Source: Spirochaeta thermophila DSM 6192 (lineage in GTDB: Bacteria; Spirochaetota; Spirochaetia; Winmispirales; Winmispiraceae). Taken from it: a stretch of DNA of 64,000 bases. Position 1 is the first letter of the stretch. Every line of letters begins with the position of its first letter. The notes beneath the pieces are model-generated. The model was not told the DNA's origin. It was given only the letters and a program-made list of their open reading frames with translations, and made no database searches. A program made the translations under genes and the position numbers. Shown here piece by piece: positions 1-64,000 of the stretch. The stretch covers positions 1,443,501 through 1,507,500 of the forward strand of contig NC_014484.1 of the NCBI RefSeq assembly GCF_000147075.1. Direction: 5' to 3'.

Positions 1-4
1 CTTC

Positions 5-2986
5 GTGGATAGCACAAGACGCCCCATCACCGACCCTCACCTCCTCAGACGCCTCAAGCTCTCGCTCATGCTCACCAAGCACTTTACCTACTTCATCGCG
101 CAGGCCCCCGATCCCTCGCGGGCCCTCATCCGCTTTGAACACCTCCTCCAGGAAGTCCTCTCACGCCAGGAGAGCGCCCCTGAGCTCCTCCTCTCCGACC
201 CTCGCCTCCTCGACGAACTCGCCGTGCTACTGGGAACCAGCGACTTCCTCTGGGAGGAGTTTGTCCGACTCCACTACGATCAGCTCCTCCCCTTCCTCAA
301 AAACAGACCGGAGAAGGGGTTTAGCACACCTCCGGAGGAGCTCGGCACCGCTCTTCGAACCCTCCTCTCACAGGGCACGACGCTTGAAGAGAAGAAACGT
401 CTCCTCAACGAGTGGAAGAACCGGGAACTCTACCTCATCGACCTCGATCACCTCCTCATGTGGGAGCAGGACTTCCGCATGCTCAGCGAGCGGCTCACAC
501 TCCTCGCCGAGGTGGTGGTACAGGCCGCCATGGAGCTCGCCTGGGAGGAGATGACGAATCGGTACGGGGTGCCCCGCACCGTGGCAGGCATGGAGGCCGA
601 GTGGGCGGTCTTCGGACTGGGGAAACTGGGAGGGGCGGCCCTCGGCTATGCGTCGGATCTCGAACTCCTGTGTGTGTTCAGCGACCAGGGGCGGACGGAC
701 GGGCCCGAAGCGATCGATAACGCTGAATTCTTCGAACGCCTCTTCAGACAAGGAACTTCGCTCATCGAGGCGAAGAAGGAGGGGATCTTCCAGGTGGATC
801 TGCGGCTGAGACCTCACGGCGACGCCGGACCACTCGCATGCAGTCTGGAATCCTTCGTGCGTTACTACGGAAAGGGCGGTGGGGCACACAGCGCGGAACG
901 CCTCGCCCTGGTGCGGATGAGACGGGTGGCGGGGAGCACTGTCCTGGGAGATCGGGTGGAGCGGCTCAGGGACGAGCTCGTCTACGAGGCCCGGAGCATC
1001 GACATGGAGGAGATCCGCTCCCTCCGGGCGAAGCAGATCGCACACAAGACCCGGCCGGGCACCTACAACGTGAAGTTCAGCCCCGGAGGGCTCGTGGACA
1101 TAGAGTATGCGGTCCAGATCCTCCAGATCCGGTACGGCGCCGAGATTCCGGAGGTACGGACACCGAGGATACACGTAGCTCTGGAGGTACTGCACAGGAG
1201 AGGGATACTGAAGGCAGAGGAAGCGGACCATATCGTCGAGGCTTACTACTTCCTCCGGAAAGTCATCAACGGCCTCAGGATGTTACGCGGCAACGCCCTC
1301 GATCTCGAACTCCCCGAGCGAGGCTCCCTGGAGTACGAACACCTCGCACGCAGGATCGGCTACCGGATGAAGGACCAGATATCCGCGGCCGACCAGCTCC
1401 GCTACGATATCGAAGCACACACCGCGTACGTGCGCACGTTCGTGGAACGCCATCTGGGGGACGAGGCCCTCCCTCCCACCCCTTCCGCGAGCATCGCAGA
1501 CCTGGTGCTGGGTGCGCACCTCGCCCCCCCGAGGGTCGAGGGCATCCTCTCCAGGGCACATCTTGCCGACTCCGGGCGGGCCCTTCGGAACATCCACACA
1601 CTCACCTCAGAGCACCCCACTCATGCGGCCTACGCCCTCCTCGTGGCATGGGACGTGCTCCGGGCACTCCCCGACCCCGACATGGCCCTCAACAACTGGG
1701 AACGATTCTACACGACCCTCCCTTCGGAGACATCCGAAGGCCTCTCCCGGAAGTCCCACTTCACCCAGATCCTCTCCCAGCCCGGACGCATCGACATCCT
1801 CCTCAAGACCTTCTCGGCGAGCCAATACCTCGCCGACACCCTCATAGGATCGCCGCACCTCTTCGAGTGGCTCACGGATCCCAAGACGATCCACACCACC
1901 CTCTCGGCGGACACCCTCCTCCCGGATCTCCAAGGGAGAGCCCCACTCTCCCTCGAAGAGGAGGACTTCTCCGAGGCCCTCAGACGTTTCAAACAACGGC
2001 ACCTCCTCCGGATAGGGATCCGTGACATCTGTTTCCACTACCCCCTCGAGACGATCACCCGGGAACTCTCCCTCCTCGCCGAGGCCATACTGACCCATAC
2101 CCTTGCCTATGCGCTCTCACGTACCGCCCCCTCCCTGGAGGGAAGATCCCCCCTCGCGCTCCTCGCCTTCGGCAAGCTGGGAGGGGGGGAGCTCAACTAC
2201 AGCTCGGACATCGACCTCCTGCCACTCGTACATCCTGGAGAGGAAGCACACAGGGAACCACTCGCGGAGGCCTTGCGCCTCTTCACCCGCATCCTCACCG
2301 TCCACACGTCCACGGGGTTCCTCTACCGCGTGGACTACCGGCTTCGCCCCTTCGGGGAGAAGGGGCTCCTCATCCATGACTCGATGATGCTCCGCAGCTA
2401 CTACGAGGAGGATGCCTCACCCTGGGAGTATCAGGCCGCCCTCAAGCTCAGAGGCGTGGCGGGCGACGAGCGCCTTTCAGAAGAGTTCCTCTCCTGGTTG
2501 AAGGAACACGTGCGATCCCGGATCCGATGGGACGAGGTGAGGGAGTGGAACCTCAGGCTTCGACACTCCGCACTTCAACAGTACGGCAGGGGGCTGAAGA
2601 AGGGAATCAACATCAAACAGCACGAGGGAGGGTTGCGCGACATCGAGTTCGGAGTCCAGGCGCTCCAGCTCAAACACCTCCCTGACGCTCCCGATCTCTG
2701 GTGCGGCAACACGCTCACCGCCCTCGACCTTCTCGTCCGCCACGGCATCCTCGGCGAGGAAGAGGGTCGTACACTGAGCCAGAACTACCGCACCCTCAGG
2801 GCCCTCGAACACGTGCTCCAGCTCATGGAAAACCGACAGACCCATACGCTTCCCTCGTCCGGCATCCTCCCCATCGTGAAGAGGCTCGATCCCTCGCTCG
2901 ACGAGGAACGCTTCAAGACCATGCTCGATGAGATCATGCACTACAACCGGGACTTCTTCCGCCGCACCCTGGAGACCACCGCCTAG
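5..2986 (+). CDS. glnE: GlnE-like glutamine synthetase adenylyltransferase/adenylyl-removing enzyme (5' end possibly outside window)
   Basis: This protein of about 993 residues has the two tandem nucleotidyltransferase halves of GlnE, which attaches AMP to and removes it from glutamine synthetase in response to nitrogen status. The first half carries GLGKLGG followed by SDLEL near residue 204-222. The second carries AFGKLGG...SDIDL near residue 720. The length is close to that of E. coli GlnE (about 950). The first site has D-x-E where the family usually has D-x-D. The start used is a GTG four bases from the window edge, so a true start further upstream cannot be excluded. It converges on the kinase gene, and the two stop codons share one CTAG. 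No glnA or glnB lies in the window. Confidence 0.85.
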   Translation: MDSTRRPITDPHLLRRLKLSLMLTKHFTYFIAQAPDPSRALIRFEHLLQEVLSRQESAPELLLSDPRLLDELAVLLGTSDFLWEEFVRLHYDQLLPFLKNRPEKGFSTPPEELGTALRTLLSQGTTLEEKKRLLNEWKNRELYLIDLDHLLMWEQDFRMLSERLTLLAEVVVQAAMELAWEEMTNRYGVPRTVAGMEAEWAVFGLGKLGGAALGYASDLELLCVFSDQGRTDGPEAIDNAEFFERLFRQGTSLIEAKKEGIFQVDLRLRPHGDAGPLACSLESFVRYYGKGGGAHSAERLALVRMRRVAGSTVLGDRVERLRDELVYEARSIDMEEIRSLRAKQIAHKTRPGTYNVKFSPGGLVDIEYAVQILQIRYGAEIPEVRTPRIHVALEVLHRRGILKAEEADHIVEAYYFLRKVINGLRMLRGNALDLELPERGSLEYEHLARRIGYRMKDQISAADQLRYDIEAHTAYVRTFVERHLGDEALPPTPSASIADLVLGAHLAPPRVEGILSRAHLADSGRALRNIHTLTSEHPTHAAYALLVAWDVLRALPDPDMALNNWERFYTTLPSETSEGLSRKSHFTQILSQPGRIDILLKTFSASQYLADTLIGSPHLFEWLTDPKTIHTTLSADTLLPDLQGRAPLSLEEEDFSEALRRFKQRHLLRIGIRDICFHYPLETITRELSLLAEAILTHTLAYALSRTAPSLEGRSPLALLAFGKLGGGELNYSSDIDLLPLVHPGEEAHREPLAEALRLFTRILTVHTSTGFLYRVDYRLRPFGEKGLLIHDSMMLRSYYEEDASPWEYQAALKLRGVAGDERLSEEFLSWLKEHVRSRIRWDEVREWNLRLRHSALQQYGRGLKKGINIKQHEGGLRDIEFGVQALQLKHLPDAPDLWCGNTLTALDLLVRHGILGEEEGRTLSQNYRTLRALEHVLQLMENRQTHTLPSSGILPIVKRLDPSLDEERFKTMLDEIMHYNRDFFRRTLETTA

Positions 2987-4366
2987 AGCACCCGCCGCAC
3001 CCGCTCCCACTCCTCCCCGTAGCGCCTCCCCGCCTCCTCCCACCACGCCCGCCACCGCTCGTCCGGCACCACCTCCGCCTCGTACCGCACGAGCCCCTTC
3101 GCCGCCTCGGCAAGAGACCCGAACATCCCCGCTCCCTTCCACGCGCAGCACGCATCCCCCACCAGCTCCGCATCCCTCACCGCCGGCACCACCACCCGCA
3201 CCCCCAGCATATCCGCCCGCACCTGCACCCACACCCCGTTCTTCGCCTGTCCCCCACACATCACCACCCGATCCGCCCCACACCCATACCTCCTCAACAC
3301 CCCCCACGCATCCTGCACCGCCATCCCCAGGGCCTCCACCACCGCCGCCGCCATCTCCACCCGCCCATGCTCCACCCCGAACCCCCAGAACACCCCGTGC
3401 GTGAAGTCCCACACCTCACCCCGATGCCCGGCAGGAAAGAAGAACGGCCCCCTCCTTCCGAGCCACCCCTCCCCCTCACGCTCCCAGAACCCCCGGATCT
3501 CCTCCATCATCTCCACGTACCCCCTCCCCCCCTGCCCCGAGAGCCCCCTGAACCACTCGAACATCCTTCCGGAAAAACCGAAGACCACCCCCACGTTCCA
3601 GAGCCCCTCCACCACATGCGGAAGACACCGCACCCCCTCCCCCGCCACCGACTCCCTCACCGCCCAATTGAGCCCCTCCGACGTCCCCGCCCTGTCGCAG
3701 ACCTCCCCCTCCGTCACCACCCCGCACCCCAGCAACGCCATGAAAAAATCCGTCCCCCCTGCGTACACCGGCACCCCCGAAGGAAGCCCCCACCGCGCCG
3801 CCACCTCCCCCCGCACCACCCCCCACCGCTCACCCGACCTCACGAACGGCGGGCACTTCTCCCACACGAGCCCCGCCCCACGCACCTCATCCTCCGACCA
3901 CACCACCCCATCGAACGCCGCCGAAGGAGAGATCATCCCCACCCGGCCGGTAAGACACGCGCACAGGAACTCAGGCGCGCCCATGACCCACCGCGCCCTC
4001 CTGTACACCCCGGGGAACTCCCGGGCCAGGTACGCCATCCTCGAGACGTAGTAGCTCCCCTCCCCCCGCCCGGTCCGCGCCGACCACATGAGCGCAGGAC
4101 CAAGCGGCGCGCACTCCTCGTCCACCAGGACCAGCGTCGGCCCATGCCCGCTCACCGCGATCCCCTCGATCGCATACCGCCCCGGCATCACCCGACCGAC
4201 CCCCTCCTCCAACGCCCTCACCCACACCCCCGGCTCCTGCCACTCCGCCCCCCCATCGAGCCCCACCCTCGCATAGGCCAAGAGATCCCCCCCCCTCCCC
4301 CACCACCCCCACCTTGAGGGACGAGGTCCCGAGATCAACCGAGAGGACCGCCCTAGGCTTCCTCAC
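2983..4366 (-). CDS. FGGY-family carbohydrate kinase (xylulokinase-like), frame broken at a C9 run
   Basis: ATP-dependent sugar kinase of the FGGY family. The N-terminus, from GTG at 4366, contains the phosphate-1 motif VDLGTSSLKVGVV. This frame runs into glycine-rich nonsense. The rest of the family (DLLAYARVGLDGG onward, about 440 residues to the stop at 2983) is in the neighbouring frame. The two join smoothly if one base is removed from the run of nine Cs at 4287-4295 (+ strand), giving VGVVGEGGDLLAYAR. The GTG overlaps the end of prs by 14 bases and has a GGGAGGAGG Shine-Dalgarno sequence, so the two are probably co-transcribed. The sense strand is extremely G-rich at third positions. 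The sugar substrate cannot be told. The break may be a mutation, a phase-variable tract or a sequencing error. Confidence 0.75.
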
Positions 4367-5618
4367 CCTCCTCCCTCGCTTTCTTGCGCTCCTGCTTCTT
4401 GAGGAGCCACTGGATGATACTGCTGTTATCCAGGAGCGGACTCAGACTCTGACGGTGGTGGAGACGCGAAATCGTACGGGCGAAGAGATTGGACACGTTT
4501 GCAGAGATGTACCACTCCCTCGAGAGCAGATCATCCTCGTGATACACGGCATTGGTACCGATCACCCGGTGGAAGAGCCCCTCGCGATACGCCTGCTCGA
4601 AGTGCTCCACCGCATCCCCCGTGAAAAGGGGAAGACTCACCGCACAGATGATCCGCTCCGCCCCCTCCTCCTTGAGGAGCCGCATGGCCTTGATGAGCGT
4701 ACCACCCGTACCCAACATATCGTCGGCCATGAACACCGTCTTGCCCTGCACATTACCCAGGAGCTTGAGGGAGGAGATGTTGCTGTTGGAGGCATCGGTC
4801 GAGACCTTCGAATAGTCCCGCTCCTTGTAGATCACCGCGAGCGGCTTCTTGAGCGACCCCGCATAGAACTTGTTCCTGCTCACCGAGCCCGTGTCCGGCG
4901 CCACCACCACCAGATCCTCGTGCTGAAGATCCACCAGGTCCGAGAGCTTGAGCAGGATCTGATACGAGGCATGCAGGTTCTCCAACCGCAAGGTGTTGAA
5001 ACTGTTCTGGATCTCTGTGGAATGGATGTCGAGCGTGATGATCCTGCTCACACCCAGGAATTCGAAGATCTGTCCCACCCGGGCGGCGGTGAGCCCCTCC
5101 CTCCCCTTCTTCTTGTGCTGTCTCGCATACGGATACGAAGGGAGCACCAGGCTCACGCTCTTAGGACTCGACTGCAACACCGCATCGATCGTCACCAGGA
5201 GCATGATGAAGTTGTCGTTCACCGAGAGGGTGTACTCTTTACCGTCGGAGAAACGCTGGGGATACCGGTTCTCCACATCCTGGACGATGTAGACTTCCTT
5301 GTCCCTCACCGAGGAGAGGAGCTCGGTCTTGAGTTCCCCGTTCGCGAAACGCACGAACGCGGCAGGTATATGGAACTGGGGGGGAACATAGACCTCGGTG
5401 TTCTTCCCGTTGACCGAGGGGTGGACCAGATCCGAGAAAAGGGATATCTCGCGTATCGCATCCTCCCGGGAGATACCGTACTTCTCCGAAAGTCGTGCTA
5501 CCCGCTTCTCGAAACGACGCCTGTAGATCTGCCTCAGGTGGGCCACGATCTCACGGGCGAACGCCTCACCACCCGGACACGCCACAATTCCCAGCGAGGA
5601 GGGATCATGTACTGTCAT
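4353..5618 (-). CDS. prs: Ribose-phosphate pyrophosphokinase, long form
   Basis: Makes PRPP from ribose 5-phosphate and ATP for nucleotide, histidine and tryptophan synthesis. The 421-residue protein has the family landmarks: LPSYPYARQHKKKG (ATP-binding flexible region), ITLDIHS, and the PRPP loop MADDMLGTGGTL. It is about 100 residues longer than the usual 310-320, with an extended N-terminus, insertions, and a charged C-terminal tail (KKQERKKAREEGEEA). The loop reads DDMLGTGGT where the usual form is DDMIDTGGT, so the family call is clear but a divergent subclass is likely. A promoter lies directly upstream, followed by the IS256 copy. Confidence 0.85.
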   Translation of the reverse strand: MTVHDPSSLGIVACPGGEAFAREIVAHLRQIYRRRFEKRVARLSEKYGISREDAIREISLFSDLVHPSVNGKNTEVYVPPQFHIPAAFVRFANGELKTELLSSVRDKEVYIVQDVENRYPQRFSDGKEYTLSVNDNFIMLLVTIDAVLQSSPKSVSLVLPSYPYARQHKKKGREGLTAARVGQIFEFLGVSRIITLDIHSTEIQNSFNTLRLENLHASYQILLKLSDLVDLQHEDLVVVAPDTGSVSRNKFYAGSLKKPLAVIYKERDYSKVSTDASNSNISSLKLLGNVQGKTVFMADDMLGTGGTLIKAMRLLKEEGAERIICAVSLPLFTGDAVEHFEQAYREGLFHRVIGTNAVYHEDDLLSREWYISANVSNLFARTISRLHHRQSLSPLLDNSSIIQWLLKKQERKKAREEGEEA

Positions 5619-5658
5619 ACGCCCTTACTGCTCCGATCGTCGTGAGGTGGGATGCTAC

Positions 5659-5688
5659 ACATTACCACACCGCGGAAAGCAGGGTCAA
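5659..5688 (-). promoter_or_regulatory. Likely sigma-70 promoter of prs
   Basis: Read on the minus strand, TTGACC (5683-5688) is followed after 18 bases by TAATGT (5659-5664), about 40 bases upstream of the prs ATG. The target-site duplication of IS256 copy 1 begins at 5689, immediately next to the -35 box. Confidence 0.5.
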
Positions 5689-5696
5689 GGGAAAGG
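5689..5696. repeat. Target-site duplication, IS256 copy 1, prs side
   Basis: GGGAAAGG, repeated exactly at 7037-7044. Eight bases is a usual duplication length for IS256-family transposition. Confidence 0.9.
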
Positions 5697-7036
5697 GGCA
5701 CTGTCAAGGAGGAGTGTTGAAATTGAGCTGGAGCTGATAAGGGGTGCGTCTCCCACACTGCGTGTGTATCTGCATGCCCACCACGTAGAGGCCTACCGCC
5801 TCATCCGCATGGGCACGGCTCATATACCCAGGATACCGTCGAAGAAATGTCCTCATGTGCCGAAAGAGGTTCTCCACAAGGGCGTTCGTCCTCACCTTCT
5901 CCTTCCACTCATAGGGTAACTCCAGATAGGAGAAGAGCCGCTCCTTCCGCCACAGGAGTGCGGCACTCATCCGCGGCGCACGGGCTCCCCACTCCTTCCA
6001 GAACCCCTCAAGGGCCTTCTCCGCCTCCTCCTTCTCTCGTGCCGCCAAAAGCTTCCGGTAGGCATCCCGAAATGCCCGCCGCATCTCCTGTACGTGCCTC
6101 TTCTCCTTACCTCTCAGTTCATTGAGGAGCGTCCGCTCAAGGGTCCGCTCAAGGTGCCAGAGGCATACCTGCTTCTTCGCCTCAGGATACACCGTCTCCA
6201 CGGCCTGCCAGATCCCCTCAGCCTCATCGGCCACCACCAGCTCCACCTCATGAAGCCCCCGCTCATAGAGCCTGGTAAGCAGTCGCTCGTAGCTCGCTCG
6301 GTCCTCCCGCTCCGCAACGACCCAGTCGAGGAGCTCATGAGATCCGTCCTCCTTCACCCCCACGGCACTCAAGACCACCAGCCCCCTCCTCCCTTTTCCC
6401 CTCAGCTTTCCCCACACCCCATCCAGCACGAGCGCCTTCACCCCTGTAAGCGGCCGCCTCCGCCACCGCTCCTTCTCCTCACGAAGACGTCTGATGAGCC
6501 GCAGGAGTGTCTGCGGGTGGGCCTCGCCTATCCCTCACTCCCGTAACAGGATGGCATATCTCCGCGCGCTCATCCCTCCCACATACCCAAGGAGGAGCTG
6601 CTCGGTGAGGGCCACGAGCCTCTGCTCATAGGCGACCAACTTCACCTCCTTCCCCCCGCCGGTGCGGATCCGGGGCACGCGTACCTCCTCGATCGGCCCC
6701 CATGGGGTCTGCACACTCTTCCACTTCCTGTAGCCGTACCGGTAGTACGGTGGCTTCTCAGCCTCCCCTCGTGCATATCGCGGTCGCCCTACTGCCTCCT
6801 CTCTCAGTGCCTCAAGGAGGTGCTCCAGGTACGTCTTGTAGGTGTGGCGTACCTCCTCCCGGAGTTGGGCCTCCACTTGCTTCATGAGGCCAGAGAGGGT
6901 ATACTGTGTCTCAGTCAGTGCGCGTGTCTTGCCGCGCTTCATGGGGTATCTCCTCCTTGAAATAAAGGATTAGTGTGGTGGGAGATACCCCTTATCTTTT
7001 TTTCCCGCGTTTTTCAACACTCGATGTTACAGGCCC
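5697..7036 (-). mobile_element. IS256-family insertion sequence, copy 1 (inactive)
   Basis: A 1340-bp element nearly identical to the copy at 19020-20359 but in the opposite orientation. Its ends are GGGCCTGTAAC (minus strand, at 7036) and GACAGTGCC (at 5697). The terminal regions form an imperfect, gapped inverted repeat that shares GAGTGTTGAAA. It is flanked by an exact 8-bp duplication, GGGAAAGG, at 5689-5696 and 7037-7044, so this is a simple insertion with intact boundaries. The transposase has an internal stop codon. Confidence 0.92.
5704..6942 (-). pseudogene. IS256-family (mutator-type) transposase, interrupted by a nonsense mutation
   Basis: Aligned with the intact copy at 19114-20352, this 1239-bp gene keeps the same start (MKRGKTRALTETQ) and end. 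After residue 135 (AILLRE) the codon TTA has become TGA, by a T-to-G change on the sense strand at 6536. The remainder, with the DDE-type catalytic region (VLDGVWGK, VVADEAEGIW, ENLFRHMR), is open down to 5704. A few other substitutions separate the copies, for example LLRLIRRLREE against ILRIIKRLREE. The stop removes all catalytic residues, so this copy can probably move only if the other supplies transposase. Confidence 0.9.
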
Positions 7037-7044
7037 GGGAAAGG
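7037..7044. repeat. Target-site duplication, IS256 copy 1, MATE-gene side
   Basis: GGGAAAGG, matching 5689-5696. Confidence 0.9.
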
Positions 7045-7071
7045 CCCTCGCCCCCGGACGACGCCTCAAGT

Positions 7072-8463
7072 TCATGCCGTCTCCCGCCTGGTCTCCACGA
7101 AGCTGCGGCCCTCCCAGCGCCTGGAGACCCAGCGTCCTATCATCACGAACCCCCGGAGCCACTCATCGAGCAACTTTCCCAGCCAGATACCCCCCATCCC
7201 CCACGAGAGGACTATCCCGAAGAACCATGCCCCGGTGACCGAGATCCCCCACATCATGAGGACTCCCACGATCACCGGGAACAGGGCATCACCGGCCCCC
7301 TTGAGGGCAGAGATCACCACCAGATTGATGGGCCTCCCGAACTCGAGGATCACCGCCCACAGGAGGAGCTCCGAGGTGATCCGCACGATCTCCTCGTCAG
7401 CGGTGAGGAGATGGATGACAGGCATCCGGAAGAGGGCGATCGTCCCCATCGCCAAGAGGCTGCTCACCATCGCCGCCGCCGTGGTGCGCAACACCTCCCG
7501 GAAGGCCCTGTCGTTCTCGCCCGCACCCACCCGGTGCCCCACCAGGATCTGCGAGGCGCGGCCCAGCGAGAGCGACACGATGAAGCTGAACCGGGAGATG
7601 TTCACAGTGTAGGTATAGCTCGCGATGGCCGCCGTCCCCATGGGAGTGATGAGGTAGAGGAGGGCCATCTGCGCGAGGTTGTAGGAGAGGTTCTCCCCTG
7701 CCGACGGCCCCCCTATCCGGAGGATGTTCCTCACGTGTCGCCAGTTCGCAGAGAAACCCCGAAGGAAGTCGAGATACGGCCGCCTGAGGACGACGATGAA
7801 CAACGCCACCATACCGGCCGCCTGGGAGATCACGGTGGAAAGCGCAACCCCCTTCACCCCCAACACGGGGAAGCCCCCCGGGCCGAAGAGGACCAGATAG
7901 TTCCCTGCCACGTTGAGAAGATTGGCGCCGAACGTCACGTACATGGGGATGCTGCTGTACCCGTAACTCCGCACGAGGCTCGCGAGCAGGAGGCTCATCG
8001 CCTGGAACACCGAACAGCTGAAGTAGACGTAGAGGTAGTCCCTCGCGTACCCCCCTACCGTTGCATCCACCCCAAGGGAGGCGATGAGGGGATCCACGAT
8101 CAGCCTGAGGCCGAGGCTGAGGAGAACCCCCACCACCAGGTTGTAGAACAAGGCGGTGCGGGCGATCTCCGCCGCGGTCCTCTCATCCCCGGCCCCCAGG
8201 TGTTGAGAGACGAGGATGCTCGCCCCCGTGGCCCCCATCATGTAGATGAGCATCACGAAGAAGACGAACTGCTGCACCATCCCCACCGCAGCGGCCGCCT
8301 CATCGGCATACCGCGCGAGCATGAAGGTGTCCACCGAGGTGAGGGTGGTCCTGAGCGCCGTCTCCACCATGATGGGCCAGGCGAGGCCTGAGAGCGTGAG
8401 ACGTGGCTTCACCGTCGTGGTTTCCATGGAGCGCCCACCATACCATGAAACCGAAGCCCGCAT
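7072..8463 (-). CDS. MATE-family efflux transporter
   Basis: A polytopic membrane protein of about 460 residues with the duplicated six-helix organisation of MATE (NorM/DinF-type) exporters, which expel cationic compounds using Na+ or H+ gradients. The opening LSGLAWPIMVETALRTTLTSVDTFMLAR is typical of the first helix. The start at 8463 has GGAAGG five bases upstream. An internal ATG at 8427 (METTTVKPRL) would fit the family length equally well. It is divergent from corA. No regulator is adjacent and the substrate is unknown. Confidence 0.85.
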   Translation of the reverse strand: MRASVSWYGGRSMETTTVKPRLTLSGLAWPIMVETALRTTLTSVDTFMLARYADEAAAAVGMVQQFVFFVMLIYMMGATGASILVSQHLGAGDERTAAEIARTALFYNLVVGVLLSLGLRLIVDPLIASLGVDATVGGYARDYLYVYFSCSVFQAMSLLLASLVRSYGYSSIPMYVTFGANLLNVAGNYLVLFGPGGFPVLGVKGVALSTVISQAAGMVALFIVVLRRPYLDFLRGFSANWRHVRNILRIGGPSAGENLSYNLAQMALLYLITPMGTAAIASYTYTVNISRFSFIVSLSLGRASQILVGHRVGAGENDRAFREVLRTTAAAMVSSLLAMGTIALFRMPVIHLLTADEEIVRITSELLLWAVILEFGRPINLVVISALKGAGDALFPVIVGVLMMWGISVTGAWFFGIVLSWGMGGIWLGKLLDEWLRGFVMIGRWVSRRWEGRSFVETRRETA

Positions 8464-8533
8464 AAAGGCCTTCCGGCCGGGGAGTATGGCATCTCCTTAT
8501 GGTATGCGCTACACTTCCTTGAAGGGAGGCCAC

Positions 8534-9586
8534 ATGAGACGAAAGACCACACGCAAGCAGCCGGGAAGCCCGCCGGGGACCCTTGTCTACACCGGCCCAC
8601 CCGTGGAGGAGTTCGAACTCACCGTGATCCAGTACGACGCCCACACCTACCGGGAGTTCTCTCTCGAGCGCGTCGAGGACCTCTCCTCGCGTCTCGATCC
8701 CTCCCTTACCACCTGGATCAACCTGGTGGGCCTCCACCACGTAGGGGCCATCGAGGCCCTCGGCTCGATGCTCCACCTCCACCCCCTCACCCTCGAGGAC
8801 ATCCTCAACGTCATCCAACGCCCCAAGCTGGAGGACTACGAGGACTACCTCTTCCTGGTCTTCCACATGCTCACCTACGACCACGCAGCCCGGACGGTCG
8901 AATCGGAACAGGTGAGCATGGTGCTGAAGGACCACATCCTCGTCACCTTCCAGGAGCGGAAAGGCGACGTCTTCGAGCCGGTGCGAGACCGCCTCCGGCG
9001 CAACAGGGGCATCATCAGGACCCACGGCACCGACTACCTCCTCTACGCCCTCGCCGACGTAATCGTGGACCACTACTTCCTCATCCTCGAACACCTGGAG
9101 GAAGAGACCGAACGGCTCGAAACACAGGTGGTGGAGGATCCCTCCCCACAGGTGGTAAGCCCCCTCCACACCGTCAAACGGAACCTCCTGACCCTCCGCA
9201 AGTCGGTGTGGCCCCTGCGCGAGGTACTCGCGGCCCTCACCCGCGAGCAGTCCTCCCTCGTCTCACGGGTAGGCCTCTACATGAGGGACGTCTATGACCA
9301 CACCATACAGGTGATCGACATGGTGGAGACCCTCCGCGACATGGCGAGCGGCCTCCTCGACCTGTACCTCTCGAGCGTGAGCAACCGCATGAACGAGGTC
9401 ATGAAGGTCCTCACCATCATCGCCACCCTCTTCATGCCCCTCACCTTCATCGCAGGGATCTACGGGATGAACTTCAGGTACATGCCGGAACTCGAATGGA
9501 GGTGGGGCTATCCCGCGGTCCTGGCCCTCATGCTCGCGCTCGGGATCGGGATGCTCTTCTACTTCAAAAGGAAGAAGTGGCTCTAG
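8534..9586 (+). CDS. corA: CorA-family magnesium/cobalt transporter
   Basis: A 350-residue CorA protein with a large soluble N-terminal domain, a long helix and two C-terminal membrane segments. The signature YGMNF sits at the end of the first membrane segment (FIAGIYGMNFRYMPELEW), and the basic tail KRKKW follows the second. CorA forms a pentameric inner-membrane channel for Mg2+ (also Co2+ and Ni2+). The ATG at 8534 has GGGAGG seven bases upstream. Longer upstream reading in this frame overlaps the divergent MATE gene and is not coding. It ends convergently with argH on a shared CTAG. Confidence 0.92.
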   Translation: MRRKTTRKQPGSPPGTLVYTGPPVEEFELTVIQYDAHTYREFSLERVEDLSSRLDPSLTTWINLVGLHHVGAIEALGSMLHLHPLTLEDILNVIQRPKLEDYEDYLFLVFHMLTYDHAARTVESEQVSMVLKDHILVTFQERKGDVFEPVRDRLRRNRGIIRTHGTDYLLYALADVIVDHYFLILEHLEEETERLETQVVEDPSPQVVSPLHTVKRNLLTLRKSVWPLREVLAALTREQSSLVSRVGLYMRDVYDHTIQVIDMVETLRDMASGLLDLYLSSVSNRMNEVMKVLTIIATLFMPLTFIAGIYGMNFRYMPELEWRWGYPAVLALMLALGIGMLFYFKRKKWL

Positions 9587-10935
9587 CGCGGCCTCTCAAG
9601 GCCCTCCAGCGCCTCCCTGAACCTCCTCCTCGCCTCCTTCACCTTCGCCACCACGGCCTCGAGCCGCTCCTGCGCAGGCTGCAGGTTGAGGTTGCCGGGG
9701 CTTCCGGGATACGTCCGCGCCTTGAGCGCCGCCTCCGGATCGCCCTCCGGCAGGTCCTCCAGCCGGGAGGCCACCTCCCTGTAGGCATCCCTGAAGCTCC
9801 GGCCCTCGCGCACGAGCCGGTACACCTCGTCCGTGGCGAATATCTCCCGGGAGAACCCCGCCCTCATGCGCTCGGGGAAGAGCCGGAGCCCCTCCACCAC
9901 ACGGCTGCTCATCACCACCGAGTCCACGGTGGTCTCCACCGCCCGCATGAACGGCCCCTTGGTCTCCTGGAAATCCCGGTTGTACCCGGAGGGAAGGCTC
10001 CTGATGATCCCCTTGATCTGCACCCCCCAGGCGCCCACCGAGGCCGCCTTGGCCCTGAGGAGCTCGAGGCTGTCGGGATTCTGCTTCTGCGGCATGATGC
10101 TCGAGCCGGTGCACAGCTCGGGCGGGAGCTTCATGTAGCCGAACTCGGGGAGCGAGAAGAGGATCACGTCCTGCGCCAGCTTGCTCAAGGTGAGCATCAC
10201 CTGCTCGCAGGCGTCCACCACCATGGCCTCGCACGTGCCCCGCGAGTTGTTCGCATACAGGACATTGTTCTGCACCCGGGAGAACCCGAGGAGCCGGGTG
10301 GTGTAGGCCCTGTCGAGGGGGAGCGGCACCCCATAGCTCGCCGCCGCGCCGAGCGGGTTCTGATCGACCACCTCGTGCACGCTCACAAGAAGGGAGAGCA
10401 CGTCCACGAGCTCCTCGGCGAACGAGGCAAACCACAGCCCGCACGAGGAGGGCATGGCGATCTGCATGTGGGTCCTCCCCGGCATGGGGATGTGCGCCGT
10501 CTCCTCAGCTCGCCGGAAGAGGAGGCGGACGAGTCCCTCGAGGACCTCCGCGAGGAGGTAGATCCTGTCCTTCATGTAGAGGCGGAGGGCCACGAGCACC
10601 TGATCGTTCCGCGACCTTCCGGTGTGCACCTTCTTCCCCACCTCGCCAAGCCGGGCCACGAGCCAGTTCTCTATCGCCGTGTGGCCGTCTTCGTCCTCAG
10701 GCCTGATCTCGAACCGCCCCTCCCTCACGAGGGAGAGCAGCTCCCTGAGGGCCTCCTCCAGGGCCCTCCCCTCCTCGCCGGAGAGGATCCCCACGTGCGC
10801 GAGCATCCTCACGTGGGCGATGCTCGCAAGACAGTCGAAGGGCAGGAGGCTCCTGTCGAGCAGGTAGTCCTCACCCACCGTGTAGCGCTCGATCACCTTG
10901 TCCGTCTCGTAGCCCTTGTCCCAGAGCTTCCCCAT
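9583..10935 (-). CDS. argH: Argininosuccinate lyase
   Basis: A cytosolic fumarase-superfamily enzyme that splits argininosuccinate into arginine and fumarate, the last step of arginine synthesis. The 450-residue product has the family landmarks LDRSLLPFDCLASIAH, HTGRSRNDQV and the signature loop GSSIMPQKQNPD, which carries the catalytic serine. ATG 10935 is preceded by GAGGAGG and matches the normal family N-terminus (MGKLWDKGYE). No other arginine gene is adjacent. The stop overlaps that of corA in a palindromic CTAG. Confidence 0.93.
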   Translation of the reverse strand: MGKLWDKGYETDKVIERYTVGEDYLLDRSLLPFDCLASIAHVRMLAHVGILSGEEGRALEEALRELLSLVREGRFEIRPEDEDGHTAIENWLVARLGEVGKKVHTGRSRNDQVLVALRLYMKDRIYLLAEVLEGLVRLLFRRAEETAHIPMPGRTHMQIAMPSSCGLWFASFAEELVDVLSLLVSVHEVVDQNPLGAAASYGVPLPLDRAYTTRLLGFSRVQNNVLYANNSRGTCEAMVVDACEQVMLTLSKLAQDVILFSLPEFGYMKLPPELCTGSSIMPQKQNPDSLELLRAKAASVGAWGVQIKGIIRSLPSGYNRDFQETKGPFMRAVETTVDSVVMSSRVVEGLRLFPERMRAGFSREIFATDEVYRLVREGRSFRDAYREVASRLEDLPEGDPEAALKARTYPGSPGNLNLQPAQERLEAVVAKVKEARRRFREALEGLERPR

Positions 10936-10993
10936 GGGTCCTCCTCGTCCCGGAATCGGGGCCATTATAGGGAGGCCGAAAGGAGGGTGCAAG

Positions 10994-11275
10994 ATGGAGG
11001 GAGGTATGAGGGGGCCATCCGATCGAGTTGCCGCAAAGGCCCGGGAACTCGGCGTCGACCTGCGGCCGAACACCCGGGTGGTCGAAGAGGATACCGCCAC
11101 CCGTGTAGTGACCGACGAGCACGGCGAACGGTATGCATATCGGGACCTCGTCTGGGCCGCGGACCTCAAGACCCTCTACCGCATCGCCCGTACCGACGGA
11201 TTGCCGGAACGTCTCCGGAAGCGCATTGCCGCACGTACGGCTGAAGTACTCCCCACACGAGGTGCCGGGATATAG
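10994..11275 (+). pseudogene. Remnant of an FAD/NAD(P)-dependent oxidoreductase (phytoene-desaturase-like)
   Basis: About 93 codons encode a fragment resembling the middle of phytoene-desaturase-like oxidoreductases: GVDLRPNTRVVEEDTATRVVTDEHGERYAYRDLVWAADLKTLYR. The N-terminal Rossmann motif (GxGxxG) and the C-terminal FAD region are missing. A further possible scrap, LFNKTLVSFNIVVGYSAIVKYRG, lies in another frame at about 11281-11370. This looks like a decayed gene between argH and clpB. Confidence 0.55.
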
Positions 11276-11570
11276 CCGGCGAGTGGAGCTTATTCAACAA
11301 AACCCTTGTTTCGTTTAATATTGTTGTGGGTTATTCAGCGATCGTTAAATACCGCGGAGGGAGCGCGTGAAACGAGGTTTGACGGGACACTACCAAACCA
11401 CTACCGTGGGCGGCGAATCCGTTCGCGCGTTCATTCCTCATCCACTCCCACCCGAACCACCACTCGAGATGACACCATCGCGGCGTACGATCCTGGAACA
11501 GACGCCCTCGCGCTGGAACAGTTGAATGAGGGAGGGCGTCCGCCCTCCCTCACGGCGAGATTTGAGGTGT
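11276..11570. other. Intergenic stretch with gene debris and a hairpin
   Basis: There is no intact gene. Part of it is visibly less GC-rich than its surroundings (about 11285-11350). It may carry frame-shifted continuation of the oxidoreductase remnant. The 3' portion holds the hairpin at 11528-11551 that probably ends the clpB transcript. Confidence 0.5.
11528..11551 (-). terminator. Hairpin downstream of clpB
   Basis: A perfect 11-bp inverted repeat, GAGGGAGGGCG / CGCCCTCCCTC, around a two-base centre, 20 bases beyond the clpB stop on the minus strand. It lacks a clear U-run, so it may be a weak terminator or a 3'-end stabiliser. Confidence 0.5.
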
Positions 11571-14183
11571 CTATGAAGAGGCTACTGCCTCTCCTACTTT
11601 CCGTGTGAAGACGAGCTGGCCGTGCTCGGCGGTCACGTACACGGTATCACCCTCTTTATACTTGCCTGCAATGAGCTCTTTTGCAAGGGGGTTGTAGATG
11701 AGGCGCTGTACGGTGCGCTTGAGCGGCCGTGCGCCGAACTCGGGGCTGAAGCCTTCCCTCACCAGGATATCCTTGGCCTTTTGATCCACCTCTATGGAGA
11801 GGTGCTGCTCCGAAAGCCGCTCGTTGAGGCGCTCTATTTCGAGGTCGAGGATCTTGTAGATGTGCTCCTGCGTGAGCCTGTGGAAGACGATCATCTCGTC
11901 GATCCGGTTGAGGAACTCGGGCTTGAAGCTCGCCCGCAGGAGGCTGTTGACCTGCGGTTTGACCTTCTCCAGGTCGTCGGCCTCAAGGATGAGGTCGCTC
12001 CCTATGTTACTGGTCATGATGACGATGGTGTTCTTGAAGTCGACCACGTGGCCCTGGCTGTCGGTGAGCCTTCCGTCGTCGAAGATCTGGAGCATGATGT
12101 TGAACACGTCGGGATGGGCCTTCTCCACCTCGTCGAAGAGCACCACGGAGTACGGCCGCCTCCGCACGGCCTCGGTGAGCTGTCCACCTTCCTCGTACCC
12201 CACGTAACCGGGAGGTGCCCCGATGAGCCTGGAGACCGCATGCCGCTCCATGTACTCGCTCATGTCGATGCGCACCATGGCCCGCTCGTCGTTGAAGAGG
12301 TAGTCGGCCAGGGTACGGGCGAGCTCCGTCTTCCCCACCCCGGTGGGACCGAGGAACAGGAAGACACCCATGGGCCGTCTCGGGTCGGAGAGGCCGCTCC
12401 TGTTCCTCCTTATGGCGTCGGCCACGGCCCTGATGGCCTCCTCCTGGCCGATCACCCGCCTGCCGAGCACCTCCTCGAGGTGGAGGAGCTTCTCCTTCTC
12501 CGAGGCCATCATCTTGGTCACCGGGATCCCGGTCCAGCTCGAGACCACGCGGGCGATGTCCTCCTCGGTCACTTCTTCCCTCAGGAGCGAACTCTCCTCG
12601 CCCTTAAGCCGCTCGAGCGCCCTGGTCTTCTCCTCGAGCTCACGTCGCTTCTGGGGAAGGAGGCCGTACTTTATCTCGGCGGCCTTGTCGAGGTTGCCCT
12701 GACGCTCGTACTGGGTCTCCCGAATGGTGAGATCCTCGATCTCGGCGTTGAGCTTCCGGATCTCGTCGATGATCTTCTTCTCGTTCTGCCACTTGAGGTA
12801 GAGCTTGTCGCGCTCTTCCTTGAGCTGGGAAAGCTGCTGTTCGATCTTCTTGAGCCGCTCCTGAGAGGCGGGGTCCTTCTCCTTGGAGAGGGCCTGCCGT
12901 TCTATGGTGAGCTGGAGGATCTTCCTGTCGAGCTGGTCGATCTCGGTGGGCATGCTCTCGATCTCCATCTTAAGCCGGCTGGCCGCCTCGTCGATGAGGT
13001 CGATGGCCTTGTCCGGGAGGAAGCGCGAGGTGATGTACCTGTCCGAGAGCACCGCCGCGGCCACGATGGCCTCGTCGGTGATGCGCACCCCGTGGTGTAC
13101 CTCGTAGCGCTCCTTGAGCCCGCGGAGGATGGAGATGGTGTCCTCCACCGAGGGTTCTGCCACGGAGATGGGCTGGAATCGGCGCTCGAAGGCCGCGTCC
13201 TTCTCGATATGCTTGCGGTACTCGTCCACCGTGGTGGCACCGATGGTGCGCAGTTCACCGCGGGAGAGCGGGGGCTTGAGGAGGTTCGCGGCGTCGGTGG
13301 CACCCTCGGCCGCACCCGCACCGATGAGGGTGTGCAGCTCATCGATGAAGAGGATGATCTTTCCCTCAGAGGCAATCACCTCGTTGATCACGGCCTTGAG
13401 TCGTTCCTCGAACTCGCCGCGGTACTTGGCCCCTGCCACGAGTGCCCCGAGGTCGAGCGCCAGGATCCGCTTGTCCTTGAGGGAATCGGGCACGTCGCCT
13501 GCCACGATCCTTCGGGCCAGGCCCTCCACGATGGCCGTCTTACCCACGCCCGGGGGACCTATGAGCACCGGGTTGTTTTTGGTGCGCCTGAGGAGGACCT
13601 GGATCATCCGGCGTATCTCCTCGTCCCGGCCTATCACCGGGTCGAGCTTTTCCTGGCGGGCGAGGGCGGTGAGGTCGCGACAGTACTTCTCGAGGGCCTG
13701 ATAGGTGCTCTCGGGGTCCTGGCTCGTCACCCGCCTCCCCTGGCGGATCCCCTGGATCGCGTGCGAGATCCCTTCGTACGTGAGCCCGTTGCGCTGGAAC
13801 ACCCGCGCCACCTCACCCGGCTCCTGGGCGAGGGCGAGGAGGATGTGTTCCACGCTCACGTACTCGTCCTGCATGCGCTTGGCCTCCACCTCGGCCTTGC
13901 TGAGGACCCGTGCCGCCTGGTTGGAGAGGCTCACCCCCGAGGTGGAAGCACCCTCTGCGTAGACCTTCGGCTTTTTCTCAAGAAGGGCCACGAGCTCGTG
14001 CTCGATCTGGGCGCGAGAGGCACCCAGCCGTTCCACGAGGGGCTTGATGATCCCATCCTCCTGCTGGACGATCGCAAGGGCGATGTGCTCCGGTTCGAGG
14101 AGGGTGTGATCGTACTGGTGCATGAGCTTGGCGGCGTTCTGGAGGGCCTCCTGGGCCTTCACCGTGAAACGTTCGAGATCCAT
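11571..14183 (-). CDS. clpB: ATP-dependent chaperone ClpB
   Basis: A hexameric Hsp100 disaggregase of 870 residues that works with DnaK to rescue aggregated protein. It has an N-terminal Clp_N repeat domain (to about residue 145), then AAA1 with [15 protein letters not shown] and [14 protein letters not shown] coiled-coil middle domain (about 400-530) is full of charged heptads. AAA2 has [15 protein letters not shown] and [10 protein letters not shown]. The long middle domain separates ClpB from ClpA and ClpC. ATG 14183 is preceded by AAGGAG. I see no CIRCE element upstream. Confidence 0.95.
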
Positions 14184-14234
14184 ATCGTTCTCCTTTTGGA
14201 TCACATTTTGTACTGGCGTGTCGTTCCGGGTCTG

Positions 14235-14262
14235 TGTATAATAACCTACTCAAGGGGCTCAA
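14235..14262 (-). promoter_or_regulatory. Candidate clpB promoter
   Basis: On the minus strand TTGAGC (14257-14262), a 16-base spacer and TATACA (14235-14240) lie about 50 bases upstream of clpB. The 102-base gap is shared with the divergent DUF3783 gene. Confidence 0.4.
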
Positions 14263-14285
14263 GATCGTCAAACAAAGGAGTTACG

Positions 14286-14534
14286 ATGGAACAGCGAGAA
14301 CGGCTCGTCCTGCTCCACGGGTTTACCCATCAGGAGATCCAGAGACTCCTGCCTGCGATAAAGCAGGTGGTGGAGGATCCGCACAGCATCGCCTTTGCCA
14401 TGACCACCCCCACCAACCTCGAGTGGACGGTGGCGGAGCTCATAAGAGAAGTCACCGAAGAACACAAGATGCTCACTGCCCGTAAGGAACCAGGCGGGCG
14501 AGAAGGTGAAAGAGGATCCTCCGCGTCTGAGTGA
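14286..14534 (+). CDS. DUF3783 domain protein
   Basis: A small 82-residue protein of unknown function. The core LLHGFTHQEIQRLLPAIK...AFAMTTPTNLEWTVAELIREVTEEHKML matches DUF3783, a short conserved domain in anaerobes. It has no membrane segment or cysteine. ATG 14286 follows AAAGGAG at good spacing. It is divergent from clpB, and its last 62 bases overlap the 3' end of the convergent amidotransferase gene. Confidence 0.7.
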   Translation: MEQRERLVLLHGFTHQEIQRLLPAIKQVVEDPHSIAFAMTTPTNLEWTVAELIREVTEEHKMLTARKEPGGREGERGSSASE

Positions 14535-15174
14535 GGTAGCGGGAGAAGCCCTCACGGATGGTCTGCGGGTCCTGGACTGACGGGCCTCCGTCTGCGCACT
14601 CGTCGGCGCAGGCGGTAAGGAGGGCCTCGCCGGTCTCGGGGGTGCCTTCGAGGTGGAACTGGAGACCAAGGATGCGGTCCTCGTAGAGGAAGCCCTGGAC
14701 CTCGGTGTGATGGTTGTAGAAGAGGTGGAGCGCGCCGGGCGGGAGGGTCACCTCCTCACCGTGCCAGTGAAAGGCCATGAGCGAGGGTGGAACCCCCTCC
14801 ATCCACGGGTGTCCCGACGCCTCGGGTGTCACGTACACCGGGAACCAGCCGATCTCCCTCCCCCTGGCCTTCCGCACCTCGCCTCCCAGGACCTCTGCGA
14901 GGAGCTGGGCGCCCAGACACACACCGAGCAGCCGTATGCCCTCCTCGATCGACCGCCTGATGAAGGCCTTCTCCTCCCTCAACCAGGGGTACCGCTCCTC
15001 ATCGTGCACGCTCATGGGCCCTCCCATGAGCACCACCACATCGGGAATCTCGTCGGGGAGGCGCTCCCCGGAGGAGAGGCAGACCGAGGCACAGCGTGCG
15101 CCCCGTTCACGGAGATACTCCTCGATCAAAAACGGCCGTTCAAAGGGGACGTGCTGGACGAAGAGGACCTGCAT
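14473..15174 (-). CDS. Class I glutamine amidotransferase-like protein
   Basis: A 233-residue stand-alone GATase1 domain of the GMP-synthase-amidotransferase-like group (YfeJ/GuaA-like). The nucleophile elbow is GVCLGAQLLAE, the catalytic His and Glu lie in LQFHLEGTPE, and the oxyanion region is VVLMGGPMSVHDE. ATG 15174 has AAAGGAGG five bases upstream, and an earlier upstream start has none. No synthetase domain is adjacent, so the ammonia acceptor is unknown. Related proteins act as gamma-glutamyl hydrolases. Confidence 0.8.
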   Translation of the reverse strand: MQVLFVQHVPFERPFLIEEYLRERGARCASVCLSSGERLPDEIPDVVVLMGGPMSVHDEERYPWLREEKAFIRRSIEEGIRLLGVCLGAQLLAEVLGGEVRKARGREIGWFPVYVTPEASGHPWMEGVPPSLMAFHWHGEEVTLPPGALHLFYNHHTEVQGFLYEDRILGLQFHLEGTPETGEALLTACADECADGGPSVQDPQTIREGFSRYLTQTRRILFHLLARLVPYGQ

Positions 15175-15501
15175 GAGACCTCCTTTGTGATACACGTTGG
15201 ATTGAGTATACCAACTTCTTACGGGAGCTTCCATAGTTGAAGCAGTCATAGTTGAAGCAGTCTGCTCTATGGGGCATCTGAAACCAATTCAGGCCTCTTT
15301 GCCTGCTGAGCGATTACATGACGAGAGCGGTCCCTGTGGTTTTCTCTTGCGAGAATCAGCCATTACCAGTAAATTAAAGGTAGTGCTGTGAATGCGGAAT
15401 TTCCTTGGGGGGCAAATGCAACTTTCCCTTGGTGAAGAAACAATGAAACGGCTCCTCAAGAGCTGGGTGATCCAATGTGAGAAAACACAGGGGAGCATCT
15501 C
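15175..15501. other. Intergenic stretch with a 15-bp tandem repeat
   Basis: No supported gene. The unit CATAGTTGAAGCAGT occurs twice in tandem at 15232-15261. The last bases carry the ribosome-binding site (GGGGAG) of the nucleotidyltransferase gene. Confidence 0.6.
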
Positions 15502-15804
15502 ATGAACAGGATCCTCGATAGGAAGAGCATCCTCCACATGCTCGCCGCGCACCAGGAGGAGCTGAAAAAACTGGGGGTTACGTACTTGGCGCTATTCGGC
15601 TCTGTAGCGCGGAATGAAGCCATAGAGGGAAGTGATGTCGACTTCTTGGTGGAGTTCGAGGGACCAGCCTCTTTCGACACATACATGGAGCTCAAATTCT
15701 TCCTTGAGGACCTTCTGGGAACCCGGATAGATCTCGTCACCCGAAAGGCACTCAAACCACGCCTACGGCCCTACGTGGAGAAGGAGGCGATTCGTGTCAC
15801 GTGA
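15502..15804 (+). CDS. mntA: MntA-type antitoxin (minimal nucleotidyltransferase)
   Basis: A 100-residue protein with the MNT motif GS-X10-DxD (FGSVARNEAIEGSDVDFLV). In MntA/HepT systems this protein neutralises the HepT RNase by AMPylating a tyrosine next to its active site. It overlaps the following hepT reading frame by 11 bases, as is usual for the pair. ATG 15502 has a GGGGAG ribosome-binding site. The frame is intact while that of its partner is not. Confidence 0.82.
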   Translation: MNRILDRKSILHMLAAHQEELKKLGVTYLALFGSVARNEAIEGSDVDFLVEFEGPASFDTYMELKFFLEDLLGTRIDLVTRKALKPRLRPYVEKEAIRVT

Positions 15805-16146
15805 CCCCCTCCTTTTTTTGAGGACCTGAGAGAAAGCTGCAGTCGAATCATCCGGTACGTCCGGGGGCTTTCCTTTGAGGCATTCCGCTCTGATGAGAAG
15901 ACGGTGGATGCCGTGCTCCGCAATCTTGCCGTTATCGGAGAAGCCGTAAAACATCTCCCTCATGATCTCAAAGATCGCTATCCTCAGATGGACTGGCGTA
16001 AGATTGCTGGTTTAAGAGACATCATTGTCCATGAGTATTTCGGAATAGATGAAGATATCCTGTGGGATGTGGTGAAGAACAAGATCCCGAAACTTCTGGA
16101 ATCTGTGGAGCAGATTCTCAGCGAACTCACCTCTCATGAGGGATAG
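15794..16146 (+). CDS. hepT: HepT-type HEPN ribonuclease toxin (DUF86), frame broken at a T7 run
   Basis: From GTG 15794 the frame reads MSRDPLLFL, then hits a stop after a run of seven Ts (15813-15819). Adding one T restores MSRDPLLFFEDLRES...RGLSFEAFRSDEKTVDAVLRNLAVIGEAVKHLP, the normal HepT N-terminus. The catalytic RX4HxY motif (RDIIVHEY) is intact in the downstream frame. As written, only an 80-residue C-terminal piece from ATG 15904 could be made. Either the toxin was inactivated by loss of one T, or the run was miscounted in sequencing. Confidence 0.75.
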
Positions 16147-16296
16147 CCTTCATCTCGGCCCTCGTGGACCCTCGTGAGGAGGACCTTTTTCTACCTGAGC
16201 ACATCCCAACCACCAGGGTAGCTCCGATTGACCAGACTTCTCACTCAGCCTACTATGACTCTACCATACGGAAGAAAACGGAAGAAAGGAGTGTCC

Positions 16297-17364
16297 ATGC
16301 GAGTCCGGCAGGTGGTACAGAGCCTCCCTACCTACACCGCCGGGGCCTCACGACCCGGTGCGATCAAGCTCTCCTCTAACGAGAATCCGCTCGGCCCCTC
16401 ACCGCTCGCCCTAAAGGCGCTGAAGGAGGCGTCGGAGACCATCCACCTTTACCCCGACAAGGCATGCACCTCGCTCAAGGAGAAGCTCGCCGAGGTGCAT
16501 GGGCTTACCCCCAAGTGGTTCGTGATAGGCAACGGATCGGACGAGGTGATGCTCTTCATCGCAGGGGCCTTCGTGGAACGGGGCATCTCGGTGGTCACCT
16601 CGGAGCACACCTTCTCCGAATACACCTTTGCCACACGGGTCTTCGAGGGAGAGGTGCGCTACGCCCCTATGAGGGAGGGGCGGTTCGCCCTCTCCGAACT
16701 CGCCGCCGGGATCGATTCATCCACCCGGGTGGTCTTCATCTGCAACCCCAACAACCCCACGGGCACCTACGTCTCCCATGAGGAGCTCGTCTCATTTCTC
16801 GAGACAGTCCCCGAGGAGGTGCTCGTGGTGGTGGATGAGGCCTACCGTGAGTACGTGGAGGCCCGCGACTTTCCCCGAACACTCGAGCTCGTAAAGAGAC
16901 ACCCCAACCTCATGGTCCTCCGCACCTTCTCCAAGATCTACGGCCTCGCAGGGCTCAGGGTGGGGTACGGCATAGCCCGGCCTGAGGTGATCCGGTACGT
17001 CGAACGGCTCAAGCCCCCCTTCAACGTGAACCTCCTCGGCCAGGTTGCAGCCCGTGCAGCCCTGGACGACACGGCCTTCGTGGAGCGGTCGCGGGCCCTC
17101 ACGAGAGAGGGCAAGGCCTTCCTCTACCGGGAGCTCTCTCGGCTGGGGCTCTTCGCCTATCCCTCCGAGGCGAACTTCGTGTGCTTTCGCCTTGGAGGAA
17201 GCTCGCAGGAGGCCTTCGAGGCCCTCATGGAACGAGGCGTCATCATCCGGCCGCTCGACAGCTTCGGGCTTCCGGGATGGATGCGCGTCACCGTGGGAAC
17301 GCCCGATCAGAACGAGGCCTTCATCGAAGCCCTCTCCTCCTATCTCGCATCAAGGGGCAGATAG
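16297..17364 (+). CDS. hisC: Histidinol-phosphate aminotransferase
   Basis: A PLP-dependent fold-type I aminotransferase of 355 residues that transaminates imidazole-acetol phosphate in histidine synthesis. Features seen are the N-terminal LSSNENPLGPSP, VVVDEAYREYVE, the PLP-lysine motif TFSKIYGLAGLRVGYG and a C-terminal GWMRVTVGTPDQN. ATG 16297 has AAAGGAG upstream. No other his gene is nearby, and HisC-like enzymes can also act on aromatic or other substrates, so the exact role is less certain than the family. Confidence 0.85.
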   Translation: MRVRQVVQSLPTYTAGASRPGAIKLSSNENPLGPSPLALKALKEASETIHLYPDKACTSLKEKLAEVHGLTPKWFVIGNGSDEVMLFIAGAFVERGISVVTSEHTFSEYTFATRVFEGEVRYAPMREGRFALSELAAGIDSSTRVVFICNPNNPTGTYVSHEELVSFLETVPEEVLVVVDEAYREYVEARDFPRTLELVKRHPNLMVLRTFSKIYGLAGLRVGYGIARPEVIRYVERLKPPFNVNLLGQVAARAALDDTAFVERSRALTREGKAFLYRELSRLGLFAYPSEANFVCFRLGGSSQEAFEALMERGVIIRPLDSFGLPGWMRVTVGTPDQNEAFIEALSSYLASRGR

Positions 17365-17366
17365 CC

Positions 17367-17957
17367 GTGGAACCGGTGCTGTGGGGCCTCATCTGGCTCG
17401 GCGCCCTCCTCCTCTGCAGCCTCCCCGCCCTCCTCTCCCGCCTCCCCCTCCCCCACCTCCTCGCCCTCACCGTAGCCGGCATGGCAGCCGGCGCCCTCAC
17501 CCTCTCCGCCACCTCCCTCCTCTCCCCCCTCACCTCCCCTTCCCTCGCCACCCTCCTCATCCCCCTCCTCGAAGAAGCGGTAAAGGCGGGCACCCTCACC
17601 CTCCTCCTCACCCGCCTCCCCCTCACCGCCCCCCGCCCCGCCGTCCTCCTCGTCCCCGCAGGCTTCGCCTCCTTCGAGACCGTGCTCTACGCCTTCCCTT
17701 CCCTCCCCTCCCTCCTCGCACGCACCCTCCTCTCCCTCCCCCTCCACCTCGCCTCCACCACCCTCTGGGCCCGCCCCTTCCTCGCCGCCCCTCCACCCCG
17801 CACCCTCCCGGCCCACCGCGGTCTCCTCCTCGCCTGGGCCCTCCACCTCTCCTACAACCTCCTCTCACGCAGCCGCCCTCTCCTCGGCCTCGCCATCCTT
17901 CCCCTCGCCCTCCTCATCATCACTTCCTTCCTCCTCCCCTCCCCCTCACGCCGCTGA
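17367..17957 (+). CDS. PrsW-like intramembrane metalloprotease
   Basis: A very hydrophobic 196-residue protein with about six to seven membrane segments. The motifs EEAVK, FASFETVLYAF, HLASTTLWA and WALHLSYN match the conserved EExxK, FxxxE, H and HxxxN positions of PrsW-type proteases (CPBP/PrsW clan), which cleave membrane anchors of regulatory proteins. The GTG start directly follows the hisC stop. The coding strand is strikingly C-rich, with third positions almost all C, unlike hisC. Its substrate is unknown. Confidence 0.6.
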   Translation: MEPVLWGLIWLGALLLCSLPALLSRLPLPHLLALTVAGMAAGALTLSATSLLSPLTSPSLATLLIPLLEEAVKAGTLTLLLTRLPLTAPRPAVLLVPAGFASFETVLYAFPSLPSLLARTLLSLPLHLASTTLWARPFLAAPPPRTLPAHRGLLLAWALHLSYNLLSRSRPLLGLAILPLALLIITSFLLPSPSRR

Positions 17958-17963
17958 TCCACG

Positions 17964-17993
17964 AAAAAAGAGGCCGCAGACACCTGCGGCCTC
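17964..17993 (-). terminator. Rho-independent terminator of the cbiM-like gene
   Basis: A perfect 10-bp stem GAGGCCGCAG / CTGCGGCCTC with a 4-base loop. On the minus strand it is followed by six Ts, 25 bases past the transporter stop. Confidence 0.85.
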
Positions 17994-18017
17994 CCATCCC
18001 AGCCATACCGGCCTCGC

Positions 18018-18899
18018 TCACCCCGTCCGACGCGCCCCCAAAAGACGCCCCACACCCCACGCAAGCCCGAACGAGAGCCCCACACCCACAAGCCCTGCGA
18101 GCACCGTTGAGACGAACGGATGCGCCACCCCCGGCACCGCATACTCGGCGAGCAGGGCAGCAAACGAGGGAGCCGCCTCCTTGATGCGGGCGTAGCGATC
18201 GAGCACCCACTCGAGCCCGTCGGGAAGCGGGCTCGCAAACGGGGCGAGCAGTACCAGCCCCACCAGGAGCCCGAACGCCGGCACGAGCCATCGGGTGGCC
18301 CGTCCCTCGGCCCCCATGCGGGAGAGGACCGGCACGAGCACCGCCGTCCCCACACCCTCGACGAGGGCGATGAGGGCGTGCACCCCCACCATGGCAGGCA
18401 CCGCCTCACCCATCGGGAAGACCCCCATGAAGCCCAGCTCGAGCCCGCAGGCCAGCGCCGCGAGCACCACAGAGACCCAGCCCGCGAGCGCCCAGAGGAG
18501 CGGGGACCGACCCCTCATCCGCACCACCACGAGGGCCGGCAGCGCGGCAACGAAGGCCATGTTGATCACATTCCACCCGAGCGATGCGAGCCCCCCGTCG
18601 GCGAACACCAGGGCCTGGAGCGAGAGCACGAGCACCATGGAGAGCACACCGAACGGAAGCCCGAGCACCCCCACCGCGAGCACCGTACCGACCACGTGCC
18701 CCGAGGTACCGTGCTGGACCGGCACGTTGAGCATCTGCAGGGCGAAGATGAGCGCCGTCACGCTCGCGAAGAGCAGGCCGTCGGGCTTCCGCTCACTTCG
18801 GGCAGCCCACCAGGCCACCCCCACGGTGAGGAGACCTGCGACCCCTCCCCCTGCTCCAGCCGATCGTGCCTGCAAGACCACGTGTGAAGGAATATGCAT
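18018..18899 (-). CDS. cbiM: CbiM-type cobalt/nickel ECF transporter component fused to a PDGLE domain
   Basis: A 293-residue membrane protein. The start is set by the family: CbiM/NikM binds metal with its own N-terminal Met-His, and translation from ATG 18899 (RBS GAGGAGG) gives MHIPSHVV. The membrane core includes NVPVQHGTSGHVVGTVLA (metal-binding His) and GVHALIALVEGVGTA. The C-terminal part contains SPLPDGLEWVLDR, the PDGLE domain that in some systems replaces CbiN. Energy-coupling CbiO and CbiQ are not adjacent. Cobalt supply would fit the chelatase-like gene at 26-28 kb. The metal cannot be assigned from sequence. Confidence 0.82.
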   Translation of the reverse strand: MHIPSHVVLQARSAGAGGGVAGLLTVGVAWWAARSERKPDGLLFASVTALIFALQMLNVPVQHGTSGHVVGTVLAVGVLGLPFGVLSMVLVLSLQALVFADGGLASLGWNVINMAFVAALPALVVVRMRGRSPLLWALAGWVSVVLAALACGLELGFMGVFPMGEAVPAMVGVHALIALVEGVGTAVLVPVLSRMGAEGRATRWLVPAFGLLVGLVLLAPFASPLPDGLEWVLDRYARIKEAAPSFAALLAEYAVPGVAHPFVSTVLAGLVGVGLSFGLAWGVGRLLGARRTG

Positions 18900-18947
18900 A
18901 CACCCCTCCTCGTTCTGGATCTGATCCACGTACGTCGTACACGGAGT

Positions 18948-18976
18948 AGTATAGAGACTCTGCTATATGACTACAA
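18948..18976 (-). promoter_or_regulatory. Promoter of the cbiM-like gene, with a nearby palindrome
   Basis: On the minus strand TTGTAG (18971-18976), a 17-base spacer and TATACT (18948-18953). Just downstream is the perfect 11-bp palindrome GTACGACGTAC, a possible operator. Confidence 0.6.
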
Positions 18977-19011
18977 GCCCACCCCTCCCTCCCGACGGGT
19001 GCCCCCACACC

Positions 19012-19019
19012 GAATCCCG
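19012..19019. repeat. Target-site duplication, IS256 copy 2, left
   Basis: GAATCCCG, repeated at 20360-20367. Confidence 0.9.
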
Positions 19020-20359
19020 GGGCCTGTAACATCGAGTGTTGAAAAACGCGGGGAAAAAAGATAAGGGGTATCTCCCACCACAAACACCTATTAGATTAAG
19101 GAGGAGATACCCCATGAAGCGCGGCAAGACACGCGCACTGACTGAGACACAGTATACCCTCTCTGGCCTCATGAAGCAAGTAGAGGCCCAGCTCCGGGAG
19201 GAGGTACGCCACACCTACAAGACGTACCTGGAGCACCTCCTTGAGGCACTGAGAGAGGAGGCAGTAGGGCGACCGCGATATGCACGAGGGGAGGCTGAGA
19301 AGCCACCGTACTACCGGTACGGCTACAGGAAGTGGAAGAGTGTGCAGACCCCATGGGGGCCGATCGAGGAGGTACGCGTGCCCCGGATCCGCACCGGCGG
19401 GGGGAAGGAGGTGAAGTTGGTCGCCTATGAGCAGAGGCTCGTGGCCCTCACCGAGCAGCTCCTCCTTGGGTATGTGGGAGGGATGAGCGCGCGGAGATAT
19501 GCCATCCTGTTACGGGAGTTAGGGATAGGCGAGGCCCACCCTCAGACGATCTTACGGATCATAAAGCGTCTTCGTGAGGAGAAGGAGCGGTGGCGGAGGC
19601 GGCCGCTTAGTGGGGTGAAGGCGCTCGTGCTGGATGGGGTGTGGGGAAAGCTGAGGGGAAAAGGGAGGAGGGGGCTGGTGGTCTTGAGTGCCGTGGGGGT
19701 GAAGGAGGACGGGTCTCATGAGCTCCTCGACTGGGTCGTTGCGGAGCGGGAGGAGCGAGCGAGCTACGAGCGACTGCTTACCAGGCTCTATGAGCGGGGG
19801 CTTCATGAGGTGGAGCTGGTGGTGGCCGATGAGGCTGAGGGGATCTGGCAGGCCGTGGAGACGGTGTATCCTGAGGCGAAGAAGCAGGTATGCCTCTGGC
19901 ACCTTGAGCGGACCCTTGAGCGGACGCTCCTCAATGAACTGAGAGGTAAGGAGAAGAGGCACGTACAGGAGATGCGGCGGGCATTTCGGGATGCCTACCG
20001 GAAGCTTTTGGCGGCACGAGAGAAGGAGGAGGCGGAGAAGGCCCTTGAGGGGTTCTGGAAGGAGTGGGGAGCCCGTGCGCCGCGGATGAGTGCCGCACTC
20101 CTGTGGCGGAAGGAGCGGCTCTTCTCCTATCTGGAGTTACCCTATGAGTGGAAGGAGAAGGTGAGGACGAACGCCCTTGTGGAGAACCTCTTTCGGCACA
20201 TGAGGACATTTCTTCGACGGTATCCTGGGTATATGAGCCGTGCCCATGCGGATGAGGCGGTAGGCCTCTACGTGGTGGGCATGCAGATACACACGCAGTG
20301 TGGGAGACGCACCCCTTATCAGCTCCAGCTCAATTTCAACACTCCTCCTTGACAGTGCC
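19020..20359 (+). mobile_element. IS256-family insertion sequence, copy 2 (intact)
   Basis: A 1340-bp element, the same length as copy 1. It runs from GGGCCTGTAAC at 19020 to GACAGTGCC at 20359 and is flanked by an exact 8-bp duplication GAATCCCG (19012-19019 and 20360-20367; nine bases match if the next G is counted). It carries a single intact transposase. It lies between the cbiM promoter and the initiator tRNA promoter. Confidence 0.93.
19114..20352 (+). CDS. IS256-family (mutator-type) transposase
   Basis: The 412-residue product begins MKRGKTRALTETQ at ATG 19114, which has AAGGAGG upstream. An in-frame upstream extension to 19036 covers the IS terminus and is not coding. It shows the IS256/MuDR pattern: a zinc-poor N-terminal domain, then the catalytic region with VLDGVWGK (first Asp), VVADEAEGIWQAVE (second Asp), the CLWHLERTL (C/H) segment and ENLFRHMR (Glu). 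The gene fills nearly the whole element, ending seven bases from its right end. It is intact and so a possible source of transposase for copy 1. Confidence 0.93.
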   Translation: MKRGKTRALTETQYTLSGLMKQVEAQLREEVRHTYKTYLEHLLEALREEAVGRPRYARGEAEKPPYYRYGYRKWKSVQTPWGPIEEVRVPRIRTGGGKEVKLVAYEQRLVALTEQLLLGYVGGMSARRYAILLRELGIGEAHPQTILRIIKRLREEKERWRRRPLSGVKALVLDGVWGKLRGKGRRGLVVLSAVGVKEDGSHELLDWVVAEREERASYERLLTRLYERGLHEVELVVADEAEGIWQAVETVYPEAKKQVCLWHLERTLERTLLNELRGKEKRHVQEMRRAFRDAYRKLLAAREKEEAEKALEGFWKEWGARAPRMSAALLWRKERLFSYLELPYEWKEKVRTNALVENLFRHMRTFLRRYPGYMSRAHADEAVGLYVVGMQIHTQCGRRTPYQLQLNFNTPP

Positions 20360-20367
20360 GAATCCCG
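20360..20367. repeat. Target-site duplication, IS256 copy 2, right
   Basis: GAATCCCG, matching 19012-19019. It ends seven bases before the -35 box of the tRNA promoter. Confidence 0.9.
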
Positions 20368-20374
20368 GAAGGGG

Positions 20375-20403
20375 TTGACGCACTCTTCGGCTTTCTGTAT
20401 ATT
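20375..20403 (+). promoter_or_regulatory. Promoter of the initiator tRNA
   Basis: TTGACG (20375-20380), a 17-base spacer and TATATT (20398-20403), ending 16 bases before the tRNA. Confidence 0.75.
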
Positions 20404-20419
20404 TCTCTACACACAACAC

Positions 20420-20492
20420 CGCAGGGTAGAGCAGTTGGCAGCTCGTCGGGCTCATAACCCGAAGGTCGGAGGTTCGAGTCCTCCCCCTGCTA
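20420..20492 (+). tRNA. Initiator tRNA-fMet (anticodon CAT)
   Basis: A 73-base cloverleaf with a D arm GAGC...GCTC, anticodon arm TCGGG-CTCATAA-CCCGA, and T arm GGAGG-TTCGAGT-CCTCC. The three G:C pairs next to the anticodon loop (GGG/CCC) mark it as initiator rather than elongator. Position 1 is C and position 72 is T, an unpaired end; the usual bacterial initiator mismatch is C1-A72. CCA is not encoded. Confidence 0.93.
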
Positions 20493-20493
20493 G

Positions 20494-20521
20494 ACGCCGG
20501 TGCATGCGCACCGGCGTTTTT
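20494..20521 (+). terminator. Rho-independent terminator of the tRNA
   Basis: A 10-bp perfect stem ACGCCGGTGC / GCACCGGCGT with loop ATGC, then a T-run, starting two bases after the tRNA. Confidence 0.92.
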
Positions 20522-20554
20522 CGTGGTTTCTTCCTCACCCCCGTTCCCTCACGA

Positions 20555-20583
20555 TTGACCAAATCCTCCCTCTTCAGTATCGT
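20555..20583 (+). promoter_or_regulatory. Promoter of the lemA-TPM operon
   Basis: TTGACC (20555-20560), a 17-base spacer and TATCGT (20578-20583), 36 bases upstream of lemA. Confidence 0.55.
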
Positions 20584-20618
20584 ACACACAGCCCACACCT
20601 TCGAAAGGCAGGTGGATC

Positions 20619-21227
20619 ATGCGATCAGGTACCCGTACCCTTCTCATCGCACTCGGCATCGTCGTCGTCATTATCCTCTCCCTCTATGGATGCGTGGTGG
20701 GCACCTACAACAACCTCGTCCAGCTCGAAGAAGAGGTGAAGGCCCAGTGGGCCCAGGTGGAGAACGTATACCAGAGACGGGCCGACCTCATCCCCAACCT
20801 GGTGGCCACGGTGAAGGGATACGCGTCACACGAGCGCGAAACCCTCGAAGCAGTGGTACAGGCCCGCAGCAAGGTGGGATCCCTCACCCTCGACCCCTCG
20901 ACGATCGAAGACCCGCAGAAGTTCGAGGCCTTCCAACAGGCCCAAGCTGAACTCGGCAACACCCTCTCCCGCCTCCTCGTGGTGGTGGAACGGTATCCTG
21001 AGCTCAAGGCGAACGAGAACTTCCTCGCCCTCCAGGCCCAGCTCGAAGGAACCGAGAACCGCATCGCCGTGGAACGACGCCGATACAACGAGGTGGCACA
21101 GCGATTCAACACCGCCATCCGACGTTTCCCCGCGGTCATCATCGCCAACATGTTCGGCTTCAAGGAAAAGGCCTATTTCGAGGCCCAGGAGGGAGCCGAG
21201 AAAGCCCCCGTGGTCGACTTCGAATGA
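20619..21227 (+). CDS. lemA: LemA family protein
   Basis: A 202-residue protein with one N-terminal membrane segment (LLIALGIVVVIILSLYGCVVG) followed by the helical LemA domain: GTYNNLVQLEEEVKAQWAQVENVYQRRADLIPNLV and the C-terminal RRFPAVIIANMFGFKEKAYFE. LemA proteins are widespread and their function is not established. They are very often followed by TPM-domain genes, as here. Its stop overlaps the next start (ATGA), showing translational coupling. Confidence 0.92.
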   Translation: MRSGTRTLLIALGIVVVIILSLYGCVVGTYNNLVQLEEEVKAQWAQVENVYQRRADLIPNLVATVKGYASHERETLEAVVQARSKVGSLTLDPSTIEDPQKFEAFQQAQAELGNTLSRLLVVVERYPELKANENFLALQAQLEGTENRIAVERRRYNEVAQRFNTAIRRFPAVIIANMFGFKEKAYFEAQEGAEKAPVVDFE

Positions 21228-22012
21228 TCCGTCGGGGGACCATGGTGCACGTGCTGCGTACGACCATACCCATCGCCGCGCTCTCATCCCTTCTCCTGGG
21301 ATTCACCCTCCCCGATACCCCCGCGGGCAGGGTGAACGACTTCGCCGACATACTCGCCACGGAGACCGAGCAGACCCTCGAGCAGCTCCTCGCCCGCTAC
21401 GAAGAGGCCACCACCAACCAGCTCGTGGTGGTGACCGTCCCTTCCCTCGGAGGGGAGTCGATCGAATCCTACTCTATCAGCCTCGCAGAAAAGTGGAAGA
21501 TCGGACAGAAGGACAAAGACAACGGCGTCATCCTCCTCGTCGCCCCCCGTGAACGCCTCGTCCGCATCGAGGTGGGCTACGGCCTCGAACCCGTGCTCAC
21601 GGATGCCACCTCCGCCCTCATCATCCAGCGCACCATCCTTCCCGCCTTCAGGGAGGGAGCCTACGACGAGGGAGTACGGCTGGGTGTCGAGAAGATCATC
21701 GAAGCCACCACGGACGAGGAGACCCGCAGCCGCATCTTCTCGGGCTATACCCCTGCGGAACCGGACGCGCCCTCGCTCCTGGAAGACCGTGCGCTGTGGG
21801 GAGTCGTCCTCTTCCTCGGTGCACTCTTTCTCATCCTCTTCCTCGACCAGGCGAGAGGGTCTCACACGGTCGGGAGGCGGAGGCGGCGACGGATTCCCCT
21901 CTACTGGTGGTTTGGAGGAGGATCGGGGGGAGGATCCTGGGGGAGCGGAGGGGGAGGCTTCTCCGGTGGCGGCGGAGGCTTCGGTGGAGGAGGTGCGAGC
22001 GGTGGCTGGTAA
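21224..22012 (+). CDS. TPM-domain membrane protein (YgcG-like) with glycine-rich tail
   Basis: A 262-residue protein. An N-terminal hydrophobic segment (PIAALSSLLLGFTLPD) looks like a signal peptide, and the extracytoplasmic TPM domain follows (VNDFADILATETEQTLEQLLARYEEATTNQLVVVTVPSLGG, DNGVILLVAPRERLVRIEVGYGLEPVLTDA). A membrane segment near residue 190 leads to a basic stretch (RRRRRR) and a Gly/Ser-rich tail ending GGGGASGGW, as is common in this family. A second methionine at 21242 is an alternative start. Its role is unknown; the lemA link suggests an envelope function. Confidence 0.85.
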   Translation: MIRRGTMVHVLRTTIPIAALSSLLLGFTLPDTPAGRVNDFADILATETEQTLEQLLARYEEATTNQLVVVTVPSLGGESIESYSISLAEKWKIGQKDKDNGVILLVAPRERLVRIEVGYGLEPVLTDATSALIIQRTILPAFREGAYDEGVRLGVEKIIEATTDEETRSRIFSGYTPAEPDAPSLLEDRALWGVVLFLGALFLILFLDQARGSHTVGRRRRRRIPLYWWFGGGSGGGSWGSGGGGFSGGGGGFGGGGASGGW

Positions 22013-22457
22013 AGAGAGACCCCTCGATCCCCGACGATTCCTCACCAAAGAAGAGCAACGAGAGATCCTCAGGGCCATAGAGGAGGTGGAGCGGCGTTCC
22101 ACCTGCGAGATCAGGGTGCACATCACCCGCCGGGTGAAGGGCGACGTGATGGAAGAAGCCGTCAAGACATTCCGCAAGCTCGGCATGTACCGGACCATAC
22201 ACCGCACGGGTGTCCTCTTCTTCCTCGCGACGGAGAACCGAGCCTTCGCCGTGGTGGGAGATGAAGGCATCCATGCAAAGGCCGGAGAGGGGTTCTGGAA
22301 GGAAGCGGCGGGCAAGATAGAGGAGTACTTCAGAAGGGGGGAGTTCGGAAACGGCCTCATCGCCGGGATCCGAGAGGTGGGCCGGATTCTGGAGACCCAC
22401 TTCCCCATCACTCCCGACGACGTGAACGAGCTACCCGACGACATCTCCTTCGAGTAA
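22002..22457 (+). CDS. Second TPM-domain protein, without signal peptide
   Basis: About 151 residues. LTKEEQREILRAIEEVERRSTCEIRVHITRRVKGDVMEEA, GVLFFLATENRAFAVVGDEGIHAK and FGNGLIAGIREVGRILETHFP are typical of the short cytoplasmic TPM type. I favour GTG 22002, which has GGAGGAG nine bases upstream and overlaps the end of the preceding gene. GTG 21993 is the alternative. It completes a lemA-TPM-TPM operon. Confidence 0.8.
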   Translation: MAGKERPLDPRRFLTKEEQREILRAIEEVERRSTCEIRVHITRRVKGDVMEEAVKTFRKLGMYRTIHRTGVLFFLATENRAFAVVGDEGIHAKAGEGFWKEAAGKIEEYFRRGEFGNGLIAGIREVGRILETHFPITPDDVNELPDDISFE

Positions 22458-22489
22458 GTCCGGCTCGGCCCACATCGGAGCCAGTGTGC

Positions 22490-22639
22490 TCAGGCCTCCT
22501 CGTTCACCTCTTCTCCCACCCCCTCTTCCCGTACCACCTCCTTCGTCTCGGCACTTTCCTCGGGCCGAGGCTCCGGAGGGCCCTCCGGAATCTCGGGAAC
22601 GATCGGCACTGCATCCACCGGACGGATCGGATCGGTCAT
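22490..22639 (-). CDS. Small acidic, proline-rich protein
   Basis: A 49-codon reading frame (MTDPIRPVDAVPIVPEIP..., ending EEVNEEA), with ATG 22639 preceded by GGAGG at seven bases. The product is strongly acidic, has many Pro-Glu pairs, and lacks Cys and hydrophobic segments. I recognise no family. It sits between the TPM gene and the cupin gene, on the cupin strand. The ribosome-binding site and clean codons favour a real gene, but its shortness leaves doubt. Confidence 0.45.
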   Translation of the reverse strand: MTDPIRPVDAVPIVPEIPEGPPEPRPEESAETKEVVREEGVGEEVNEEA

Positions 22640-22719
22640 GGCGGGCCTCCTGCCTTGGATGTGAGGGAACTCCTTCTCCCTGTATCAAATATCGGCAGAA
22701 GGCCCCGGAAAGACAAATT

Positions 22720-23043
22720 TCAGAGGAAGTCCTCACGCTGAGGAGAGAAGACGTCCAGGAGACGGGTGGGCTCGAGGGCCTCTGCGGAGTGGGGGACGTC
22801 GGCCGGGATGTAGAGGGAATCCCCTCTCCCCAGGACCACATCCTCCCCGTCGACCGTGAGTTTGACCCTCCCCTCGAGGACATAGGTGGCCTGCTCGTGA
22901 GGATGACTGTGAACCGCGGCCTTCGCCCCTCCTTCGAACCACACCTCGACCAGCATGAGCCCCCCGCCGTACGCGCGGACCGCCCTCTTCACCCCGGGAG
23001 AGACCTCCACCGGGGTCGTTCCTGCGCCGGGACAAAAGTTCAT
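22720..23043 (-). CDS. Cupin-domain protein
   Basis: A 107-residue single-domain cupin. Motif 1 is HSHPHEQATYVLEGRVKLTVDG and motif 2 is GDSLYIPADVPHSAEAL, so the metal-binding histidines and glutamate are present. Small cupins of this kind bind a metal and may be isomerases, sensors or storage proteins, so no reaction can be named. ATG 23043 has GGGAGGG upstream. Confidence 0.82.
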   Translation of the reverse strand: MNFCPGAGTTPVEVSPGVKRAVRAYGGGLMLVEVWFEGGAKAAVHSHPHEQATYVLEGRVKLTVDGEDVVLGRGDSLYIPADVPHSAEALEPTRLLDVFSPQREDFL

Positions 23044-23074
23044 ACACCCTCCCTCAGGAAGTGATAGATATTAC

Positions 23075-23103
23075 ATGATAGCGGGCCACGCAATCTATTT
23101 CAA
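23075..23103 (-). promoter_or_regulatory. Promoter of the cupin gene
   Basis: On the minus strand TTGAAA (23098-23103), a 17-base spacer and TATCAT (23075-23080), about 30 bases upstream of the ATG. Confidence 0.6.
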
Positions 23104-23147
23104 TACACCGGAAAAAAAACGAAAGCCGAAACGAAAGTGATTTATCG

Positions 23148-23176
23148 TTGACAGCGGGTAGTCACCAGTTTATGAT
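23148..23176 (+). promoter_or_regulatory. Promoter of the TRAP transporter operon
   Basis: Consensus TTGACA (23148-23153), a 17-base spacer and TATGAT (23171-23176), preceded by an A8 tract near 23112-23119. Confidence 0.75.
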
Positions 23177-23204
23177 ATCGGTAGTCCATTCGAAAGGAGA
23201 GGGT

Positions 23205-24230
23205 ATGAGACGACCGAACATCACGGTGACCAGCATCATCGTGCTCCTGGTGCTGGCCGGAGCGCTCCTCCTCGGGGGATGCGCGAAAAAGGAGAAACCG
23301 CAAGAGGCCACTGCCGAGGCACCACAACAGGTGGTCCTCCGCCTCGCCGAGACCCATCCCCCCGACTATCCCACCACCAAGGGTGACTACAAGTTCGCCG
23401 AACTCGTGAAGGAACGTACCGGAGGGAAGATCGTCATAGAGGTCTATCCGAGCTCACAGCTGGGTGAAGAGAAGGCGGTCATCGAACAGGTCCAATTTGG
23501 ATCCATCGACCTCACCCGGGTGAGTGTCTCTCCCGTAAGCTCTTTTGTACCCATCCTCAATGCACTCCAACTCCCCTACCTCTATAGGAACTCCGATCAC
23601 ATGTGGAAGGTGCTCAAGGGAGATATCGGCAAGGAACTCCTCAAGGCCGTGGAAGATGCGGGATTCATCGGCTTCGGGTGGTTCGAGGCCGGGGCGAGGA
23701 GCTTCTACACCAAGAAGCCCGTGCGGACACCTGAGGATCTCAAGGGTATGAAGATCCGTGTACAGGAAAGCGACCTCATGGTGTCCATGATACAGGCCCT
23801 CGGTGGCGTGGCGACCCCGATGCCCTACGGCGAGGTCTACAGCGCCCTCCAGACCGGCGTGATCGACGGGGCCGAGAACAACTGGCCCAGCTACTACACG
23901 AGCGGACACTACGAGGTAGCCACGTACTACACCCTCGACGAGCACCTCAGGGTGCCCGAGATCATCATCGGCAGCAAGATCTCCCTCTCCCAGAAACTCA
24001 CACCAGAGGAGATCGAGATCCTCAGACAGGCGGCCTGGGACGCCATAGAGTACCAGAGGGAACAGTGGGCGGCCTATGAAAAGGTCGCAGAGGAAAAGGT
24101 CCGGGCCGCGGGCAACACCATCATCCCGGTGGAGGACAAGAGCGCCTGGCAGGCACGGATGAAGGACCTCTATGCGAAGCAGTCTCCCGAGATCCAGGAG
24201 ATCGTGCGCCGCATCCAGGAAGTAGAGTAA
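23205..24230 (+). CDS. dctP: TRAP transporter solute-binding protein (DctP family), lipoprotein
   Basis: A 341-residue extracytoplasmic binding protein. The signal ends in a lipobox (GALLLGGC) followed by a charged linker. The DctP fold then begins RLAETHPPDYPTTKGDYKFAELVKERTGGKIVIEVYPSSQLG, with GVIDGAENNWPSYYTSGHYEVATYY later. DctP proteins generally bind carboxylates such as C4-dicarboxylates, sialic acid or sugar acids, and the ligand here cannot be read. ATG 23205 follows GAAAGGAG. dctQ and dctM follow, with a hairpin terminator between dctP and dctQ. Confidence 0.9.
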   Translation: MRRPNITVTSIIVLLVLAGALLLGGCAKKEKPQEATAEAPQQVVLRLAETHPPDYPTTKGDYKFAELVKERTGGKIVIEVYPSSQLGEEKAVIEQVQFGSIDLTRVSVSPVSSFVPILNALQLPYLYRNSDHMWKVLKGDIGKELLKAVEDAGFIGFGWFEAGARSFYTKKPVRTPEDLKGMKIRVQESDLMVSMIQALGGVATPMPYGEVYSALQTGVIDGAENNWPSYYTSGHYEVATYYTLDEHLRVPEIIIGSKISLSQKLTPEEIEILRQAAWDAIEYQREQWAAYEKVAEEKVRAAGNTIIPVEDKSAWQARMKDLYAKQSPEIQEIVRRIQEVE

Positions 24231-24237
24231 TCTCCAA

Positions 24238-24267
24238 GGGAGGGCCCCTGGCGCCCTCCCCCTTTTT
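24238..24267 (+). terminator. Internal terminator between dctP and dctQ
   Basis: GGGAGGGC / GCCCTCCC stem with a 7-base loop, followed by CCTTTTT, seven bases past the dctP stop. Partial read-through would yield more binding protein than permease. Confidence 0.8.
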
Positions 24268-24290
24268 CGTGATCTTCATGGGGAACGTTC

Positions 24291-24836
24291 ATGAAACAGA
24301 TCGTCAGGATACTCAACCTGCTCTATATCGGTGCGCTCTTCCTCGCGAAGATCCTCTTCGCGCTCATGGTGCTCATCATCTTCACCAACGTGGTGCTCCG
24401 ATATGTCTTCAACAGCGGTCTGAGGTGGTCGGAAGAGGTCTCCCTCGTCTTTCTCGTGTGGTTCGCCTTCATATCCATCGCCCTCGGAGTCAAGCAGGAC
24501 CTCCATATCGGCCTCCACCTCGTGAACGAGGAGAGTCTTCCGCCCCTCGTGAACAGGATCCTGCACATCCTCGACTACGCGGTAAAGGGTGTGGTGGGGG
24601 TGATCATGATGGTATACGGCAGGATCCTCATCGCATTTACCCTCAGGTCCATCCTCCCCGCCACCCATTGGCCCGCAGGAGTCCTCTATCTCATCCTCCC
24701 GCTCGCCGGGTTCTTCATCACCGTGGAATCGTTGATGGGGCTCCTCGGCATCCCCACGGAACAGGAGGCCGTGGAGTCGGTCCTCGAAGGACGTATGACC
24801 ATACGAGAGTACCTGCAAGGAGTCTTCCATGCCTGA
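24291..24836 (+). CDS. dctQ: TRAP transporter small permease (DctQ)
   Basis: A 181-residue membrane protein with four hydrophobic segments. Family-typical residues are LRYVFNSGLRWSEEVSLVFLVWFAFISIALGVKQDLHIGLHLV. It forms the small membrane subunit of a Na+-driven TRAP importer with DctM. Its last eight bases overlap dctM. Confidence 0.88.
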   Translation: MKQIVRILNLLYIGALFLAKILFALMVLIIFTNVVLRYVFNSGLRWSEEVSLVFLVWFAFISIALGVKQDLHIGLHLVNEESLPPLVNRILHILDYAVKGVVGVIMMVYGRILIAFTLRSILPATHWPAGVLYLILPLAGFFITVESLMGLLGIPTEQEAVESVLEGRMTIREYLQGVFHA

Positions 24837-26127
24837 TACAGGGACCGCCACCCTTCTCCTTCTCGGCACCTTTCTCGTGCTCATCATCCTGAGAGTCTCC
24901 ATCTCTTTCGCCCTTGCCATGGCGGCCATCGTGACGGGGATATATCTCAAGGTTCCCCTCATGGCGGTGGTACAGCAGATGGTGCACGGCATCAAGTCCT
25001 TCTCCCTCCTGGCCATCCCCTTCTTCATACTGGCCGGAGAACTCATGGGACAGGGGGGGATATCCAAGCGTCTCATCAAGTTCTCGAACCTGATCGTGGG
25101 CCGGCTCCCGGGAGGTCTCGCCCAGGTCAACATCCTCGCGAGCATGTTCTTCGGAGGCATCTCGGGGTCTGCAGTGGCCGACATCTCCTCCATAGGGACG
25201 ATACTCATACCCATGATGAAAGAGAACAAGTATGACGAGGACTTCTCGGTGGCCATCACCGTGACCAGCGCATGCCAGGGGATCATCATTCCTCCGAGTC
25301 ACAACATGATCATCTTCTCCCTGGCTGCAGGAGGCGTATCCATCGGACGGCTCTTCCTTGGAGGGTACCTGCCGGGCGTGATACTCGGACTCGCCCTCAT
25401 GATCATCACCCATTTCATCTCGATCAAGCGGGGATATCCCAGAGAACGGTGGTACTCCTTTCGGGAGGCACTCGCCATCACAGGAGAGGCCTTCATGGGG
25501 CTCATGACGGCCGTCATCATCATCGTGGGCGTGGTGTCCGGGGTTTTCACCGCCACCGAATCGTCTGCCGTCGCCGTGGTGTGGGCCTTCGTGGTCACCT
25601 TCTTCGTCTATCGCGAGATTCCGCTCAAGAGATTCCCGAGGATTCTCTACAGCTCCCTGAAGACCCTTGCGATGGTGATGGCCCTCATCGCATCCGCGAG
25701 CGCCTTCGGCTGGTTCATGGCATACCTGAGGATACCAGCCAAGGCCACGGAACTCCTCTTGAGCATCACCACGAACAAGGTGCTCCTGCTCCTGCTCATC
25801 AATGTACTGCTGCTCATACTCGGCATGATCATGGATATGGCACCCCTCATCCTCATCACCACGCCCATCCTCTATCCGGTGGTGGTGGACACCCTGGGGA
25901 TGTCGCCCATCCAGTTCGGCGTGATGCTGGTACTCAACCTCGCCATAGGACTCACCACTCCACCCGTGGGATCCGCCCTCTTCGTGGGGTGTGCGGTGGG
26001 CAAGATCCCCATCGAGAAGGTGGTGCGCACCATGTTCCCGTTGTGGCTGGTGATGGTGGCGGTACTCCTGCTGGTCACCTTCTTCCCACCGCTCACCACC
26101 ACCCTCCCGGGGATCTTCATGCCATAG
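24829..26127 (+). CDS. dctM: TRAP transporter large permease (DctM)
   Basis: A 432-residue protein with about twelve membrane segments. Family signatures include LLAIPFFILAGELMGQGGIS, GGISGSAVADISSIGTILIPMM, IIIPPSHNMIIFSLAAGG and NLAIGLTTPPVGSALFVGCAVG. DctM carries the solute using the sodium gradient. It is translationally coupled to dctQ and is the last gene of the operon. Confidence 0.92.
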   Translation: MPDTGTATLLLLGTFLVLIILRVSISFALAMAAIVTGIYLKVPLMAVVQQMVHGIKSFSLLAIPFFILAGELMGQGGISKRLIKFSNLIVGRLPGGLAQVNILASMFFGGISGSAVADISSIGTILIPMMKENKYDEDFSVAITVTSACQGIIIPPSHNMIIFSLAAGGVSIGRLFLGGYLPGVILGLALMIITHFISIKRGYPRERWYSFREALAITGEAFMGLMTAVIIIVGVVSGVFTATESSAVAVVWAFVVTFFVYREIPLKRFPRILYSSLKTLAMVMALIASASAFGWFMAYLRIPAKATELLLSITTNKVLLLLLINVLLLILGMIMDMAPLILITTPILYPVVVDTLGMSPIQFGVMLVLNLAIGLTTPPVGSALFVGCAVGKIPIEKVVRTMFPLWLVMVAVLLLVTFFPPLTTTLPGIFMP

Positions 26128-26173
26128 GAACGTTCATACCGGTTCATACCGAAGGGAAATACACACCGTTTCG

Positions 26174-26199
26174 TCGGCCTCGTCTCAGGGCGAGGCCGA
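26174..26199. terminator. Hairpin between dctM and the VWA gene
   Basis: A 9-bp stem TCGGCCTCG / CGAGGCCGA with an 8-base loop between convergent genes. There is no strong T-run on either side. Confidence 0.45.
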
Positions 26200-26251
26200 A
26201 TTGCTTCATGGCCTTACGCTGTGCCCCTGCCGCTCCGCATCCCCACCCGGC

Positions 26252-27105
26252 TCACTCCGGCCCACCGTACACGGTATCCCCCGATGCGACGAGGCTCGAG
26301 ACGAACGCGCCGAGAGCGCGGGGAGTATGCGGGAGACGGTGGTACTCGGCCCCCCCCTTCCGCGCGAGTTCGGGCACCCTCCCCTCCCCCATCCCCGCAT
26401 CCACGCACACCACCCGCACCCCCTTCCCCACCAGCGTCCGCACAATCCCCACCGCCTCGCTGAAGCTATCCGCCCCGTCCCGCAGGGGCACGTTGCTCTC
26501 GGCATCCGAGATGAGGACCACCGTGGCCCTCAACCCCGGCACGCGCATCCGCTCCGCCTCCACCATCCGCGCCGCCTCCATAAGCCCCGCCGGGAGCGGC
26601 GTCGCATCCCCCACCGGCATCCGGGCGAGCCGCACCTTCCCCAGCTCCCTGCTCACCGTGGGCGCCAGCACCACCTCCGCCCCCACGCCCCTGAACGCCA
26701 CCACCCCCACCCTGCACCGCAGCAGGTAGGCCCGCTCGAGCAGCCAGAGCGCCGCCCCCTTCGCCACCCGCATCCGCTCCCCCCACCCCATCGAAGCCGA
26801 GGCATCCACCACCAGCACCACCAGGTCGAGCGCCCCCTCCGCCTCACCCACCGCCGCAGGTGCCCCCTCCCCACCCCCGGCACCAGCCTCCCACCCCTCC
26901 GCCGCACCCCCTCACACGCCGCCGCCGACAGACTCGCCCCCAGCGCCACATCCCTCACCACCTCCCCCTCCCGAAACCCGCGCACCCCTACCGCCCGGCC
27001 CCGCTCATGCGCCACCTCCCGCCGCCACACCCCACGCCCCACCTCCTGCACCCCCTCCTCGAACCCCACCCCCTCGAGCTCCACCTCTACCGGCTCGTGG
27101 ACCAC
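26252..27105 (-). CDS. chlD: VWA (ChlD-type) part of the chelatase-like gene, reached by -1 shift; second frame break inside
   Basis: This is the C-terminal half of a ChlD-like protein. The first part ([18 protein letters not shown]...[36 protein letters not shown]) matches the linker before the VWA domain of ChlD/BchD. The VWA domain, with MIDAS motif DASASM, is in the next frame from about 26835 to the stop at 26252. Adding one base to the C5 run at 26833-26837 (+ strand) joins [10 protein letters not shown] to [15 protein letters not shown]. The region is continuous with the upstream AAA+ frame through a -1 slip at the A9 run. No good independent start exists; GTG 27105 lies inside the preceding gene. 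Confidence 0.7.
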
Positions 27106-28118
27106 CTCGTCAGTTTTTTTTTAACGAACTCGAACATGAGCGAACCTGCCGCCGCAGCCCCCGGCACCACCGCATCCTCCGGCTCCACCATCTCCCCCTC
27201 CACCTCCCGCTCCCCCTCCCGCCCCTCCACCGCCGCATCGATCCTTCGGAGCACCGCATCCTCACGCTCGCCCGGCCCGATCCGAACCCTGTGCACGAGC
27301 GCATACCGCGCCACCGCCCGCACCAGCGCCGTATCCGCCTCATCCCGCTCGAGAAACGCCGCGAGCGCCCTCGCCGCCCGCACCATCACCAGCTCGGCCC
27401 GATGCCCCCGCGCCCCGAGCACGCCGGCGATCCGTACCGCCTCGGCATACACCTCCTCAGCCACCCCCACCCTCCTCAGCCGCTCCCGCGCCACCGCCAC
27501 CTGGGAGGCGAGCGCATCCTCCTCCCGCCACGCACGCACAAACCCCTCGGGATCGGACTCGAAGGCGAGCCGCCGGCGCACCACCTCGGCCCGCAGGTCC
27601 GGATCCTCAAGATGCCGCACCGGCACCGCGAGACCGAAACGGTCGAGGAACTGCGGACGGAGATCCCCCTCCTCCGGATTCATCGAACCCACGAGGAGGA
27701 ACCGGGCGGGATGCTCGTAGGAGATCCCCTCCCGCTCCACACGATTCACCCCCGTCGCCGCCACATCCAGGAGCAGGTCCACCAGGTGGTGCTCCAGCAG
27801 GTTCACCTCGTCCACATAGAGGATCCCCCCGTGCGCTGCAGCGAGGAGCCCCGGCTCGAACTGGCGCACCCCCTCGGAGAGGGCCTTCTCCACGTTGAGC
27901 GACCCCACCAGCCTGTCCTCGGTGGCATTGAGGGGAAGCTCCACCAGCGGCATCCCCGGCACGAGCGAGGCGAGGGCCCTCACCAACGTGGTCTTACCCG
28001 TCCCCTTCTCCCCGAAGAGGAGCACCCCCCCGATCCCCGGATCGATCACCCCCAGGAGGAGCGCCTGCTTCGCCTCTTCCTGCCCCACGATCGCGGAAAA
28101 CGGGAAGATGGGACCCAT
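27087..28118 (-). CDS. chlD: ChlI/ChlD-type AAA+ ATPase of a Mg- or Co-chelatase
   Basis: The zero-frame product is a 343-residue AAA+ protein of the ChlI/BchI type: Walker [15 protein letters not shown], Walker [20 protein letters not shown], and sensor region [28 protein letters not shown]. It starts at ATG 28118, overlapping the previous stop as TGATG. Near the end come three AAA codons (27114-27122), then only eight more codons to TAG. A -1 slip on the A9 run instead enters the VWA frame, giving a full-length ChlD-like protein of about 620 residues if the second break is resolved. Both motifs are intact, as expected if the short form serves as the small subunit. No chlH or cobN lies in the window. 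Confidence 0.82.
27114..27122 (-). promoter_or_regulatory. Candidate -1 ribosomal frameshift site (A9) in chlD
   Basis: GTT AAA AAA AAA CTG in the zero frame. Slipping back one base reads ACT GAC GAG GTG GTC CAC and enters the VWA-linker frame. Slippage on long A-runs is a known mechanism, and programmed frameshifting in chlD genes has been described. Confidence 0.6.
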
Positions 28119-28642
28119 CACCCCTCCAGCATCGCAGGATCCACGAAGAGATCGACCCACGGCCGTGTGAACGAGAAGAAGACGAAGAAGAAACCCGCCA
28201 GCACGAGCAACGCCGTCACCAGAAGCCGGGTACGTGCCTTCCAGGGAAGCCGCTCGAGGTCACGCTCGAGAAGCCCTGCACCAAGCCCCACGGCATAGGT
28301 CACCGCAAAGGCCCAGCCCAGCTCCACCGCGAGGCTCTCCACCTTGCCCGCGAGCCCCGGGAGCACGTACCACAGGAGCACCACCATCCAGGGGGCGAAC
28401 ACCACCGAGAGAAAGCGGGCGGGCCAGAACCCCGGCGTCTCCCGCCTCCTCAGGGACCCTACCGCCCCCGCCTCGACGAACGAGGCAAAGAGATACGCCC
28501 AGTAGGCCATCTTGAGGTGCTCGAACACCGACTCGTTCGTCCCGAAGACCGGGACCAGCCACTCCCACCCGGAAAGCTCGTACCCGAAATGGAGCACACC
28601 GTAGAGCCCCAGGAAGACGAGCGACTTGAGGAACAGATTCAC
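28118..28642 (-). CDS. DUF6512-type integral membrane protein
   Basis: A 174-residue protein with about five membrane helices. [43 protein letters not shown] matches the DUF6512 family, of unknown function; the conserved NESxxEHLK segment is its hallmark. The GTG start at 28642 has AGAGGAGG upstream. Reading further upstream gives a sequence antisense to the next gene and is not coding. The stop overlaps the chelatase ATPase start, so the two are coupled. Confidence 0.7.
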
Positions 28643-28739
28643 ACGCGCCTCCTCTCTTTTCCTCTCCCAAGTATACACCAGGCGGCACCCCCTGTGCCAT
28701 ATCCTTGACGCAAGGGGAGGGATTCCGCACCTTATATCC

Positions 28740-29237
28740 ATGCCGTACCGGATATTCGTCGACCTCGACGGCGTGCTCGTAGACTTCGAAAAAGGCGTAC
28801 TCGAGGCCACAGGCAAACGGGTGGACGAGCAGAGCCCCTCGGAGATGTGGGCCGTCCTCGCCCGCACCCCCGAGTTCTATGCCCGCCTCGACTGGCTCCC
28901 CGACGGACGGAAACTCTGGGAGTTCCTGAGGCCCTTCAAGCCTACCATCCTCACCGGCCTCCCACTTGGAAGGTGGGCAGCCCCCCAGAAGCGTACCTGG
29001 TGCCGGATCCACCTGGGACCGGAGGTGCCCGTCCTCACCTGCCTCTCCCGACACAAGGCCGCCACCGCCCTCGAGGTCCTCCGACCGGGCGAAGTCCCTC
29101 TCCTCATCGACGATAGGGAGAGTCTCCGCCCCTCATGGGAGGAGATAGGCGGCATCTTCATCCACCATACCTCGGCGGACGCCACCATCTCCTCCCTCAC
29201 CTCCCTCCTTCGGGAGGTCTTAGAGGGACTTGATTGA
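28740..29237 (+). CDS. HAD-superfamily 5'(3')-deoxyribonucleotidase-like protein
   Basis: A 165-residue cytosolic HAD hydrolase. Motif I DLDGVLVDF supplies the nucleophile Asp, motif II is probably ILTGLP, and motif IV is LLIDDRE. Size and arrangement resemble the NT5C-like deoxyribonucleotidase group, which removes phosphate from dNMPs; the substrate is not proven. The start region has GGGGAGGG, but 18 bases upstream, further than usual. The 3' end overlaps the convergent GIN-domain gene by 18 bases. Confidence 0.72.
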   Translation: MPYRIFVDLDGVLVDFEKGVLEATGKRVDEQSPSEMWAVLARTPEFYARLDWLPDGRKLWEFLRPFKPTILTGLPLGRWAAPQKRTWCRIHLGPEVPVLTCLSRHKAATALEVLRPGEVPLLIDDRESLRPSWEEIGGIFIHHTSADATISSLTSLLREVLEGLD

Positions 29238-29915
29238 ACTCATCTCTGAGACATCCACACCCACCACAGGATCCCCTTTATACCTGAGCGAGCCTGCACC
29301 GGAGACCGAGCCGGTAAGGGTTTCGGTCACCCACAGGCGCACAGAGGCAGCACCTGAGATATCCACCTCTGCGTTGGCGACCTCGAGACCCGTAAGATCT
29401 ACATCCCCTGCGCCAGAGACCGCAAGCTCGAGATACTCGAGATGTCCTCCCCTCCCTGTCACCTCCCCGGCACCCGAGAGTTCGATCCTGCCCCTCCCCC
29501 CCTCAAGCCCTACGAGAGAGAGGGAGACCGCGCCCGAGGCCTCCACCTCCTCAAGCCGAGGCAAGGTCACCGTGGCCTTGGGAGTAGGGAGGTTGTTCCA
29601 AAAGCTGATGTGCTGCTCCTTCCATCCGAGCTCAAGCACCTCTCCCCGGGTACGGGCACCGATGTAGTCAAAGAGCCCTTCGGGAGCCTCCACCTTTACC
29701 GACCACTCCTCGCCTACCATCACCTCCACCTCCCACACACCCGAGATCTCGATCCGGGAAAACCCGGAGAGATCAGCACGCCTGGTGGTGAGGTCACCCC
29801 ACGATCTGGAGACAGGTCCCCCCATACAGGAAACCACCCCCGTGAAGATGGTGAAGGCGATGAGCACCATGCCTGCCCACACCCCCAACAGCACATTAGT
29901 GAGTCTTCTTCTCAT
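29220..29915 (-). CDS. GIN-domain (DUF2807) envelope protein
   Basis: A 231-residue protein. An N-terminal membrane anchor or signal (VLLGVWAGMVLIAFTIFTGVVSCMGG, with a possible lipobox cysteine) precedes a DUF2807 putative auto-transporter-adhesin-head GIN domain made of short beta repeats (RIEISGVWEVEV, LEEVEASGAVSLSL, RIELSGAGEV, LELAVSGAGDVDLTG, AEVDISGAASVRL, GSVSGAGSLRYKGDP). It is the last gene of the YtrA-type operon and overlaps the GntR gene by 20 bases. Its function is unknown; an envelope-stress role is suggested only by position. Confidence 0.78.
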   Translation of the reverse strand: MRRRLTNVLLGVWAGMVLIAFTIFTGVVSCMGGPVSRSWGDLTTRRADLSGFSRIEISGVWEVEVMVGEEWSVKVEAPEGLFDYIGARTRGEVLELGWKEQHISFWNNLPTPKATVTLPRLEEVEASGAVSLSLVGLEGGRGRIELSGAGEVTGRGGHLEYLELAVSGAGDVDLTGLEVANAEVDISGAASVRLWVTETLTGSVSGAGSLRYKGDPVVGVDVSEMSSIKSL

Positions 29916-30279
29916 CCTCTTCCTCCTTCCATGCGTGATAGTATGTCGCAAGCTCCTCGGGGTATATCCCCAGGGAGTCCATAGTGGCGAACACCTCGGG
30001 GAGCACCTCATTGAAGAAACGCTCCTTCTGGAGGCTCCGTACCTTCTCCCGTGCCCCCGGGCTCACGTAGAACCCCGTACCCCGTTGTTTGTGAATGATC
30101 CCATGCGCCTCCAGGTATCCATAACTCTTGAGTACCGTATTCGGATTCACCTCCATCTCCATGGAGAGATCACGCACCGAGGGGATACGTCCCCCTTCCT
30201 GGAAGGTCCCCTCAAGGATTCTCTCACAGATGAAGTCCGCGATCTGGAGATAGATCGGACGGGTCTCCTTAAACTCCAC
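29896..30279 (-). CDS. GntR-family regulator, YtrA subfamily
   Basis: A 127-residue regulator with an N-terminal winged helix (IPSVRDLSMEMEVNPNTVLKSYGYLEAHGIIHKQRGTGFYV) and a short helical effector domain, the size typical of the YtrA group. These usually control an adjacent ABC exporter and bind an AGTGTA...-type palindrome. A matching palindrome sits in the operon promoter at 31857-31880. It overlaps both neighbouring genes. Confidence 0.88.
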   Translation of the reverse strand: MEFKETRPIYLQIADFICERILEGTFQEGGRIPSVRDLSMEMEVNPNTVLKSYGYLEAHGIIHKQRGTGFYVSPGAREKVRSLQKERFFNEVLPEVFATMDSLGIYPEELATYYHAWKEEEDEKKTH

Positions 30280-30997
30280 GGGCTTCCCTCTCCTTCATGC
30301 GTATAAACGAGAGCCCCCAGAAGACTAACGTGGTAAAAATCGAAATCCCTGTGGAAAAACCCTTACTGAGCGAGACGGCACCTTCGATCCACCCGAAGAA
30401 CGAGAGCCCCTTCAGCCTGGTCCACACCCAGAGCCAACCTGCAGTCCACATTCCGAGGAGGAAAAAGCCAAGTATCGTAACGAGGATGGTCTTGGGTACA
30501 GGGTGGGAGGTGAAGTAGACCCCACCGAAGTAGAAGAGCGCATGACCGAGGCTATAGGTGAGCACGAGGTCCCCCACCTCCTTCGGATAGAGGGACACGA
30601 GAAAGAAGTGGTGAGAGGGATCGATGATCGCAAAGAGGATCACCGAGAGCATGCGGCCCACCCACACGAGAGGGAAAAAGACAAGAGGCCAGAGCACGAG
30701 GGAAGGGATCATCCGAAAGAGGGCCTTCTCCCATGTTGCCACAGGGAGGGTAAACCACTCGTGGTGTGCACCCTTCTGCTGGAGCTCCTTGTGGGCCGAG
30801 GCTGCGATGGCCCATCCGGTAAAGTAGAACATGATAAGGTACGTGGAAAACTCATCCGCGTTAGAACTCGTAAAAAACCCAAGTGACATAAACACGAAGG
30901 AGAGTGCGATCACCACAGGGAAAAGTGTGATAAGAGAGTCCCTCCGAAGGAGGGCATCCCTCTTCAGATAGAGGACGCCACGCTGTAGTGCCTTCAT
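30269..30997 (-). CDS. ABC transporter permease of the YtrA-type operon
   Basis: A 242-residue protein with about six membrane helices (for example SLITLFPVVIALSFVFMSLGFF and LVLWPLVFFPLVWVGRML). ATG 30997 has AAAGGAGG upstream and overlaps the ATPase stop in ATGA. It is unlike known importers; no binding protein is near, so export or antibiotic/lipid handling is the likelier role. Confidence 0.78.
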   Translation of the reverse strand: MKALQRGVLYLKRDALLRRDSLITLFPVVIALSFVFMSLGFFTSSNADEFSTYLIMFYFTGWAIAASAHKELQQKGAHHEWFTLPVATWEKALFRMIPSLVLWPLVFFPLVWVGRMLSVILFAIIDPSHHFFLVSLYPKEVGDLVLTYSLGHALFYFGGVYFTSHPVPKTILVTILGFFLLGMWTAGWLWVWTRLKGLSFFGWIEGAVSLSKGFSTGISIFTTLVFWGLSFIRMKEREARGV

Positions 30998-31839
30998 ACC
31001 AGTTCCTCCTTTCTCCATATACGCGGGAGTTCGCTCTCCCGGCTCCTGGCCGCATCGAAGAGGAGCTCGAGGTCCACCTCGCCCTTCCCCCCTCCCGGGA
31101 GGATCGCACCGTAGCCGCCGGGCACCTTCTCCACGTAGAGGGCATCGGGAGGCGCCTCAGGAAGCACGACAAAGGAGAGGCGTTCCTGAAGCTCATCCAT
31201 GGAGGCGTGGAGCACAATCCTCCCCTTGTGGAGGATGATCACGGGGTCGATGAGGTGTTCGAGGTCGCGGACCTGATGGGTGCTTATGAGGAAGGTCCGG
31301 CCTTCGGCGGCGTAGCGGGGGATGAGCCGCCGCACCTGACGCTTCGAGGGGATGTCGAGCCCGTTCGTCGGTTCATCCAGAAGCAGGAGGGGGACGCCGG
31401 TGGCAAGGGCAAAGGCCAGGAAGAACTTCTTCTGCTGGCCATAGGAGAGCCGTGTGAGCTTCTGCCGCACATCCACCTCGAGCTGGTCGCAGAGGTCGAG
31501 AAGCTCGTCGTGCCGATACCCTGGATAGAAGGCCCCGGTGCTGCAGGCGTAGTCCTCGGCGGGGATGGAATACGAGGGGAGTTCCTCGGGGAGGAACCAG
31601 AGACGCGCGAGGACAGAGGGATCCCGTCGCTCCGAGGGGATACCGAAGACCTCCCCCACACCCTCATCGGGAAAGAGCTCGCCTGCGATAAGCTTGAGGA
31701 GGGTGGTCTTCCCCGCCCCGTTCTCCCCCAGAAGGCCTGCCACCTCACCGGGGCGGAGCGAGAGCGAGAGCTCCTGGAAGAGGGGGGAGCGGCTCGTGTA
31801 GCCGAAGGTGAGCCCTTCGATGTGTACCACAGGCTCCAT
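30994..31839 (-). CDS. ABC transporter ATP-binding protein of the YtrA-type operon
   Basis: A 281-residue ATPase: Walker A GENGAGKTTL, Q-loop LWFLPEE, signature LSYGQQKKF, Walker B LLLLDEPTNGLD, H-loop ISTHQ. The signature reads LSYGQ rather than LSGGQ, as in many YtrB-like ATPases. ATG 31839 has AAAGGAG at seven bases. It is the first gene of the operon. Confidence 0.88.
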   Translation of the reverse strand: MEPVVHIEGLTFGYTSRSPLFQELSLSLRPGEVAGLLGENGAGKTTLLKLIAGELFPDEGVGEVFGIPSERRDPSVLARLWFLPEELPSYSIPAEDYACSTGAFYPGYRHDELLDLCDQLEVDVRQKLTRLSYGQQKKFFLAFALATGVPLLLLDEPTNGLDIPSKRQVRRLIPRYAAEGRTFLISTHQVRDLEHLIDPVIILHKGRIVLHASMDELQERLSFVVLPEAPPDALYVEKVPGGYGAILPGGGKGEVDLELLFDAARSRESELPRIWRKEELV

Positions 31840-31856
31840 ATGTGCTCCTTTGAAAT

Positions 31857-31880
31857 AGTGTAATATATATGTATAACACT
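31857..31880 (-). promoter_or_regulatory. Palindromic GntR/YtrA-type operator
   Basis: AGTGTAATA, six bases, then TATAACACT: half-sites match 8 of 9 as an inverted repeat. On the minus strand it covers the likely -10 region downstream of a perfect TTGACA (31891-31896). Binding of the operon's own GntR protein would block transcription. Confidence 0.7.
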
Positions 31881-31963
31881 TTCGCCGATCTGTCAACCCC
31901 TTTGGTGAAAAAACCCTTCCCGGACGGTCGGACGGGATTGCCCTCCAGGATGAGGTGTGTTAT

Positions 31964-32290
31964 ATGTGGGACATGACCATCCATTTCCTCTATTTTGAAG
32001 GGTGCCCTCACAGCAAGGAGACGAGAGCACACCTCGAGGAGGCACTGACGCGCCTCGGGCTCGAGGACGTGCCAGTGCAGGAGGTGCGGATAGAGAACCA
32101 GGAGGATGCCGAGAGGTGGCGGTTCCCCGGCTCCCCCACCATCCTGGTGGACGGGAAGGATCTCGTCACGGGAAGAGAGCCGGAGGAGGTGGGCTTCACC
32201 TGCCGGGTCTACCACCTGGGAGGAAAGACCACGGGTGTGCTCCCCGTGGATGTCATCGTGGAGCGGCTTGCCTCCTTCCTCCCACGGTAA
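31964..32290 (+). CDS. Thioredoxin/glutaredoxin-like protein
   Basis: A 108-residue thioredoxin-fold protein (IHFLYFEGCPHSKETRAHLEEALTRLG...RFPGSPTILVDGKDLVTG). The active-site region is CPHS with only the first cysteine of a CxxC pair, and the cis-proline lies in GSPTILVDG. A later cysteine (FTCRVY) might be the partner. ATG 31964 has GAGGTG at good spacing, and ATG 31973 is also possible. The family is often found with mercury or arsenic genes; none is here. Confidence 0.65.
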   Translation: MWDMTIHFLYFEGCPHSKETRAHLEEALTRLGLEDVPVQEVRIENQEDAERWRFPGSPTILVDGKDLVTGREPEEVGFTCRVYHLGGKTTGVLPVDVIVERLASFLPR

Positions 32291-32386
32291 GGGCTCTGTG
32301 GGCGCACACCTCCACGGACGTGAGCCTCTGTAAGGCGCGAGGCGCAGGCACCACCGGGTAAGGAGGTACCATGAAAGGAGGGGGGT

Positions 32387-35170
32387 ATGAAACGATGGAT
32401 CGGCGCACTCGCAGGGATGCTCGTGTGTCTTGGCGGGGTTTGGGCTACGGACTGGAAGTCCATCACCACACCTCATTTCGAGATCATCTTCCCTGCAGAG
32501 CTGGAAAAAGATGCCCAGTACACTGCCAACCTCCTGGAGCACCACCTGGAGGATATCCTCGGGATACGGCCTGAAGGGCCTGCCCGCAGGTGGCCGGTAG
32601 TGCTCTGGAACACCACCATGACCGCGAACGGCTCGGTGGGCATCGCACCGGCGGTGAGCTACTGGTACGAGGTCCCGTATGTGTACGGCGGCCAGTTCGC
32701 AGGGGAGTGGTACTCGCTCCTCGCGGTCCACGAGGGACGGCACATGGCCCAGGTGGATGCGGCCCGGCAGGGGCCCTGGTGGCTCTACTACCTCCTCGGA
32801 GGGGAGGCCGGTGAGGCCCTCCACACAGGTCTTACCCTGCCCATGTGGTTCATGGAGGGCGATGCGGTCTGGGCCGAGACCGCCTACTCGGACAGGGGGA
32901 GGGGGAGGGTTCCCGGCTTCGCCTCGCAGTTCAGGGCGCTCACGCTCGAACATCCCCTCTCGTACCACAGGATGGTGAACCGGTCCTACAAGGTCTACAC
33001 GCCCACCCACTACGTCCTCGGCTACCACCTGGTCTCCTATATACGAGAGACCTACGGCGAGGAGGCGATCCAGGAGGCCATCAGGTGGGGGAGCATACTC
33101 CCCTACGTGGGATTCGACATAGGGCTGCGTCGGGCCACAGGCAAAGGGGTGAAGGGGCTCTACAACGAGATGCTCTCCCACTACCGGGACCTCTGGAAAG
33201 AGGAACTCGCCACCATCCCCCAATTCCCCTCCAGGACCGTGGTCCCCGAGGAGGCGGACTTCACCTGGTATGCGGCGGTGCGGGCGAGGAGAGACGGCTC
33301 CCTCCTCCTCGCCCGGGCCACCCTGGAGGAGGGGATGCGCCTCGTGGTACGGAGCGCGGAGGGCGAGAAACGGACGGTGGGGGAGATCCCCTTCAGGGAA
33401 CCAGTGGCACTCTCGGATACGAGTGCCTATTGGGTGGAGTACTCCCCGGGGCAGGGAGCATGGGAGGGTTGGGCCGATCTCTGGTACATGGACATAGCCA
33501 CTGGCACGAAACGACGGCTCACCACGAGGGGCAGGTACTACGGGGTGGGGCTCTCTGACGATGGGACGGTACTCGTAGGCCTCTGGTTCTCCCGTTCGAG
33601 GGACGCTCAGCTCCAGGTCTTCCTCCTCGACCGGCCGGGAAGCCTCCCCCCCGCCCCTTTCTTCTCCTACACCTTCCCCCACGGCGAAGTCCCCTCGGAG
33701 GTTGCCGTCTCCCCGGACAAGGAGACCCTCGCCGTTGTGGTCCACTCACCCGCAGGCGTCTCCCTCCAGCTCCTCCACATCCCCACCGCCACCCGCACCA
33801 CCCTCATCCCCCCACAGCCACTCCCCCTCACCTGCCCCCTCTACCGCGCCGAGGCCCTCTACTTCATCGCCCCCCTCCACGGCTATCCTGCCATTTACGC
33901 CGCCTTCCCCCAGCCTGACGGCCCGCCTCGCCTCTTCCTCACCGCCACCGCCCCCTACGACATCACCGCCCTCTCCATCGCTGGCGACACCCTCTACTAC
34001 GCCGCCCACACCTCCTGGAGGGGCCACTCCATCCAGGCCGTCGCCCTCACCCCCTCCTCCCGCCTCCCTGCCGAAGAGGCGCCCCACATCCCCCTCGCCC
34101 CCACCCCCCAGGCACCCTCCACCCCCTTCGCCACCACCGCCCTCATCCACATGGAGCAGACCACCTACCCGGTTAAGGACTACTCCGTCCTCGGCCACCT
34201 CCTCAACATCCACTCCTGGCTCATCCTCCCCCTCGACCTCGCCCACCCCCACCCCGAGGAGACCCTTTTCAACACCGCCTCCCTCACCCTCTTCTCGACC
34301 GACCTCCTCGGCACCGCAGACCTCGCCCTCTCCGCCGCCTACACCTTCCCCACCCGCACCGCCCACGGGGTGTGGACCTTCGACACCACCTACCTCGGCC
34401 TTGCAGGCGAGTACCTCCTCGAGGGAGTACCGGGCACCCTCACCACCACCCACCTCGCCACCGCACGCCTCCCCATCCAGGGCGGCCACGGCACAGGCCT
34501 CAACGCCACCCGGTGGGTCCTCAGGCCGGCACTCACCGCCGGCATCACCACCTCCCCTGAAGAGGGGACACACTACCCCGTGGAGGAGACCCTCTCCTTC
34601 GTCTTCAGCCGTACAGGCGGCCCGAGGGACCCCATCCCCCTCTGGGGCCTCACCGCCGAACTCTCCCACCTCCATCACCCCCTCCAGGGCCAGGCCCCCT
34701 ACCTCCTCTCAGAGACCCTCGAGCTCCGCACCCCCGGCCTGCTCCCCCACGCAGGCCTCACGATAGAGGCCCACGCCGCCCAGGGCACCCACGACCTCGA
34801 CGGGGAACCCTTCGCCCTCGGCTACCGCCCGGACGAGGACACACAGGGCATCCTCAGCATCACCTCGACCTACACCGTCCCCTTCCTCTCCCCCGACCTC
34901 GCCCCCCTCGGCTCCCCCATCTACCTCAGGCGCATGAGACTCGCGGGCATCTACTCCGCAGGCTGGCAGGCCCCGGCCCCCCGACTCCCCGACCTCACCA
35001 CCCCCCCGGCCCAATCCGCCGGATGCGGGCTCGTCACCGACATGGGCCTCTTCGACATCCCCTCGCTCGTCTTCAGCCTCACCACCGGCCTCTACTGGCC
35101 CTTCCCCCCCCACGGCGACGGACGGCCCCGCCTCTGGCTCGACGTCGATCTGGGCTTCCTCCTCATGTAG
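32387..35170 (+). CDS. Large exported zinc-metalloprotease-like protein with propeller and beta-rich C-terminus
   Basis: A 927-residue protein. A signal peptide (WIGALAGMLVCLGGVWA) is followed by a peptidase-MA-like domain with HEGRHMAQVD (HExxH) near residue 120 and FMEGDAVWAET as a likely third ligand. A WD/TolB-like propeller follows (GSLLLARATLEEG, VALSDTSAYWVEYSPG, EVAVSPDKETLAVVV). The C-terminal third alternates short polar/hydrophobic strands and may be an outer-membrane barrel. From about 33640 the codons become almost exclusively C-ending, a sharp composition change inside one gene. The function is unknown; cell-surface proteolysis is an inference. Confidence 0.7.
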   Translation: MKRWIGALAGMLVCLGGVWATDWKSITTPHFEIIFPAELEKDAQYTANLLEHHLEDILGIRPEGPARRWPVVLWNTTMTANGSVGIAPAVSYWYEVPYVYGGQFAGEWYSLLAVHEGRHMAQVDAARQGPWWLYYLLGGEAGEALHTGLTLPMWFMEGDAVWAETAYSDRGRGRVPGFASQFRALTLEHPLSYHRMVNRSYKVYTPTHYVLGYHLVSYIRETYGEEAIQEAIRWGSILPYVGFDIGLRRATGKGVKGLYNEMLSHYRDLWKEELATIPQFPSRTVVPEEADFTWYAAVRARRDGSLLLARATLEEGMRLVVRSAEGEKRTVGEIPFREPVALSDTSAYWVEYSPGQGAWEGWADLWYMDIATGTKRRLTTRGRYYGVGLSDDGTVLVGLWFSRSRDAQLQVFLLDRPGSLPPAPFFSYTFPHGEVPSEVAVSPDKETLAVVVHSPAGVSLQLLHIPTATRTTLIPPQPLPLTCPLYRAEALYFIAPLHGYPAIYAAFPQPDGPPRLFLTATAPYDITALSIAGDTLYYAAHTSWRGHSIQAVALTPSSRLPAEEAPHIPLAPTPQAPSTPFATTALIHMEQTTYPVKDYSVLGHLLNIHSWLILPLDLAHPHPEETLFNTASLTLFSTDLLGTADLALSAAYTFPTRTAHGVWTFDTTYLGLAGEYLLEGVPGTLTTTHLATARLPIQGGHGTGLNATRWVLRPALTAGITTSPEEGTHYPVEETLSFVFSRTGGPRDPIPLWGLTAELSHLHHPLQGQAPYLLSETLELRTPGLLPHAGLTIEAHAAQGTHDLDGEPFALGYRPDEDTQGILSITSTYTVPFLSPDLAPLGSPIYLRRMRLAGIYSAGWQAPAPRLPDLTTPPAQSAGCGLVTDMGLFDIPSLVFSLTTGLYWPFPPHGDGRPRLWLDVDLGFLLM

Positions 35171-35217
35171 ATGAGCCTCCCCTCAAGTCGCCCACAGGAG
35201 GACCGTCCCGCACACAA

Positions 35218-35245
35218 CGAGGGGCTCCCGGATGGGAGCCCCTCG
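35218..35245. terminator. Strong hairpin between convergent genes
   Basis: A perfect 12-bp stem CGAGGGGCTCCC / GGGAGCCCCTCG with a 4-base loop between the protease stop (35170) and the ZIP gene stop (35251). Neither side has a T-run. Confidence 0.6.
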
Positions 35246-35250
35246 ATACC

Positions 35251-36060
35251 CTACCCCAACGCCACGTCCAGGGTCATCATCACCGCAAACCCCGCGATCG
35301 CGCCGAGGGTCGAGACATCCGAGTTGCCCGAGAGCTGGGACTCGGGGATCACCTCCTCTATCACCACGAAGATCATGGCCCCGGCGGCAAAGGCGAGGGC
35401 ATACGGGAGCACAGGCTGCATGGCGAGCACGAACGCCGCGCCGAGCACCGCGGCCACAGGCTCCACCACAGCGGAGAGCTGCCCCCAGAAGAAGCTCCTG
35501 GCCGGACTCATCCCCTCACGCCTGAGAGGCCCAGAGACCGCGAGCCCCTCCGGGAAGTTCTGGATCCCTATCCCCAGGGCGAGGGCCACCGCCCCGGCGA
35601 GGTCGGCAGAGGGGATACCCGCCCCCACCGCACCAAACGCCACCCCCACGGCGAGCCCCTCGGGGATGTTGTGGAGGGTGATGGCGAGCACCAGGAGGAG
35701 GGTCTTCTTCCAGGTCGTGTGGACCCCCTCCGCCCGCTCTATCGGCTCCCCGAGGTGGAGGTGGGGAAGGATCACGTCGATGAGCCGGATGAAGGCCGCC
35801 CCCAGGAGAAAGCCCACGAGCGGCGGCAACCAGGGAGGAAGACCCATCTGTTCCGAGAGGTCGATCGACGGGTTGAGGAGCGACCAGAAGCTCGCGGCGA
35901 TCATCACACCCGCCGCGAACCCCAGCATGGCGTCCATCACCTTGCGCGAGGGATTGGGAAAGAGGAAGACCCCTCCCGCCCCGAGCGCCGTCATGCCCCA
36001 GGTGAACAGGGTGGCGAGAAAGGCCTGAAGGATCACGTGTGCATCCACGAACCACTGCAT
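35251..36060 (-). CDS. ZIP-family metal transporter (GufA/ZupT-like)
   Basis: A 269-residue membrane protein with eight predicted helices and two metal-binding helices: [17 protein letters not shown] and [21 protein letters not shown]. The linker contains HLHLGEP. ZIP proteins bring zinc or other divalent metals into the cytosol. ATG 36060 has GAGGAGG upstream. It is monocistronic. Confidence 0.9.
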
Positions 36061-36119
36061 ACCGCCTCCTCTGGTATCTACACGCGAGAATCACTATACT
36101 TTACAAAAGGAATAAGGGT

Positions 36120-36314
36120 ATGGGAAAGTACCCTCGGTCCTCCACGCGCCCGCTCACGTGTCCGTTCTGCGGGCACACGCACACCCACCCTCTCCCCCCT
36201 TTCACGGAAAAGGAAGACGCCCTCAGGATCCCCTGTCCCTCCTGCCGACGCACCTTCCTGCTCATCCGGAAAAAGACCCTCTTCGGGATCCGCCTGGAAA
36301 CCTATATCCTCTGA
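36120..36314 (+). CDS. Small zinc-ribbon protein
   Basis: A 64-residue basic protein with one four-cysteine zinc ribbon (CPFCGHTH...CPSCRRTFLL). ATG 36120 is preceded by AAGGG. It contains no other domain, and the family is not recognised. It may bind nucleic acid or protein. It ends 28 bases before the convergent rph stop. Confidence 0.6.
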   Translation: MGKYPRSSTRPLTCPFCGHTHTHPLPPFTEKEDALRIPCPSCRRTFLLIRKKTLFGIRLETYIL

Positions 36315-36342
36315 AACCCTCCCGCCCTCTATCAGCCGCCCC

Positions 36343-37023
36343 TCACCCTATCCCCAGGGCCGCACGCTGGGCCTCGTAGATGATACGGATCTCCCGTGCG
36401 GCCAGATCGAGCATGGCATCGAGCTCATCCCGGGTGAAGGATCCCTTCTCCCCGTTCCCCTGCACCTCAACCAGCCGATCGTCACACATCACCACATTCA
36501 TGTCCACCTGGGCGGCAAGATCGTGCGCGAAATCCAGATCGGCCACGAGCCTCCCCTCCACCATCCCCACGCTCACCGCGGCCACCTGCCCTACCAGGAA
36601 GTAGTCCGGCCCCTCCACCCCCTGCATCTCGGCGAGCTTTCCGAGGGCCTGGTAGAGCGCCACCCATCCCCCGCTTATGGCCGCCGTCCTCGTCCCCCCA
36701 TCCGCCTGGAGCACATCGCAATCCATCACTATGGTGTAAGGGCCGAGCCTCGTCCGGTCGACCGCGGCCCTGAGCGATCTCCCGATGAACCGCTGGATCT
36801 CCACCGCCCTGCTGTCCCGTTCCCTCCGCTTCCGCCCCTCGGGCACGCTCGCAGGGAGCATGGCGTACTCGGCCGTGAGCCACCCCTCGCCCTCCTGCTC
36901 GATGAACGGCGGCACCCCCTCCTCTATGGAGGCAGCACACAGCACCTTGGTGTTGCCGAACGAGACCAGACACGAACCTGCGGGATAGGCGAGGACCCCC
37001 GCTTCAAACGACACAGGTCTCAT
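36343..37023 (-). CDS. rph: Ribonuclease PH, short N-terminus
   Basis: A phosphorolytic 3'-5' exoribonuclease that trims tRNA 3' ends. The 226-residue product contains FGNTKVLCAASIEE, GWLTAEYAMLPAS, EIQRFIGRSLRAAVD, the active-site stretch DCDVLQADGGTRTAAISG and a C-terminal GSFTRDELDAMLDLA. It begins directly at MRPVSFEAG, lacking the usual RxDGRxxxxL segment before RP. Reading further upstream in frame gives no such segment. MLPAS replaces the common MLPRAT. It may still be active, but the missing N-terminal strand is unusual. Confidence 0.85.
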   Translation of the reverse strand: MRPVSFEAGVLAYPAGSCLVSFGNTKVLCAASIEEGVPPFIEQEGEGWLTAEYAMLPASVPEGRKRRERDSRAVEIQRFIGRSLRAAVDRTRLGPYTIVMDCDVLQADGGTRTAAISGGWVALYQALGKLAEMQGVEGPDYFLVGQVAAVSVGMVEGRLVADLDFAHDLAAQVDMNVVMCDDRLVEVQGNGEKGSFTRDELDAMLDLAAREIRIIYEAQRAALGIG

Positions 37024-37071
37024 GGCCCCTATGCTAGAGGGACTCCCCGCCTCTGTCAAGGAAAGCACACC

Positions 37072-37395
37072 TCACAGCTCCGTGACCGTGCGGCTCTCCC
37101 GATAGAGCCCCTCGAAGAGGTGGAGCTCATCCTCCCTCACCACCAGCACATCCAGACTGAGAGGGATCCTTTCGCAGAAGAACAAGAAGTACGGCCTCAT
37201 CCTTTCAAGGGGGTCATCGGGCCCCTCGCGTATCACGACAAGGAGATCCACGTCGCTCAGCCCTGTCTCTTCCCCCCGTGCCACAGACCCGAACACGCGC
37301 ACCTCTACCACTTCAGGGAAACGAGCGCTACACTCCTCGATAGTCTCCCTGAGTCGTACCTTAAGCGTCTCTCTCTCCAGAAAGAACGCCTTCAC
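37072..37395 (-). CDS. MNT-domain nucleotidyltransferase, partner of a HEPN protein
   Basis: About 107 residues with the motif GS-X10-DxD (VFGSVARGEETGLSDVDLLVVI). The start is uncertain: GTG 37395 fits the family length but has no clear ribosome-binding site, so translation is probably coupled to the overlapping HEPN gene. HEPN/MNT pairs act as toxin-antitoxin modules, and the MNT protein is normally the antitoxin. Confidence 0.68.
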   Translation of the reverse strand: MKAFFLERETLKVRLRETIEECSARFPEVVEVRVFGSVARGEETGLSDVDLLVVIREGPDDPLERMRPYFLFFCERIPLSLDVLVVREDELHLFEGLYRESRTVTEL

Positions 37396-37762
37396 AGAAG
37401 GCAAGGATTGTACGCGCCGCACGCAGGGCCTCCTCTGACTCCCGTCGGGTAAAATAATCGGCAGGTCGTCCGCTCGGGAACCCATTGGGATACCGTGGAG
37501 GAATATAGTAGAGATCAAGAATCCGCGCCGCATCCATCACGGCCGGGGGGATATGCACCCTTTCCGAGACCACCTGGAGAATCTCTCTCACGGAATGGCC
37601 CCAGACTTCAACACCCACACGTAATGCGAGGGCTTTCGTCACCTTCTCTGCAGCTTGTTGAGCGGTGAAACACGCCCACTCATGATAGCCCTCCTCCGCA
37701 TCGAGGCACGCCTTCTCGAGATCCCGCACACCCTGGCTGTACCAATCTCTCCAACGGTTCAT
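37361..37762 (-). CDS. HEPN-domain protein
   Basis: A 133-residue HEPN protein (PF05168-like): WYSQGVRDLEKACLDAEEGYHEWACFTAQQAAEKVTKALAL and a C-terminal RRESEEALRAARTILAF. I cannot find a clear RX4-6H RNase motif, so catalytic activity is doubtful. It precedes and overlaps the MNT gene. It differs in family from the HepT protein at 15.8 kb. Confidence 0.75.
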   Translation of the reverse strand: MNRWRDWYSQGVRDLEKACLDAEEGYHEWACFTAQQAAEKVTKALALRVGVEVWGHSVREILQVVSERVHIPPAVMDAARILDLYYIPPRYPNGFPSGRPADYFTRRESEEALRAARTILAFCEGVLSGERDA

Positions 37763-37888
37763 CCACGTACATCATCATAGAAAATCAAGAAAAAAGCAAC
37801 CAAAGAAGTGGTCCACAGGTGCTCCTTGAGGAGGCTCTCCGCGTGGGCATCATTCTCGTAGCGCACCTGTAACTTCTTCCCCGCTCTA

Positions 37889-37917
37889 TTGTTTTTTATG
37901 AAAAGTACCCGTATCAT
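37889..37917 (+). promoter_or_regulatory. Promoter of the Gld-type ABC operon
   Basis: TTGTTT (37889-37894), a 17-base spacer and TATCAT (37912-37917), 33 bases upstream of the first ATG. Confidence 0.55.
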
Positions 37918-37950
37918 AGGTACGCGTGAACCCCCGGAAGGAGGACTCCG

Positions 37951-38175
37951 ATGCGACCACACCTCCAGACGCTCGTTCCGTCTCTGGTTGCGCTCGCCGC
38001 TCCGGTGCTCCTCTATGTACGGGGTGACATCCTGAAGGTCCTCCAACCTCCCCTCACCCTCTACAACGCCTTCTCCCTCTTTCTCTACGGGGCCCTCCTG
38101 GTAGGGGGTGTGTGGGGGATCGTCCGCTCGTTCCTCGACAAGGGCGAGGCGGACGAGGACCGCTCAGACTCCTGA
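37951..38175 (+). CDS. Small two-helix membrane protein
   Basis: A 74-residue protein with two hydrophobic stretches (TLVPSLVALAAPVLLYV and FSLFLYGALLVGGVWGIV) and an acidic tail. The RBS AAGGAGG is strong. No family is recognised. It lies 45 bases ahead of the ABC ATPase and probably belongs to that operon. Confidence 0.65.
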   Translation: MRPHLQTLVPSLVALAAPVLLYVRGDILKVLQPPLTLYNAFSLFLYGALLVGGVWGIVRSFLDKGEADEDRSDS

Positions 38176-38220
38176 GCCGCACACGAGCGGCCGTGAATCT
38201 CATATAGGAAGGAGGAAGCC

Positions 38221-39180
38221 GTGATCGAAGTACAGCATCTCACCAAACGCTACGGCATCCACACGGCGGTCCACGACGTGAGTTTCAGCATCCAGAAAGG
38301 AGAGATCGTGGGGTTCCTCGGCCCCAACGGCGCGGGGAAGAGCACCACCATGAACATCCTCACCGGGTATCTCTCGGCCACCGAGGGCACCGTCGTCATC
38401 GACGGGGTGAAGCTCCTCGAAGAGCCGGAGGAGTGCAAGAAGAAGATCGGCTACCTGCCCGAGAACCCGCCCCTCTACGGCCACCTCACGGTGGACGAGT
38501 TCCTCAGGTTCGTCGCCGACCTCAAACACGTACCGAAGCGACGCCAGAAAGAACACCTCGAGTCGATCATGGAGAAGGTGGGGATCCTCCACGTGAGGGG
38601 ACGCCTGGTGCGCAACCTCTCGAAGGGGTACAAGCAGCGCGTGGGGCTCGCACAGGCCCTCGTAGGGGATCCCGAGATCCTCATCCTGGACGAGCCCACT
38701 ATAGGCCTCGACCCCAGACAGATCATCGACATCCGCACCCTCATCAAGGACCTCGGGAAGGACAGGACCGTGATCCTGAGCTCCCACATCCTCCCCGAGG
38801 TGAGCATGGTGTGCAAACGGGTGCTCATCATCAACAGCGGGGTCATCGTGGCCGACGACACCCCTGAGAACCTCGCCAAGCGGCTCATGGGTACCAACAC
38901 CCTGCTCCTCCGTATCGAGGGCACGAGAGAGGAGGTGGAGAAGGCCCTCGCGCTCGTCAAAGAGGTGCAGGAGCTGGAGTTCCGCCCCTCCCAGGAAGAG
39001 GGCACGGTCGAGGTGGTCGCCAAGGCTCCCGAAGAGACCGACATCCGCAAGGCCGTCTTCACCGCCTGCGCCAGGGCCGACCTCCCCATACTCCAGATGC
39101 GATCGCTCGACATCTCGCTCGAGGACATCTTCCTCCAGCTCGTCACCCAGGAATCCCAGACCAAGGAGGCAATCGCATGA
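38221..39180 (+). CDS. ABC transporter ATPase (GldA-like)
   Basis: A 319-residue ATPase: Walker A GPNGAGKSTT, Q-loop YLPENPPLYG, signature NLSKGYKQRVGLAQAL, Walker B LILDEPTIGLDP, H-loop SSHI. A C-terminal domain (LLLRIEGTREEVEKAL...) is typical of the multidrug/gliding type. The GTG start has AAGGAGG upstream. With the next three genes it forms the GldA-GldF-GldG-DUF4340 set that spirochaetes and Bacteroidetes share. Its role in a spirochaete is unknown. Confidence 0.88.
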   Translation: MIEVQHLTKRYGIHTAVHDVSFSIQKGEIVGFLGPNGAGKSTTMNILTGYLSATEGTVVIDGVKLLEEPEECKKKIGYLPENPPLYGHLTVDEFLRFVADLKHVPKRRQKEHLESIMEKVGILHVRGRLVRNLSKGYKQRVGLAQALVGDPEILILDEPTIGLDPRQIIDIRTLIKDLGKDRTVILSSHILPEVSMVCKRVLIINSGVIVADDTPENLAKRLMGTNTLLLRIEGTREEVEKALALVKEVQELEFRPSQEEGTVEVVAKAPEETDIRKAVFTACARADLPILQMRSLDISLEDIFLQLVTQESQTKEAIA

Positions 39181-40040
39181 AGGCGATCTACAAGAAGGAA
39201 CTGCTCACCTACTTCGTGAGTCCGCTGGGTTACGTCTTCATGGGGCTCTTCCTCCTCACCACGGGCTTCTTCTTCGCCACGGGGAATCTCTTCACGAGGA
39301 GCCCTGAATACGCGAGCTTCTTCTCCTCGGTCATCATGGTCTTCCTCTTCTCCGCCCCCATCCTCACCATGAGGCTCCTCTCGGAGGAGAAGAACCAGAA
39401 GACCGACCAGCTCCTCCTCACCGCCCCCGTGCCGGTATGGCAGATCGTCACAGGGAAGTTCCTCGCCGCCTTCACGGTCTTTGCGCTCACCCTCCTCGCC
39501 ACCGTGGTGTATGCGGTGATCATCGAGATCCACGGCTCCCTTCCCTTCTGGGAGACGGTGGGAAGCTATGTGGGATTCCTCCTCCTGGGTGGGTGCTACA
39601 TCGCAGTGGGCACCTTCATCTCGGCGGTCACCGAGAACCAGATCACCGCGGGCCTGGTGACCTTCTTCGCCATCCTCTTCTTCATCCTCATCGACAGCAT
39701 TGCGAACGCACTCCCTGCGGACGCCACCGCCGGTGCCGTATTTGCCGTACTCCTGATAGGAGCCCTCGGATTCTATCTCTACAGCACCACCAGGAATCCC
39801 CTCCTCGCCGCAGCGGTACTCCTCGTCGGCATCCTCGCCATAGGTATCGGCTACGGTGTCGAGAAGAGCGTGTTCGAACGTCTCATACAGAAGGTGCTCG
39901 GCTGGTTTTCCATCAACAAGAGGTACCAGGAGTTCGGTCTCGGGATCTTCAACGTGAGTTCCCTCGTCTACTACCTCTCGTTCATCACCTTCTTCCTCTT
40001 CATCACCACCCACGCGCTCGAGAAGCGGCGCTGGTCGTAA
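39177..40040 (+). CDS. ABC transporter permease (GldF-like)
   Basis: A 287-residue membrane protein with six helices of the ABC-2 type, opening MKAIYKKELLTYFVSPLGYVFMGLFLLTTGFFF, the usual start for GldF-like permeases. It overlaps the ATPase stop in ATGA. Confidence 0.85.
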   Translation: MKAIYKKELLTYFVSPLGYVFMGLFLLTTGFFFATGNLFTRSPEYASFFSSVIMVFLFSAPILTMRLLSEEKNQKTDQLLLTAPVPVWQIVTGKFLAAFTVFALTLLATVVYAVIIEIHGSLPFWETVGSYVGFLLLGGCYIAVGTFISAVTENQITAGLVTFFAILFFILIDSIANALPADATAGAVFAVLLIGALGFYLYSTTRNPLLAAAVLLVGILAIGIGYGVEKSVFERLIQKVLGWFSINKRYQEFGLGIFNVSSLVYYLSFITFFLFITTHALEKRRWS

Positions 40041-40050
40041 GGAGGCCGGA

Positions 40051-41517
40051 ATGAAAGAGATACTCAAGAAGACAGGAACGATCGCAAAAGACCTCATCTC
40101 ATCCCTCAACAGGGATCCGGTACGGTACGGCGGGTATGCGGCCATCCTCACGGTGGGTATGGCCCTCCTCCTCGTATTGGTGAACATCTTGGTCCAGCAG
40201 CTCGATCTCAAGTTCGACCTCACCGAGGAGAAGCTCTTCTCCCTCTCTGAAGAGAGTGTGAACTTCCTCAAGGGGCTCGATGAGGACATCACCATCATCG
40301 CCCTCTACGAGGAAGGAAAGGCCCCCCGGGTAGTACAGGAGGTGCTCACCCTCTACGAGAAGGCATCCCCACGGGTACACGTGGAGTTCATGGACCTCGA
40401 GAAGAACCCCCAGCTCGCCACGGAGTACGAGAAGGAGGGAGAGCGCCTTCAGCAGGGTTCGATCATCGTGAAAGGAGAAAGGACCTACAGGATCATCAGG
40501 TCGTACGATCTCTATGACATCAACTACAACTCTCCCCAGGGACCCGAGATCACGGGGTTCTCTGCAGAGAAGCGCATCACCGCAGCGATTCACGCAGTGA
40601 CCACCGGCGCGAGCCCCGTGCTCTACGAGCTGGTGGGCCACCGAGAGGAACGGCTCGCCCGTTACGCGATGAACGACTTCCTCGAACGGGAGAACCTCAC
40701 CTCCAAGGAACTCAATCTCCTCCAGGCGGGCGAGGTCCCTGAGGACGCAGCCATGGTGCTCATCCTCGCGCCCAAGGAAGACCTCACCCCGGGTGAGGCA
40801 GAGGTCCTCAACACCTACCTCGCCGAGGGAGGACGTCTCTTCGTCGCAGCCGATGTACAGGCAGGAGAGCTTCCCGTGCTCAACGAGCTCCTCTCCAGGT
40901 ACGGCGCGCGGTTCGACTATGGCTTCGTGATCGAGCAGGATAAGCAACACCACACGGGCAACCCCTACCAGGTGGTCCCCAACGTGGAGTACCACGACAT
41001 CACCAAGACCATCACCCAGAACAAAGAGGCGCTCATCCTCCAGTGGACACAGGCCGTGAAGGAGGAAGAGATCAAGAGACGGAACGTGAATGTCACGGCC
41101 CTCCTCACCTCTTCGGGCAGCTCCTTTCTCAGGAAGGACCTGGAGCGAGAAGACCTCCAGAGAGGAGAGGGCGACGTCCCCGGCCCGCACACACTCGCGG
41201 CGGCCATAGAGGAACGCCTCGATGACAGGGGAGAGAAGAAGACGCGGATCGTCCTCGTAGGCGCCGGTACGCTCCTCGAGAACCTGTACCCCTTCAACGC
41301 CCAGATCCCCGGCAATCTCGACTTCTTCATGGGAGGTGTGCTCTGGTGCATCGAGAGGAAGGACATGCTCTCCATTCCCTCCAAGAGCCTGCTCAATCTT
41401 CCCCTCAGCCTTACCGCCACGCAGGTGCTCGTCTACAGCGTGGTGGTGGTGGCCGTGATTCCCCTCGCCTTCTTCATCACCGGGACCATCATCTGGCTCA
41501 GGAGGAGGCACCTGTGA
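40051..41517 (+). CDS. GldG-family ABC auxiliary protein
   Basis: A 488-residue protein. An N-terminal membrane helix (YGGYAAILTVGMALLLVLVNILVQQL) precedes the DLTEEKLFSLSEES motif of the GldG/ABC-transporter-auxiliary family and a large extracytoplasmic domain. A C-terminal helix (VYSVVVVAVIPLAFFITGTIIWL) ends in RRRHL. AAGGAGG precedes ATG 40051. Its stop overlaps the next start. Confidence 0.82.
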   Translation: MKEILKKTGTIAKDLISSLNRDPVRYGGYAAILTVGMALLLVLVNILVQQLDLKFDLTEEKLFSLSEESVNFLKGLDEDITIIALYEEGKAPRVVQEVLTLYEKASPRVHVEFMDLEKNPQLATEYEKEGERLQQGSIIVKGERTYRIIRSYDLYDINYNSPQGPEITGFSAEKRITAAIHAVTTGASPVLYELVGHREERLARYAMNDFLERENLTSKELNLLQAGEVPEDAAMVLILAPKEDLTPGEAEVLNTYLAEGGRLFVAADVQAGELPVLNELLSRYGARFDYGFVIEQDKQHHTGNPYQVVPNVEYHDITKTITQNKEALILQWTQAVKEEEIKRRNVNVTALLTSSGSSFLRKDLEREDLQRGEGDVPGPHTLAAAIEERLDDRGEKKTRIVLVGAGTLLENLYPFNAQIPGNLDFFMGGVLWCIERKDMLSIPSKSLLNLPLSLTATQVLVYSVVVVAVIPLAFFITGTIIWLRRRHL

Positions 41518-42983
41518 ACAAGCGTGCAAAGACTCTCGTCATACTCCTTTCCGCCACCGCCGTGGTGGCGGCCCTCATTCTCCTCCGCCCGCTCCTCCAG
41601 AAGGAGGAAGAGGCAGAGGAGAACACGATCCTCTACGTGAGGACCCTCGAACGACAGGACATCGTGAGGGTCACGGTGGAACCTTCGGGGCTCGTCTTCG
41701 TCCGCGAGAAGAAAGAAGGAGAGGAAGGGTTGGGAGAATGGAAGTTCGCAGGCGAGACCCCTTACGCGATCGACGACTCAGAGGTGACGAGTCGCTGCTA
41801 CAGCCTCACCAACCTGCGGGCGGACAGACTTCTCGAGGAGAACACCCAGGACCCCGCCAAGTACGGGCTGGATACACCACGGGCGAGCGTGCTCCTGGAG
41901 GACAAGAACGGAAACACCGAACGGATCCTCCTCGGGAACTTGAGTCCGGCGGGAAACACCTACTATGCGATGAGAGAAGGGGATAGCGCGGTCTACACCA
42001 TCCCCAAGTACATGGGAGACGCATTCCTCATCACCCTGGACGACATAAGGGACAAACACCTCGCCTCGATCGACAGCAGCAAGCTGAACTACCTCCTCCT
42101 CGAAAGGAAGGGAGCCACTCCCATCGAGATACAGCCGACCACCCAGGAGGACAGGATCTTCGCCCCTCTGAACACCTACAAGCTCACGAAGCCGCTCGCC
42201 TACTGGATCGCCATCGATCCCCAGAAGTTCGAGGACTTCATCCTCCCCATAAGCGGGATCATGATCCAGGAGTTCACGGATCGTGCGCCCGAAGAGGTGG
42301 ATCTGGTCGATCCTCCCTATCACCTCCTGGTGGAGGACGAGGACGAGACGCTCGATCTCTACATAGGGAAGCAGCTCCCCGACGGCAGGTACTACGCCCG
42401 CAGGCCTGAGAGCAACGAGGTGTTCGTGATAAAGGACATCAGTCACGTGCTCGAGGCCTCTCCGTTCGATATCATCGACAATCTCATATTCCTGGTGAAC
42501 ATAGACAACGTGGAAGGCTTCTCCATCATGGCTTCGGATATCACCTATGAAGCGAAGATCGAGAGGGTAGCGAAGCCTGCACCCACACCCTCCCCCACCC
42601 CGGGAGCATCCCCTGCATCGAGTCCTACACCTACACCCACGCCTGAGATGGAAGAACACTTCTACCTCAACGGCAAGGAGATAGAGGAGAAGGCCTTCCG
42701 CCAGTTCTATCAGAAGTGCGTGGGCATCGCCGGCGATTCCCCGAATCCCGCCCCGAACATCACGGGGAAACCGGAGGTGGTGATCTCCTACCGGTTCGAC
42801 GAGACCCTCGGACACAGGAGTGAGCAGATCGCCTTCATTCCCTATGACGAGGAGTTCTACGCCGCGCAACGACGGGGCAAGGCCTACTTCCTCGTCTCGC
42901 GCAGGCAGATAGAGGCCCTCCTCGAAGCGGCCGAGGAAACCCTCACCCACCAGGTGGTAAGGGCGGAGGAGGCGGGAAGCTAG
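41514..42983 (+). CDS. DUF4340 envelope protein
   Basis: A 489-residue protein with one N-terminal anchor (TLVILLSATAVVAALILLRPLL) and an extracytoplasmic DUF4340 region (WKFAGETPYAIDDSEVTSRCYSLTNLRADRLLEEN, DPAKYGLDTPRASVLLEDKNG). A Pro/Thr/Ser linker near residue 360 (TPSPTPGASPASSPTPTPTP) separates a second domain. The GTG start overlaps the GldG stop. DUF4340 proteins regularly follow GldG, and the function is not known. Confidence 0.8.
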   Translation: MNKRAKTLVILLSATAVVAALILLRPLLQKEEEAEENTILYVRTLERQDIVRVTVEPSGLVFVREKKEGEEGLGEWKFAGETPYAIDDSEVTSRCYSLTNLRADRLLEENTQDPAKYGLDTPRASVLLEDKNGNTERILLGNLSPAGNTYYAMREGDSAVYTIPKYMGDAFLITLDDIRDKHLASIDSSKLNYLLLERKGATPIEIQPTTQEDRIFAPLNTYKLTKPLAYWIAIDPQKFEDFILPISGIMIQEFTDRAPEEVDLVDPPYHLLVEDEDETLDLYIGKQLPDGRYYARRPESNEVFVIKDISHVLEASPFDIIDNLIFLVNIDNVEGFSIMASDITYEAKIERVAKPAPTPSPTPGASPASSPTPTPTPEMEEHFYLNGKEIEEKAFRQFYQKCVGIAGDSPNPAPNITGKPEVVISYRFDETLGHRSEQIAFIPYDEEFYAAQRRGKAYFLVSRRQIEALLEAAEETLTHQVVRAEEAGS

Positions 42984-43005
42984 GAGCGAAAGGCTCACAG
43001 AGAGA

Positions 43006-43037
43006 AAAGAGCGCGCCCGGTGGAGGGCGCGCTCTTT
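43006..43037. terminator. Bidirectional terminator between the ABC operon and the hydrogenase operon
   Basis: A perfect 13-bp stem AAAGAGCGCGCCC / GGGCGCGCTCTTT with a 6-base loop and T-rich sequence beyond both sides (CTTTCC on plus, TCTCT on minus). Confidence 0.85.
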
Positions 43038-43055
43038 CTTTCCCAGCTGCTCATG

Positions 43056-44810
43056 TCATTTGAGGTAGAGCGGACGAGGGGTGTAGTGGGTGTGGAGGTA
43101 CTTGTGGGCCTTCTCGCTGAGGGGCTTCTCGAGGAACTCCTCATACAGCTGCTTGATGGCAGGGTTCTGGTGCGAACACCGGTACACCGACCGCTCGTCG
43201 TCGGTGTAGATACCTGCAGCCCGCTTGGCCCTGATCTCGTCCGTGGCGCCGTAGGGCTGACCGCCGCCCCCCACGCACCCGCCGCGACACGCCATCACCT
43301 CGATGAAGTGATAGGGAGGCTCCTTGCCCTCTTTCAGGGCCTGCTTCACCCTATCGAGCACATACTGGACGTTGGAGATGGAGTGGGCCACCGCGATCCG
43401 CACCTGCGTACCATCGATATCCAGAGTGGCCTCCTTCACACCGTCGAGCCCTCTTATGGGAGTGTACTCCACCTTCTCCATCTCCTTGCCGGTGACGAAG
43501 TAGTAGGCGGTACGAACGGCTGCCTCCATCACACCGCCGGTGACGCCGAAGATGGTACCGGCACCGGTGTACATCCCCAACGGCTGATCTGCCTCCTCGT
43601 CCGGAAGGTTGTGGAAGTCGATACCCGCCGACTTGATCATACGGGCGAGCTCCCGGGTGGTGATGGAGGCGTCCTGATCCTTGTAGCCCGAGGAGTACAT
43701 GTTCTCGTCGCGCTCGATCTCGTACTTCTTACTCGTACAGGGCATCACCGAGACCATGAAGATCTTCGACGGATCGATCCCCTTCTTCTGGGCATAGTAG
43801 GTCTTCACCATGGCCGCGAGCATCATCTGCGGCGACTTGGCCGAAGAGAAGTGGGGGATCATCTCCGGGTAGTACTTTTCGAGATAGTCCACCCACGAGG
43901 GACAACAGGTGGTGATGAGGGGAATGGGGCCCTTGCCGTGGGCGAACCGCTCCACGAACTCGCTCGCCTCCTCCATGATGGTGAGATCGGCTCCGAAATT
44001 GGTGTCGAAGATCGCATCAAAGCCGAGTCGCCTGAGGGCGGCATAGGTCTTCCCCGTGAGCAGGGTGCCGGGTTCGTAGCCGAAGGCCTCACCGATCGCC
44101 ACGCGCACCGCAGGGGCGATCTGCACCACGGTGTGGATCTCGGGATCCATGATGGCCTCCCACACCCTGCGGGTGTCGTCCTTCTCGTAGATGGCCCCGA
44201 CGGGACAGTGGGCCGAGCACTGGCCGCACTTGATGCACGGGCTGTCGTTGAGGGCGATGTCGCCCGCCGGCGCGATGCGGGTACCGTCGCCCCTTCCGAG
44301 AAACTCGAGGGCCCACACGTTCTGCATGCCCTGACAGACATTCACACACCTTCCGCACTTCACACACTTAGAGGGATCGAGCACAAGGGAGGGAGTGGAA
44401 GTGTCCTTGGGGAGCTCTACGATGTTCTTCTCGTAGGGCTGCTCCCGCACACCGAACTCGGCGGCAAGCCGCTGGAGCTCGCAGTTCTGATTCCTGGGAC
44501 AGTAGAGACAGTCGTCGGGATGGGTGGAGAGGATGAGCTCGATCACGGTCTTTCGCACCTGGACGATCTCAGGATCGTGGGTGATCACCTCCATCCCATC
44601 CTCGAGCGGTGTGGCGCAGGCCCTGAGCATCTTGGGGCTTCCCGCCACCTTCACCACACAGATACCACACGCACCCCACGCGGGGAGATCGGGGTGGTGG
44701 CAGAGGGTGGGAATCTTCACCTGCATCTTCTTCGCCGCATCGAGAATGCTCGTCCCCTCGGGCACTTCCACCTTTATGCCGTTTATCGTAGCCGTTATCG
44801 TCTTCATCAT
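43056..44810 (-). CDS. hndD: [FeFe]-hydrogenase catalytic subunit (HydA/HndD)
   Basis: A 584-residue subunit that makes or uses H2. The order is an N-terminal [2Fe-2S] domain (CHHPDLPAWGACGIC), a His-ligated [4Fe-4S] site (HPDDCLYCPRNQNC), and two [4Fe-4S] motifs (CVKCGRCVNVC, CIKCGQCSAHC). The H-cluster motifs are TTCCPSW, MPCTSKKYE and MACRGGCVGGGG, all complete. L1 reads TTCCPSW where TSCCPxW is usual. With the NuoF- and NuoE-like subunits it forms an NAD/ferredoxin electron-bifurcating enzyme. It is the last gene of the operon. The start may be the first or second ATG (44810 or 44807). Confidence 0.95.
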   Translation of the reverse strand: MMKTITATINGIKVEVPEGTSILDAAKKMQVKIPTLCHHPDLPAWGACGICVVKVAGSPKMLRACATPLEDGMEVITHDPEIVQVRKTVIELILSTHPDDCLYCPRNQNCELQRLAAEFGVREQPYEKNIVELPKDTSTPSLVLDPSKCVKCGRCVNVCQGMQNVWALEFLGRGDGTRIAPAGDIALNDSPCIKCGQCSAHCPVGAIYEKDDTRRVWEAIMDPEIHTVVQIAPAVRVAIGEAFGYEPGTLLTGKTYAALRRLGFDAIFDTNFGADLTIMEEASEFVERFAHGKGPIPLITTCCPSWVDYLEKYYPEMIPHFSSAKSPQMMLAAMVKTYYAQKKGIDPSKIFMVSVMPCTSKKYEIERDENMYSSGYKDQDASITTRELARMIKSAGIDFHNLPDEEADQPLGMYTGAGTIFGVTGGVMEAAVRTAYYFVTGKEMEKVEYTPIRGLDGVKEATLDIDGTQVRIAVAHSISNVQYVLDRVKQALKEGKEPPYHFIEVMACRGGCVGGGGQPYGATDEIRAKRAAGIYTDDERSVYRCSHQNPAIKQLYEEFLEKPLSEKAHKYLHTHYTPRPLYLK

Positions 44811-44817
44811 GGCCCCC

Positions 44818-46605
44818 TTAGCGTTTCTCTATGGCGTTGAACTTACAGGCCTCGTAACAGGCACCGCACTTGATACACTTGTCCTGATCGATGACGTGGG
44901 GCTGTTTCCGTTCCCCGGTTATGGCGTTCACCGGACATCTCCGGGCGCACACGCCACAGCCTATACACTTGTCGGGAAGTATGGTGTAGGTGACCAGCTC
45001 CACACACTTGCCGGTGGGGCACCGCTTCTCCACGATGTGTGCCCGGTACTCATCCTCGAAGTAGTGGAGGGTGGAGAGTACGGGGTTGGGAGCGGTCTGT
45101 CCCAATCCGCAGAGCGAGGCACGCTTCATGGCGTGGGAGATTTCCTTGATCTTGTCTATGTCCTCGAGCGTGCCCTTGCCCTTCGAGATCCGGTCGAGGA
45201 TGTTGTAGAGCTTCCTTCCGCCCACCCGACACGGGGCACACTTGCCGCACGACTCGTCCACCGTGAAGCCGAGGTAGAACTTGGCCACGTTCACCATACA
45301 GTCGTCTTCATCCATCACGATCATACCACCCGAACCCATGATGGAGCCGAGCTTCTGGAGGTTCTCGTAGTCGATGGGCGTGTCGAGGTACTCCTCGGGG
45401 ATCACACCGCCCGAGGGACCACCGGTCTGCACGGCCTTGAACTTCTTGCCGTTGGGGATGCCGCCGCCTATGTTGAAGACGATGTCCCTCAGGGTGGTGC
45501 CCATGGGGACCTCCACGAGCCCCGAGTTGTTCACCTTGCCGGTGAGGGCGAAGACCTTGGTGCCTTTGGATGTCTCAGTACCGATCTTCGCGAACCAGTC
45601 GCCACCCCGCAGGATGATCACCGGGATGTTCGCGAGGGTCTCCACGTTGTTGATCACGGTGGGCTTTCCCCACAGCCCCTTCACCGCAGGGAAGGGCGGC
45701 CTGGGTCGGGGGGTACCCCTGGAACCCTCGATCGATGCGAGGAGGGCGGTCTCCTCGCCGCAGACGAAGGCACCTGCCCCGAGCCTGATCTCGATGTCGA
45801 ACGAGAACCCGCTCCCCAGGATGTCCTCTCCAAGGAGTCCGAGCTCTCTCGCCTGCTCGATGGCGATGTTGAGCCTGCGGATGGCGAGGGGGTACTCGGC
45901 ACGGACATAGATGTAGCCCTTGTGAGCCCCCACGGTCTTACCTGCGATGATCATCGCCTCGAGTACGGAGTGCGGGTCACCCTCGAGCACGCTTCTGTCC
46001 ATGTAGGCGCCGGGGTCCCCCTCGTCCGCGTTACAGACCACGTACTTCATATCAGATTCCACCTGCTTGGTGAAGAGCCACTTCCGCCAGGTGGGGAACC
46101 CCGCTCCTCCACGTCCCCTGAGCCCGGACCTCTTGAGCTCTTCTATCACCTCATCGGGGCTCATCTCGAGGAGCACCTTCTCCAGGGCCGCATACCCATC
46201 GCGGGCGATGTACTCGTTGATATCCTCGGGGTTGATGAACCCACAGTTCCTCAGGACCACACGGAACTGTTTCTGATAGAAGTCGATATCGTCGACCCGC
46301 GCGAATTCCTTGCTCTGGTCCTTGTTGTAGAGGAGCCGGGTGACCGGCCGCCCCTTTATGAGGTGCTCCTTGACGATCTCCTCCGCATCCTCCGGCTTCA
46401 CCTGGACGTAGAAGGACTCCTCGGGGAGCACCTTCACGATCGGCCCCTGCTCGCAGAACCCGAAGCATCCTGTCTTGACGACCTGGACATCGGACGAAAT
46501 CCCCTCTTTCTCGAGGAGCCCGAGAAGGTTCCGGTACACCTGGTCGGACTTGTTCGACTCACACCCGGTACCGCCACATATGAGCACGTACTGCTTGTAT
46601 GCCAT
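44818..46605 (-). CDS. hndC: NuoF-like flavoprotein subunit of the hydrogenase (HndC/HydB)
   Basis: A 595-residue subunit that oxidises or reduces NAD(H) through FMN. The N-terminal thioredoxin-like [2Fe-2S] domain has GGTGCESN and TGCFGFCEQGP. The flavin/NAD domain has GLRGRGGAGFPTWRKW. The [4Fe-4S] site is SCGKCAPCRVG, and the C-terminal ferredoxin has CIGCGVCARRCPVNAI and CIKCGACYEACKFNAI. This order is diagnostic for bifurcating hydrogenases. It is seven bases ahead of hndD. Confidence 0.94.
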   Translation of the reverse strand: MAYKQYVLICGGTGCESNKSDQVYRNLLGLLEKEGISSDVQVVKTGCFGFCEQGPIVKVLPEESFYVQVKPEDAEEIVKEHLIKGRPVTRLLYNKDQSKEFARVDDIDFYQKQFRVVLRNCGFINPEDINEYIARDGYAALEKVLLEMSPDEVIEELKRSGLRGRGGAGFPTWRKWLFTKQVESDMKYVVCNADEGDPGAYMDRSVLEGDPHSVLEAMIIAGKTVGAHKGYIYVRAEYPLAIRRLNIAIEQARELGLLGEDILGSGFSFDIEIRLGAGAFVCGEETALLASIEGSRGTPRPRPPFPAVKGLWGKPTVINNVETLANIPVIILRGGDWFAKIGTETSKGTKVFALTGKVNNSGLVEVPMGTTLRDIVFNIGGGIPNGKKFKAVQTGGPSGGVIPEEYLDTPIDYENLQKLGSIMGSGGMIVMDEDDCMVNVAKFYLGFTVDESCGKCAPCRVGGRKLYNILDRISKGKGTLEDIDKIKEISHAMKRASLCGLGQTAPNPVLSTLHYFEDEYRAHIVEKRCPTGKCVELVTYTILPDKCIGCGVCARRCPVNAITGERKQPHVIDQDKCIKCGACYEACKFNAIEKR

Positions 46606-46614
46606 GCGTCCCTC

Positions 46615-47013
46615 CTATTCCTCTTTGCTCACGATATCAGCCGCGGGTCTGTCGTAGACGTGATTCTCCACCAGTTTCCCGCCGAGGATGTGGTCCTCCA
46701 CGATGCGTCGCGCCACATCAGGGGTGACCTTACCGTAGATCACACGCGGCATGCCGGGCATGATCACCTCCACGGTGGGCTCGGCATAATCGAGTCCGAA
46801 GCCCCCTACCTGACGAACCGCCACGTTGGTGAGCCCCTTCTCCTCGATGATCCTCAAGAAGGCATCGAGCGTCTCCTTGGCCCCTGCAGCGATTCCGCTG
46901 GTTCCCATACCGACCACGATGTGGATCTCCTTGTTGTCGGGATCCCGCATCTCAAGGAGCCGCTTCTTCTCTTCCCGAAGCTTCCTGAGCTGTTCCAGCG
47001 TCATCTTTCCCAT
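46615..47013 (-). CDS. HndB-like subunit lacking all Fe-S cysteines
   Basis: A 132-residue protein matching the thioredoxin-like [2Fe-2S] HndB subunit in length, fold and position. The usual cysteines are replaced: VVGMGTSGIAAGAKE has Ser for Cys, and VGGFGLDYAEPTVEV has Gly and Asp where the family has Cys. The whole protein has no cysteine, so it cannot hold the cluster. ATG 47013 has AAGGAG at six bases. It overlaps the ATPase gene upstream by 62 bases. Its role is probably structural or regulatory. Confidence 0.8.
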   Translation of the reverse strand: MGKMTLEQLRKLREEKKRLLEMRDPDNKEIHIVVGMGTSGIAAGAKETLDAFLRIIEEKGLTNVAVRQVGGFGLDYAEPTVEVIMPGMPRVIYGKVTPDVARRIVEDHILGGKLVENHVYDRPAADIVSKEE

Positions 47014-47575
47014 AGACATCTCCTTCACGTGAAGCGTTGAGGCACGAGTCTTCGAGCTCGTGCACAAACCTGTCCAGGAGAAGGGCATGCGATGCATCCC
47101 AGAAGTCCCCGAGCTCTTCCAAGAGCTCCTTCCTCGAGAGGGTGTAGCCACCTCCCTCACCCCGTCTCTCCACCACCAGCTCGTAGTCCCCATCAAACGA
47201 GAGGGCCTGCCGCCACGTGGAGGCCAGGTCCCCCATCGGAGGCGTATCCACATGATCGAGCGGCATGGTGAAGCGCACCACCGTGCCCCTGCCCGGCTCA
47301 CTCTCCAGGGAGAGCCCGCCTCCGACCAGGTCGACCGCCTGCTTGAGGAAGGCGAGCCCCAATCCCAGGCGCCTGGCGGGATGCTTCCGCCCATCGGTGA
47401 AGAAGGGGTCGAGGGCCCTCTCCTTCTCTTCAGGCGTCATGCCTTTCCCGTCGTCCCTCACCTCCACCGTACACCACCCTTCTCCAGTATGGAGTGAGAC
47501 TTCTATCGTACGCGCTCCGGCCTCGAGAGCGTTCTGCACGAGCTCCAGAATGAAGTCGGAGAGCGTACGATGCAT
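46952..47575 (-). CDS. GHKL-type ATP-binding protein in the hydrogenase operon
   Basis: A 207-residue protein with a histidine-kinase-like ATPase fold: N box ELVQNALEAGA, G1 DDGKGM, G2 GLGLAFL, then GRGTVVRFTMP. There is no His-phosphotransfer domain, membrane segment or sensor domain. The last 70 or so residues are acidic/charged and share DNA with the HndB-like gene. Such small ATPases recur inside [FeFe]-hydrogenase operons of anaerobes; their partner is unknown, and the cassette at 48.9-51.2 kb is a candidate. Confidence 0.78.
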   Translation of the reverse strand: MHRTLSDFILELVQNALEAGARTIEVSLHTGEGWCTVEVRDDGKGMTPEEKERALDPFFTDGRKHPARRLGLGLAFLKQAVDLVGGGLSLESEPGRGTVVRFTMPLDHVDTPPMGDLASTWRQALSFDGDYELVVERRGEGGGYTLSRKELLEELGDFWDASHALLLDRFVHELEDSCLNASREGDVYGKDDAGTAQEASGREEAAP

Positions 47576-47579
47576 GGTG

Positions 47580-48062
47580 TTATCCCTGCTCCCTGTACTT
47601 GGCGAGGATACCCGGAAGATCGTCCTTCGTGACCTTGCCGTACACCTCGCCGTCCACCATCACAACCGGGGCGAGGCCGCAGCACCCGAGGCACCGGACC
47701 GCCTCGAACGAGAAGAGTCCATCCTCGGTCGCGGTGTTCGGCCCCACGCCCAAAAGGTCCTCCAGCTCCTTGAGGATGTCCTCGCCTCCCTTGAGGAAGC
47801 AGGCGGTCCCCATACACACCGAGATCCGGTGCTTCCCGGGCTTGCGGAGCTTGAAGAAGTGGTAGAACGTGATCACGCCGTAGATCTTCGCGAGTGGCAC
47901 ATCGATCACCTTGGCGAGCTCCATGGCGATCTCCCGGGGGATGTACCCGTAGATCTCCTGCGTTTTGTGGAGCACCATGATGAGATTTCCAGGCTTCTCC
48001 TTCCATTGCTCGATGAAGGCCATGAGTTCCGGATGGAGCGTCACCTCTGCTGTCTGAGCCAT
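47580..48062 (-). CDS. hndA: NuoE-like [2Fe-2S] subunit of the hydrogenase (HndA/HydC)
   Basis: A 160-residue thioredoxin-like subunit with all four cluster ligands (CMGTACFLKGG and RCLGCCGLAP). The N-terminal helical part (PGNLIMVLHKTQEIYGYIPREIAMELAK) is typical of NuoE. It is the first gene of the operon. ATG 48062 has AGGAGG upstream. Confidence 0.93.
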   Translation of the reverse strand: MAQTAEVTLHPELMAFIEQWKEKPGNLIMVLHKTQEIYGYIPREIAMELAKVIDVPLAKIYGVITFYHFFKLRKPGKHRISVCMGTACFLKGGEDILKELEDLLGVGPNTATEDGLFSFEAVRCLGCCGLAPVVMVDGEVYGKVTKDDLPGILAKYREQG

Positions 48063-48091
48063 GCACCCTCCTAGCTATCGTGGGATACTGG

Positions 48092-48120
48092 ATTATAGAC
48101 AATAGGTGAATTAATATCAA
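48092..48120 (-). promoter_or_regulatory. Promoter of the hydrogenase operon, facing rex
   Basis: On the minus strand TTGATA (48115-48120), a 17-base spacer and TATAAT (48092-48097). The region is AT-rich and overlaps imperfect inverted repeats (TGATATTAATTCA). ATTTCTGAAAT, a perfect palindrome, lies at 48134-48144 on the rex side. Either could be a Rex site, but neither is the textbook sequence. Confidence 0.65.
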
Positions 48121-48183
48121 TAGTCTTTTCTTTATTTCTGAAATATGCTAGTATAAATTCCCGTGGAATCTTTTAACGAGAAG

Positions 48184-48846
48184 ATGATCACAAAAAACAC
48201 TATAACGAGAGCGTCGCGGTATCTCAGGGTTCTCAAGAACCTCAGGTCACTGGGGTTCGTGAGGGTCTATTCCCCGAATCTTGCCGATGCACTCGGCCTC
48301 ACTCCCGCCGTGGTCCGCAAAGATTTCTCCCTCCTGGGAATGGAAGGGCGGAAGAAGGGTGGATACCTCATCGATGAACTCATAGAGCACCTGGAACACC
48401 TGCTGGGCGCTAATAACCCCTGCAAAACCGTGGTGGTAGGATGCGGAAGAATAGGTCGGGCACTCATCGAGTCTCAGGAGCTCCGCCGTGAGGGCATCCA
48501 GATAGTGGCTGGCTTCGACATAGCTCCCCCGCCCCCAGAAGAGCAGGGTGAGGTCCCCATCCTTCCCATGGATGAGTTTGAGTCCATCGTTGACAAAGAG
48601 GGAATAAGGGTGGGCATCCTGGCCGTGCCCTCGCACGCAGCGCTCGAGGTGTTCGAACGCATGCGAGCCGCGGGTATACGCGGCTTCCTCAACTTCACCA
48701 CGGTGGAGCTCAAGTGCCAGGAACGTTGCCCCCACGGCTGTGAAAACCGGTGCGTCATCCACCAGGTGAATATCGGGCTCGAACTCGAAACCCTCTTCCA
48801 CATGGTGCACATCACCGAGCAGCGACCGGAGTTGCTCAAGGAGTGA
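48184..48846 (+). CDS. rex: Redox-sensing transcriptional repressor Rex
   Basis: A 220-residue Rex: an N-terminal winged helix (TRASRYLRVLKNLRSLGFVRVYSPNLADALGLTPAVVRKDFSLLG) and a Rossmann NAD(H) domain with VVVGCGRIGRALI. Rex senses the NADH/NAD ratio and represses fermentation and hydrogenase genes, which fits its divergent position. The C-terminal part has CQERCPHGCENRCVIHQVN, unusually cysteine-rich with four Cys in 14 residues, possibly a metal or redox site. ATG 48184 fits the family. GTG 48163 would add seven residues. Confidence 0.9.
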   Translation: MITKNTITRASRYLRVLKNLRSLGFVRVYSPNLADALGLTPAVVRKDFSLLGMEGRKKGGYLIDELIEHLEHLLGANNPCKTVVVGCGRIGRALIESQELRREGIQIVAGFDIAPPPPEEQGEVPILPMDEFESIVDKEGIRVGILAVPSHAALEVFERMRAAGIRGFLNFTTVELKCQERCPHGCENRCVIHQVNIGLELETLFHMVHITEQRPELLKE

Positions 48847-48890
48847 GAAAGGATATACTCCAGCATGAACCACACGAACGAGGAGGAAAG

Positions 48891-49250
48891 ATGCTCCTTT
48901 CGGATATACTGAAGACCATCGACGGCTCGCACGTAGGGGGGCCTCCGCCGGAGAACATACTCTGTGAGGAGGTGGTGGCCAGCGATCTCATGAGCGACGT
49001 GCTCACCCATGACGGGGAAGGGTTTCTGCTCATCACTGCCCTTGCCTCCGAGCAGACCATTCGTACCGCCCACATCGTGGGAGCTCCCGCGGTGATCCTG
49101 GTATGCGGGAAATCCGTCCAGCCCCGGATGAAGGCCCTCGCCGACGAATACGGTATCTGCCTCGTCTCCACACCCCTGCCCACGTTCGAGACCTGTGCGC
49201 TCATCGCCCGCATCAAGGAAGGTGCTCATGGATCAGACCCCGCTGAGTGA
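48891..49250 (+). CDS. DRTGG-like small protein 1
   Basis: A 119-residue soluble protein (MLLSDILKTIDGSHVGG...VVASDLMSDVLTHDGEGFLLITALASEQTIRTAHIVGAPAVILVCGK). It resembles the small DRTGG-like/serine-kinase-like proteins found next to Rex and [FeFe]-hydrogenases in Clostridia and Thermotogae. The function is unknown. ATG 48891 has AGGAGG. It overlaps the next gene by 23 bases. Confidence 0.65.
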   Translation: MLLSDILKTIDGSHVGGPPPENILCEEVVASDLMSDVLTHDGEGFLLITALASEQTIRTAHIVGAPAVILVCGKSVQPRMKALADEYGICLVSTPLPTFETCALIARIKEGAHGSDPAE

Positions 49251-50187
49251 CATCCCCTCCCCCCGACTCCTCGAACTCATCTATACCCTCAAGGTGAGGG
49301 ACGTGATGACGAGGGATCTCATCACCGCCACTCCCGATGAACCCCTGCGTTCCATCCAGCACAAGATGAAAGCGAATCGCATCACCGGAGTCCCGGTGAT
49401 CCAGAAACACCGTCTGGTGGGCATCGTGAGCCTCGACGACATCATCACCGCCCTCGACAAGGGCTACATCGACGAACCGGCGGGCAGGCACATGACGAGA
49501 AACGTGGTGGTGCTGGAAGAGGACATGCCCCTCAGGTTCGCCATCTCCTATCTCGATAAGTACCACTACGGACGATTCCCGGTACTCGACAAGAAGGGAA
49601 GCCTCGTGGGCATCGTCACGAGCAGGGATATCATCACGAGCCTCCTTTTGCAGGCGAACCGTGCCCTCGAGCAGATGGAAGCAACCCTCTACAGGCGTTC
49701 GTACGAGGGACATCCCCCGGAGGCAGGCTCATACACCAGGGAGTTCTACATCAGGCAGTACGACTTCGAACACGCCGGTACCGCGTCCACCCAGATAAAA
49801 CGGATCCTCACCGAGCGAGGGCTCCCCCCCAAGGTGGTGAGGCGGGCCTCCATCGCCGCCTATGAGCTCGAGATGAACATCGTGGTCCACTCCGTGGGAG
49901 GAGTGCTCAGGCTCGTACTCACCCCACGGAGGGTGGAGATCACGGCCGAGGACTCAGGGCCGGGTATCGAGGATATCGCCTTGGCCCTGCAGGAAGGCTA
50001 CTCCACCGCAGCGGACTGGATACGCTCCCTCGGTTTCGGAGCAGGGATGGGGCTTCCCAACACCAAGCGCGTGGCGGACGAGTTCTCCATCCACTCCACC
50101 CCCGGAAAGGGGACCATTGTGAAGGTCGCAATATCCCTTCAAGGAGGAGAAGATGCTCACGATAAAGCAGATACCCCCTCTGGTTGA
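49228..50187 (+). CDS. CBS-pair protein with C-terminal RsbW-like ATPase
   Basis: A 319-residue fusion. Two CBS domains (VRDVMTRDLITATPDEPLRSIQHKMKANRITGVPVIQ and GRHMTRNVVVLEEDMPLRFAISYLDKYHYGRFPVLDKKGSLVGIVTSRD) form a nucleotide-binding pair in residues 20-150. After a linker comes a GHKL/anti-sigma-type ATPase (AYELEMNIVVHSVGG, EDSGPGIEDIALALQEG, GFGAGMGLPNTKRVADEF). It could sense adenine nucleotides and act as a kinase or anti-factor; this is inference. It overlaps both neighbours. Confidence 0.75.
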   Translation: MDQTPLSDIPSPRLLELIYTLKVRDVMTRDLITATPDEPLRSIQHKMKANRITGVPVIQKHRLVGIVSLDDIITALDKGYIDEPAGRHMTRNVVVLEEDMPLRFAISYLDKYHYGRFPVLDKKGSLVGIVTSRDIITSLLLQANRALEQMEATLYRRSYEGHPPEAGSYTREFYIRQYDFEHAGTASTQIKRILTERGLPPKVVRRASIAAYELEMNIVVHSVGGVLRLVLTPRRVEITAEDSGPGIEDIALALQEGYSTAADWIRSLGFGAGMGLPNTKRVADEFSIHSTPGKGTIVKVAISLQGGEDAHDKADTPSG

Positions 50188-50494
50188 GGCGGAGGAGGTC
50201 CTCGTCCCCGATCCCGAGGTGGTGGTGAAGACCGGATACACCTCCGACCTCCTGAGCGATGTGATGGCCAATGCGCCGGAGGACTCCGTGCTCATCACCA
50301 TCCAGGCGCACAAGAACACCATCGCGGTGGCCATCCTCACCGGCATCAGGGTGGTGCTCGTGTGCAACAACAGGCCCATCCCTGAGGACATGGTAGAGGC
50401 CGCCGCCCAGGAGGGGATCGCCATCCTTCGAACCAGCCGCAACCAGTTCGAGTGTTCCGGTATCCTCTACCAGGCCCTCGATGCCTCCTCATGA
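50153..50494 (+). CDS. DRTGG-like small protein 2
   Basis: A 113-residue protein similar in size and pattern to the one at 48891: GYTSDLLSDVMANAPEDSVLITIQAHKNTIAVAILTGIRVVLVCNNRPIPEDMVEAA. AAGGAGG precedes ATG 50153. It overlaps the upstream gene by 35 bases and the PHP gene by four (ATGA). The function is unknown. Confidence 0.65.
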   Translation: MLTIKQIPPLVEAEEVLVPDPEVVVKTGYTSDLLSDVMANAPEDSVLITIQAHKNTIAVAILTGIRVVLVCNNRPIPEDMVEAAAQEGIAILRTSRNQFECSGILYQALDASS

Positions 50495-51204
50495 AGTGGT
50501 GGAAGGCCGACATTCACATCCATTCGTGTCTCTCGCCGTGTGGAGATCTCTCCATGGGGCCTCGCACCATCATCCGGAGGGCGAGAGAGGAGGGACTTGA
50601 GCTCATCGCCCTCACCGATCACAACACCGCCCGCAACACCCCTGCGCTCACCGCCCTCGGGAACACAGCAGGGATCACCGTGCTCCCTGGACTGGAACTC
50701 ACCACCGCCGAGGAGCTCCACCTCGTCGCCCTCTTCCCCACCCTCGAAGAGGCCCTGGACTTCTCCTCGTGGTGGGAAGACTCCCTCATCAAGCTGCCCC
50801 ACAATCCCGAACGATACGGCGATCAGCCGGTGGTGAACGAGGAGGAGGAGATCATCGACGAGCTGCCCTTCTCGCTCGCCTCGGCCAGCAGGGTGAGCCT
50901 CCACGAGACGGTGGAGGCCGTCCATGCACGAGGGGGGCTCGCCTTTCCCTCCCACATCGACAGGGGCGCCTTCTCCTGCTACAGCCAGCTCGGCTTTCTG
51001 CCGGACGAGCCGTTCGACGCCGTGGAGCTGTGGCACATACCCCCCCGGCTCGATACCCGCGGCTACCCTTCCCTCACCAACTCGGACGCCCACTTCCCCG
51101 AGCGCATCGGGGCCCGCTACTTCTTCTTCGAGGCGGAAAAACCTACGTTTCCCTGTTTGACCGAGGCCATCGCTCGGGGAAGAGTGAAGATCTGCAGTAC
51201 ATAG
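50491..51204 (+). CDS. PHP-domain metal-dependent phosphoesterase
   Basis: A 237-residue stand-alone PHP domain. Metal-binding motifs are ADIHIHSCLSPCG, LTDHN, PGLELTTAEELHLVALFP, FPSHID and NSDAH. It lacks polymerase or histidinol-phosphatase features. PHP proteins hydrolyse phosphate esters or cyclic phosphates, so it might destroy a signalling nucleotide. It is the last gene of the rex-linked cassette. Confidence 0.82.
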   Translation: MKWWKADIHIHSCLSPCGDLSMGPRTIIRRAREEGLELIALTDHNTARNTPALTALGNTAGITVLPGLELTTAEELHLVALFPTLEEALDFSSWWEDSLIKLPHNPERYGDQPVVNEEEEIIDELPFSLASASRVSLHETVEAVHARGGLAFPSHIDRGAFSCYSQLGFLPDEPFDAVELWHIPPRLDTRGYPSLTNSDAHFPERIGARYFFFEAEKPTFPCLTEAIARGRVKICST

Positions 51205-51225
51205 CGGACTAAGCCGTGATAATGA

Positions 51226-51250
51226 GGAGAGGGCCTCTGGGGCCCTCTCC
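51226..51250. terminator. Hairpin between the PHP gene and the GH16 gene
   Basis: A 10-bp perfect stem GGAGAGGGCC / GGCCCTCTCC with a 5-base loop between two convergent genes. No long T-run. Confidence 0.65.
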
Positions 51251-51266
51251 CGGGAGTTCAAGGATA

Positions 51267-53279
51267 TCAGCTATTCGCGCTCAGGCGCCACTCGGCGATG
51301 TAGTAGGGCTGCGTGGATCCTAGGGTAAAAATGGCGATCTGCGTGCTTCCCGCAATCTCAGAGGGGGTACCGAAGGCCGAGAGCGGAACCGTCACCTGCT
51401 GCCAGTCGGTGGTGGCGGTATCGAGGTACGGGAGGATGGAGATCTCCTTTTCGGAGCCTGCGAGCTTCATGTGAATGTCATGGCCCGAGGCCGGATCGAA
51501 GTCGGCAGGCAAGGCGAGGGTGAGCTTTATCGAGGTGTAGGTGGCAATGTCCGCCGGGAAGTCTGCCACCTTGGTACCATCGTAGATGTCGCCCATGAAG
51601 GCGAGCACCCCCCCAGAGATGCCCCATCCGGTGCCCGGGGTGACACTCCAGCAGTTCTTCCCGTTGTAGGTCGCCTGGGCATCATAGGTGGAACCGGAGC
51701 CCCACACGTCGGGCATCACCGCCCCCTGGGTGAGGGTGTTGGGATCCCAGTCCATCACCACGTCCACCAGGCCGGGATCTTCAGCGATGAGGTAGAACTC
51801 GGGATCTTCGGTTGCGGTCACCTGATCTATCTGAACGGGTTCCTGCCAGGCGATCTCATAGTCGCAGTCCCACTTCTCCTGGCCGTCGATGGAATCGGGG
51901 TTGGTATCCTCGTACACACGGATGTAGTCCACCTCCATCCTCTGCGGGAAGACCGTGGTGTCATCAGGCGCGCCTGGCCAGTTCCCACCTACCGCCACGT
52001 TGAGGATGAAGAAGAAGGGGTGATCGAAGACCCAGTCCGAACCGATCTCGTCCTTGTTCACCACGTGGTAGAGCTGATCGTCCACGTAGAACTCCACCTC
52101 GTCGGGATCCCACTCTATGGCGAAGACGTGGAAGTCGTCGGCGAATGTCCCACTCTCGAGGGTGTAGCCAGACCCCACCCCCGGCCCCTGACTCACCGGA
52201 CCATGGACCGTGCCGTGCACCACGTTGGGCACGCTCCCTATAAGCTCCATGATGTCGATCTCGCCACAGGAAGGCCATCCGGTGGTATCGATGTCCGAAC
52301 CGAGCATCCACAGGGCCGGCCAGATCCCCTGTCCGTAGGGAAGCTTTGCCCTAATCTCTACCCTTCCGTACTGGAACTCGTACTTACCTTTGGTCGTCAT
52401 GCGGGCCGAGGTGTAGTCATAGGTGCCGTACTCGTCGCTCACCTGTTCTTCCCGCGCCTCTATCACGAGCACGCCGTTCTCTATGAAGGCGTTCTCCTGC
52501 TTATAGTACTGGAGCTCGTTGTTTCCCCATCCGGGGATGCCTTGCGCATGACCGTTCCCTATCTCGAAGTTCCAGATCGAGGTGTCGATGGAGGGGCCGT
52601 CGAATTCCTCCTGCCAGACGAGCTGCCACGATTCCACCTGATCCTCGTCGGCCTCGGTGAGGGTTCCCTCCGTGGGGAGCTCCTCCTGACCGGTCTTCAC
52701 CAGGTAGATATCATCGAGCCAGTAGTCGCCGGTATCGAGGAACCACACCTCGAAGCGGGCGTTCTCATCGGTATCGAGCTCCATCGTGAAGTCGACCTCG
52801 TAGGTCTCCATGGTCGTGGTGAGGGTGAAGGTGTTCTGGTAATAGGCGGTCCAGCTCCTCTCCGCGGTACCTCCCACCTTGATCACCACCCTCATGCCGT
52901 CCGTTGAGGACCTTCCCGCAAAGCTGATGTGGTAGGTGCCACCCCGCTCCACCAACACAGGGGCCTGGAGGAGCTGCACAGCCCAATCCGTCGTGCCGGA
53001 GTCGGTAACGACCACGTGAAGCTCACCGCTCTCGATCTGGGCCGAGCCATTACCACCAGAGTTGAGATAGAAGGCCCAGCTTCCGCCCGTGTCCAGATTG
53101 CCGTTCCCATCCGGTTCGGCCGTGGAGAGGGGCTCGGAGAAGTCCCCGTTACCGGAGACAGGCTCTGGTGTGGGGGTCGGCTCAGCGCCGCCACCCGGTC
53201 CCGTAGGACTGGTACACGCGATCGCGCCAACCACTATCAGCCCACACACAAGGGTCCATACTGTCGTTGCGGCTCTCAT
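51267..53279 (-). CDS. GH16 beta-1,3-glucanase (laminarinase), multidomain lipoprotein
   Basis: A 670-residue secreted enzyme. The lipoprotein signal is LIVVGAIACTS, followed by a Pro/Thr linker. An N-terminal CBM4/9-like carbohydrate module (about 45-195) comes first. The GH16 catalytic domain (about 218-465) holds the active site GEIDIMEL near residue 340 and NVAVGGNWPG. A C-terminal beta-sandwich (about 490-670, YDAQATYNGKNCWSVTPGTGWGISGG...) is probably another binding module. It would cut beta-1,3-glucans at the cell surface. GGAGG precedes ATG 53279. It is controlled by the tandem LacI operators upstream. Confidence 0.9.
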   Translation of the reverse strand: MRAATTVWTLVCGLIVVGAIACTSPTGPGGGAEPTPTPEPVSGNGDFSEPLSTAEPDGNGNLDTGGSWAFYLNSGGNGSAQIESGELHVVVTDSGTTDWAVQLLQAPVLVERGGTYHISFAGRSSTDGMRVVIKVGGTAERSWTAYYQNTFTLTTTMETYEVDFTMELDTDENARFEVWFLDTGDYWLDDIYLVKTGQEELPTEGTLTEADEDQVESWQLVWQEEFDGPSIDTSIWNFEIGNGHAQGIPGWGNNELQYYKQENAFIENGVLVIEAREEQVSDEYGTYDYTSARMTTKGKYEFQYGRVEIRAKLPYGQGIWPALWMLGSDIDTTGWPSCGEIDIMELIGSVPNVVHGTVHGPVSQGPGVGSGYTLESGTFADDFHVFAIEWDPDEVEFYVDDQLYHVVNKDEIGSDWVFDHPFFFILNVAVGGNWPGAPDDTTVFPQRMEVDYIRVYEDTNPDSIDGQEKWDCDYEIAWQEPVQIDQVTATEDPEFYLIAEDPGLVDVVMDWDPNTLTQGAVMPDVWGSGSTYDAQATYNGKNCWSVTPGTGWGISGGVLAFMGDIYDGTKVADFPADIATYTSIKLTLALPADFDPASGHDIHMKLAGSEKEISILPYLDTATTDWQQVTVPLSAFGTPSEIAGSTQIAIFTLGSTQPYYIAEWRLSANS

Positions 53280-53294
53280 AGTTCGCCTCCGTTA

Positions 53295-53322
53295 TGGTAG
53301 CGTTAACATGTTATCGTTATCA
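53295..53322 (-). promoter_or_regulatory. Two abutting LacI-type operators upstream of the GH16 lipoprotein
   Basis: TGGTAGCGTTAACA (53295-53308) and TGTTATCGTTATCA (53309-53322) are two 14-bp LacI-like sites directly next to each other, between the -10 box and the ribosome-binding site. Confidence 0.8.
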
Positions 53323-53349
53323 TTATACCACGCTCTCTCCACCTGTCAA
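53322..53349 (-). promoter_or_regulatory. Promoter of the GH16 lipoprotein gene
   Basis: On the minus strand a consensus TTGACA (53344-53349), a 16-base spacer and TATAAT (53322-53327). The operator pair begins at the last base of the -10 box. Confidence 0.85.
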
Positions 53350-53371
53350 GAAAAACCTCATCTCGACACCC

Positions 53372-56300
53372 CTAAAGGAGCATGTCCCCGGGGATCGTCA
53401 CCTCCAATGCACGAATCGCTCCCCTCCGGGAGAAGACCGCCTGTGTGAGGGAGGGATCGAGCTCGCCGTTCTCCAGGGACTTCACCATGCCGTCCGCAAA
53501 GACAACCCTCACCTGCAGGTGATCGCCCAAGGTGTAGCACACGGGGATCTGACACAGGGTAAACCCCAGCTGGTGGGCAGAGAGCTTCACCTTGCCTCTC
53601 TTACCCGACACCTCATAGTACTCGAAGGTCCGGGGGGCTGAGAGGAATTCCGCTCGCCTCAAGAGAGCCGGTTCGAAGCAGAGCCTCCCCTCCTTCACCC
53701 GCACCCCCAGCTCCAGCCACCGGGCGAGGATCTCCTCTTTCACCTGGCCGGTCATACCGGGTTGCCTCGCCCCTGTGTGCCTCGGCGTGTGGGAGTAGGG
53801 ATCGAGGGGGAAAGCGCCCTGCTCGGCAGGTGTCTTATTGAACCCGAGCCCTCCCCGAATCCGGTAGTAGTGCCGGGCAAGTGCCCGCGCTCCCTTAAGG
53901 TCGCCACGGTCCCAGGCCTCCCAGAAGAGCTCCCCCACGGCGAGGAGGAGCTTGGCCACCATGTGCCAGTAGATGCTCCCGAGCCCCTCGTACCCGAAGA
54001 AGGTGCCCGAGCGTCCGGTAAACGAGGCGTGATCGAAGACCTCTTCATAGAGGTCGCAGATCGCCTCCGCCTCTGCATCCACGAGCGCTGCATACTCAGG
54101 ACCCTCCTTTAGCTCTGCAAGGCGCGCCTTGAGGACCTCCACGTTTCGGAAATCGGGATGGAAGTGGTAGTATCCCTCGTCGTCGATCCTGAAGAGCCGT
54201 TCGTCACCCCGCTCCTTCATCCTTGTCACGAGCCGGAAAGGGGCAAGGCGTTCGCCCGGGATCACGTTCCGATCGAGGAACCCCGGGAGGTCCCTGTCCG
54301 GATAGAGGAGGAACGAGTCCTGGTCTTCTCTATAGAGGGGACTCCTCCAGAGCGCATCGAGGAGCGAGCGCGCCTCCTCGCCCGAAAGGAGGCCGGAAGA
54401 GAGCACGGCCACCTGTCCCTCGAGCATGGGGTAGAGGTGACGGATGCGTATGCCGCCGTCCTCATCGAGGAGCATGAGGTTGTAGGAATGGTAGAGCCCA
54501 TCGTCCCTCCGGTTCGCCCTGAGCGAGGCATCCACCACCTGCAGGGCACGCTCACAGAAGGAGAGGAGCTCCTCTTTCGAGAGGAGGACGCGCCTGCCGG
54601 GAAGACCGGTACCGTAGAGGTGCTCCCTGTAGGTCTCCCCTGCCCTCCCCATACGATCCAGGAAGGCGCGGCGGTCGCGTGGGGTCCACGCCTCCACCGA
54701 GGCGAACTCCACCAACACAACGTCCACATCGTGGAAGAGGCGGCCTATGGCCTCCGGGACATCCCTCTCCCCCTCCCACGCCGAGAAGAGGCCCCTGAGG
54801 AAGGCGAGGTGCCTGCGGAGGTAGGCGAGCGTGACCACAGAGAGACCGGGGCCGGCGAGGGCATTGTTGGCATCGTTCCACTCGGGCCGCTGGGTGTTCA
54901 TCCAGATACCGCCTTCCGGTACGAGGGAGGTGAGCTTCACCAGCACGGGGAGGAGGAGCTTCTCGAGGAGCGTACCGAGGTACACACCGTCCCCCTCATG
55001 GACGAGCCGTCCATCGGAGCCTTCTCTCTCCACCCGGGCCATGATCCTGCGGTGCCAGTCGTGATCGAACTCGATGGTAGCCCGTGGATTCTCCAGCATC
55101 CTGTGGTACGGCCTCATCCTGTAGGGGATCTCCACATAGGTGAAGATCCTCTTTCTGGAGAGGGTCTCCAGTCGTTCGGGGTACATCTGTGCGAGCTTCT
55201 CGAGCAACCTCAGGAGGTAGACGATCTGGTGGTCGCCCCAATAGCCGATGTTGGCCCAGGGATTCTCGGGCTCGGGGACCTCCCACTCCACCCCATCACG
55301 CGAGATCCGATAGGGGTTGTGGCCGTCCTGGGAACTCGCGTTGAGGAACACCACCACCATGTGTTCCAGGAACTCAGGGAAGGAGACCGCGAGCGCCTCC
55401 CAGTTCTGGAAGATATCGCGCCAGTTGCCTTGGTAGTAGAGCCGGGGCCGGCCCTTCTCGTCCTTGAGCTCTATGGAGAACCGGTTCCACGGCCTCGAGG
55501 GATCCCCGTGCCGCCTACTGAAGTAGAGCGGCAGGTACTCGTAGGCGAGACGCACGAGGTGAGGATCGCCCCGCTTTTCCACCTCGGCCAGGAGGCTCTC
55601 GCGATCCATCTCCTGAGGAAGGGATGCGAGCCAGGAGGCATGGGCCTTAAAGAGAGGTCGGTTGCGCCTCCGAAGGAAATCCGAGAGATCCTCCCGGGAT
55701 ATGGTATAACCGGAGGGGAAGGTGCCCCCCCGCATCACATTGAAGAGCACGTTCGCATAGTGGTGGGCATCGTAGGCCTCCGAGGCGGTACATTGGAACC
55801 CATCGGCCGATCCCACGATACGCTCGAGCTCCTCCATGCCCGCCTCGATATCGCGTTCCAGGGTCGAACGCACCTCACCCCTGTCCTTTTCGAGCAGCGC
55901 CCTCAACCTGAGGACCTCGGTCTGGTCGTAGTCCACGTCGAGTACCACGTACCAGTCCCTGGAGGCTTCGTGGGAGCCCAGTCGCGTCTTGAGCCAGAAG
56001 GCCCCCCTCCGCCCCCTGGTGAGAGACTCGGTCTGCACCTCCTCTCCCCTTCTGAAGGCCTCCACCTGGGCATCCGAGAGCAGGACGGCCTCGGGCCCTT
56101 CCAGGGTGGTCCACGCCACCGTGGTCCGCAGGGCCTCGCTCGGCTCTGCCCTGTCGGTGAGTATGGAGCTGAGCCTGAAGAGTGCGATCGGTCCGGGAAG
56201 GAGCTCGTTCAGCTTGTAAGCATCGACGAGGCAGCTAAACTCATTCTGCACCCGCGATTCTACCCCCGAGGGGAGGATGTTCCGCACACCGGTGAGCACC

Positions 56301-56785
56301 TCTACAGGGTGGCCCCCCCTTTTTCGCTCGAGGCGTACGTACTGGACCAGGCCGAACCGAGGACTGGTGGTCCAGCCGTAGACGAGAGAGAGGCCGAGAT
56401 CGAGGTTCTCCTCTTCGAAGTAGACCGCGGCACCGTTCAACCGCTTGTAGAGGGAGCGCACCACCTCCCACCTGCCCTCGGAGCGACAGGAAAAGGGCTC
56501 CCATACCACCACGCCCTCGGGCGTGAGGATCCGCACGATGAACGAGGCCCCGGTGACTTCCGCCATGTCGGCGAGCTTGTCCTCGGTGTAGTAGGGAAAG
56601 AGCGCATGGTCGGGGTTCTTCCTCCCTGCGGTAATACCCCCATTGGACGTGAGATAGAGCCACAGATCCGAGCCGCTCGCTACCGTGGTGAAGAACCAGG
56701 GGAGCCTGTCGAAGTGCCGGATTCGGTAGTACTTGCCTCCTCCCCATGAGATGACCTCACCCTGAGGGACTACACGCTGTTCCAT
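53372..56785 (-). CDS. Very large GH94-clan (GH149/GH161-like) glycoside phosphorylase
   Basis: A 1137-residue cytosolic protein (no signal peptide) with an N-terminal beta-sandwich, a linker and an alpha/alpha barrel. The motif RPEWNDANNAL near residue 640 matches the WND segment that holds the catalytic Asp in GH94-type phosphorylases. YYQGNWRDIFQNWEAL and NIGYWGDHQIVYLLRLLE are also conserved-looking. It is far longer than cellobiose phosphorylase (about 800) and close to GH149/GH161 beta-1,3-glucan phosphorylases (about 1100). Flanking laminarinase genes and a LacI operator support phosphorolysis of laminari-oligosaccharides to glucose 1-phosphate. The substrate is inferred. Confidence 0.7.
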   Translation of the reverse strand: MEQRVVPQGEVISWGGGKYYRIRHFDRLPWFFTTVASGSDLWLYLTSNGGITAGRKNPDHALFPYYTEDKLADMAEVTGASFIVRILTPEGVVVWEPFSCRSEGRWEVVRSLYKRLNGAAVYFEEENLDLGLSLVYGWTTSPRFGLVQYVRLERKRGGHPVEVLTGVRNILPSGVESRVQNEFSCLVDAYKLNELLPGPIALFRLSSILTDRAEPSEALRTTVAWTTLEGPEAVLLSDAQVEAFRRGEEVQTESLTRGRRGAFWLKTRLGSHEASRDWYVVLDVDYDQTEVLRLRALLEKDRGEVRSTLERDIEAGMEELERIVGSADGFQCTASEAYDAHHYANVLFNVMRGGTFPSGYTISREDLSDFLRRRNRPLFKAHASWLASLPQEMDRESLLAEVEKRGDPHLVRLAYEYLPLYFSRRHGDPSRPWNRFSIELKDEKGRPRLYYQGNWRDIFQNWEALAVSFPEFLEHMVVVFLNASSQDGHNPYRISRDGVEWEVPEPENPWANIGYWGDHQIVYLLRLLEKLAQMYPERLETLSRKRIFTYVEIPYRMRPYHRMLENPRATIEFDHDWHRRIMARVEREGSDGRLVHEGDGVYLGTLLEKLLLPVLVKLTSLVPEGGIWMNTQRPEWNDANNALAGPGLSVVTLAYLRRHLAFLRGLFSAWEGERDVPEAIGRLFHDVDVVLVEFASVEAWTPRDRRAFLDRMGRAGETYREHLYGTGLPGRRVLLSKEELLSFCERALQVVDASLRANRRDDGLYHSYNLMLLDEDGGIRIRHLYPMLEGQVAVLSSGLLSGEEARSLLDALWRSPLYREDQDSFLLYPDRDLPGFLDRNVIPGERLAPFRLVTRMKERGDERLFRIDDEGYYHFHPDFRNVEVLKARLAELKEGPEYAALVDAEAEAICDLYEEVFDHASFTGRSGTFFGYEGLGSIYWHMVAKLLLAVGELFWEAWDRGDLKGARALARHYYRIRGGLGFNKTPAEQGAFPLDPYSHTPRHTGARQPGMTGQVKEEILARWLELGVRVKEGRLCFEPALLRRAEFLSAPRTFEYYEVSGKRGKVKLSAHQLGFTLCQIPVCYTLGDHLQVRVVFADGMVKSLENGELDPSLTQAVFSRRGAIRALEVTIPGDMLL

Positions 56786-56804
56786 CTCGCATATACTCCC
56801 TTCT

Positions 56805-56818
56805 TGTTATCGCTAACA
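56805..56818 (-). promoter_or_regulatory. LacI-type operator upstream of the phosphorylase gene
   Basis: TGTTATCGCTAACA, a near-perfect 14-bp palindrome differing from the sites at 53.3 and 59.6 kb at only a few bases. It sits just downstream of the -10 box. Confidence 0.82.
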
Positions 56819-56820
56819 TA

Positions 56821-56849
56821 AGGATACTGTATTTCCCCCCTTTGTGCAA
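56821..56849 (-). promoter_or_regulatory. Promoter of the phosphorylase gene
   Basis: On the minus strand TTGCAC (56844-56849), a 17-base spacer and TATCCT (56821-56826). Confidence 0.6.
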
Positions 56850-56861
56850 GAGTACATACGC

Positions 56862-57884
56862 TTACCGTCGAGGTGGAGCTACCGTTCCACCTTCTACGAG
56901 AGAGGTCTCAAACAACTCCCGCCTTGCAGGAAGTTCTGGGTGGGTGATCCTCTCGATTAGGAGTTCAGCGGCGCATTCCCCCATCTTCACGAGAGGCTGT
57001 TCCATGGTGGTGAGCGGTGGATGCACCACTCTCGCCTCCGGGATGTTATCAAAGCCTGTGAGAGAAAGTTCTCCCGGGATCTCCACCCCCCTCTCCCGAG
57101 CCCGCCGTATCACACCGATGGCCATCGAGTCCGTACCGCAGACGAGCGCGGTGGGGCGGTCATCCAGTGAAAGGAGCCTGTCCAGGGCCTCCGCCCCGCT
57201 CCCTTCGGAAAAATCTCCCCAGAAGACCCAGTCCTCGCGAAAGCGAAGGCCATACCGGGAGAGTGCTTCCTTGAAACCTTCGAATCGTTCGACAATGTGG
57301 TATGTGGCCACGGTAGAGTGAAGGAAGCCTATCTTCGAATGCCCGTGCGCCACCACATACTCCACGAGGCGTGCCACCCCTTCCCGATTCTTGGTATCCA
57401 CCACGTCCACATGAGGACTTTCCGGCCGCTCCCCCACCACACAGGAGGGGATGTGATACCTCTCTATCTGCTCGAGGTGGGAATCTCCGAAACCCGCGTT
57501 CAGGAAGATGAGACCGTCGACTTTCCGCTCGAAGTAGAGCCTGAAGTAGGGGAATTCCTCCTGATCGTGACGGCGCTGGGAGGAGATGAGGAGATCGTAG
57601 CCCTGATGGATACACGCCCATTCTATACCCTGGAGCAGTCTCACAAAGTAGGGGTTGGATTCGAGACCGATGTTCTCAGGGAGGGGAGCCACTACACCAA
57701 GGCTTCCTATGTATCGTCGAGCGAGGCTCCGCGCCCCGCTGTGGGGGTGGTACCCCAGGTCCTCCATGGCCCGGAGCACACGTTCCCTGGTCTCGGGCCT
57801 CACGTTGGGGGACCCGTTGAGTACACGGGAGACCGTCATGATGGAGACTCCCGCACGCCGTGCCACATCCTTCTGGGTGATCAT
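56862..57884 (-). CDS. LacI-family transcriptional regulator 1
   Basis: A 340-residue LacI protein. The N-terminal HTH and hinge are TQKDVARRAGVSIMTVSRVLNGSPNVRPETRERVLRAMEDLGYHPHSGARSLA. The periplasmic-binding-protein-like sensor domain follows (GSLGVVAPLPENIG...VDGLIFLNAGF...GTDSMAIGVIRRARERG...LTGFDNIPEA). The start at ATG 57884 is set by the family, since the reading frame extends upstream without homology. It lies between the phosphorylase and the second GH16 and is a good candidate for the three shared operators. Confidence 0.9.
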   Translation of the reverse strand: MITQKDVARRAGVSIMTVSRVLNGSPNVRPETRERVLRAMEDLGYHPHSGARSLARRYIGSLGVVAPLPENIGLESNPYFVRLLQGIEWACIHQGYDLLISSQRRHDQEEFPYFRLYFERKVDGLIFLNAGFGDSHLEQIERYHIPSCVVGERPESPHVDVVDTKNREGVARLVEYVVAHGHSKIGFLHSTVATYHIVERFEGFKEALSRYGLRFREDWVFWGDFSEGSGAEALDRLLSLDDRPTALVCGTDSMAIGVIRRARERGVEIPGELSLTGFDNIPEARVVHPPLTTMEQPLVKMGECAAELLIERITHPELPARRELFETSLVEGGTVAPPRR

Positions 57885-57939
57885 GGCGACATTGTAATCA
57901 AGAGGTGCGATTCCCACAATACACATTCCTTTTTTAACG

Positions 57940-57969
57940 AAAAAGGCAGGCAGGGATGCCCTGCCTGCC
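57940..57969 (-). terminator. Rho-independent terminator of the second GH16 gene
   Basis: An 11-bp perfect stem GGCAGGCAGGG / CCCTGCCTGCC with a 3-base loop, then TTTTT on the minus strand, 40 bases past the GH16 stop. Confidence 0.9.
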
Positions 57970-58008
57970 GCCACCACGATACCCAAGGGTACCGTATGAA
58001 GAAGCTTC

Positions 58009-59533
58009 TCACCTCTGGTACCACCTCACCCAGTCCACATACATGGTCACCGGGAACATGCTGTCGTCTATGGTGAAGCCCGGCCAATTGCCCCCGATCG
58101 CGACATTGAGGAGGATGAAGAACGGACGGTGGAACTCCTCGGTGCTGTTGATACTGTTCTCTATGTTCGCCTCGTGGTACTGCACTCCATCGACGAACCA
58201 CTTGATGGACGAGGCATCCCATTCGATGGAGTACACGTGCCACTGGGTCACATCGACGGGGGAAATGTTACCGCCGTAGGAGGCATACCCGCCGGCGTCC
58301 CAGTGGATGGTTCCGTACACGACATCCTCGGTGTTGATGTGCTCCATGATATCGATCTCGCCGCAGGCGGGCCAGCCCACCTGTGAAAAGTTGTTTCCCA
58401 GCATCCAGAATGCGGGCCACAACCCCATTCCAGTGCGAGAGAGGCGGATACGGGCCTCGATCCTCCCGTAGGTGTGATACACCTTGTTTTCGGTCTTGAG
58501 CCTGGCGGAGGTGTAATTCATCCCGCCGTACGACTCCCTCCGGGCGATGATCTGAAGATACCCGCCGCTCACCTGTATGTTCTCGGGCCTGTCGGTATAG
58601 TATTCGAGCTCGTTGTTCCCCCAACCACTTCCCCCTATCTCCGGTGTCCAGTTGGAGGTATCCAAGGACGAGCCCTCGAATTCGTCGCTCCATATGAGCA
58701 CCCAGTCACCAGAAGGAGGTGGTGTGGGCGTGGGTGTAGGCGTACTTCCGCCACTGCCCAGGTGGGTGAACCGGATCCAGTTGATGTTCCACCCTCCGGA
58801 GACCGCATAGATCCCAAAGGCATGGTTCCCCGCAGGAATCGTCACTGTGTGGGACACCGTGGTCCAGTTCTGCCACCCACCCGTCGAGGGGATGCTCACC
58901 GACCCAAGCACGATCGACCCCGCATCCAGATCGGCGCTCAGCTGGCCTCCCCCGTTGAGGCTCGCCACGCGGTACTCGACGAGGTACTCCCCTCCCTCGA
59001 AGTACCGGCTCGCATACGCCATCCAATCACCCGCATCGATCCAGCCCACGTTGAGCCCGCCCTCAACACACGACTCCGTCTGCACCCCGCTCATCGCCGC
59101 ATAGTCCTCGGCCTCGATCACAAACGTGGTGCTCCCCGCAGGCGTGGGCTGTGGGAGTGCTCCCACCCGCGGTGTGCGTGTAGGAGTACCACCCCGTATC
59201 CTGCGCACCCGCGTTGAACCCGATGGTGAACCAGTAGTCGATCACATCACCCTCGGAGAGCCCATTCACCTCGTACCAGAAGGAGGTGCCATCCCGGTTC
59301 ATGCGGACGTTGAGCTGTCCTCCACCGTTCACCTTGTAATGGACGTCGGCCCATCCTGCATCCGCAGCATTGAGCCAGATCCGAGCAGTGTCGGCGTCCA
59401 CATAGTCACACCCACTCTCAAAGGTGGCACGGGAGACCAGGTCTCCACTCAGGTTGACGATCCCCCCTTCACATGCTATAAGCAGCATAAGTACGAGCAT
59501 GAGGGGGGCAAGGTACGGAAGATAACGTCTCAT
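58009..59533 (-). CDS. GH16 beta-glucanase lipoprotein with CBM6, frame broken in the Thr-Pro linker
   Basis: The protein starts at ATG 59533 with a lipoprotein signal (LMLVLMLLIACEGG) and a first beta-sandwich module (DYVDADTARIWLNAADAGWADVHYKVNGGGQ). After THTAGGSTPT the frame turns to nonsense. The rest, in the next frame, is a CBM6-like module (FVIEAEDYAAMSGVQTESCVEGGLNVGWIDAGDWMAYA...), a PTPTPTPPP linker and a GH16 domain with GEIDIMEH and NVAIGGNWPG, ending at 58009. Dropping one base near 59149 gives TPTPTPAGS and joins both. As written the active enzyme is not made in one piece. It has its own LacI-controlled promoter and a good terminator. Confidence 0.8.
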
Positions 59534-59633
59534 CTCCTTCCTCCTCCCATATTTAAGGTTGTGGACCTCCCCACGGGAGGCCATGTGCAAGAGAATCCGG
59601 GTGGCGGCCTAGATCCTCTCCTTTCGCCACGAT

Positions 59634-59647
59634 TGTTAACGCTACCA
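59634..59647 (-). promoter_or_regulatory. LacI-type operator upstream of the second GH16 gene
   Basis: TGTTAACGCTACCA. On the other strand it reads TGGTAGCGTTAACA, identical over 14 bases to the first operator at 53295-53308. Confidence 0.85.
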
Positions 59648-59655
59648 TAAAGATG

Positions 59656-59684
59656 ATTCTACCATCCCTTTTCCCTCCCGTCAA
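59656..59684 (-). promoter_or_regulatory. Promoter of the second GH16 gene
   Basis: On the minus strand TTGACG (59679-59684), a 17-base spacer and TAGAAT (59656-59661), eight bases upstream of the operator. Confidence 0.75.
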
Positions 59685-59738
59685 CGAAAACTTCCGATGA
59701 AAGCTTACGATCGAGGTCGGCTTCTATGGCTCCCCCTA

Positions 59739-60773
59739 CTACCGTTCCTCCAGGGACTGCAGAGTCTCTCCCTCCAGGGGATACACCGGGAAGATGTGCG
59801 TCTCCCTGGGTGCGGCTGGATTACAGATGTGCTTGTAGAGGATCTCGGCGGCCTTCCTCCCCACGTCCACGAGCGGTTGTTCGTTCGAGGCGAGCGTGGG
59901 AGAGATGCCCAAGTCCTTCAGGAACCCGTCGAACCCCACCACCGAGACATCCTCCGGTACACGGAGTCCCAGCCGCCGAAGCGCGACAAGCGCACCCAAG
60001 GCCATCTCGTCGGTCGCACAGAAGAGGGCCGTGGGTCGCTCCCCCATCGATGAAAAGGCGCACTCTACCACCTGGGCTACCTCTTCCTGGTGGTATCCAG
60101 CCCTCCACACCCACTCGTCAGGCACCTCTTCTCCTGTGAGTTCCTTCATCGCCCGTCTGTACCCCTTCTCCCGATCGCGAATGTTCGCATTGTAGAACTC
60201 CTCCCTGAGCCCTACGAAACAGATCCGCCTATGTCCCCGCTTCCAGATCCGCATCACCGTATCGTATCCCGCGCGCTCGTTATCGGTATCCACCCAGGAA
60301 AACTCCTCATCCTCCGGTCGATCTCCTATCACCACACAGGGAATCCTCCGTCTGTTGATCTCCTCACGCACTTCTTGAGGCATCTTCTGTAACCCCACAT
60401 AGATGAGCCCATCCACCTTCCGTTGCCTGTAGGGCCTTAAGTAATCAAACGAGGGGTCCTCGAGGGTGAGAGGCGAGAGGAGGATATCCTGCTGGTACTG
60501 TCTGCAGGCGAGGGATATCCCCCGTATCACCCTCATGAGATAGAGGCTCCCCATCGTGTCGTCGAAACGAGCAGGAGTCATGATGGCCACGGTGTCCGTG
60601 CGTCCCTGGTTGAGGGCCTTCCCCACGAAACTGGGGGAATACCCCAGCACCCGGATCGCCTCCTCCACCCGCCTGCGTGTCTCGGGTCGCACATTTCCCT
60701 TGTTGTTGATGACGCGCGAGACGGTCATGAAGGAGACCCCTGCAAGCCGGGCGACATCTTTCTGTGTGACCAT
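59739..60773 (-). CDS. LacI-family transcriptional regulator 2
   Basis: A 344-residue LacI protein: MVTQKDVARLAGVSFMTVSRVINNKGNVRPETRRRVEEAIRVLGYSP for the HTH, then a sugar-binding sensor domain (DTVAIMTPARFDD, VDGLIYVGLQKMP, ALFCATDEMALGALVALRRLGLRVPEDVSVVGFDGF). It lies ten bases after the GH30 gene in the permease-GH30 operon, so that operon may be its own target. No copy of the 14-bp operator is evident near its gene. Confidence 0.9.
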   Translation of the reverse strand: MVTQKDVARLAGVSFMTVSRVINNKGNVRPETRRRVEEAIRVLGYSPSFVGKALNQGRTDTVAIMTPARFDDTMGSLYLMRVIRGISLACRQYQQDILLSPLTLEDPSFDYLRPYRQRKVDGLIYVGLQKMPQEVREEINRRRIPCVVIGDRPEDEEFSWVDTDNERAGYDTVMRIWKRGHRRICFVGLREEFYNANIRDREKGYRRAMKELTGEEVPDEWVWRAGYHQEEVAQVVECAFSSMGERPTALFCATDEMALGALVALRRLGLRVPEDVSVVGFDGFLKDLGISPTLASNEQPLVDVGRKAAEILYKHICNPAAPRETHIFPVYPLEGETLQSLEER

Positions 60774-60783
60774 ACCCTCCTCT

Positions 60784-62187
60784 TCAGGCCTCCAGGATCA
60801 CGGTCTGGATCGAATGAGGAGGACAGACATGCCGGAATTCTCCACGGTCCCCCTTCCTTCGAACCGAGTACATGATGGAGACATCACGCGAATTGTACAA
60901 GACCAACACGATCCTCCCCTCGGGATCCCGCACCCCCAATGCGAGATCCCGTTGTTCCCAGAAGCGACCACCGGCGGATGAATCCTCATCCCCTGCCTCG
61001 GGAACGGTGACCTCAATCCTCCTGCTCCCGGGACGACACCACCGTGAGAGGTGGCCTATGTAGTAGTACGAGGATTGGGGGAAGACCTCCTTCCCCTCGA
61101 TATCCACGAGCACCGGTGCGTCGCAGAAGTTTCCTGCGTGATTCGGACCCCCTTCCGTGTCGAGCACCACATTCCAGTCGATCCACGCCTTGGCCCCGTG
61201 GAGGAGGTCTTGGATCATCTCGTAGCCGTACCGCTCCCCCACCCACCACTCACCCGGCCTCGCCCCTCCCTCGATGCATCCCTCGGTGAACACGAGGAGC
61301 TTGCCATCGATGCGAGAAGAGGTCTCCTCCACGTTATCATACTGCGGACCGGAGTACCAGTGATAAGCCACTCCGTCCACCACCTCCCTCACCCCTTCGA
61401 GTCCGAAGCTCTCCTCCACCCGTTCCGGAAGCCTGTCCCTGTTGTGGTCCCAGATGAGCACCTTTTTCCCTTCCAGGCCGGCCCCCCTGAACGTGGGCAC
61501 CAGGTGATCCCTGACGAACCGTCCTTCCTCCTCACCGGTGTAGATACACGACTCCCATGTCTGCACCGCCTCGGGCTCGTTCTGGACCGTCACACCCCAC
61601 ACCTCGAGCCCTTCCCCTTGAAGAGCCCTGATGAAGGAGACAAAGTACCGCGCCCACACGGGGTAATATTCCGGAAGGAGCTTCCCCCCGTGGCACATCT
61701 CACGGTTGTCCTTCATCCAGGCCGGCGGGCTCCAGGGGGAGACGAGAAGACGAAGACCACCCGAGACCCTCCACGCATCCTTCACGAGCGGAAGCTGGTA
61801 CCGTCGGGAAGGACCCAGGTCGAACGAAGAGAGTGAGGGGTCCTCCTTCTCCACCAAGGCCCAGTTCCCGAACGAGAAGTCACAGCTGTTCATGTGCGTC
61901 CTCGCAAAGGTATACCCGTGCCCCTCCCTTCGATCGAAGTACATCCGGATCACCCGTTCCCTCTCCTTGTCCGGTAACAGAGAAAGCACGTATCCTGATG
62001 CCTCGGTGAGCGCCCCACCGAAGCCGAGTATGCGCTGATACTCCCGAGAGGGATCGACCACCACCTCCCGCTCGATATACGGTGATCCTGACACGGACGC
62101 AGGACTGCGTTCTTCTGGACGCAGAGGGGTAAGACGCGTTCCCGTGACATACGAAGACTCGTAGAGCACTGCCTCGTTCAAGTCCAT
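60784..62187 (-). CDS. GH30-family glycoside hydrolase
   Basis: A 467-residue intracellular enzyme (no signal peptide) with a TIM barrel and side beta domain. The entry is YQRILGFGGALTEASGYVLSLL, the acid/base glutamate is in VTVQNEPEA, and the nucleophile is in LLVFTEGC. GH30 includes beta-glucosylceramidases, beta-1,6-glucanases and beta-xylosidases. Trimming beta-1,6 branches of laminarin would suit the neighbours, but this is inference. ATG 62187 directly follows GAGGAGG. GTG 62196 would give MRRMDLN. Confidence 0.85.
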   Translation of the reverse strand: MDLNEAVLYESSYVTGTRLTPLRPEERSPASVSGSPYIEREVVVDPSREYQRILGFGGALTEASGYVLSLLPDKERERVIRMYFDRREGHGYTFARTHMNSCDFSFGNWALVEKEDPSLSSFDLGPSRRYQLPLVKDAWRVSGGLRLLVSPWSPPAWMKDNREMCHGGKLLPEYYPVWARYFVSFIRALQGEGLEVWGVTVQNEPEAVQTWESCIYTGEEEGRFVRDHLVPTFRGAGLEGKKVLIWDHNRDRLPERVEESFGLEGVREVVDGVAYHWYSGPQYDNVEETSSRIDGKLLVFTEGCIEGGARPGEWWVGERYGYEMIQDLLHGAKAWIDWNVVLDTEGGPNHAGNFCDAPVLVDIEGKEVFPQSSYYYIGHLSRWCRPGSRRIEVTVPEAGDEDSSAGGRFWEQRDLALGVRDPEGRIVLVLYNSRDVSIMYSVRRKGDRGEFRHVCPPHSIQTVILEA

Positions 62188-62227
62188 CCTCCTCACGTGA
62201 GTAGTAGATATATTCGACCAAAGGTGA

Positions 62228-63253
62228 TTACTTGAACACCCCCGTATCGATGAGACGCTGCATGAACACCCTCTGGGCGAAGGCGAAGACCACCAACGGT
62301 ATCACACTCGCGATGAGGGCCGCGGCCTGGATGAGGTGGTTCTGAGAGGTGTACATGTTGTTGAACACCGTGAGTCCTATGGAGATCGGATAGAGGTCCC
62401 CCTTCCCGGAGAGATAGATGAGCGGACCGAAGAAATCATTCCAGGCGAAGAAAAAGTGGAAGAGCGCCACCGCGATGATCGCGGGCGTGGCCTGAGGAGC
62501 GATGATCTGGAACAGGGTCCTCAGAGGCCCCGCACCATCGATACGTGCGGCCTCATCGAGTTCCCTCGGTATACCCATGAGGAACTGTCTGAGCAGGAAG
62601 ACGTTGTACGCATTCGAGAAGAAGGCCGGCACCATGAGGGGGAGCCATGTCCCCACCCAACCGAGAAAGTAGAACATCGCATACGTGGGTATGGACGTCA
62701 CCGCCGAGGGGAGGATGATGGTGGACATGAGGACCACGAACAGCACGTTCTTTCCCGGGAAGCTGAACCGGGCGAAGCCGTAGGCCACGAGGAGCGAGGA
62801 GAGCACGGTACCGAAGGTGGTGATCACTGCATAGAGCACGGTATTCTTGAGGAGCACGGGGAACTTCGTCGCCTTCCACGCCTCAGCGAAGTTGCTCCAC
62901 TGGGGATCGACCTTCCACACACGATCGAGGGTCCTCCAGTTCCCCTCCCATACGATCTGCTCACCCGGTTGTTGCGGATCCATGAACACGGAAGATGTCC
63001 GTCCCCTCTTCATCATGGCGAGTATGCGGACCTCTCCATCCACGGGAACCTCATAGAGGTCGTACTGCCTCCCTTCGTATTCCCAGGTCCTGGGCGAAAG
63101 AGGAAGGATGGAAAGTTTCGCGGATGCGATCTGATCCCTCGTCTTGAGCGACATGGACAACCCGTACATCAGGGGAAGGAGATACACCGCCGCCAACACG
63201 GCAACACCGAGGGTGAAGACGACTCGTCTGAGCAAAAGGCGTTGTTCTCTCAT
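62228..63253 (-). CDS. Sugar ABC transporter permease (MalG-like)
   Basis: A 341-residue inner-membrane protein with six helices and the EAA loop EAARIDGAGPLRTLFQIIAPQATP. A long extracytoplasmic insertion of about 100 residues (YEGRQYDLYEVPVDGEVRILAMMKRGRTSSVFMDPQQPGEQ) follows the first helix, unlike ordinary MalG, which has a much shorter loop. The start overlaps the other permease stop in ATGA. It imports oligosaccharides or sugars with a binding protein outside the window. Confidence 0.9.
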   Translation of the reverse strand: MREQRLLLRRVVFTLGVAVLAAVYLLPLMYGLSMSLKTRDQIASAKLSILPLSPRTWEYEGRQYDLYEVPVDGEVRILAMMKRGRTSSVFMDPQQPGEQIVWEGNWRTLDRVWKVDPQWSNFAEAWKATKFPVLLKNTVLYAVITTFGTVLSSLLVAYGFARFSFPGKNVLFVVLMSTIILPSAVTSIPTYAMFYFLGWVGTWLPLMVPAFFSNAYNVFLLRQFLMGIPRELDEAARIDGAGPLRTLFQIIAPQATPAIIAVALFHFFFAWNDFFGPLIYLSGKGDLYPISIGLTVFNNMYTSQNHLIQAAALIASVIPLVVFAFAQRVFMQRLIDTGVFK

Positions 63254-64000
63254 GATTCCTCTCCTCCTCCTGCATAGAAGACCCAGTATCGCGATGTCCT
63301 GAACAATATCAAAGTGAAGAAAAGACCCAGGAAAAAGATGATCCATGCGATCACTGCGCCATAGCCCATATTGAGATAGGTGAAGGCCTGCCGGTAGAAG
63401 TAGATCATGGGGAAGTTGGTCATTCCATTCGGGAATCCACTGCCCATGTTGATCACATAGGGCGGCAGGAAGTACTGCATGAGACCTATCACCCCTATCA
63501 CCACATTGTAGAACACCACCGGTGTGATGAGCGGAAGGGTGACGCTGAAGAACCGCTGCGCCGGTCCTGCTCCGTCGATCTGCGCCGCCTCGTAGAGCTC
63601 TATGGGAATCCCCTGGAGGCCGGCGAGGAAGATGATGATGGTGTTCCCCAGCCCCCACAATCCGATGAGGGTGTAGGTGAAGTAGATCAGTCTCGGATCG
63701 GCGAGCCACCTGATCCCGTCGGTACCGGTCACGTCGAGACCGGTGATCCCTTCGATCGCGAGGTTGATCCACCCTGTGTGCTCATTGAGCACCCCCTGCC
63801 ATATGATCACGGCCGCCACGAAGGGCACGATGGAAGGGAGGTAGAAGAGCGTCCTGAAAGCCCGCGTCCCCAGCAGATACCTGCTGTGGAGGAGCAGGGC
63901 CACGGCGAGTGCGAAGAGCATGCCGATGGGAAGGGAGATGAGCGCGAAGAGGAGTATGCGTCCCACCGAAGCCAGGACCTCCGGATCCTCCACGAAGGCC
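63250..64000 (-). CDS. Sugar ABC transporter permease (MalF-like), 5' part beyond window
   Basis: About 250 residues are visible, with helices starting GRILLFALISLPIGMLFALAVALLLHS and the EAA loop EAAQIDGAGPAQRFFSVTLPLITP. The usual N-terminal cytoplasmic region and first helix are absent, and reading continues to the window edge, so the gene is truncated by it. It is the upstream partner of the second permease, in one operon with GH30 and LacI 2. Confidence 0.88.
   Translation of the reverse strand, partial: AFVEDPEVLASVGRILLFALISLPIGMLFALAVALLLHSRYLLGTRAFRTLFYLPSIVPFVAAVIIWQGVLNEHTGWINLAIEGITGLDVTGTDGIRWLADPRLIYFTYTLIGLWGLGNTIIIFLAGLQGIPIELYEAAQIDGAGPAQRFFSVTLPLITPVVFYNVVIGVIGLMQYFLPPYVINMGSGFPNGMTNFPMIYFYRQAFTYLNMGYGAVIAWIIFFLGLFFTLILFRTSRYWVFYAGGGEES

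Follow-up and report, generated by a model that had tools for sequence, protein, structure and literature searches.

The locus analyzed here raises the question of how a subunit that resembles iron-sulfur proteins can hold its place in a hydrogenase operon when it contains no cysteine at all. The gene in question, hndB, lies in the window, by which we mean the entire 64,000-nucleotide stretch of Spirochaeta thermophila DSM 6192 DNA that was analyzed. It occupies the third place in an intact operon with the order NuoE-HATPase-HndB-NuoF-[FeFe] hydrogenase. The hndD product scores 825.5 bits against the NCBIfam model FeFe_hydrog_A6 (cut-off, 765), and NuoE- and NuoF-like partners are present. By sequence, the operon belongs to the group A6 NADH-dependent electron-bifurcating [FeFe] hydrogenases, with bifurcation being predicted. 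The source genome encodes five [FeFe]-hydrogenase-type catalytic domains, one alone of which belongs to the hndB operon. The features of the locus are as follows.

43056 to 44810, minus strand: hndD (hydA type), [FeFe] hydrogenase catalytic subunit, NCBIfam group A6
44818 to 46605, minus strand: hndC (NuoF; hydB type), flavin subunit, N-terminal thioredoxin domain with C10, C15, C47, and C51
46615 to 47013, minus strand: hndB (hydD type), cysteine-free thioredoxin-like subunit of 132 amino acids
46783 to 46785, minus strand: codon of Ala77; in the SSD/SGD type (sites 39, 71, and 75) this fourth position is invariably Ala, and three-cysteine relatives mostly have V, S, or N there
46789 to 46791, minus strand: codon GAT of Asp75, which replaces the third conserved cysteine
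46801 to 46803, minus strand: codon GGC of Gly71, which replaces the second conserved cysteine
46897 to 46899, minus strand: codon AGC of Ser39, which replaces the first conserved cysteine
46952 to 47575, minus strand: HATPase (histidine-kinase-like ATPase; hydE type), overlapping the start of hndB by 62 nucleotides
47020 to 47025, minus strand: AAGGAG ribosome-binding site of hndB, read from the sequence
47580 to 48062, minus strand: hndA (NuoE; hydC type), [2Fe-2S] subunit, ligands intact
48163 to 48846, plus strand: Rex-family redox-sensing repressor, upstream of and divergent from the operon

The HATPase and hndB frames share the 62 nucleotides from 46952 to 47013, which suggests translational coupling.

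The preliminary description had reported an HndB-like subunit without any cysteine, next to a NuoF-like protein whose thioredoxin domain keeps its own. Both statements were confirmed: the 132-residue translation has no cysteine and contains both of the motifs quoted, VGMGTSGIAAGA and GGFGLDYAEPTVEV, and the NuoF domain has the four residues listed above. Taken alone, the lack of cysteine across 132 residues is not unusual. What goes beyond chance in the aligned sequences is that positions 39, 71, and 75, which are cysteine in most relatives, have all been replaced, and alike across a whole clade. Most relatives carry the motif GT[C]GIAAGA ... TG[C]xGL[C]xxEP, where the window protein has S39, G71, and D75. 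This motif lies outside the published definition of HndB/HydD, and the window protein agrees with that family in length and homology, in gene position between HATPase and NuoF, and in its thioredoxin-like ferredoxin fold. Like its nearest three-cysteine relatives, to which it is 59 to 67% identical over the full length, it is free-standing and of about 130 amino acids. None of the four cysteine ligands that define the cluster-bearing thioredoxin-like [2Fe-2S] ferredoxins is present, and the Pfam model 2Fe-2S_thioredx gave no match to the window protein. It was also conceivable that the real HndB lies elsewhere, but no second HndB/HydD-type subunit was found in the genome (2,472,645 bp, one contig), where the only other match was the N-terminal domain of the neighboring NuoF.

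Comparison with known enzymes places the subunit more precisely. In the tetrameric bifurcating hydrogenase Hnd of Solidesulfovibrio (Desulfovibrio) fructosivorans, HndB is the fourth, small subunit; it probably has no redox center, and the [2Fe-2S] subunit is HndA (PMC10084766). The preliminary description had given the latter role to HndB, and in this it was mistaken; moreover, the cysteines conserved among the relatives number three and not four, the usual first ligand being already Gly. The S. fructosivorans protein is likened to the window HndB by description, not by sequence, and the three-cysteine motif of most sampled relatives is absent from the window protein. The hydA-hydE cluster of Acetobacterium woodii has a gene set that matches the window operon (NuoE-like HydC, histidine-kinase ATPase-like HydE, the small HydD, NuoF-like HydB, and the [FeFe] subunit HydA), and its HydD, likened to the window HndB by gene set and description and not by sequence, is predicted to lack a cofactor (PMC3315566). 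Since trimeric HydABC enzymes exist without an HndB-type subunit (PMC6288185), the core reaction does not require HndB.

The cysteine state was compared among 196 distinct relatives, drawn from samples of three phyla. The three cysteines were present together in 166 and absent together in 30, and no protein carried one or two; the fetched sequences were mostly the better-scoring matches, and the counts of 166 and 30 are not unbiased frequencies. In the sample from the window's own phylum, 75 relatives had all three cysteines, 22 had none, and none was partial. The phylum sample of an Oscillospiraceae genome (G393) had three cysteines in 49 of 49 relatives, and that of Desulfobotulus (G394) had three in 42 of 50, none in 8 of 50, and no partial set. 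The whole ligand set thus tends to go together, and a missing motif should not be taken to mean a missing subunit. A scan of the genomes of the window's phylum gave matches in 195 of 393. A pattern scan of named genomes yielded at least 60 stretches, which were picked for the D75 motif and give no frequency. No HndB relative was found on viral contigs.

At least four distinct cysteine-free motifs exist. At sites 39, 71, and 75, the types read S, S/G, D (the window type); S, E, S/A; S, S, P, with S, A, D and A, A, A; R, L, G; and T, D, E. Residue Ala77 shifts jointly with these three sites. This diversity bears on the idea that a cysteine-free HndB still binds a metal or an altered cluster, with Ser39, Asp75, and the adjoining His/Tyr76 forming a non-cysteine redox or regulatory site. 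The replacements of the window type are indeed polar, and two groups that lie apart on the tree of the partner proteins converge on them (S, S/G, D). However, the second site is Gly in the window protein and in two further loci (L153 and L157), and the other types, with E/S, E/A, S/P, A/A, or R/L/G, have no ligand set in common. We therefore consider such a site highly improbable. A caution applies nonetheless: because Ser and Asp ligate iron in some proteins, and structures of the C55S and C59S forms of the Aquifex ferredoxin have been solved, the absence of cysteine does not by itself prove the absence of metal.

The preliminary description spoke of ligands that had been replaced, which would be at odds with a branch that never possessed them. 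Because three cysteines are the rule in the other sampled phyla and in NfnB and StnB, the cysteine-free state is derived, which argues against such a branch, and the distribution of sequences indicates that three cysteines are the ancestral state. On the tree of the partner proteins NuoF, NuoE, and HydA, cysteine-bearing and cysteine-free relatives are interleaved, with at least six changes of HndB cysteine state, all six of them forced by well-supported branches. The partner proteins rejected the hypothesis that the SSD/SGD type arose once (AU p 1.35e-5). In contrast, the HndB alignment, which is short and from which the trait columns had been removed, did not reject a single origin (p 0.65; p 0.06 in a second run) and rejected the partner topology, so that parallel loss is not fully distinguishable from an exchange of hndB among operons. 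At site 71, the window group uses the codons AGY (Ser) or GGN (Gly), and seven of seven members of the second group use TCN (Ser), a difference that favors independent substitutions there. Convergent, parallel loss is likely, with hndB transfer between operons as the remaining alternative. What is new in this sequence comparison is a recurrent, concerted, and partly convergent dismantling of the three-cysteine site with the subunit retained.

One operon in this set, that of Desulfobotulus alkaliphilus (L132, NZ_VLLC01000027.1), clusters with spirochaete operons that share its cysteine-free type, a placement suggesting that the operon was transferred between phyla. Several cysteine-free carriers among L132 to L190, a sample picked by motif, are haloalkaliphiles by name (Alkalispirochaeta alkalica and Desulfobotulus alkaliphilus) or bear isolate codes that presumably denote soda-lake samples, and an ecological link is possible.

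A subunit that has lost its ligands might be a decaying relic whose function is gone and whose gene is drifting, as decay would begin with the loss of all ligands at once. This is contradicted by the constraint on the gene. Among computable pairs, dN/dS for HndB was 0.04 to 0.12 between cysteine-free copies and 0.03 to 0.12 between three-cysteine copies; the cysteine-free hndB copies are under purifying selection, and the HATPase is under weaker constraint than HndB. Identity across genera is 85%, with the start, ribosome site, and gene order conserved. We give the relic explanation next to no credence. In both HndB groups, NuoE, NuoF, and HydA retain nearly all of their cysteine ligands, and most loci show the same gene order; some loci, again in both groups, lack the HATPase. 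Covariation of the partner proteins with HndB state yielded three weak positions, none convincing, and did not locate a docking site.

These observations support the earlier proposal that the subunit has been kept and likely has a non-redox role; assembly and gating, the forms of it suggested there, are candidates. This role, likely from the sequence comparisons, stands close to the published view, in which HndB/HydD probably has no redox center.

The predicted model of HndB (pLDDT 80) shows a thioredoxin-like ferredoxin fold extended by an additional helix at the N terminus. In structure it best matches the NfnB N-terminal domain and the [2Fe-2S] ferredoxins of Aquifex and Azotobacter (Z, ~16). 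With A. aeolicus Fd (1m2a) and A. vinelandii FeSI (5abr) the fold is shared at 1.1 to 1.9 Å over some 91 to 94 residues, and the four ligand positions are without cysteine in the window protein. The closest sequences are the N-terminal thioredoxin-like domains of NfnB and StnB (9n5u, 9bov, and 8oh5), which are also the best match in sequence and fold combined (T. sibiricus NfnB, 40% identity; Z, ~15 to 16). In contrast to the free-standing, cysteine-free window HndB, these domains are fused to a flavin subunit and keep all three cysteines in the motif GxxSCGIAAG ... GCxGxCxxEP.

This likeness bears on what the three cysteines do where they are kept. It may be that HndB bears no redox cluster in any lineage and that the cysteines form a disulfide, a zinc site, or another structural site, their loss being a neutral swap of structural solutions. 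Such a view accords with the published accounts of S. fructosivorans HndB and A. woodii HydD, which state no redox center or cofactor site (PMC10084766; PMC3315566), and with the conservation of three cysteines only, where the first of the usual four ligands is already Gly; repeated loss would also come easily if nothing redox hung on the site. On the other hand, Cys71 and Cys75 of three-cysteine HndB align with the ferredoxin ligands Cys55 and Cys59, and the closest homologue, the StnB N-terminal domain, has the same three-cysteine pattern in a subunit reported to carry one [2Fe2S] cluster (B2) near FMN (PMC10482914), a cluster assigned to that domain by analogy with HydB. We regard a purely structural site as rather unlikely. 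The StnB cluster near FMN makes cluster binding by three-cysteine HndB plausible, not proven; the published view is that there is no cluster.

The reading that we favor, and hold to be probable, is that the window protein is an HndB/HydD accessory subunit of an NAD-dependent electron-bifurcating [FeFe] hydrogenase in which the three-cysteine site has been dismantled, leaving a cluster-free structural or gating subunit. HndB has kept its thioredoxin-like ferredoxin fold while the three-cysteine site was removed as one unit (C39S, C71S/G, C75D, and x77A), changes that would leave it unable to hold an ordinary Fe-S cluster. Devoid of a cluster, it would pack as a structural subunit against the NuoF/NuoE core and may aid assembly, or hold or gate mobile parts around the flavin. 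In three-cysteine relatives the site, where present, would not be part of the essential electron path, and lineages could drop it for that reason.

More tentatively, with the balance tipped slightly against it, HndB in most lineages may hold an Fe-S cluster on its three cysteines, away from the essential electron path, for which bacteria repeatedly and convergently swapped in one cluster-free design (S39, S/G71, D75, and A77) while keeping the subunit. If this were true, the cluster would be a dispensable tuning or gating element, removed many times with its surroundings intact. Closely related operons whose main differences lie at four positions of HndB, nearly all other ligands being intact, amount to a natural experiment on whether the HndB site takes part in bifurcation, tuning, or gating.

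Other arrangements of cysteine-free HndB were also observed. In L298, L300, L301, and L302 (G1038, G1079, G970, and G994), HndB of the S/E/A type occurs in operons that carry a pair of NuoE genes and a pair of NuoF genes. At these loci the first NuoF is short (~526 amino acids), and the cysteines of its N-terminal thioredoxin domain are also lost (NHILISIDAGTLMAGARAVE...LETGSLGI), giving a hydrogenase with a second, cluster-poor NuoF. In L110, L112, L113, and L120, S/E/S HndB occurs in NuoE-HATPase-HndB-NuoF operons that no hydrogenase catalytic subunit adjoins.
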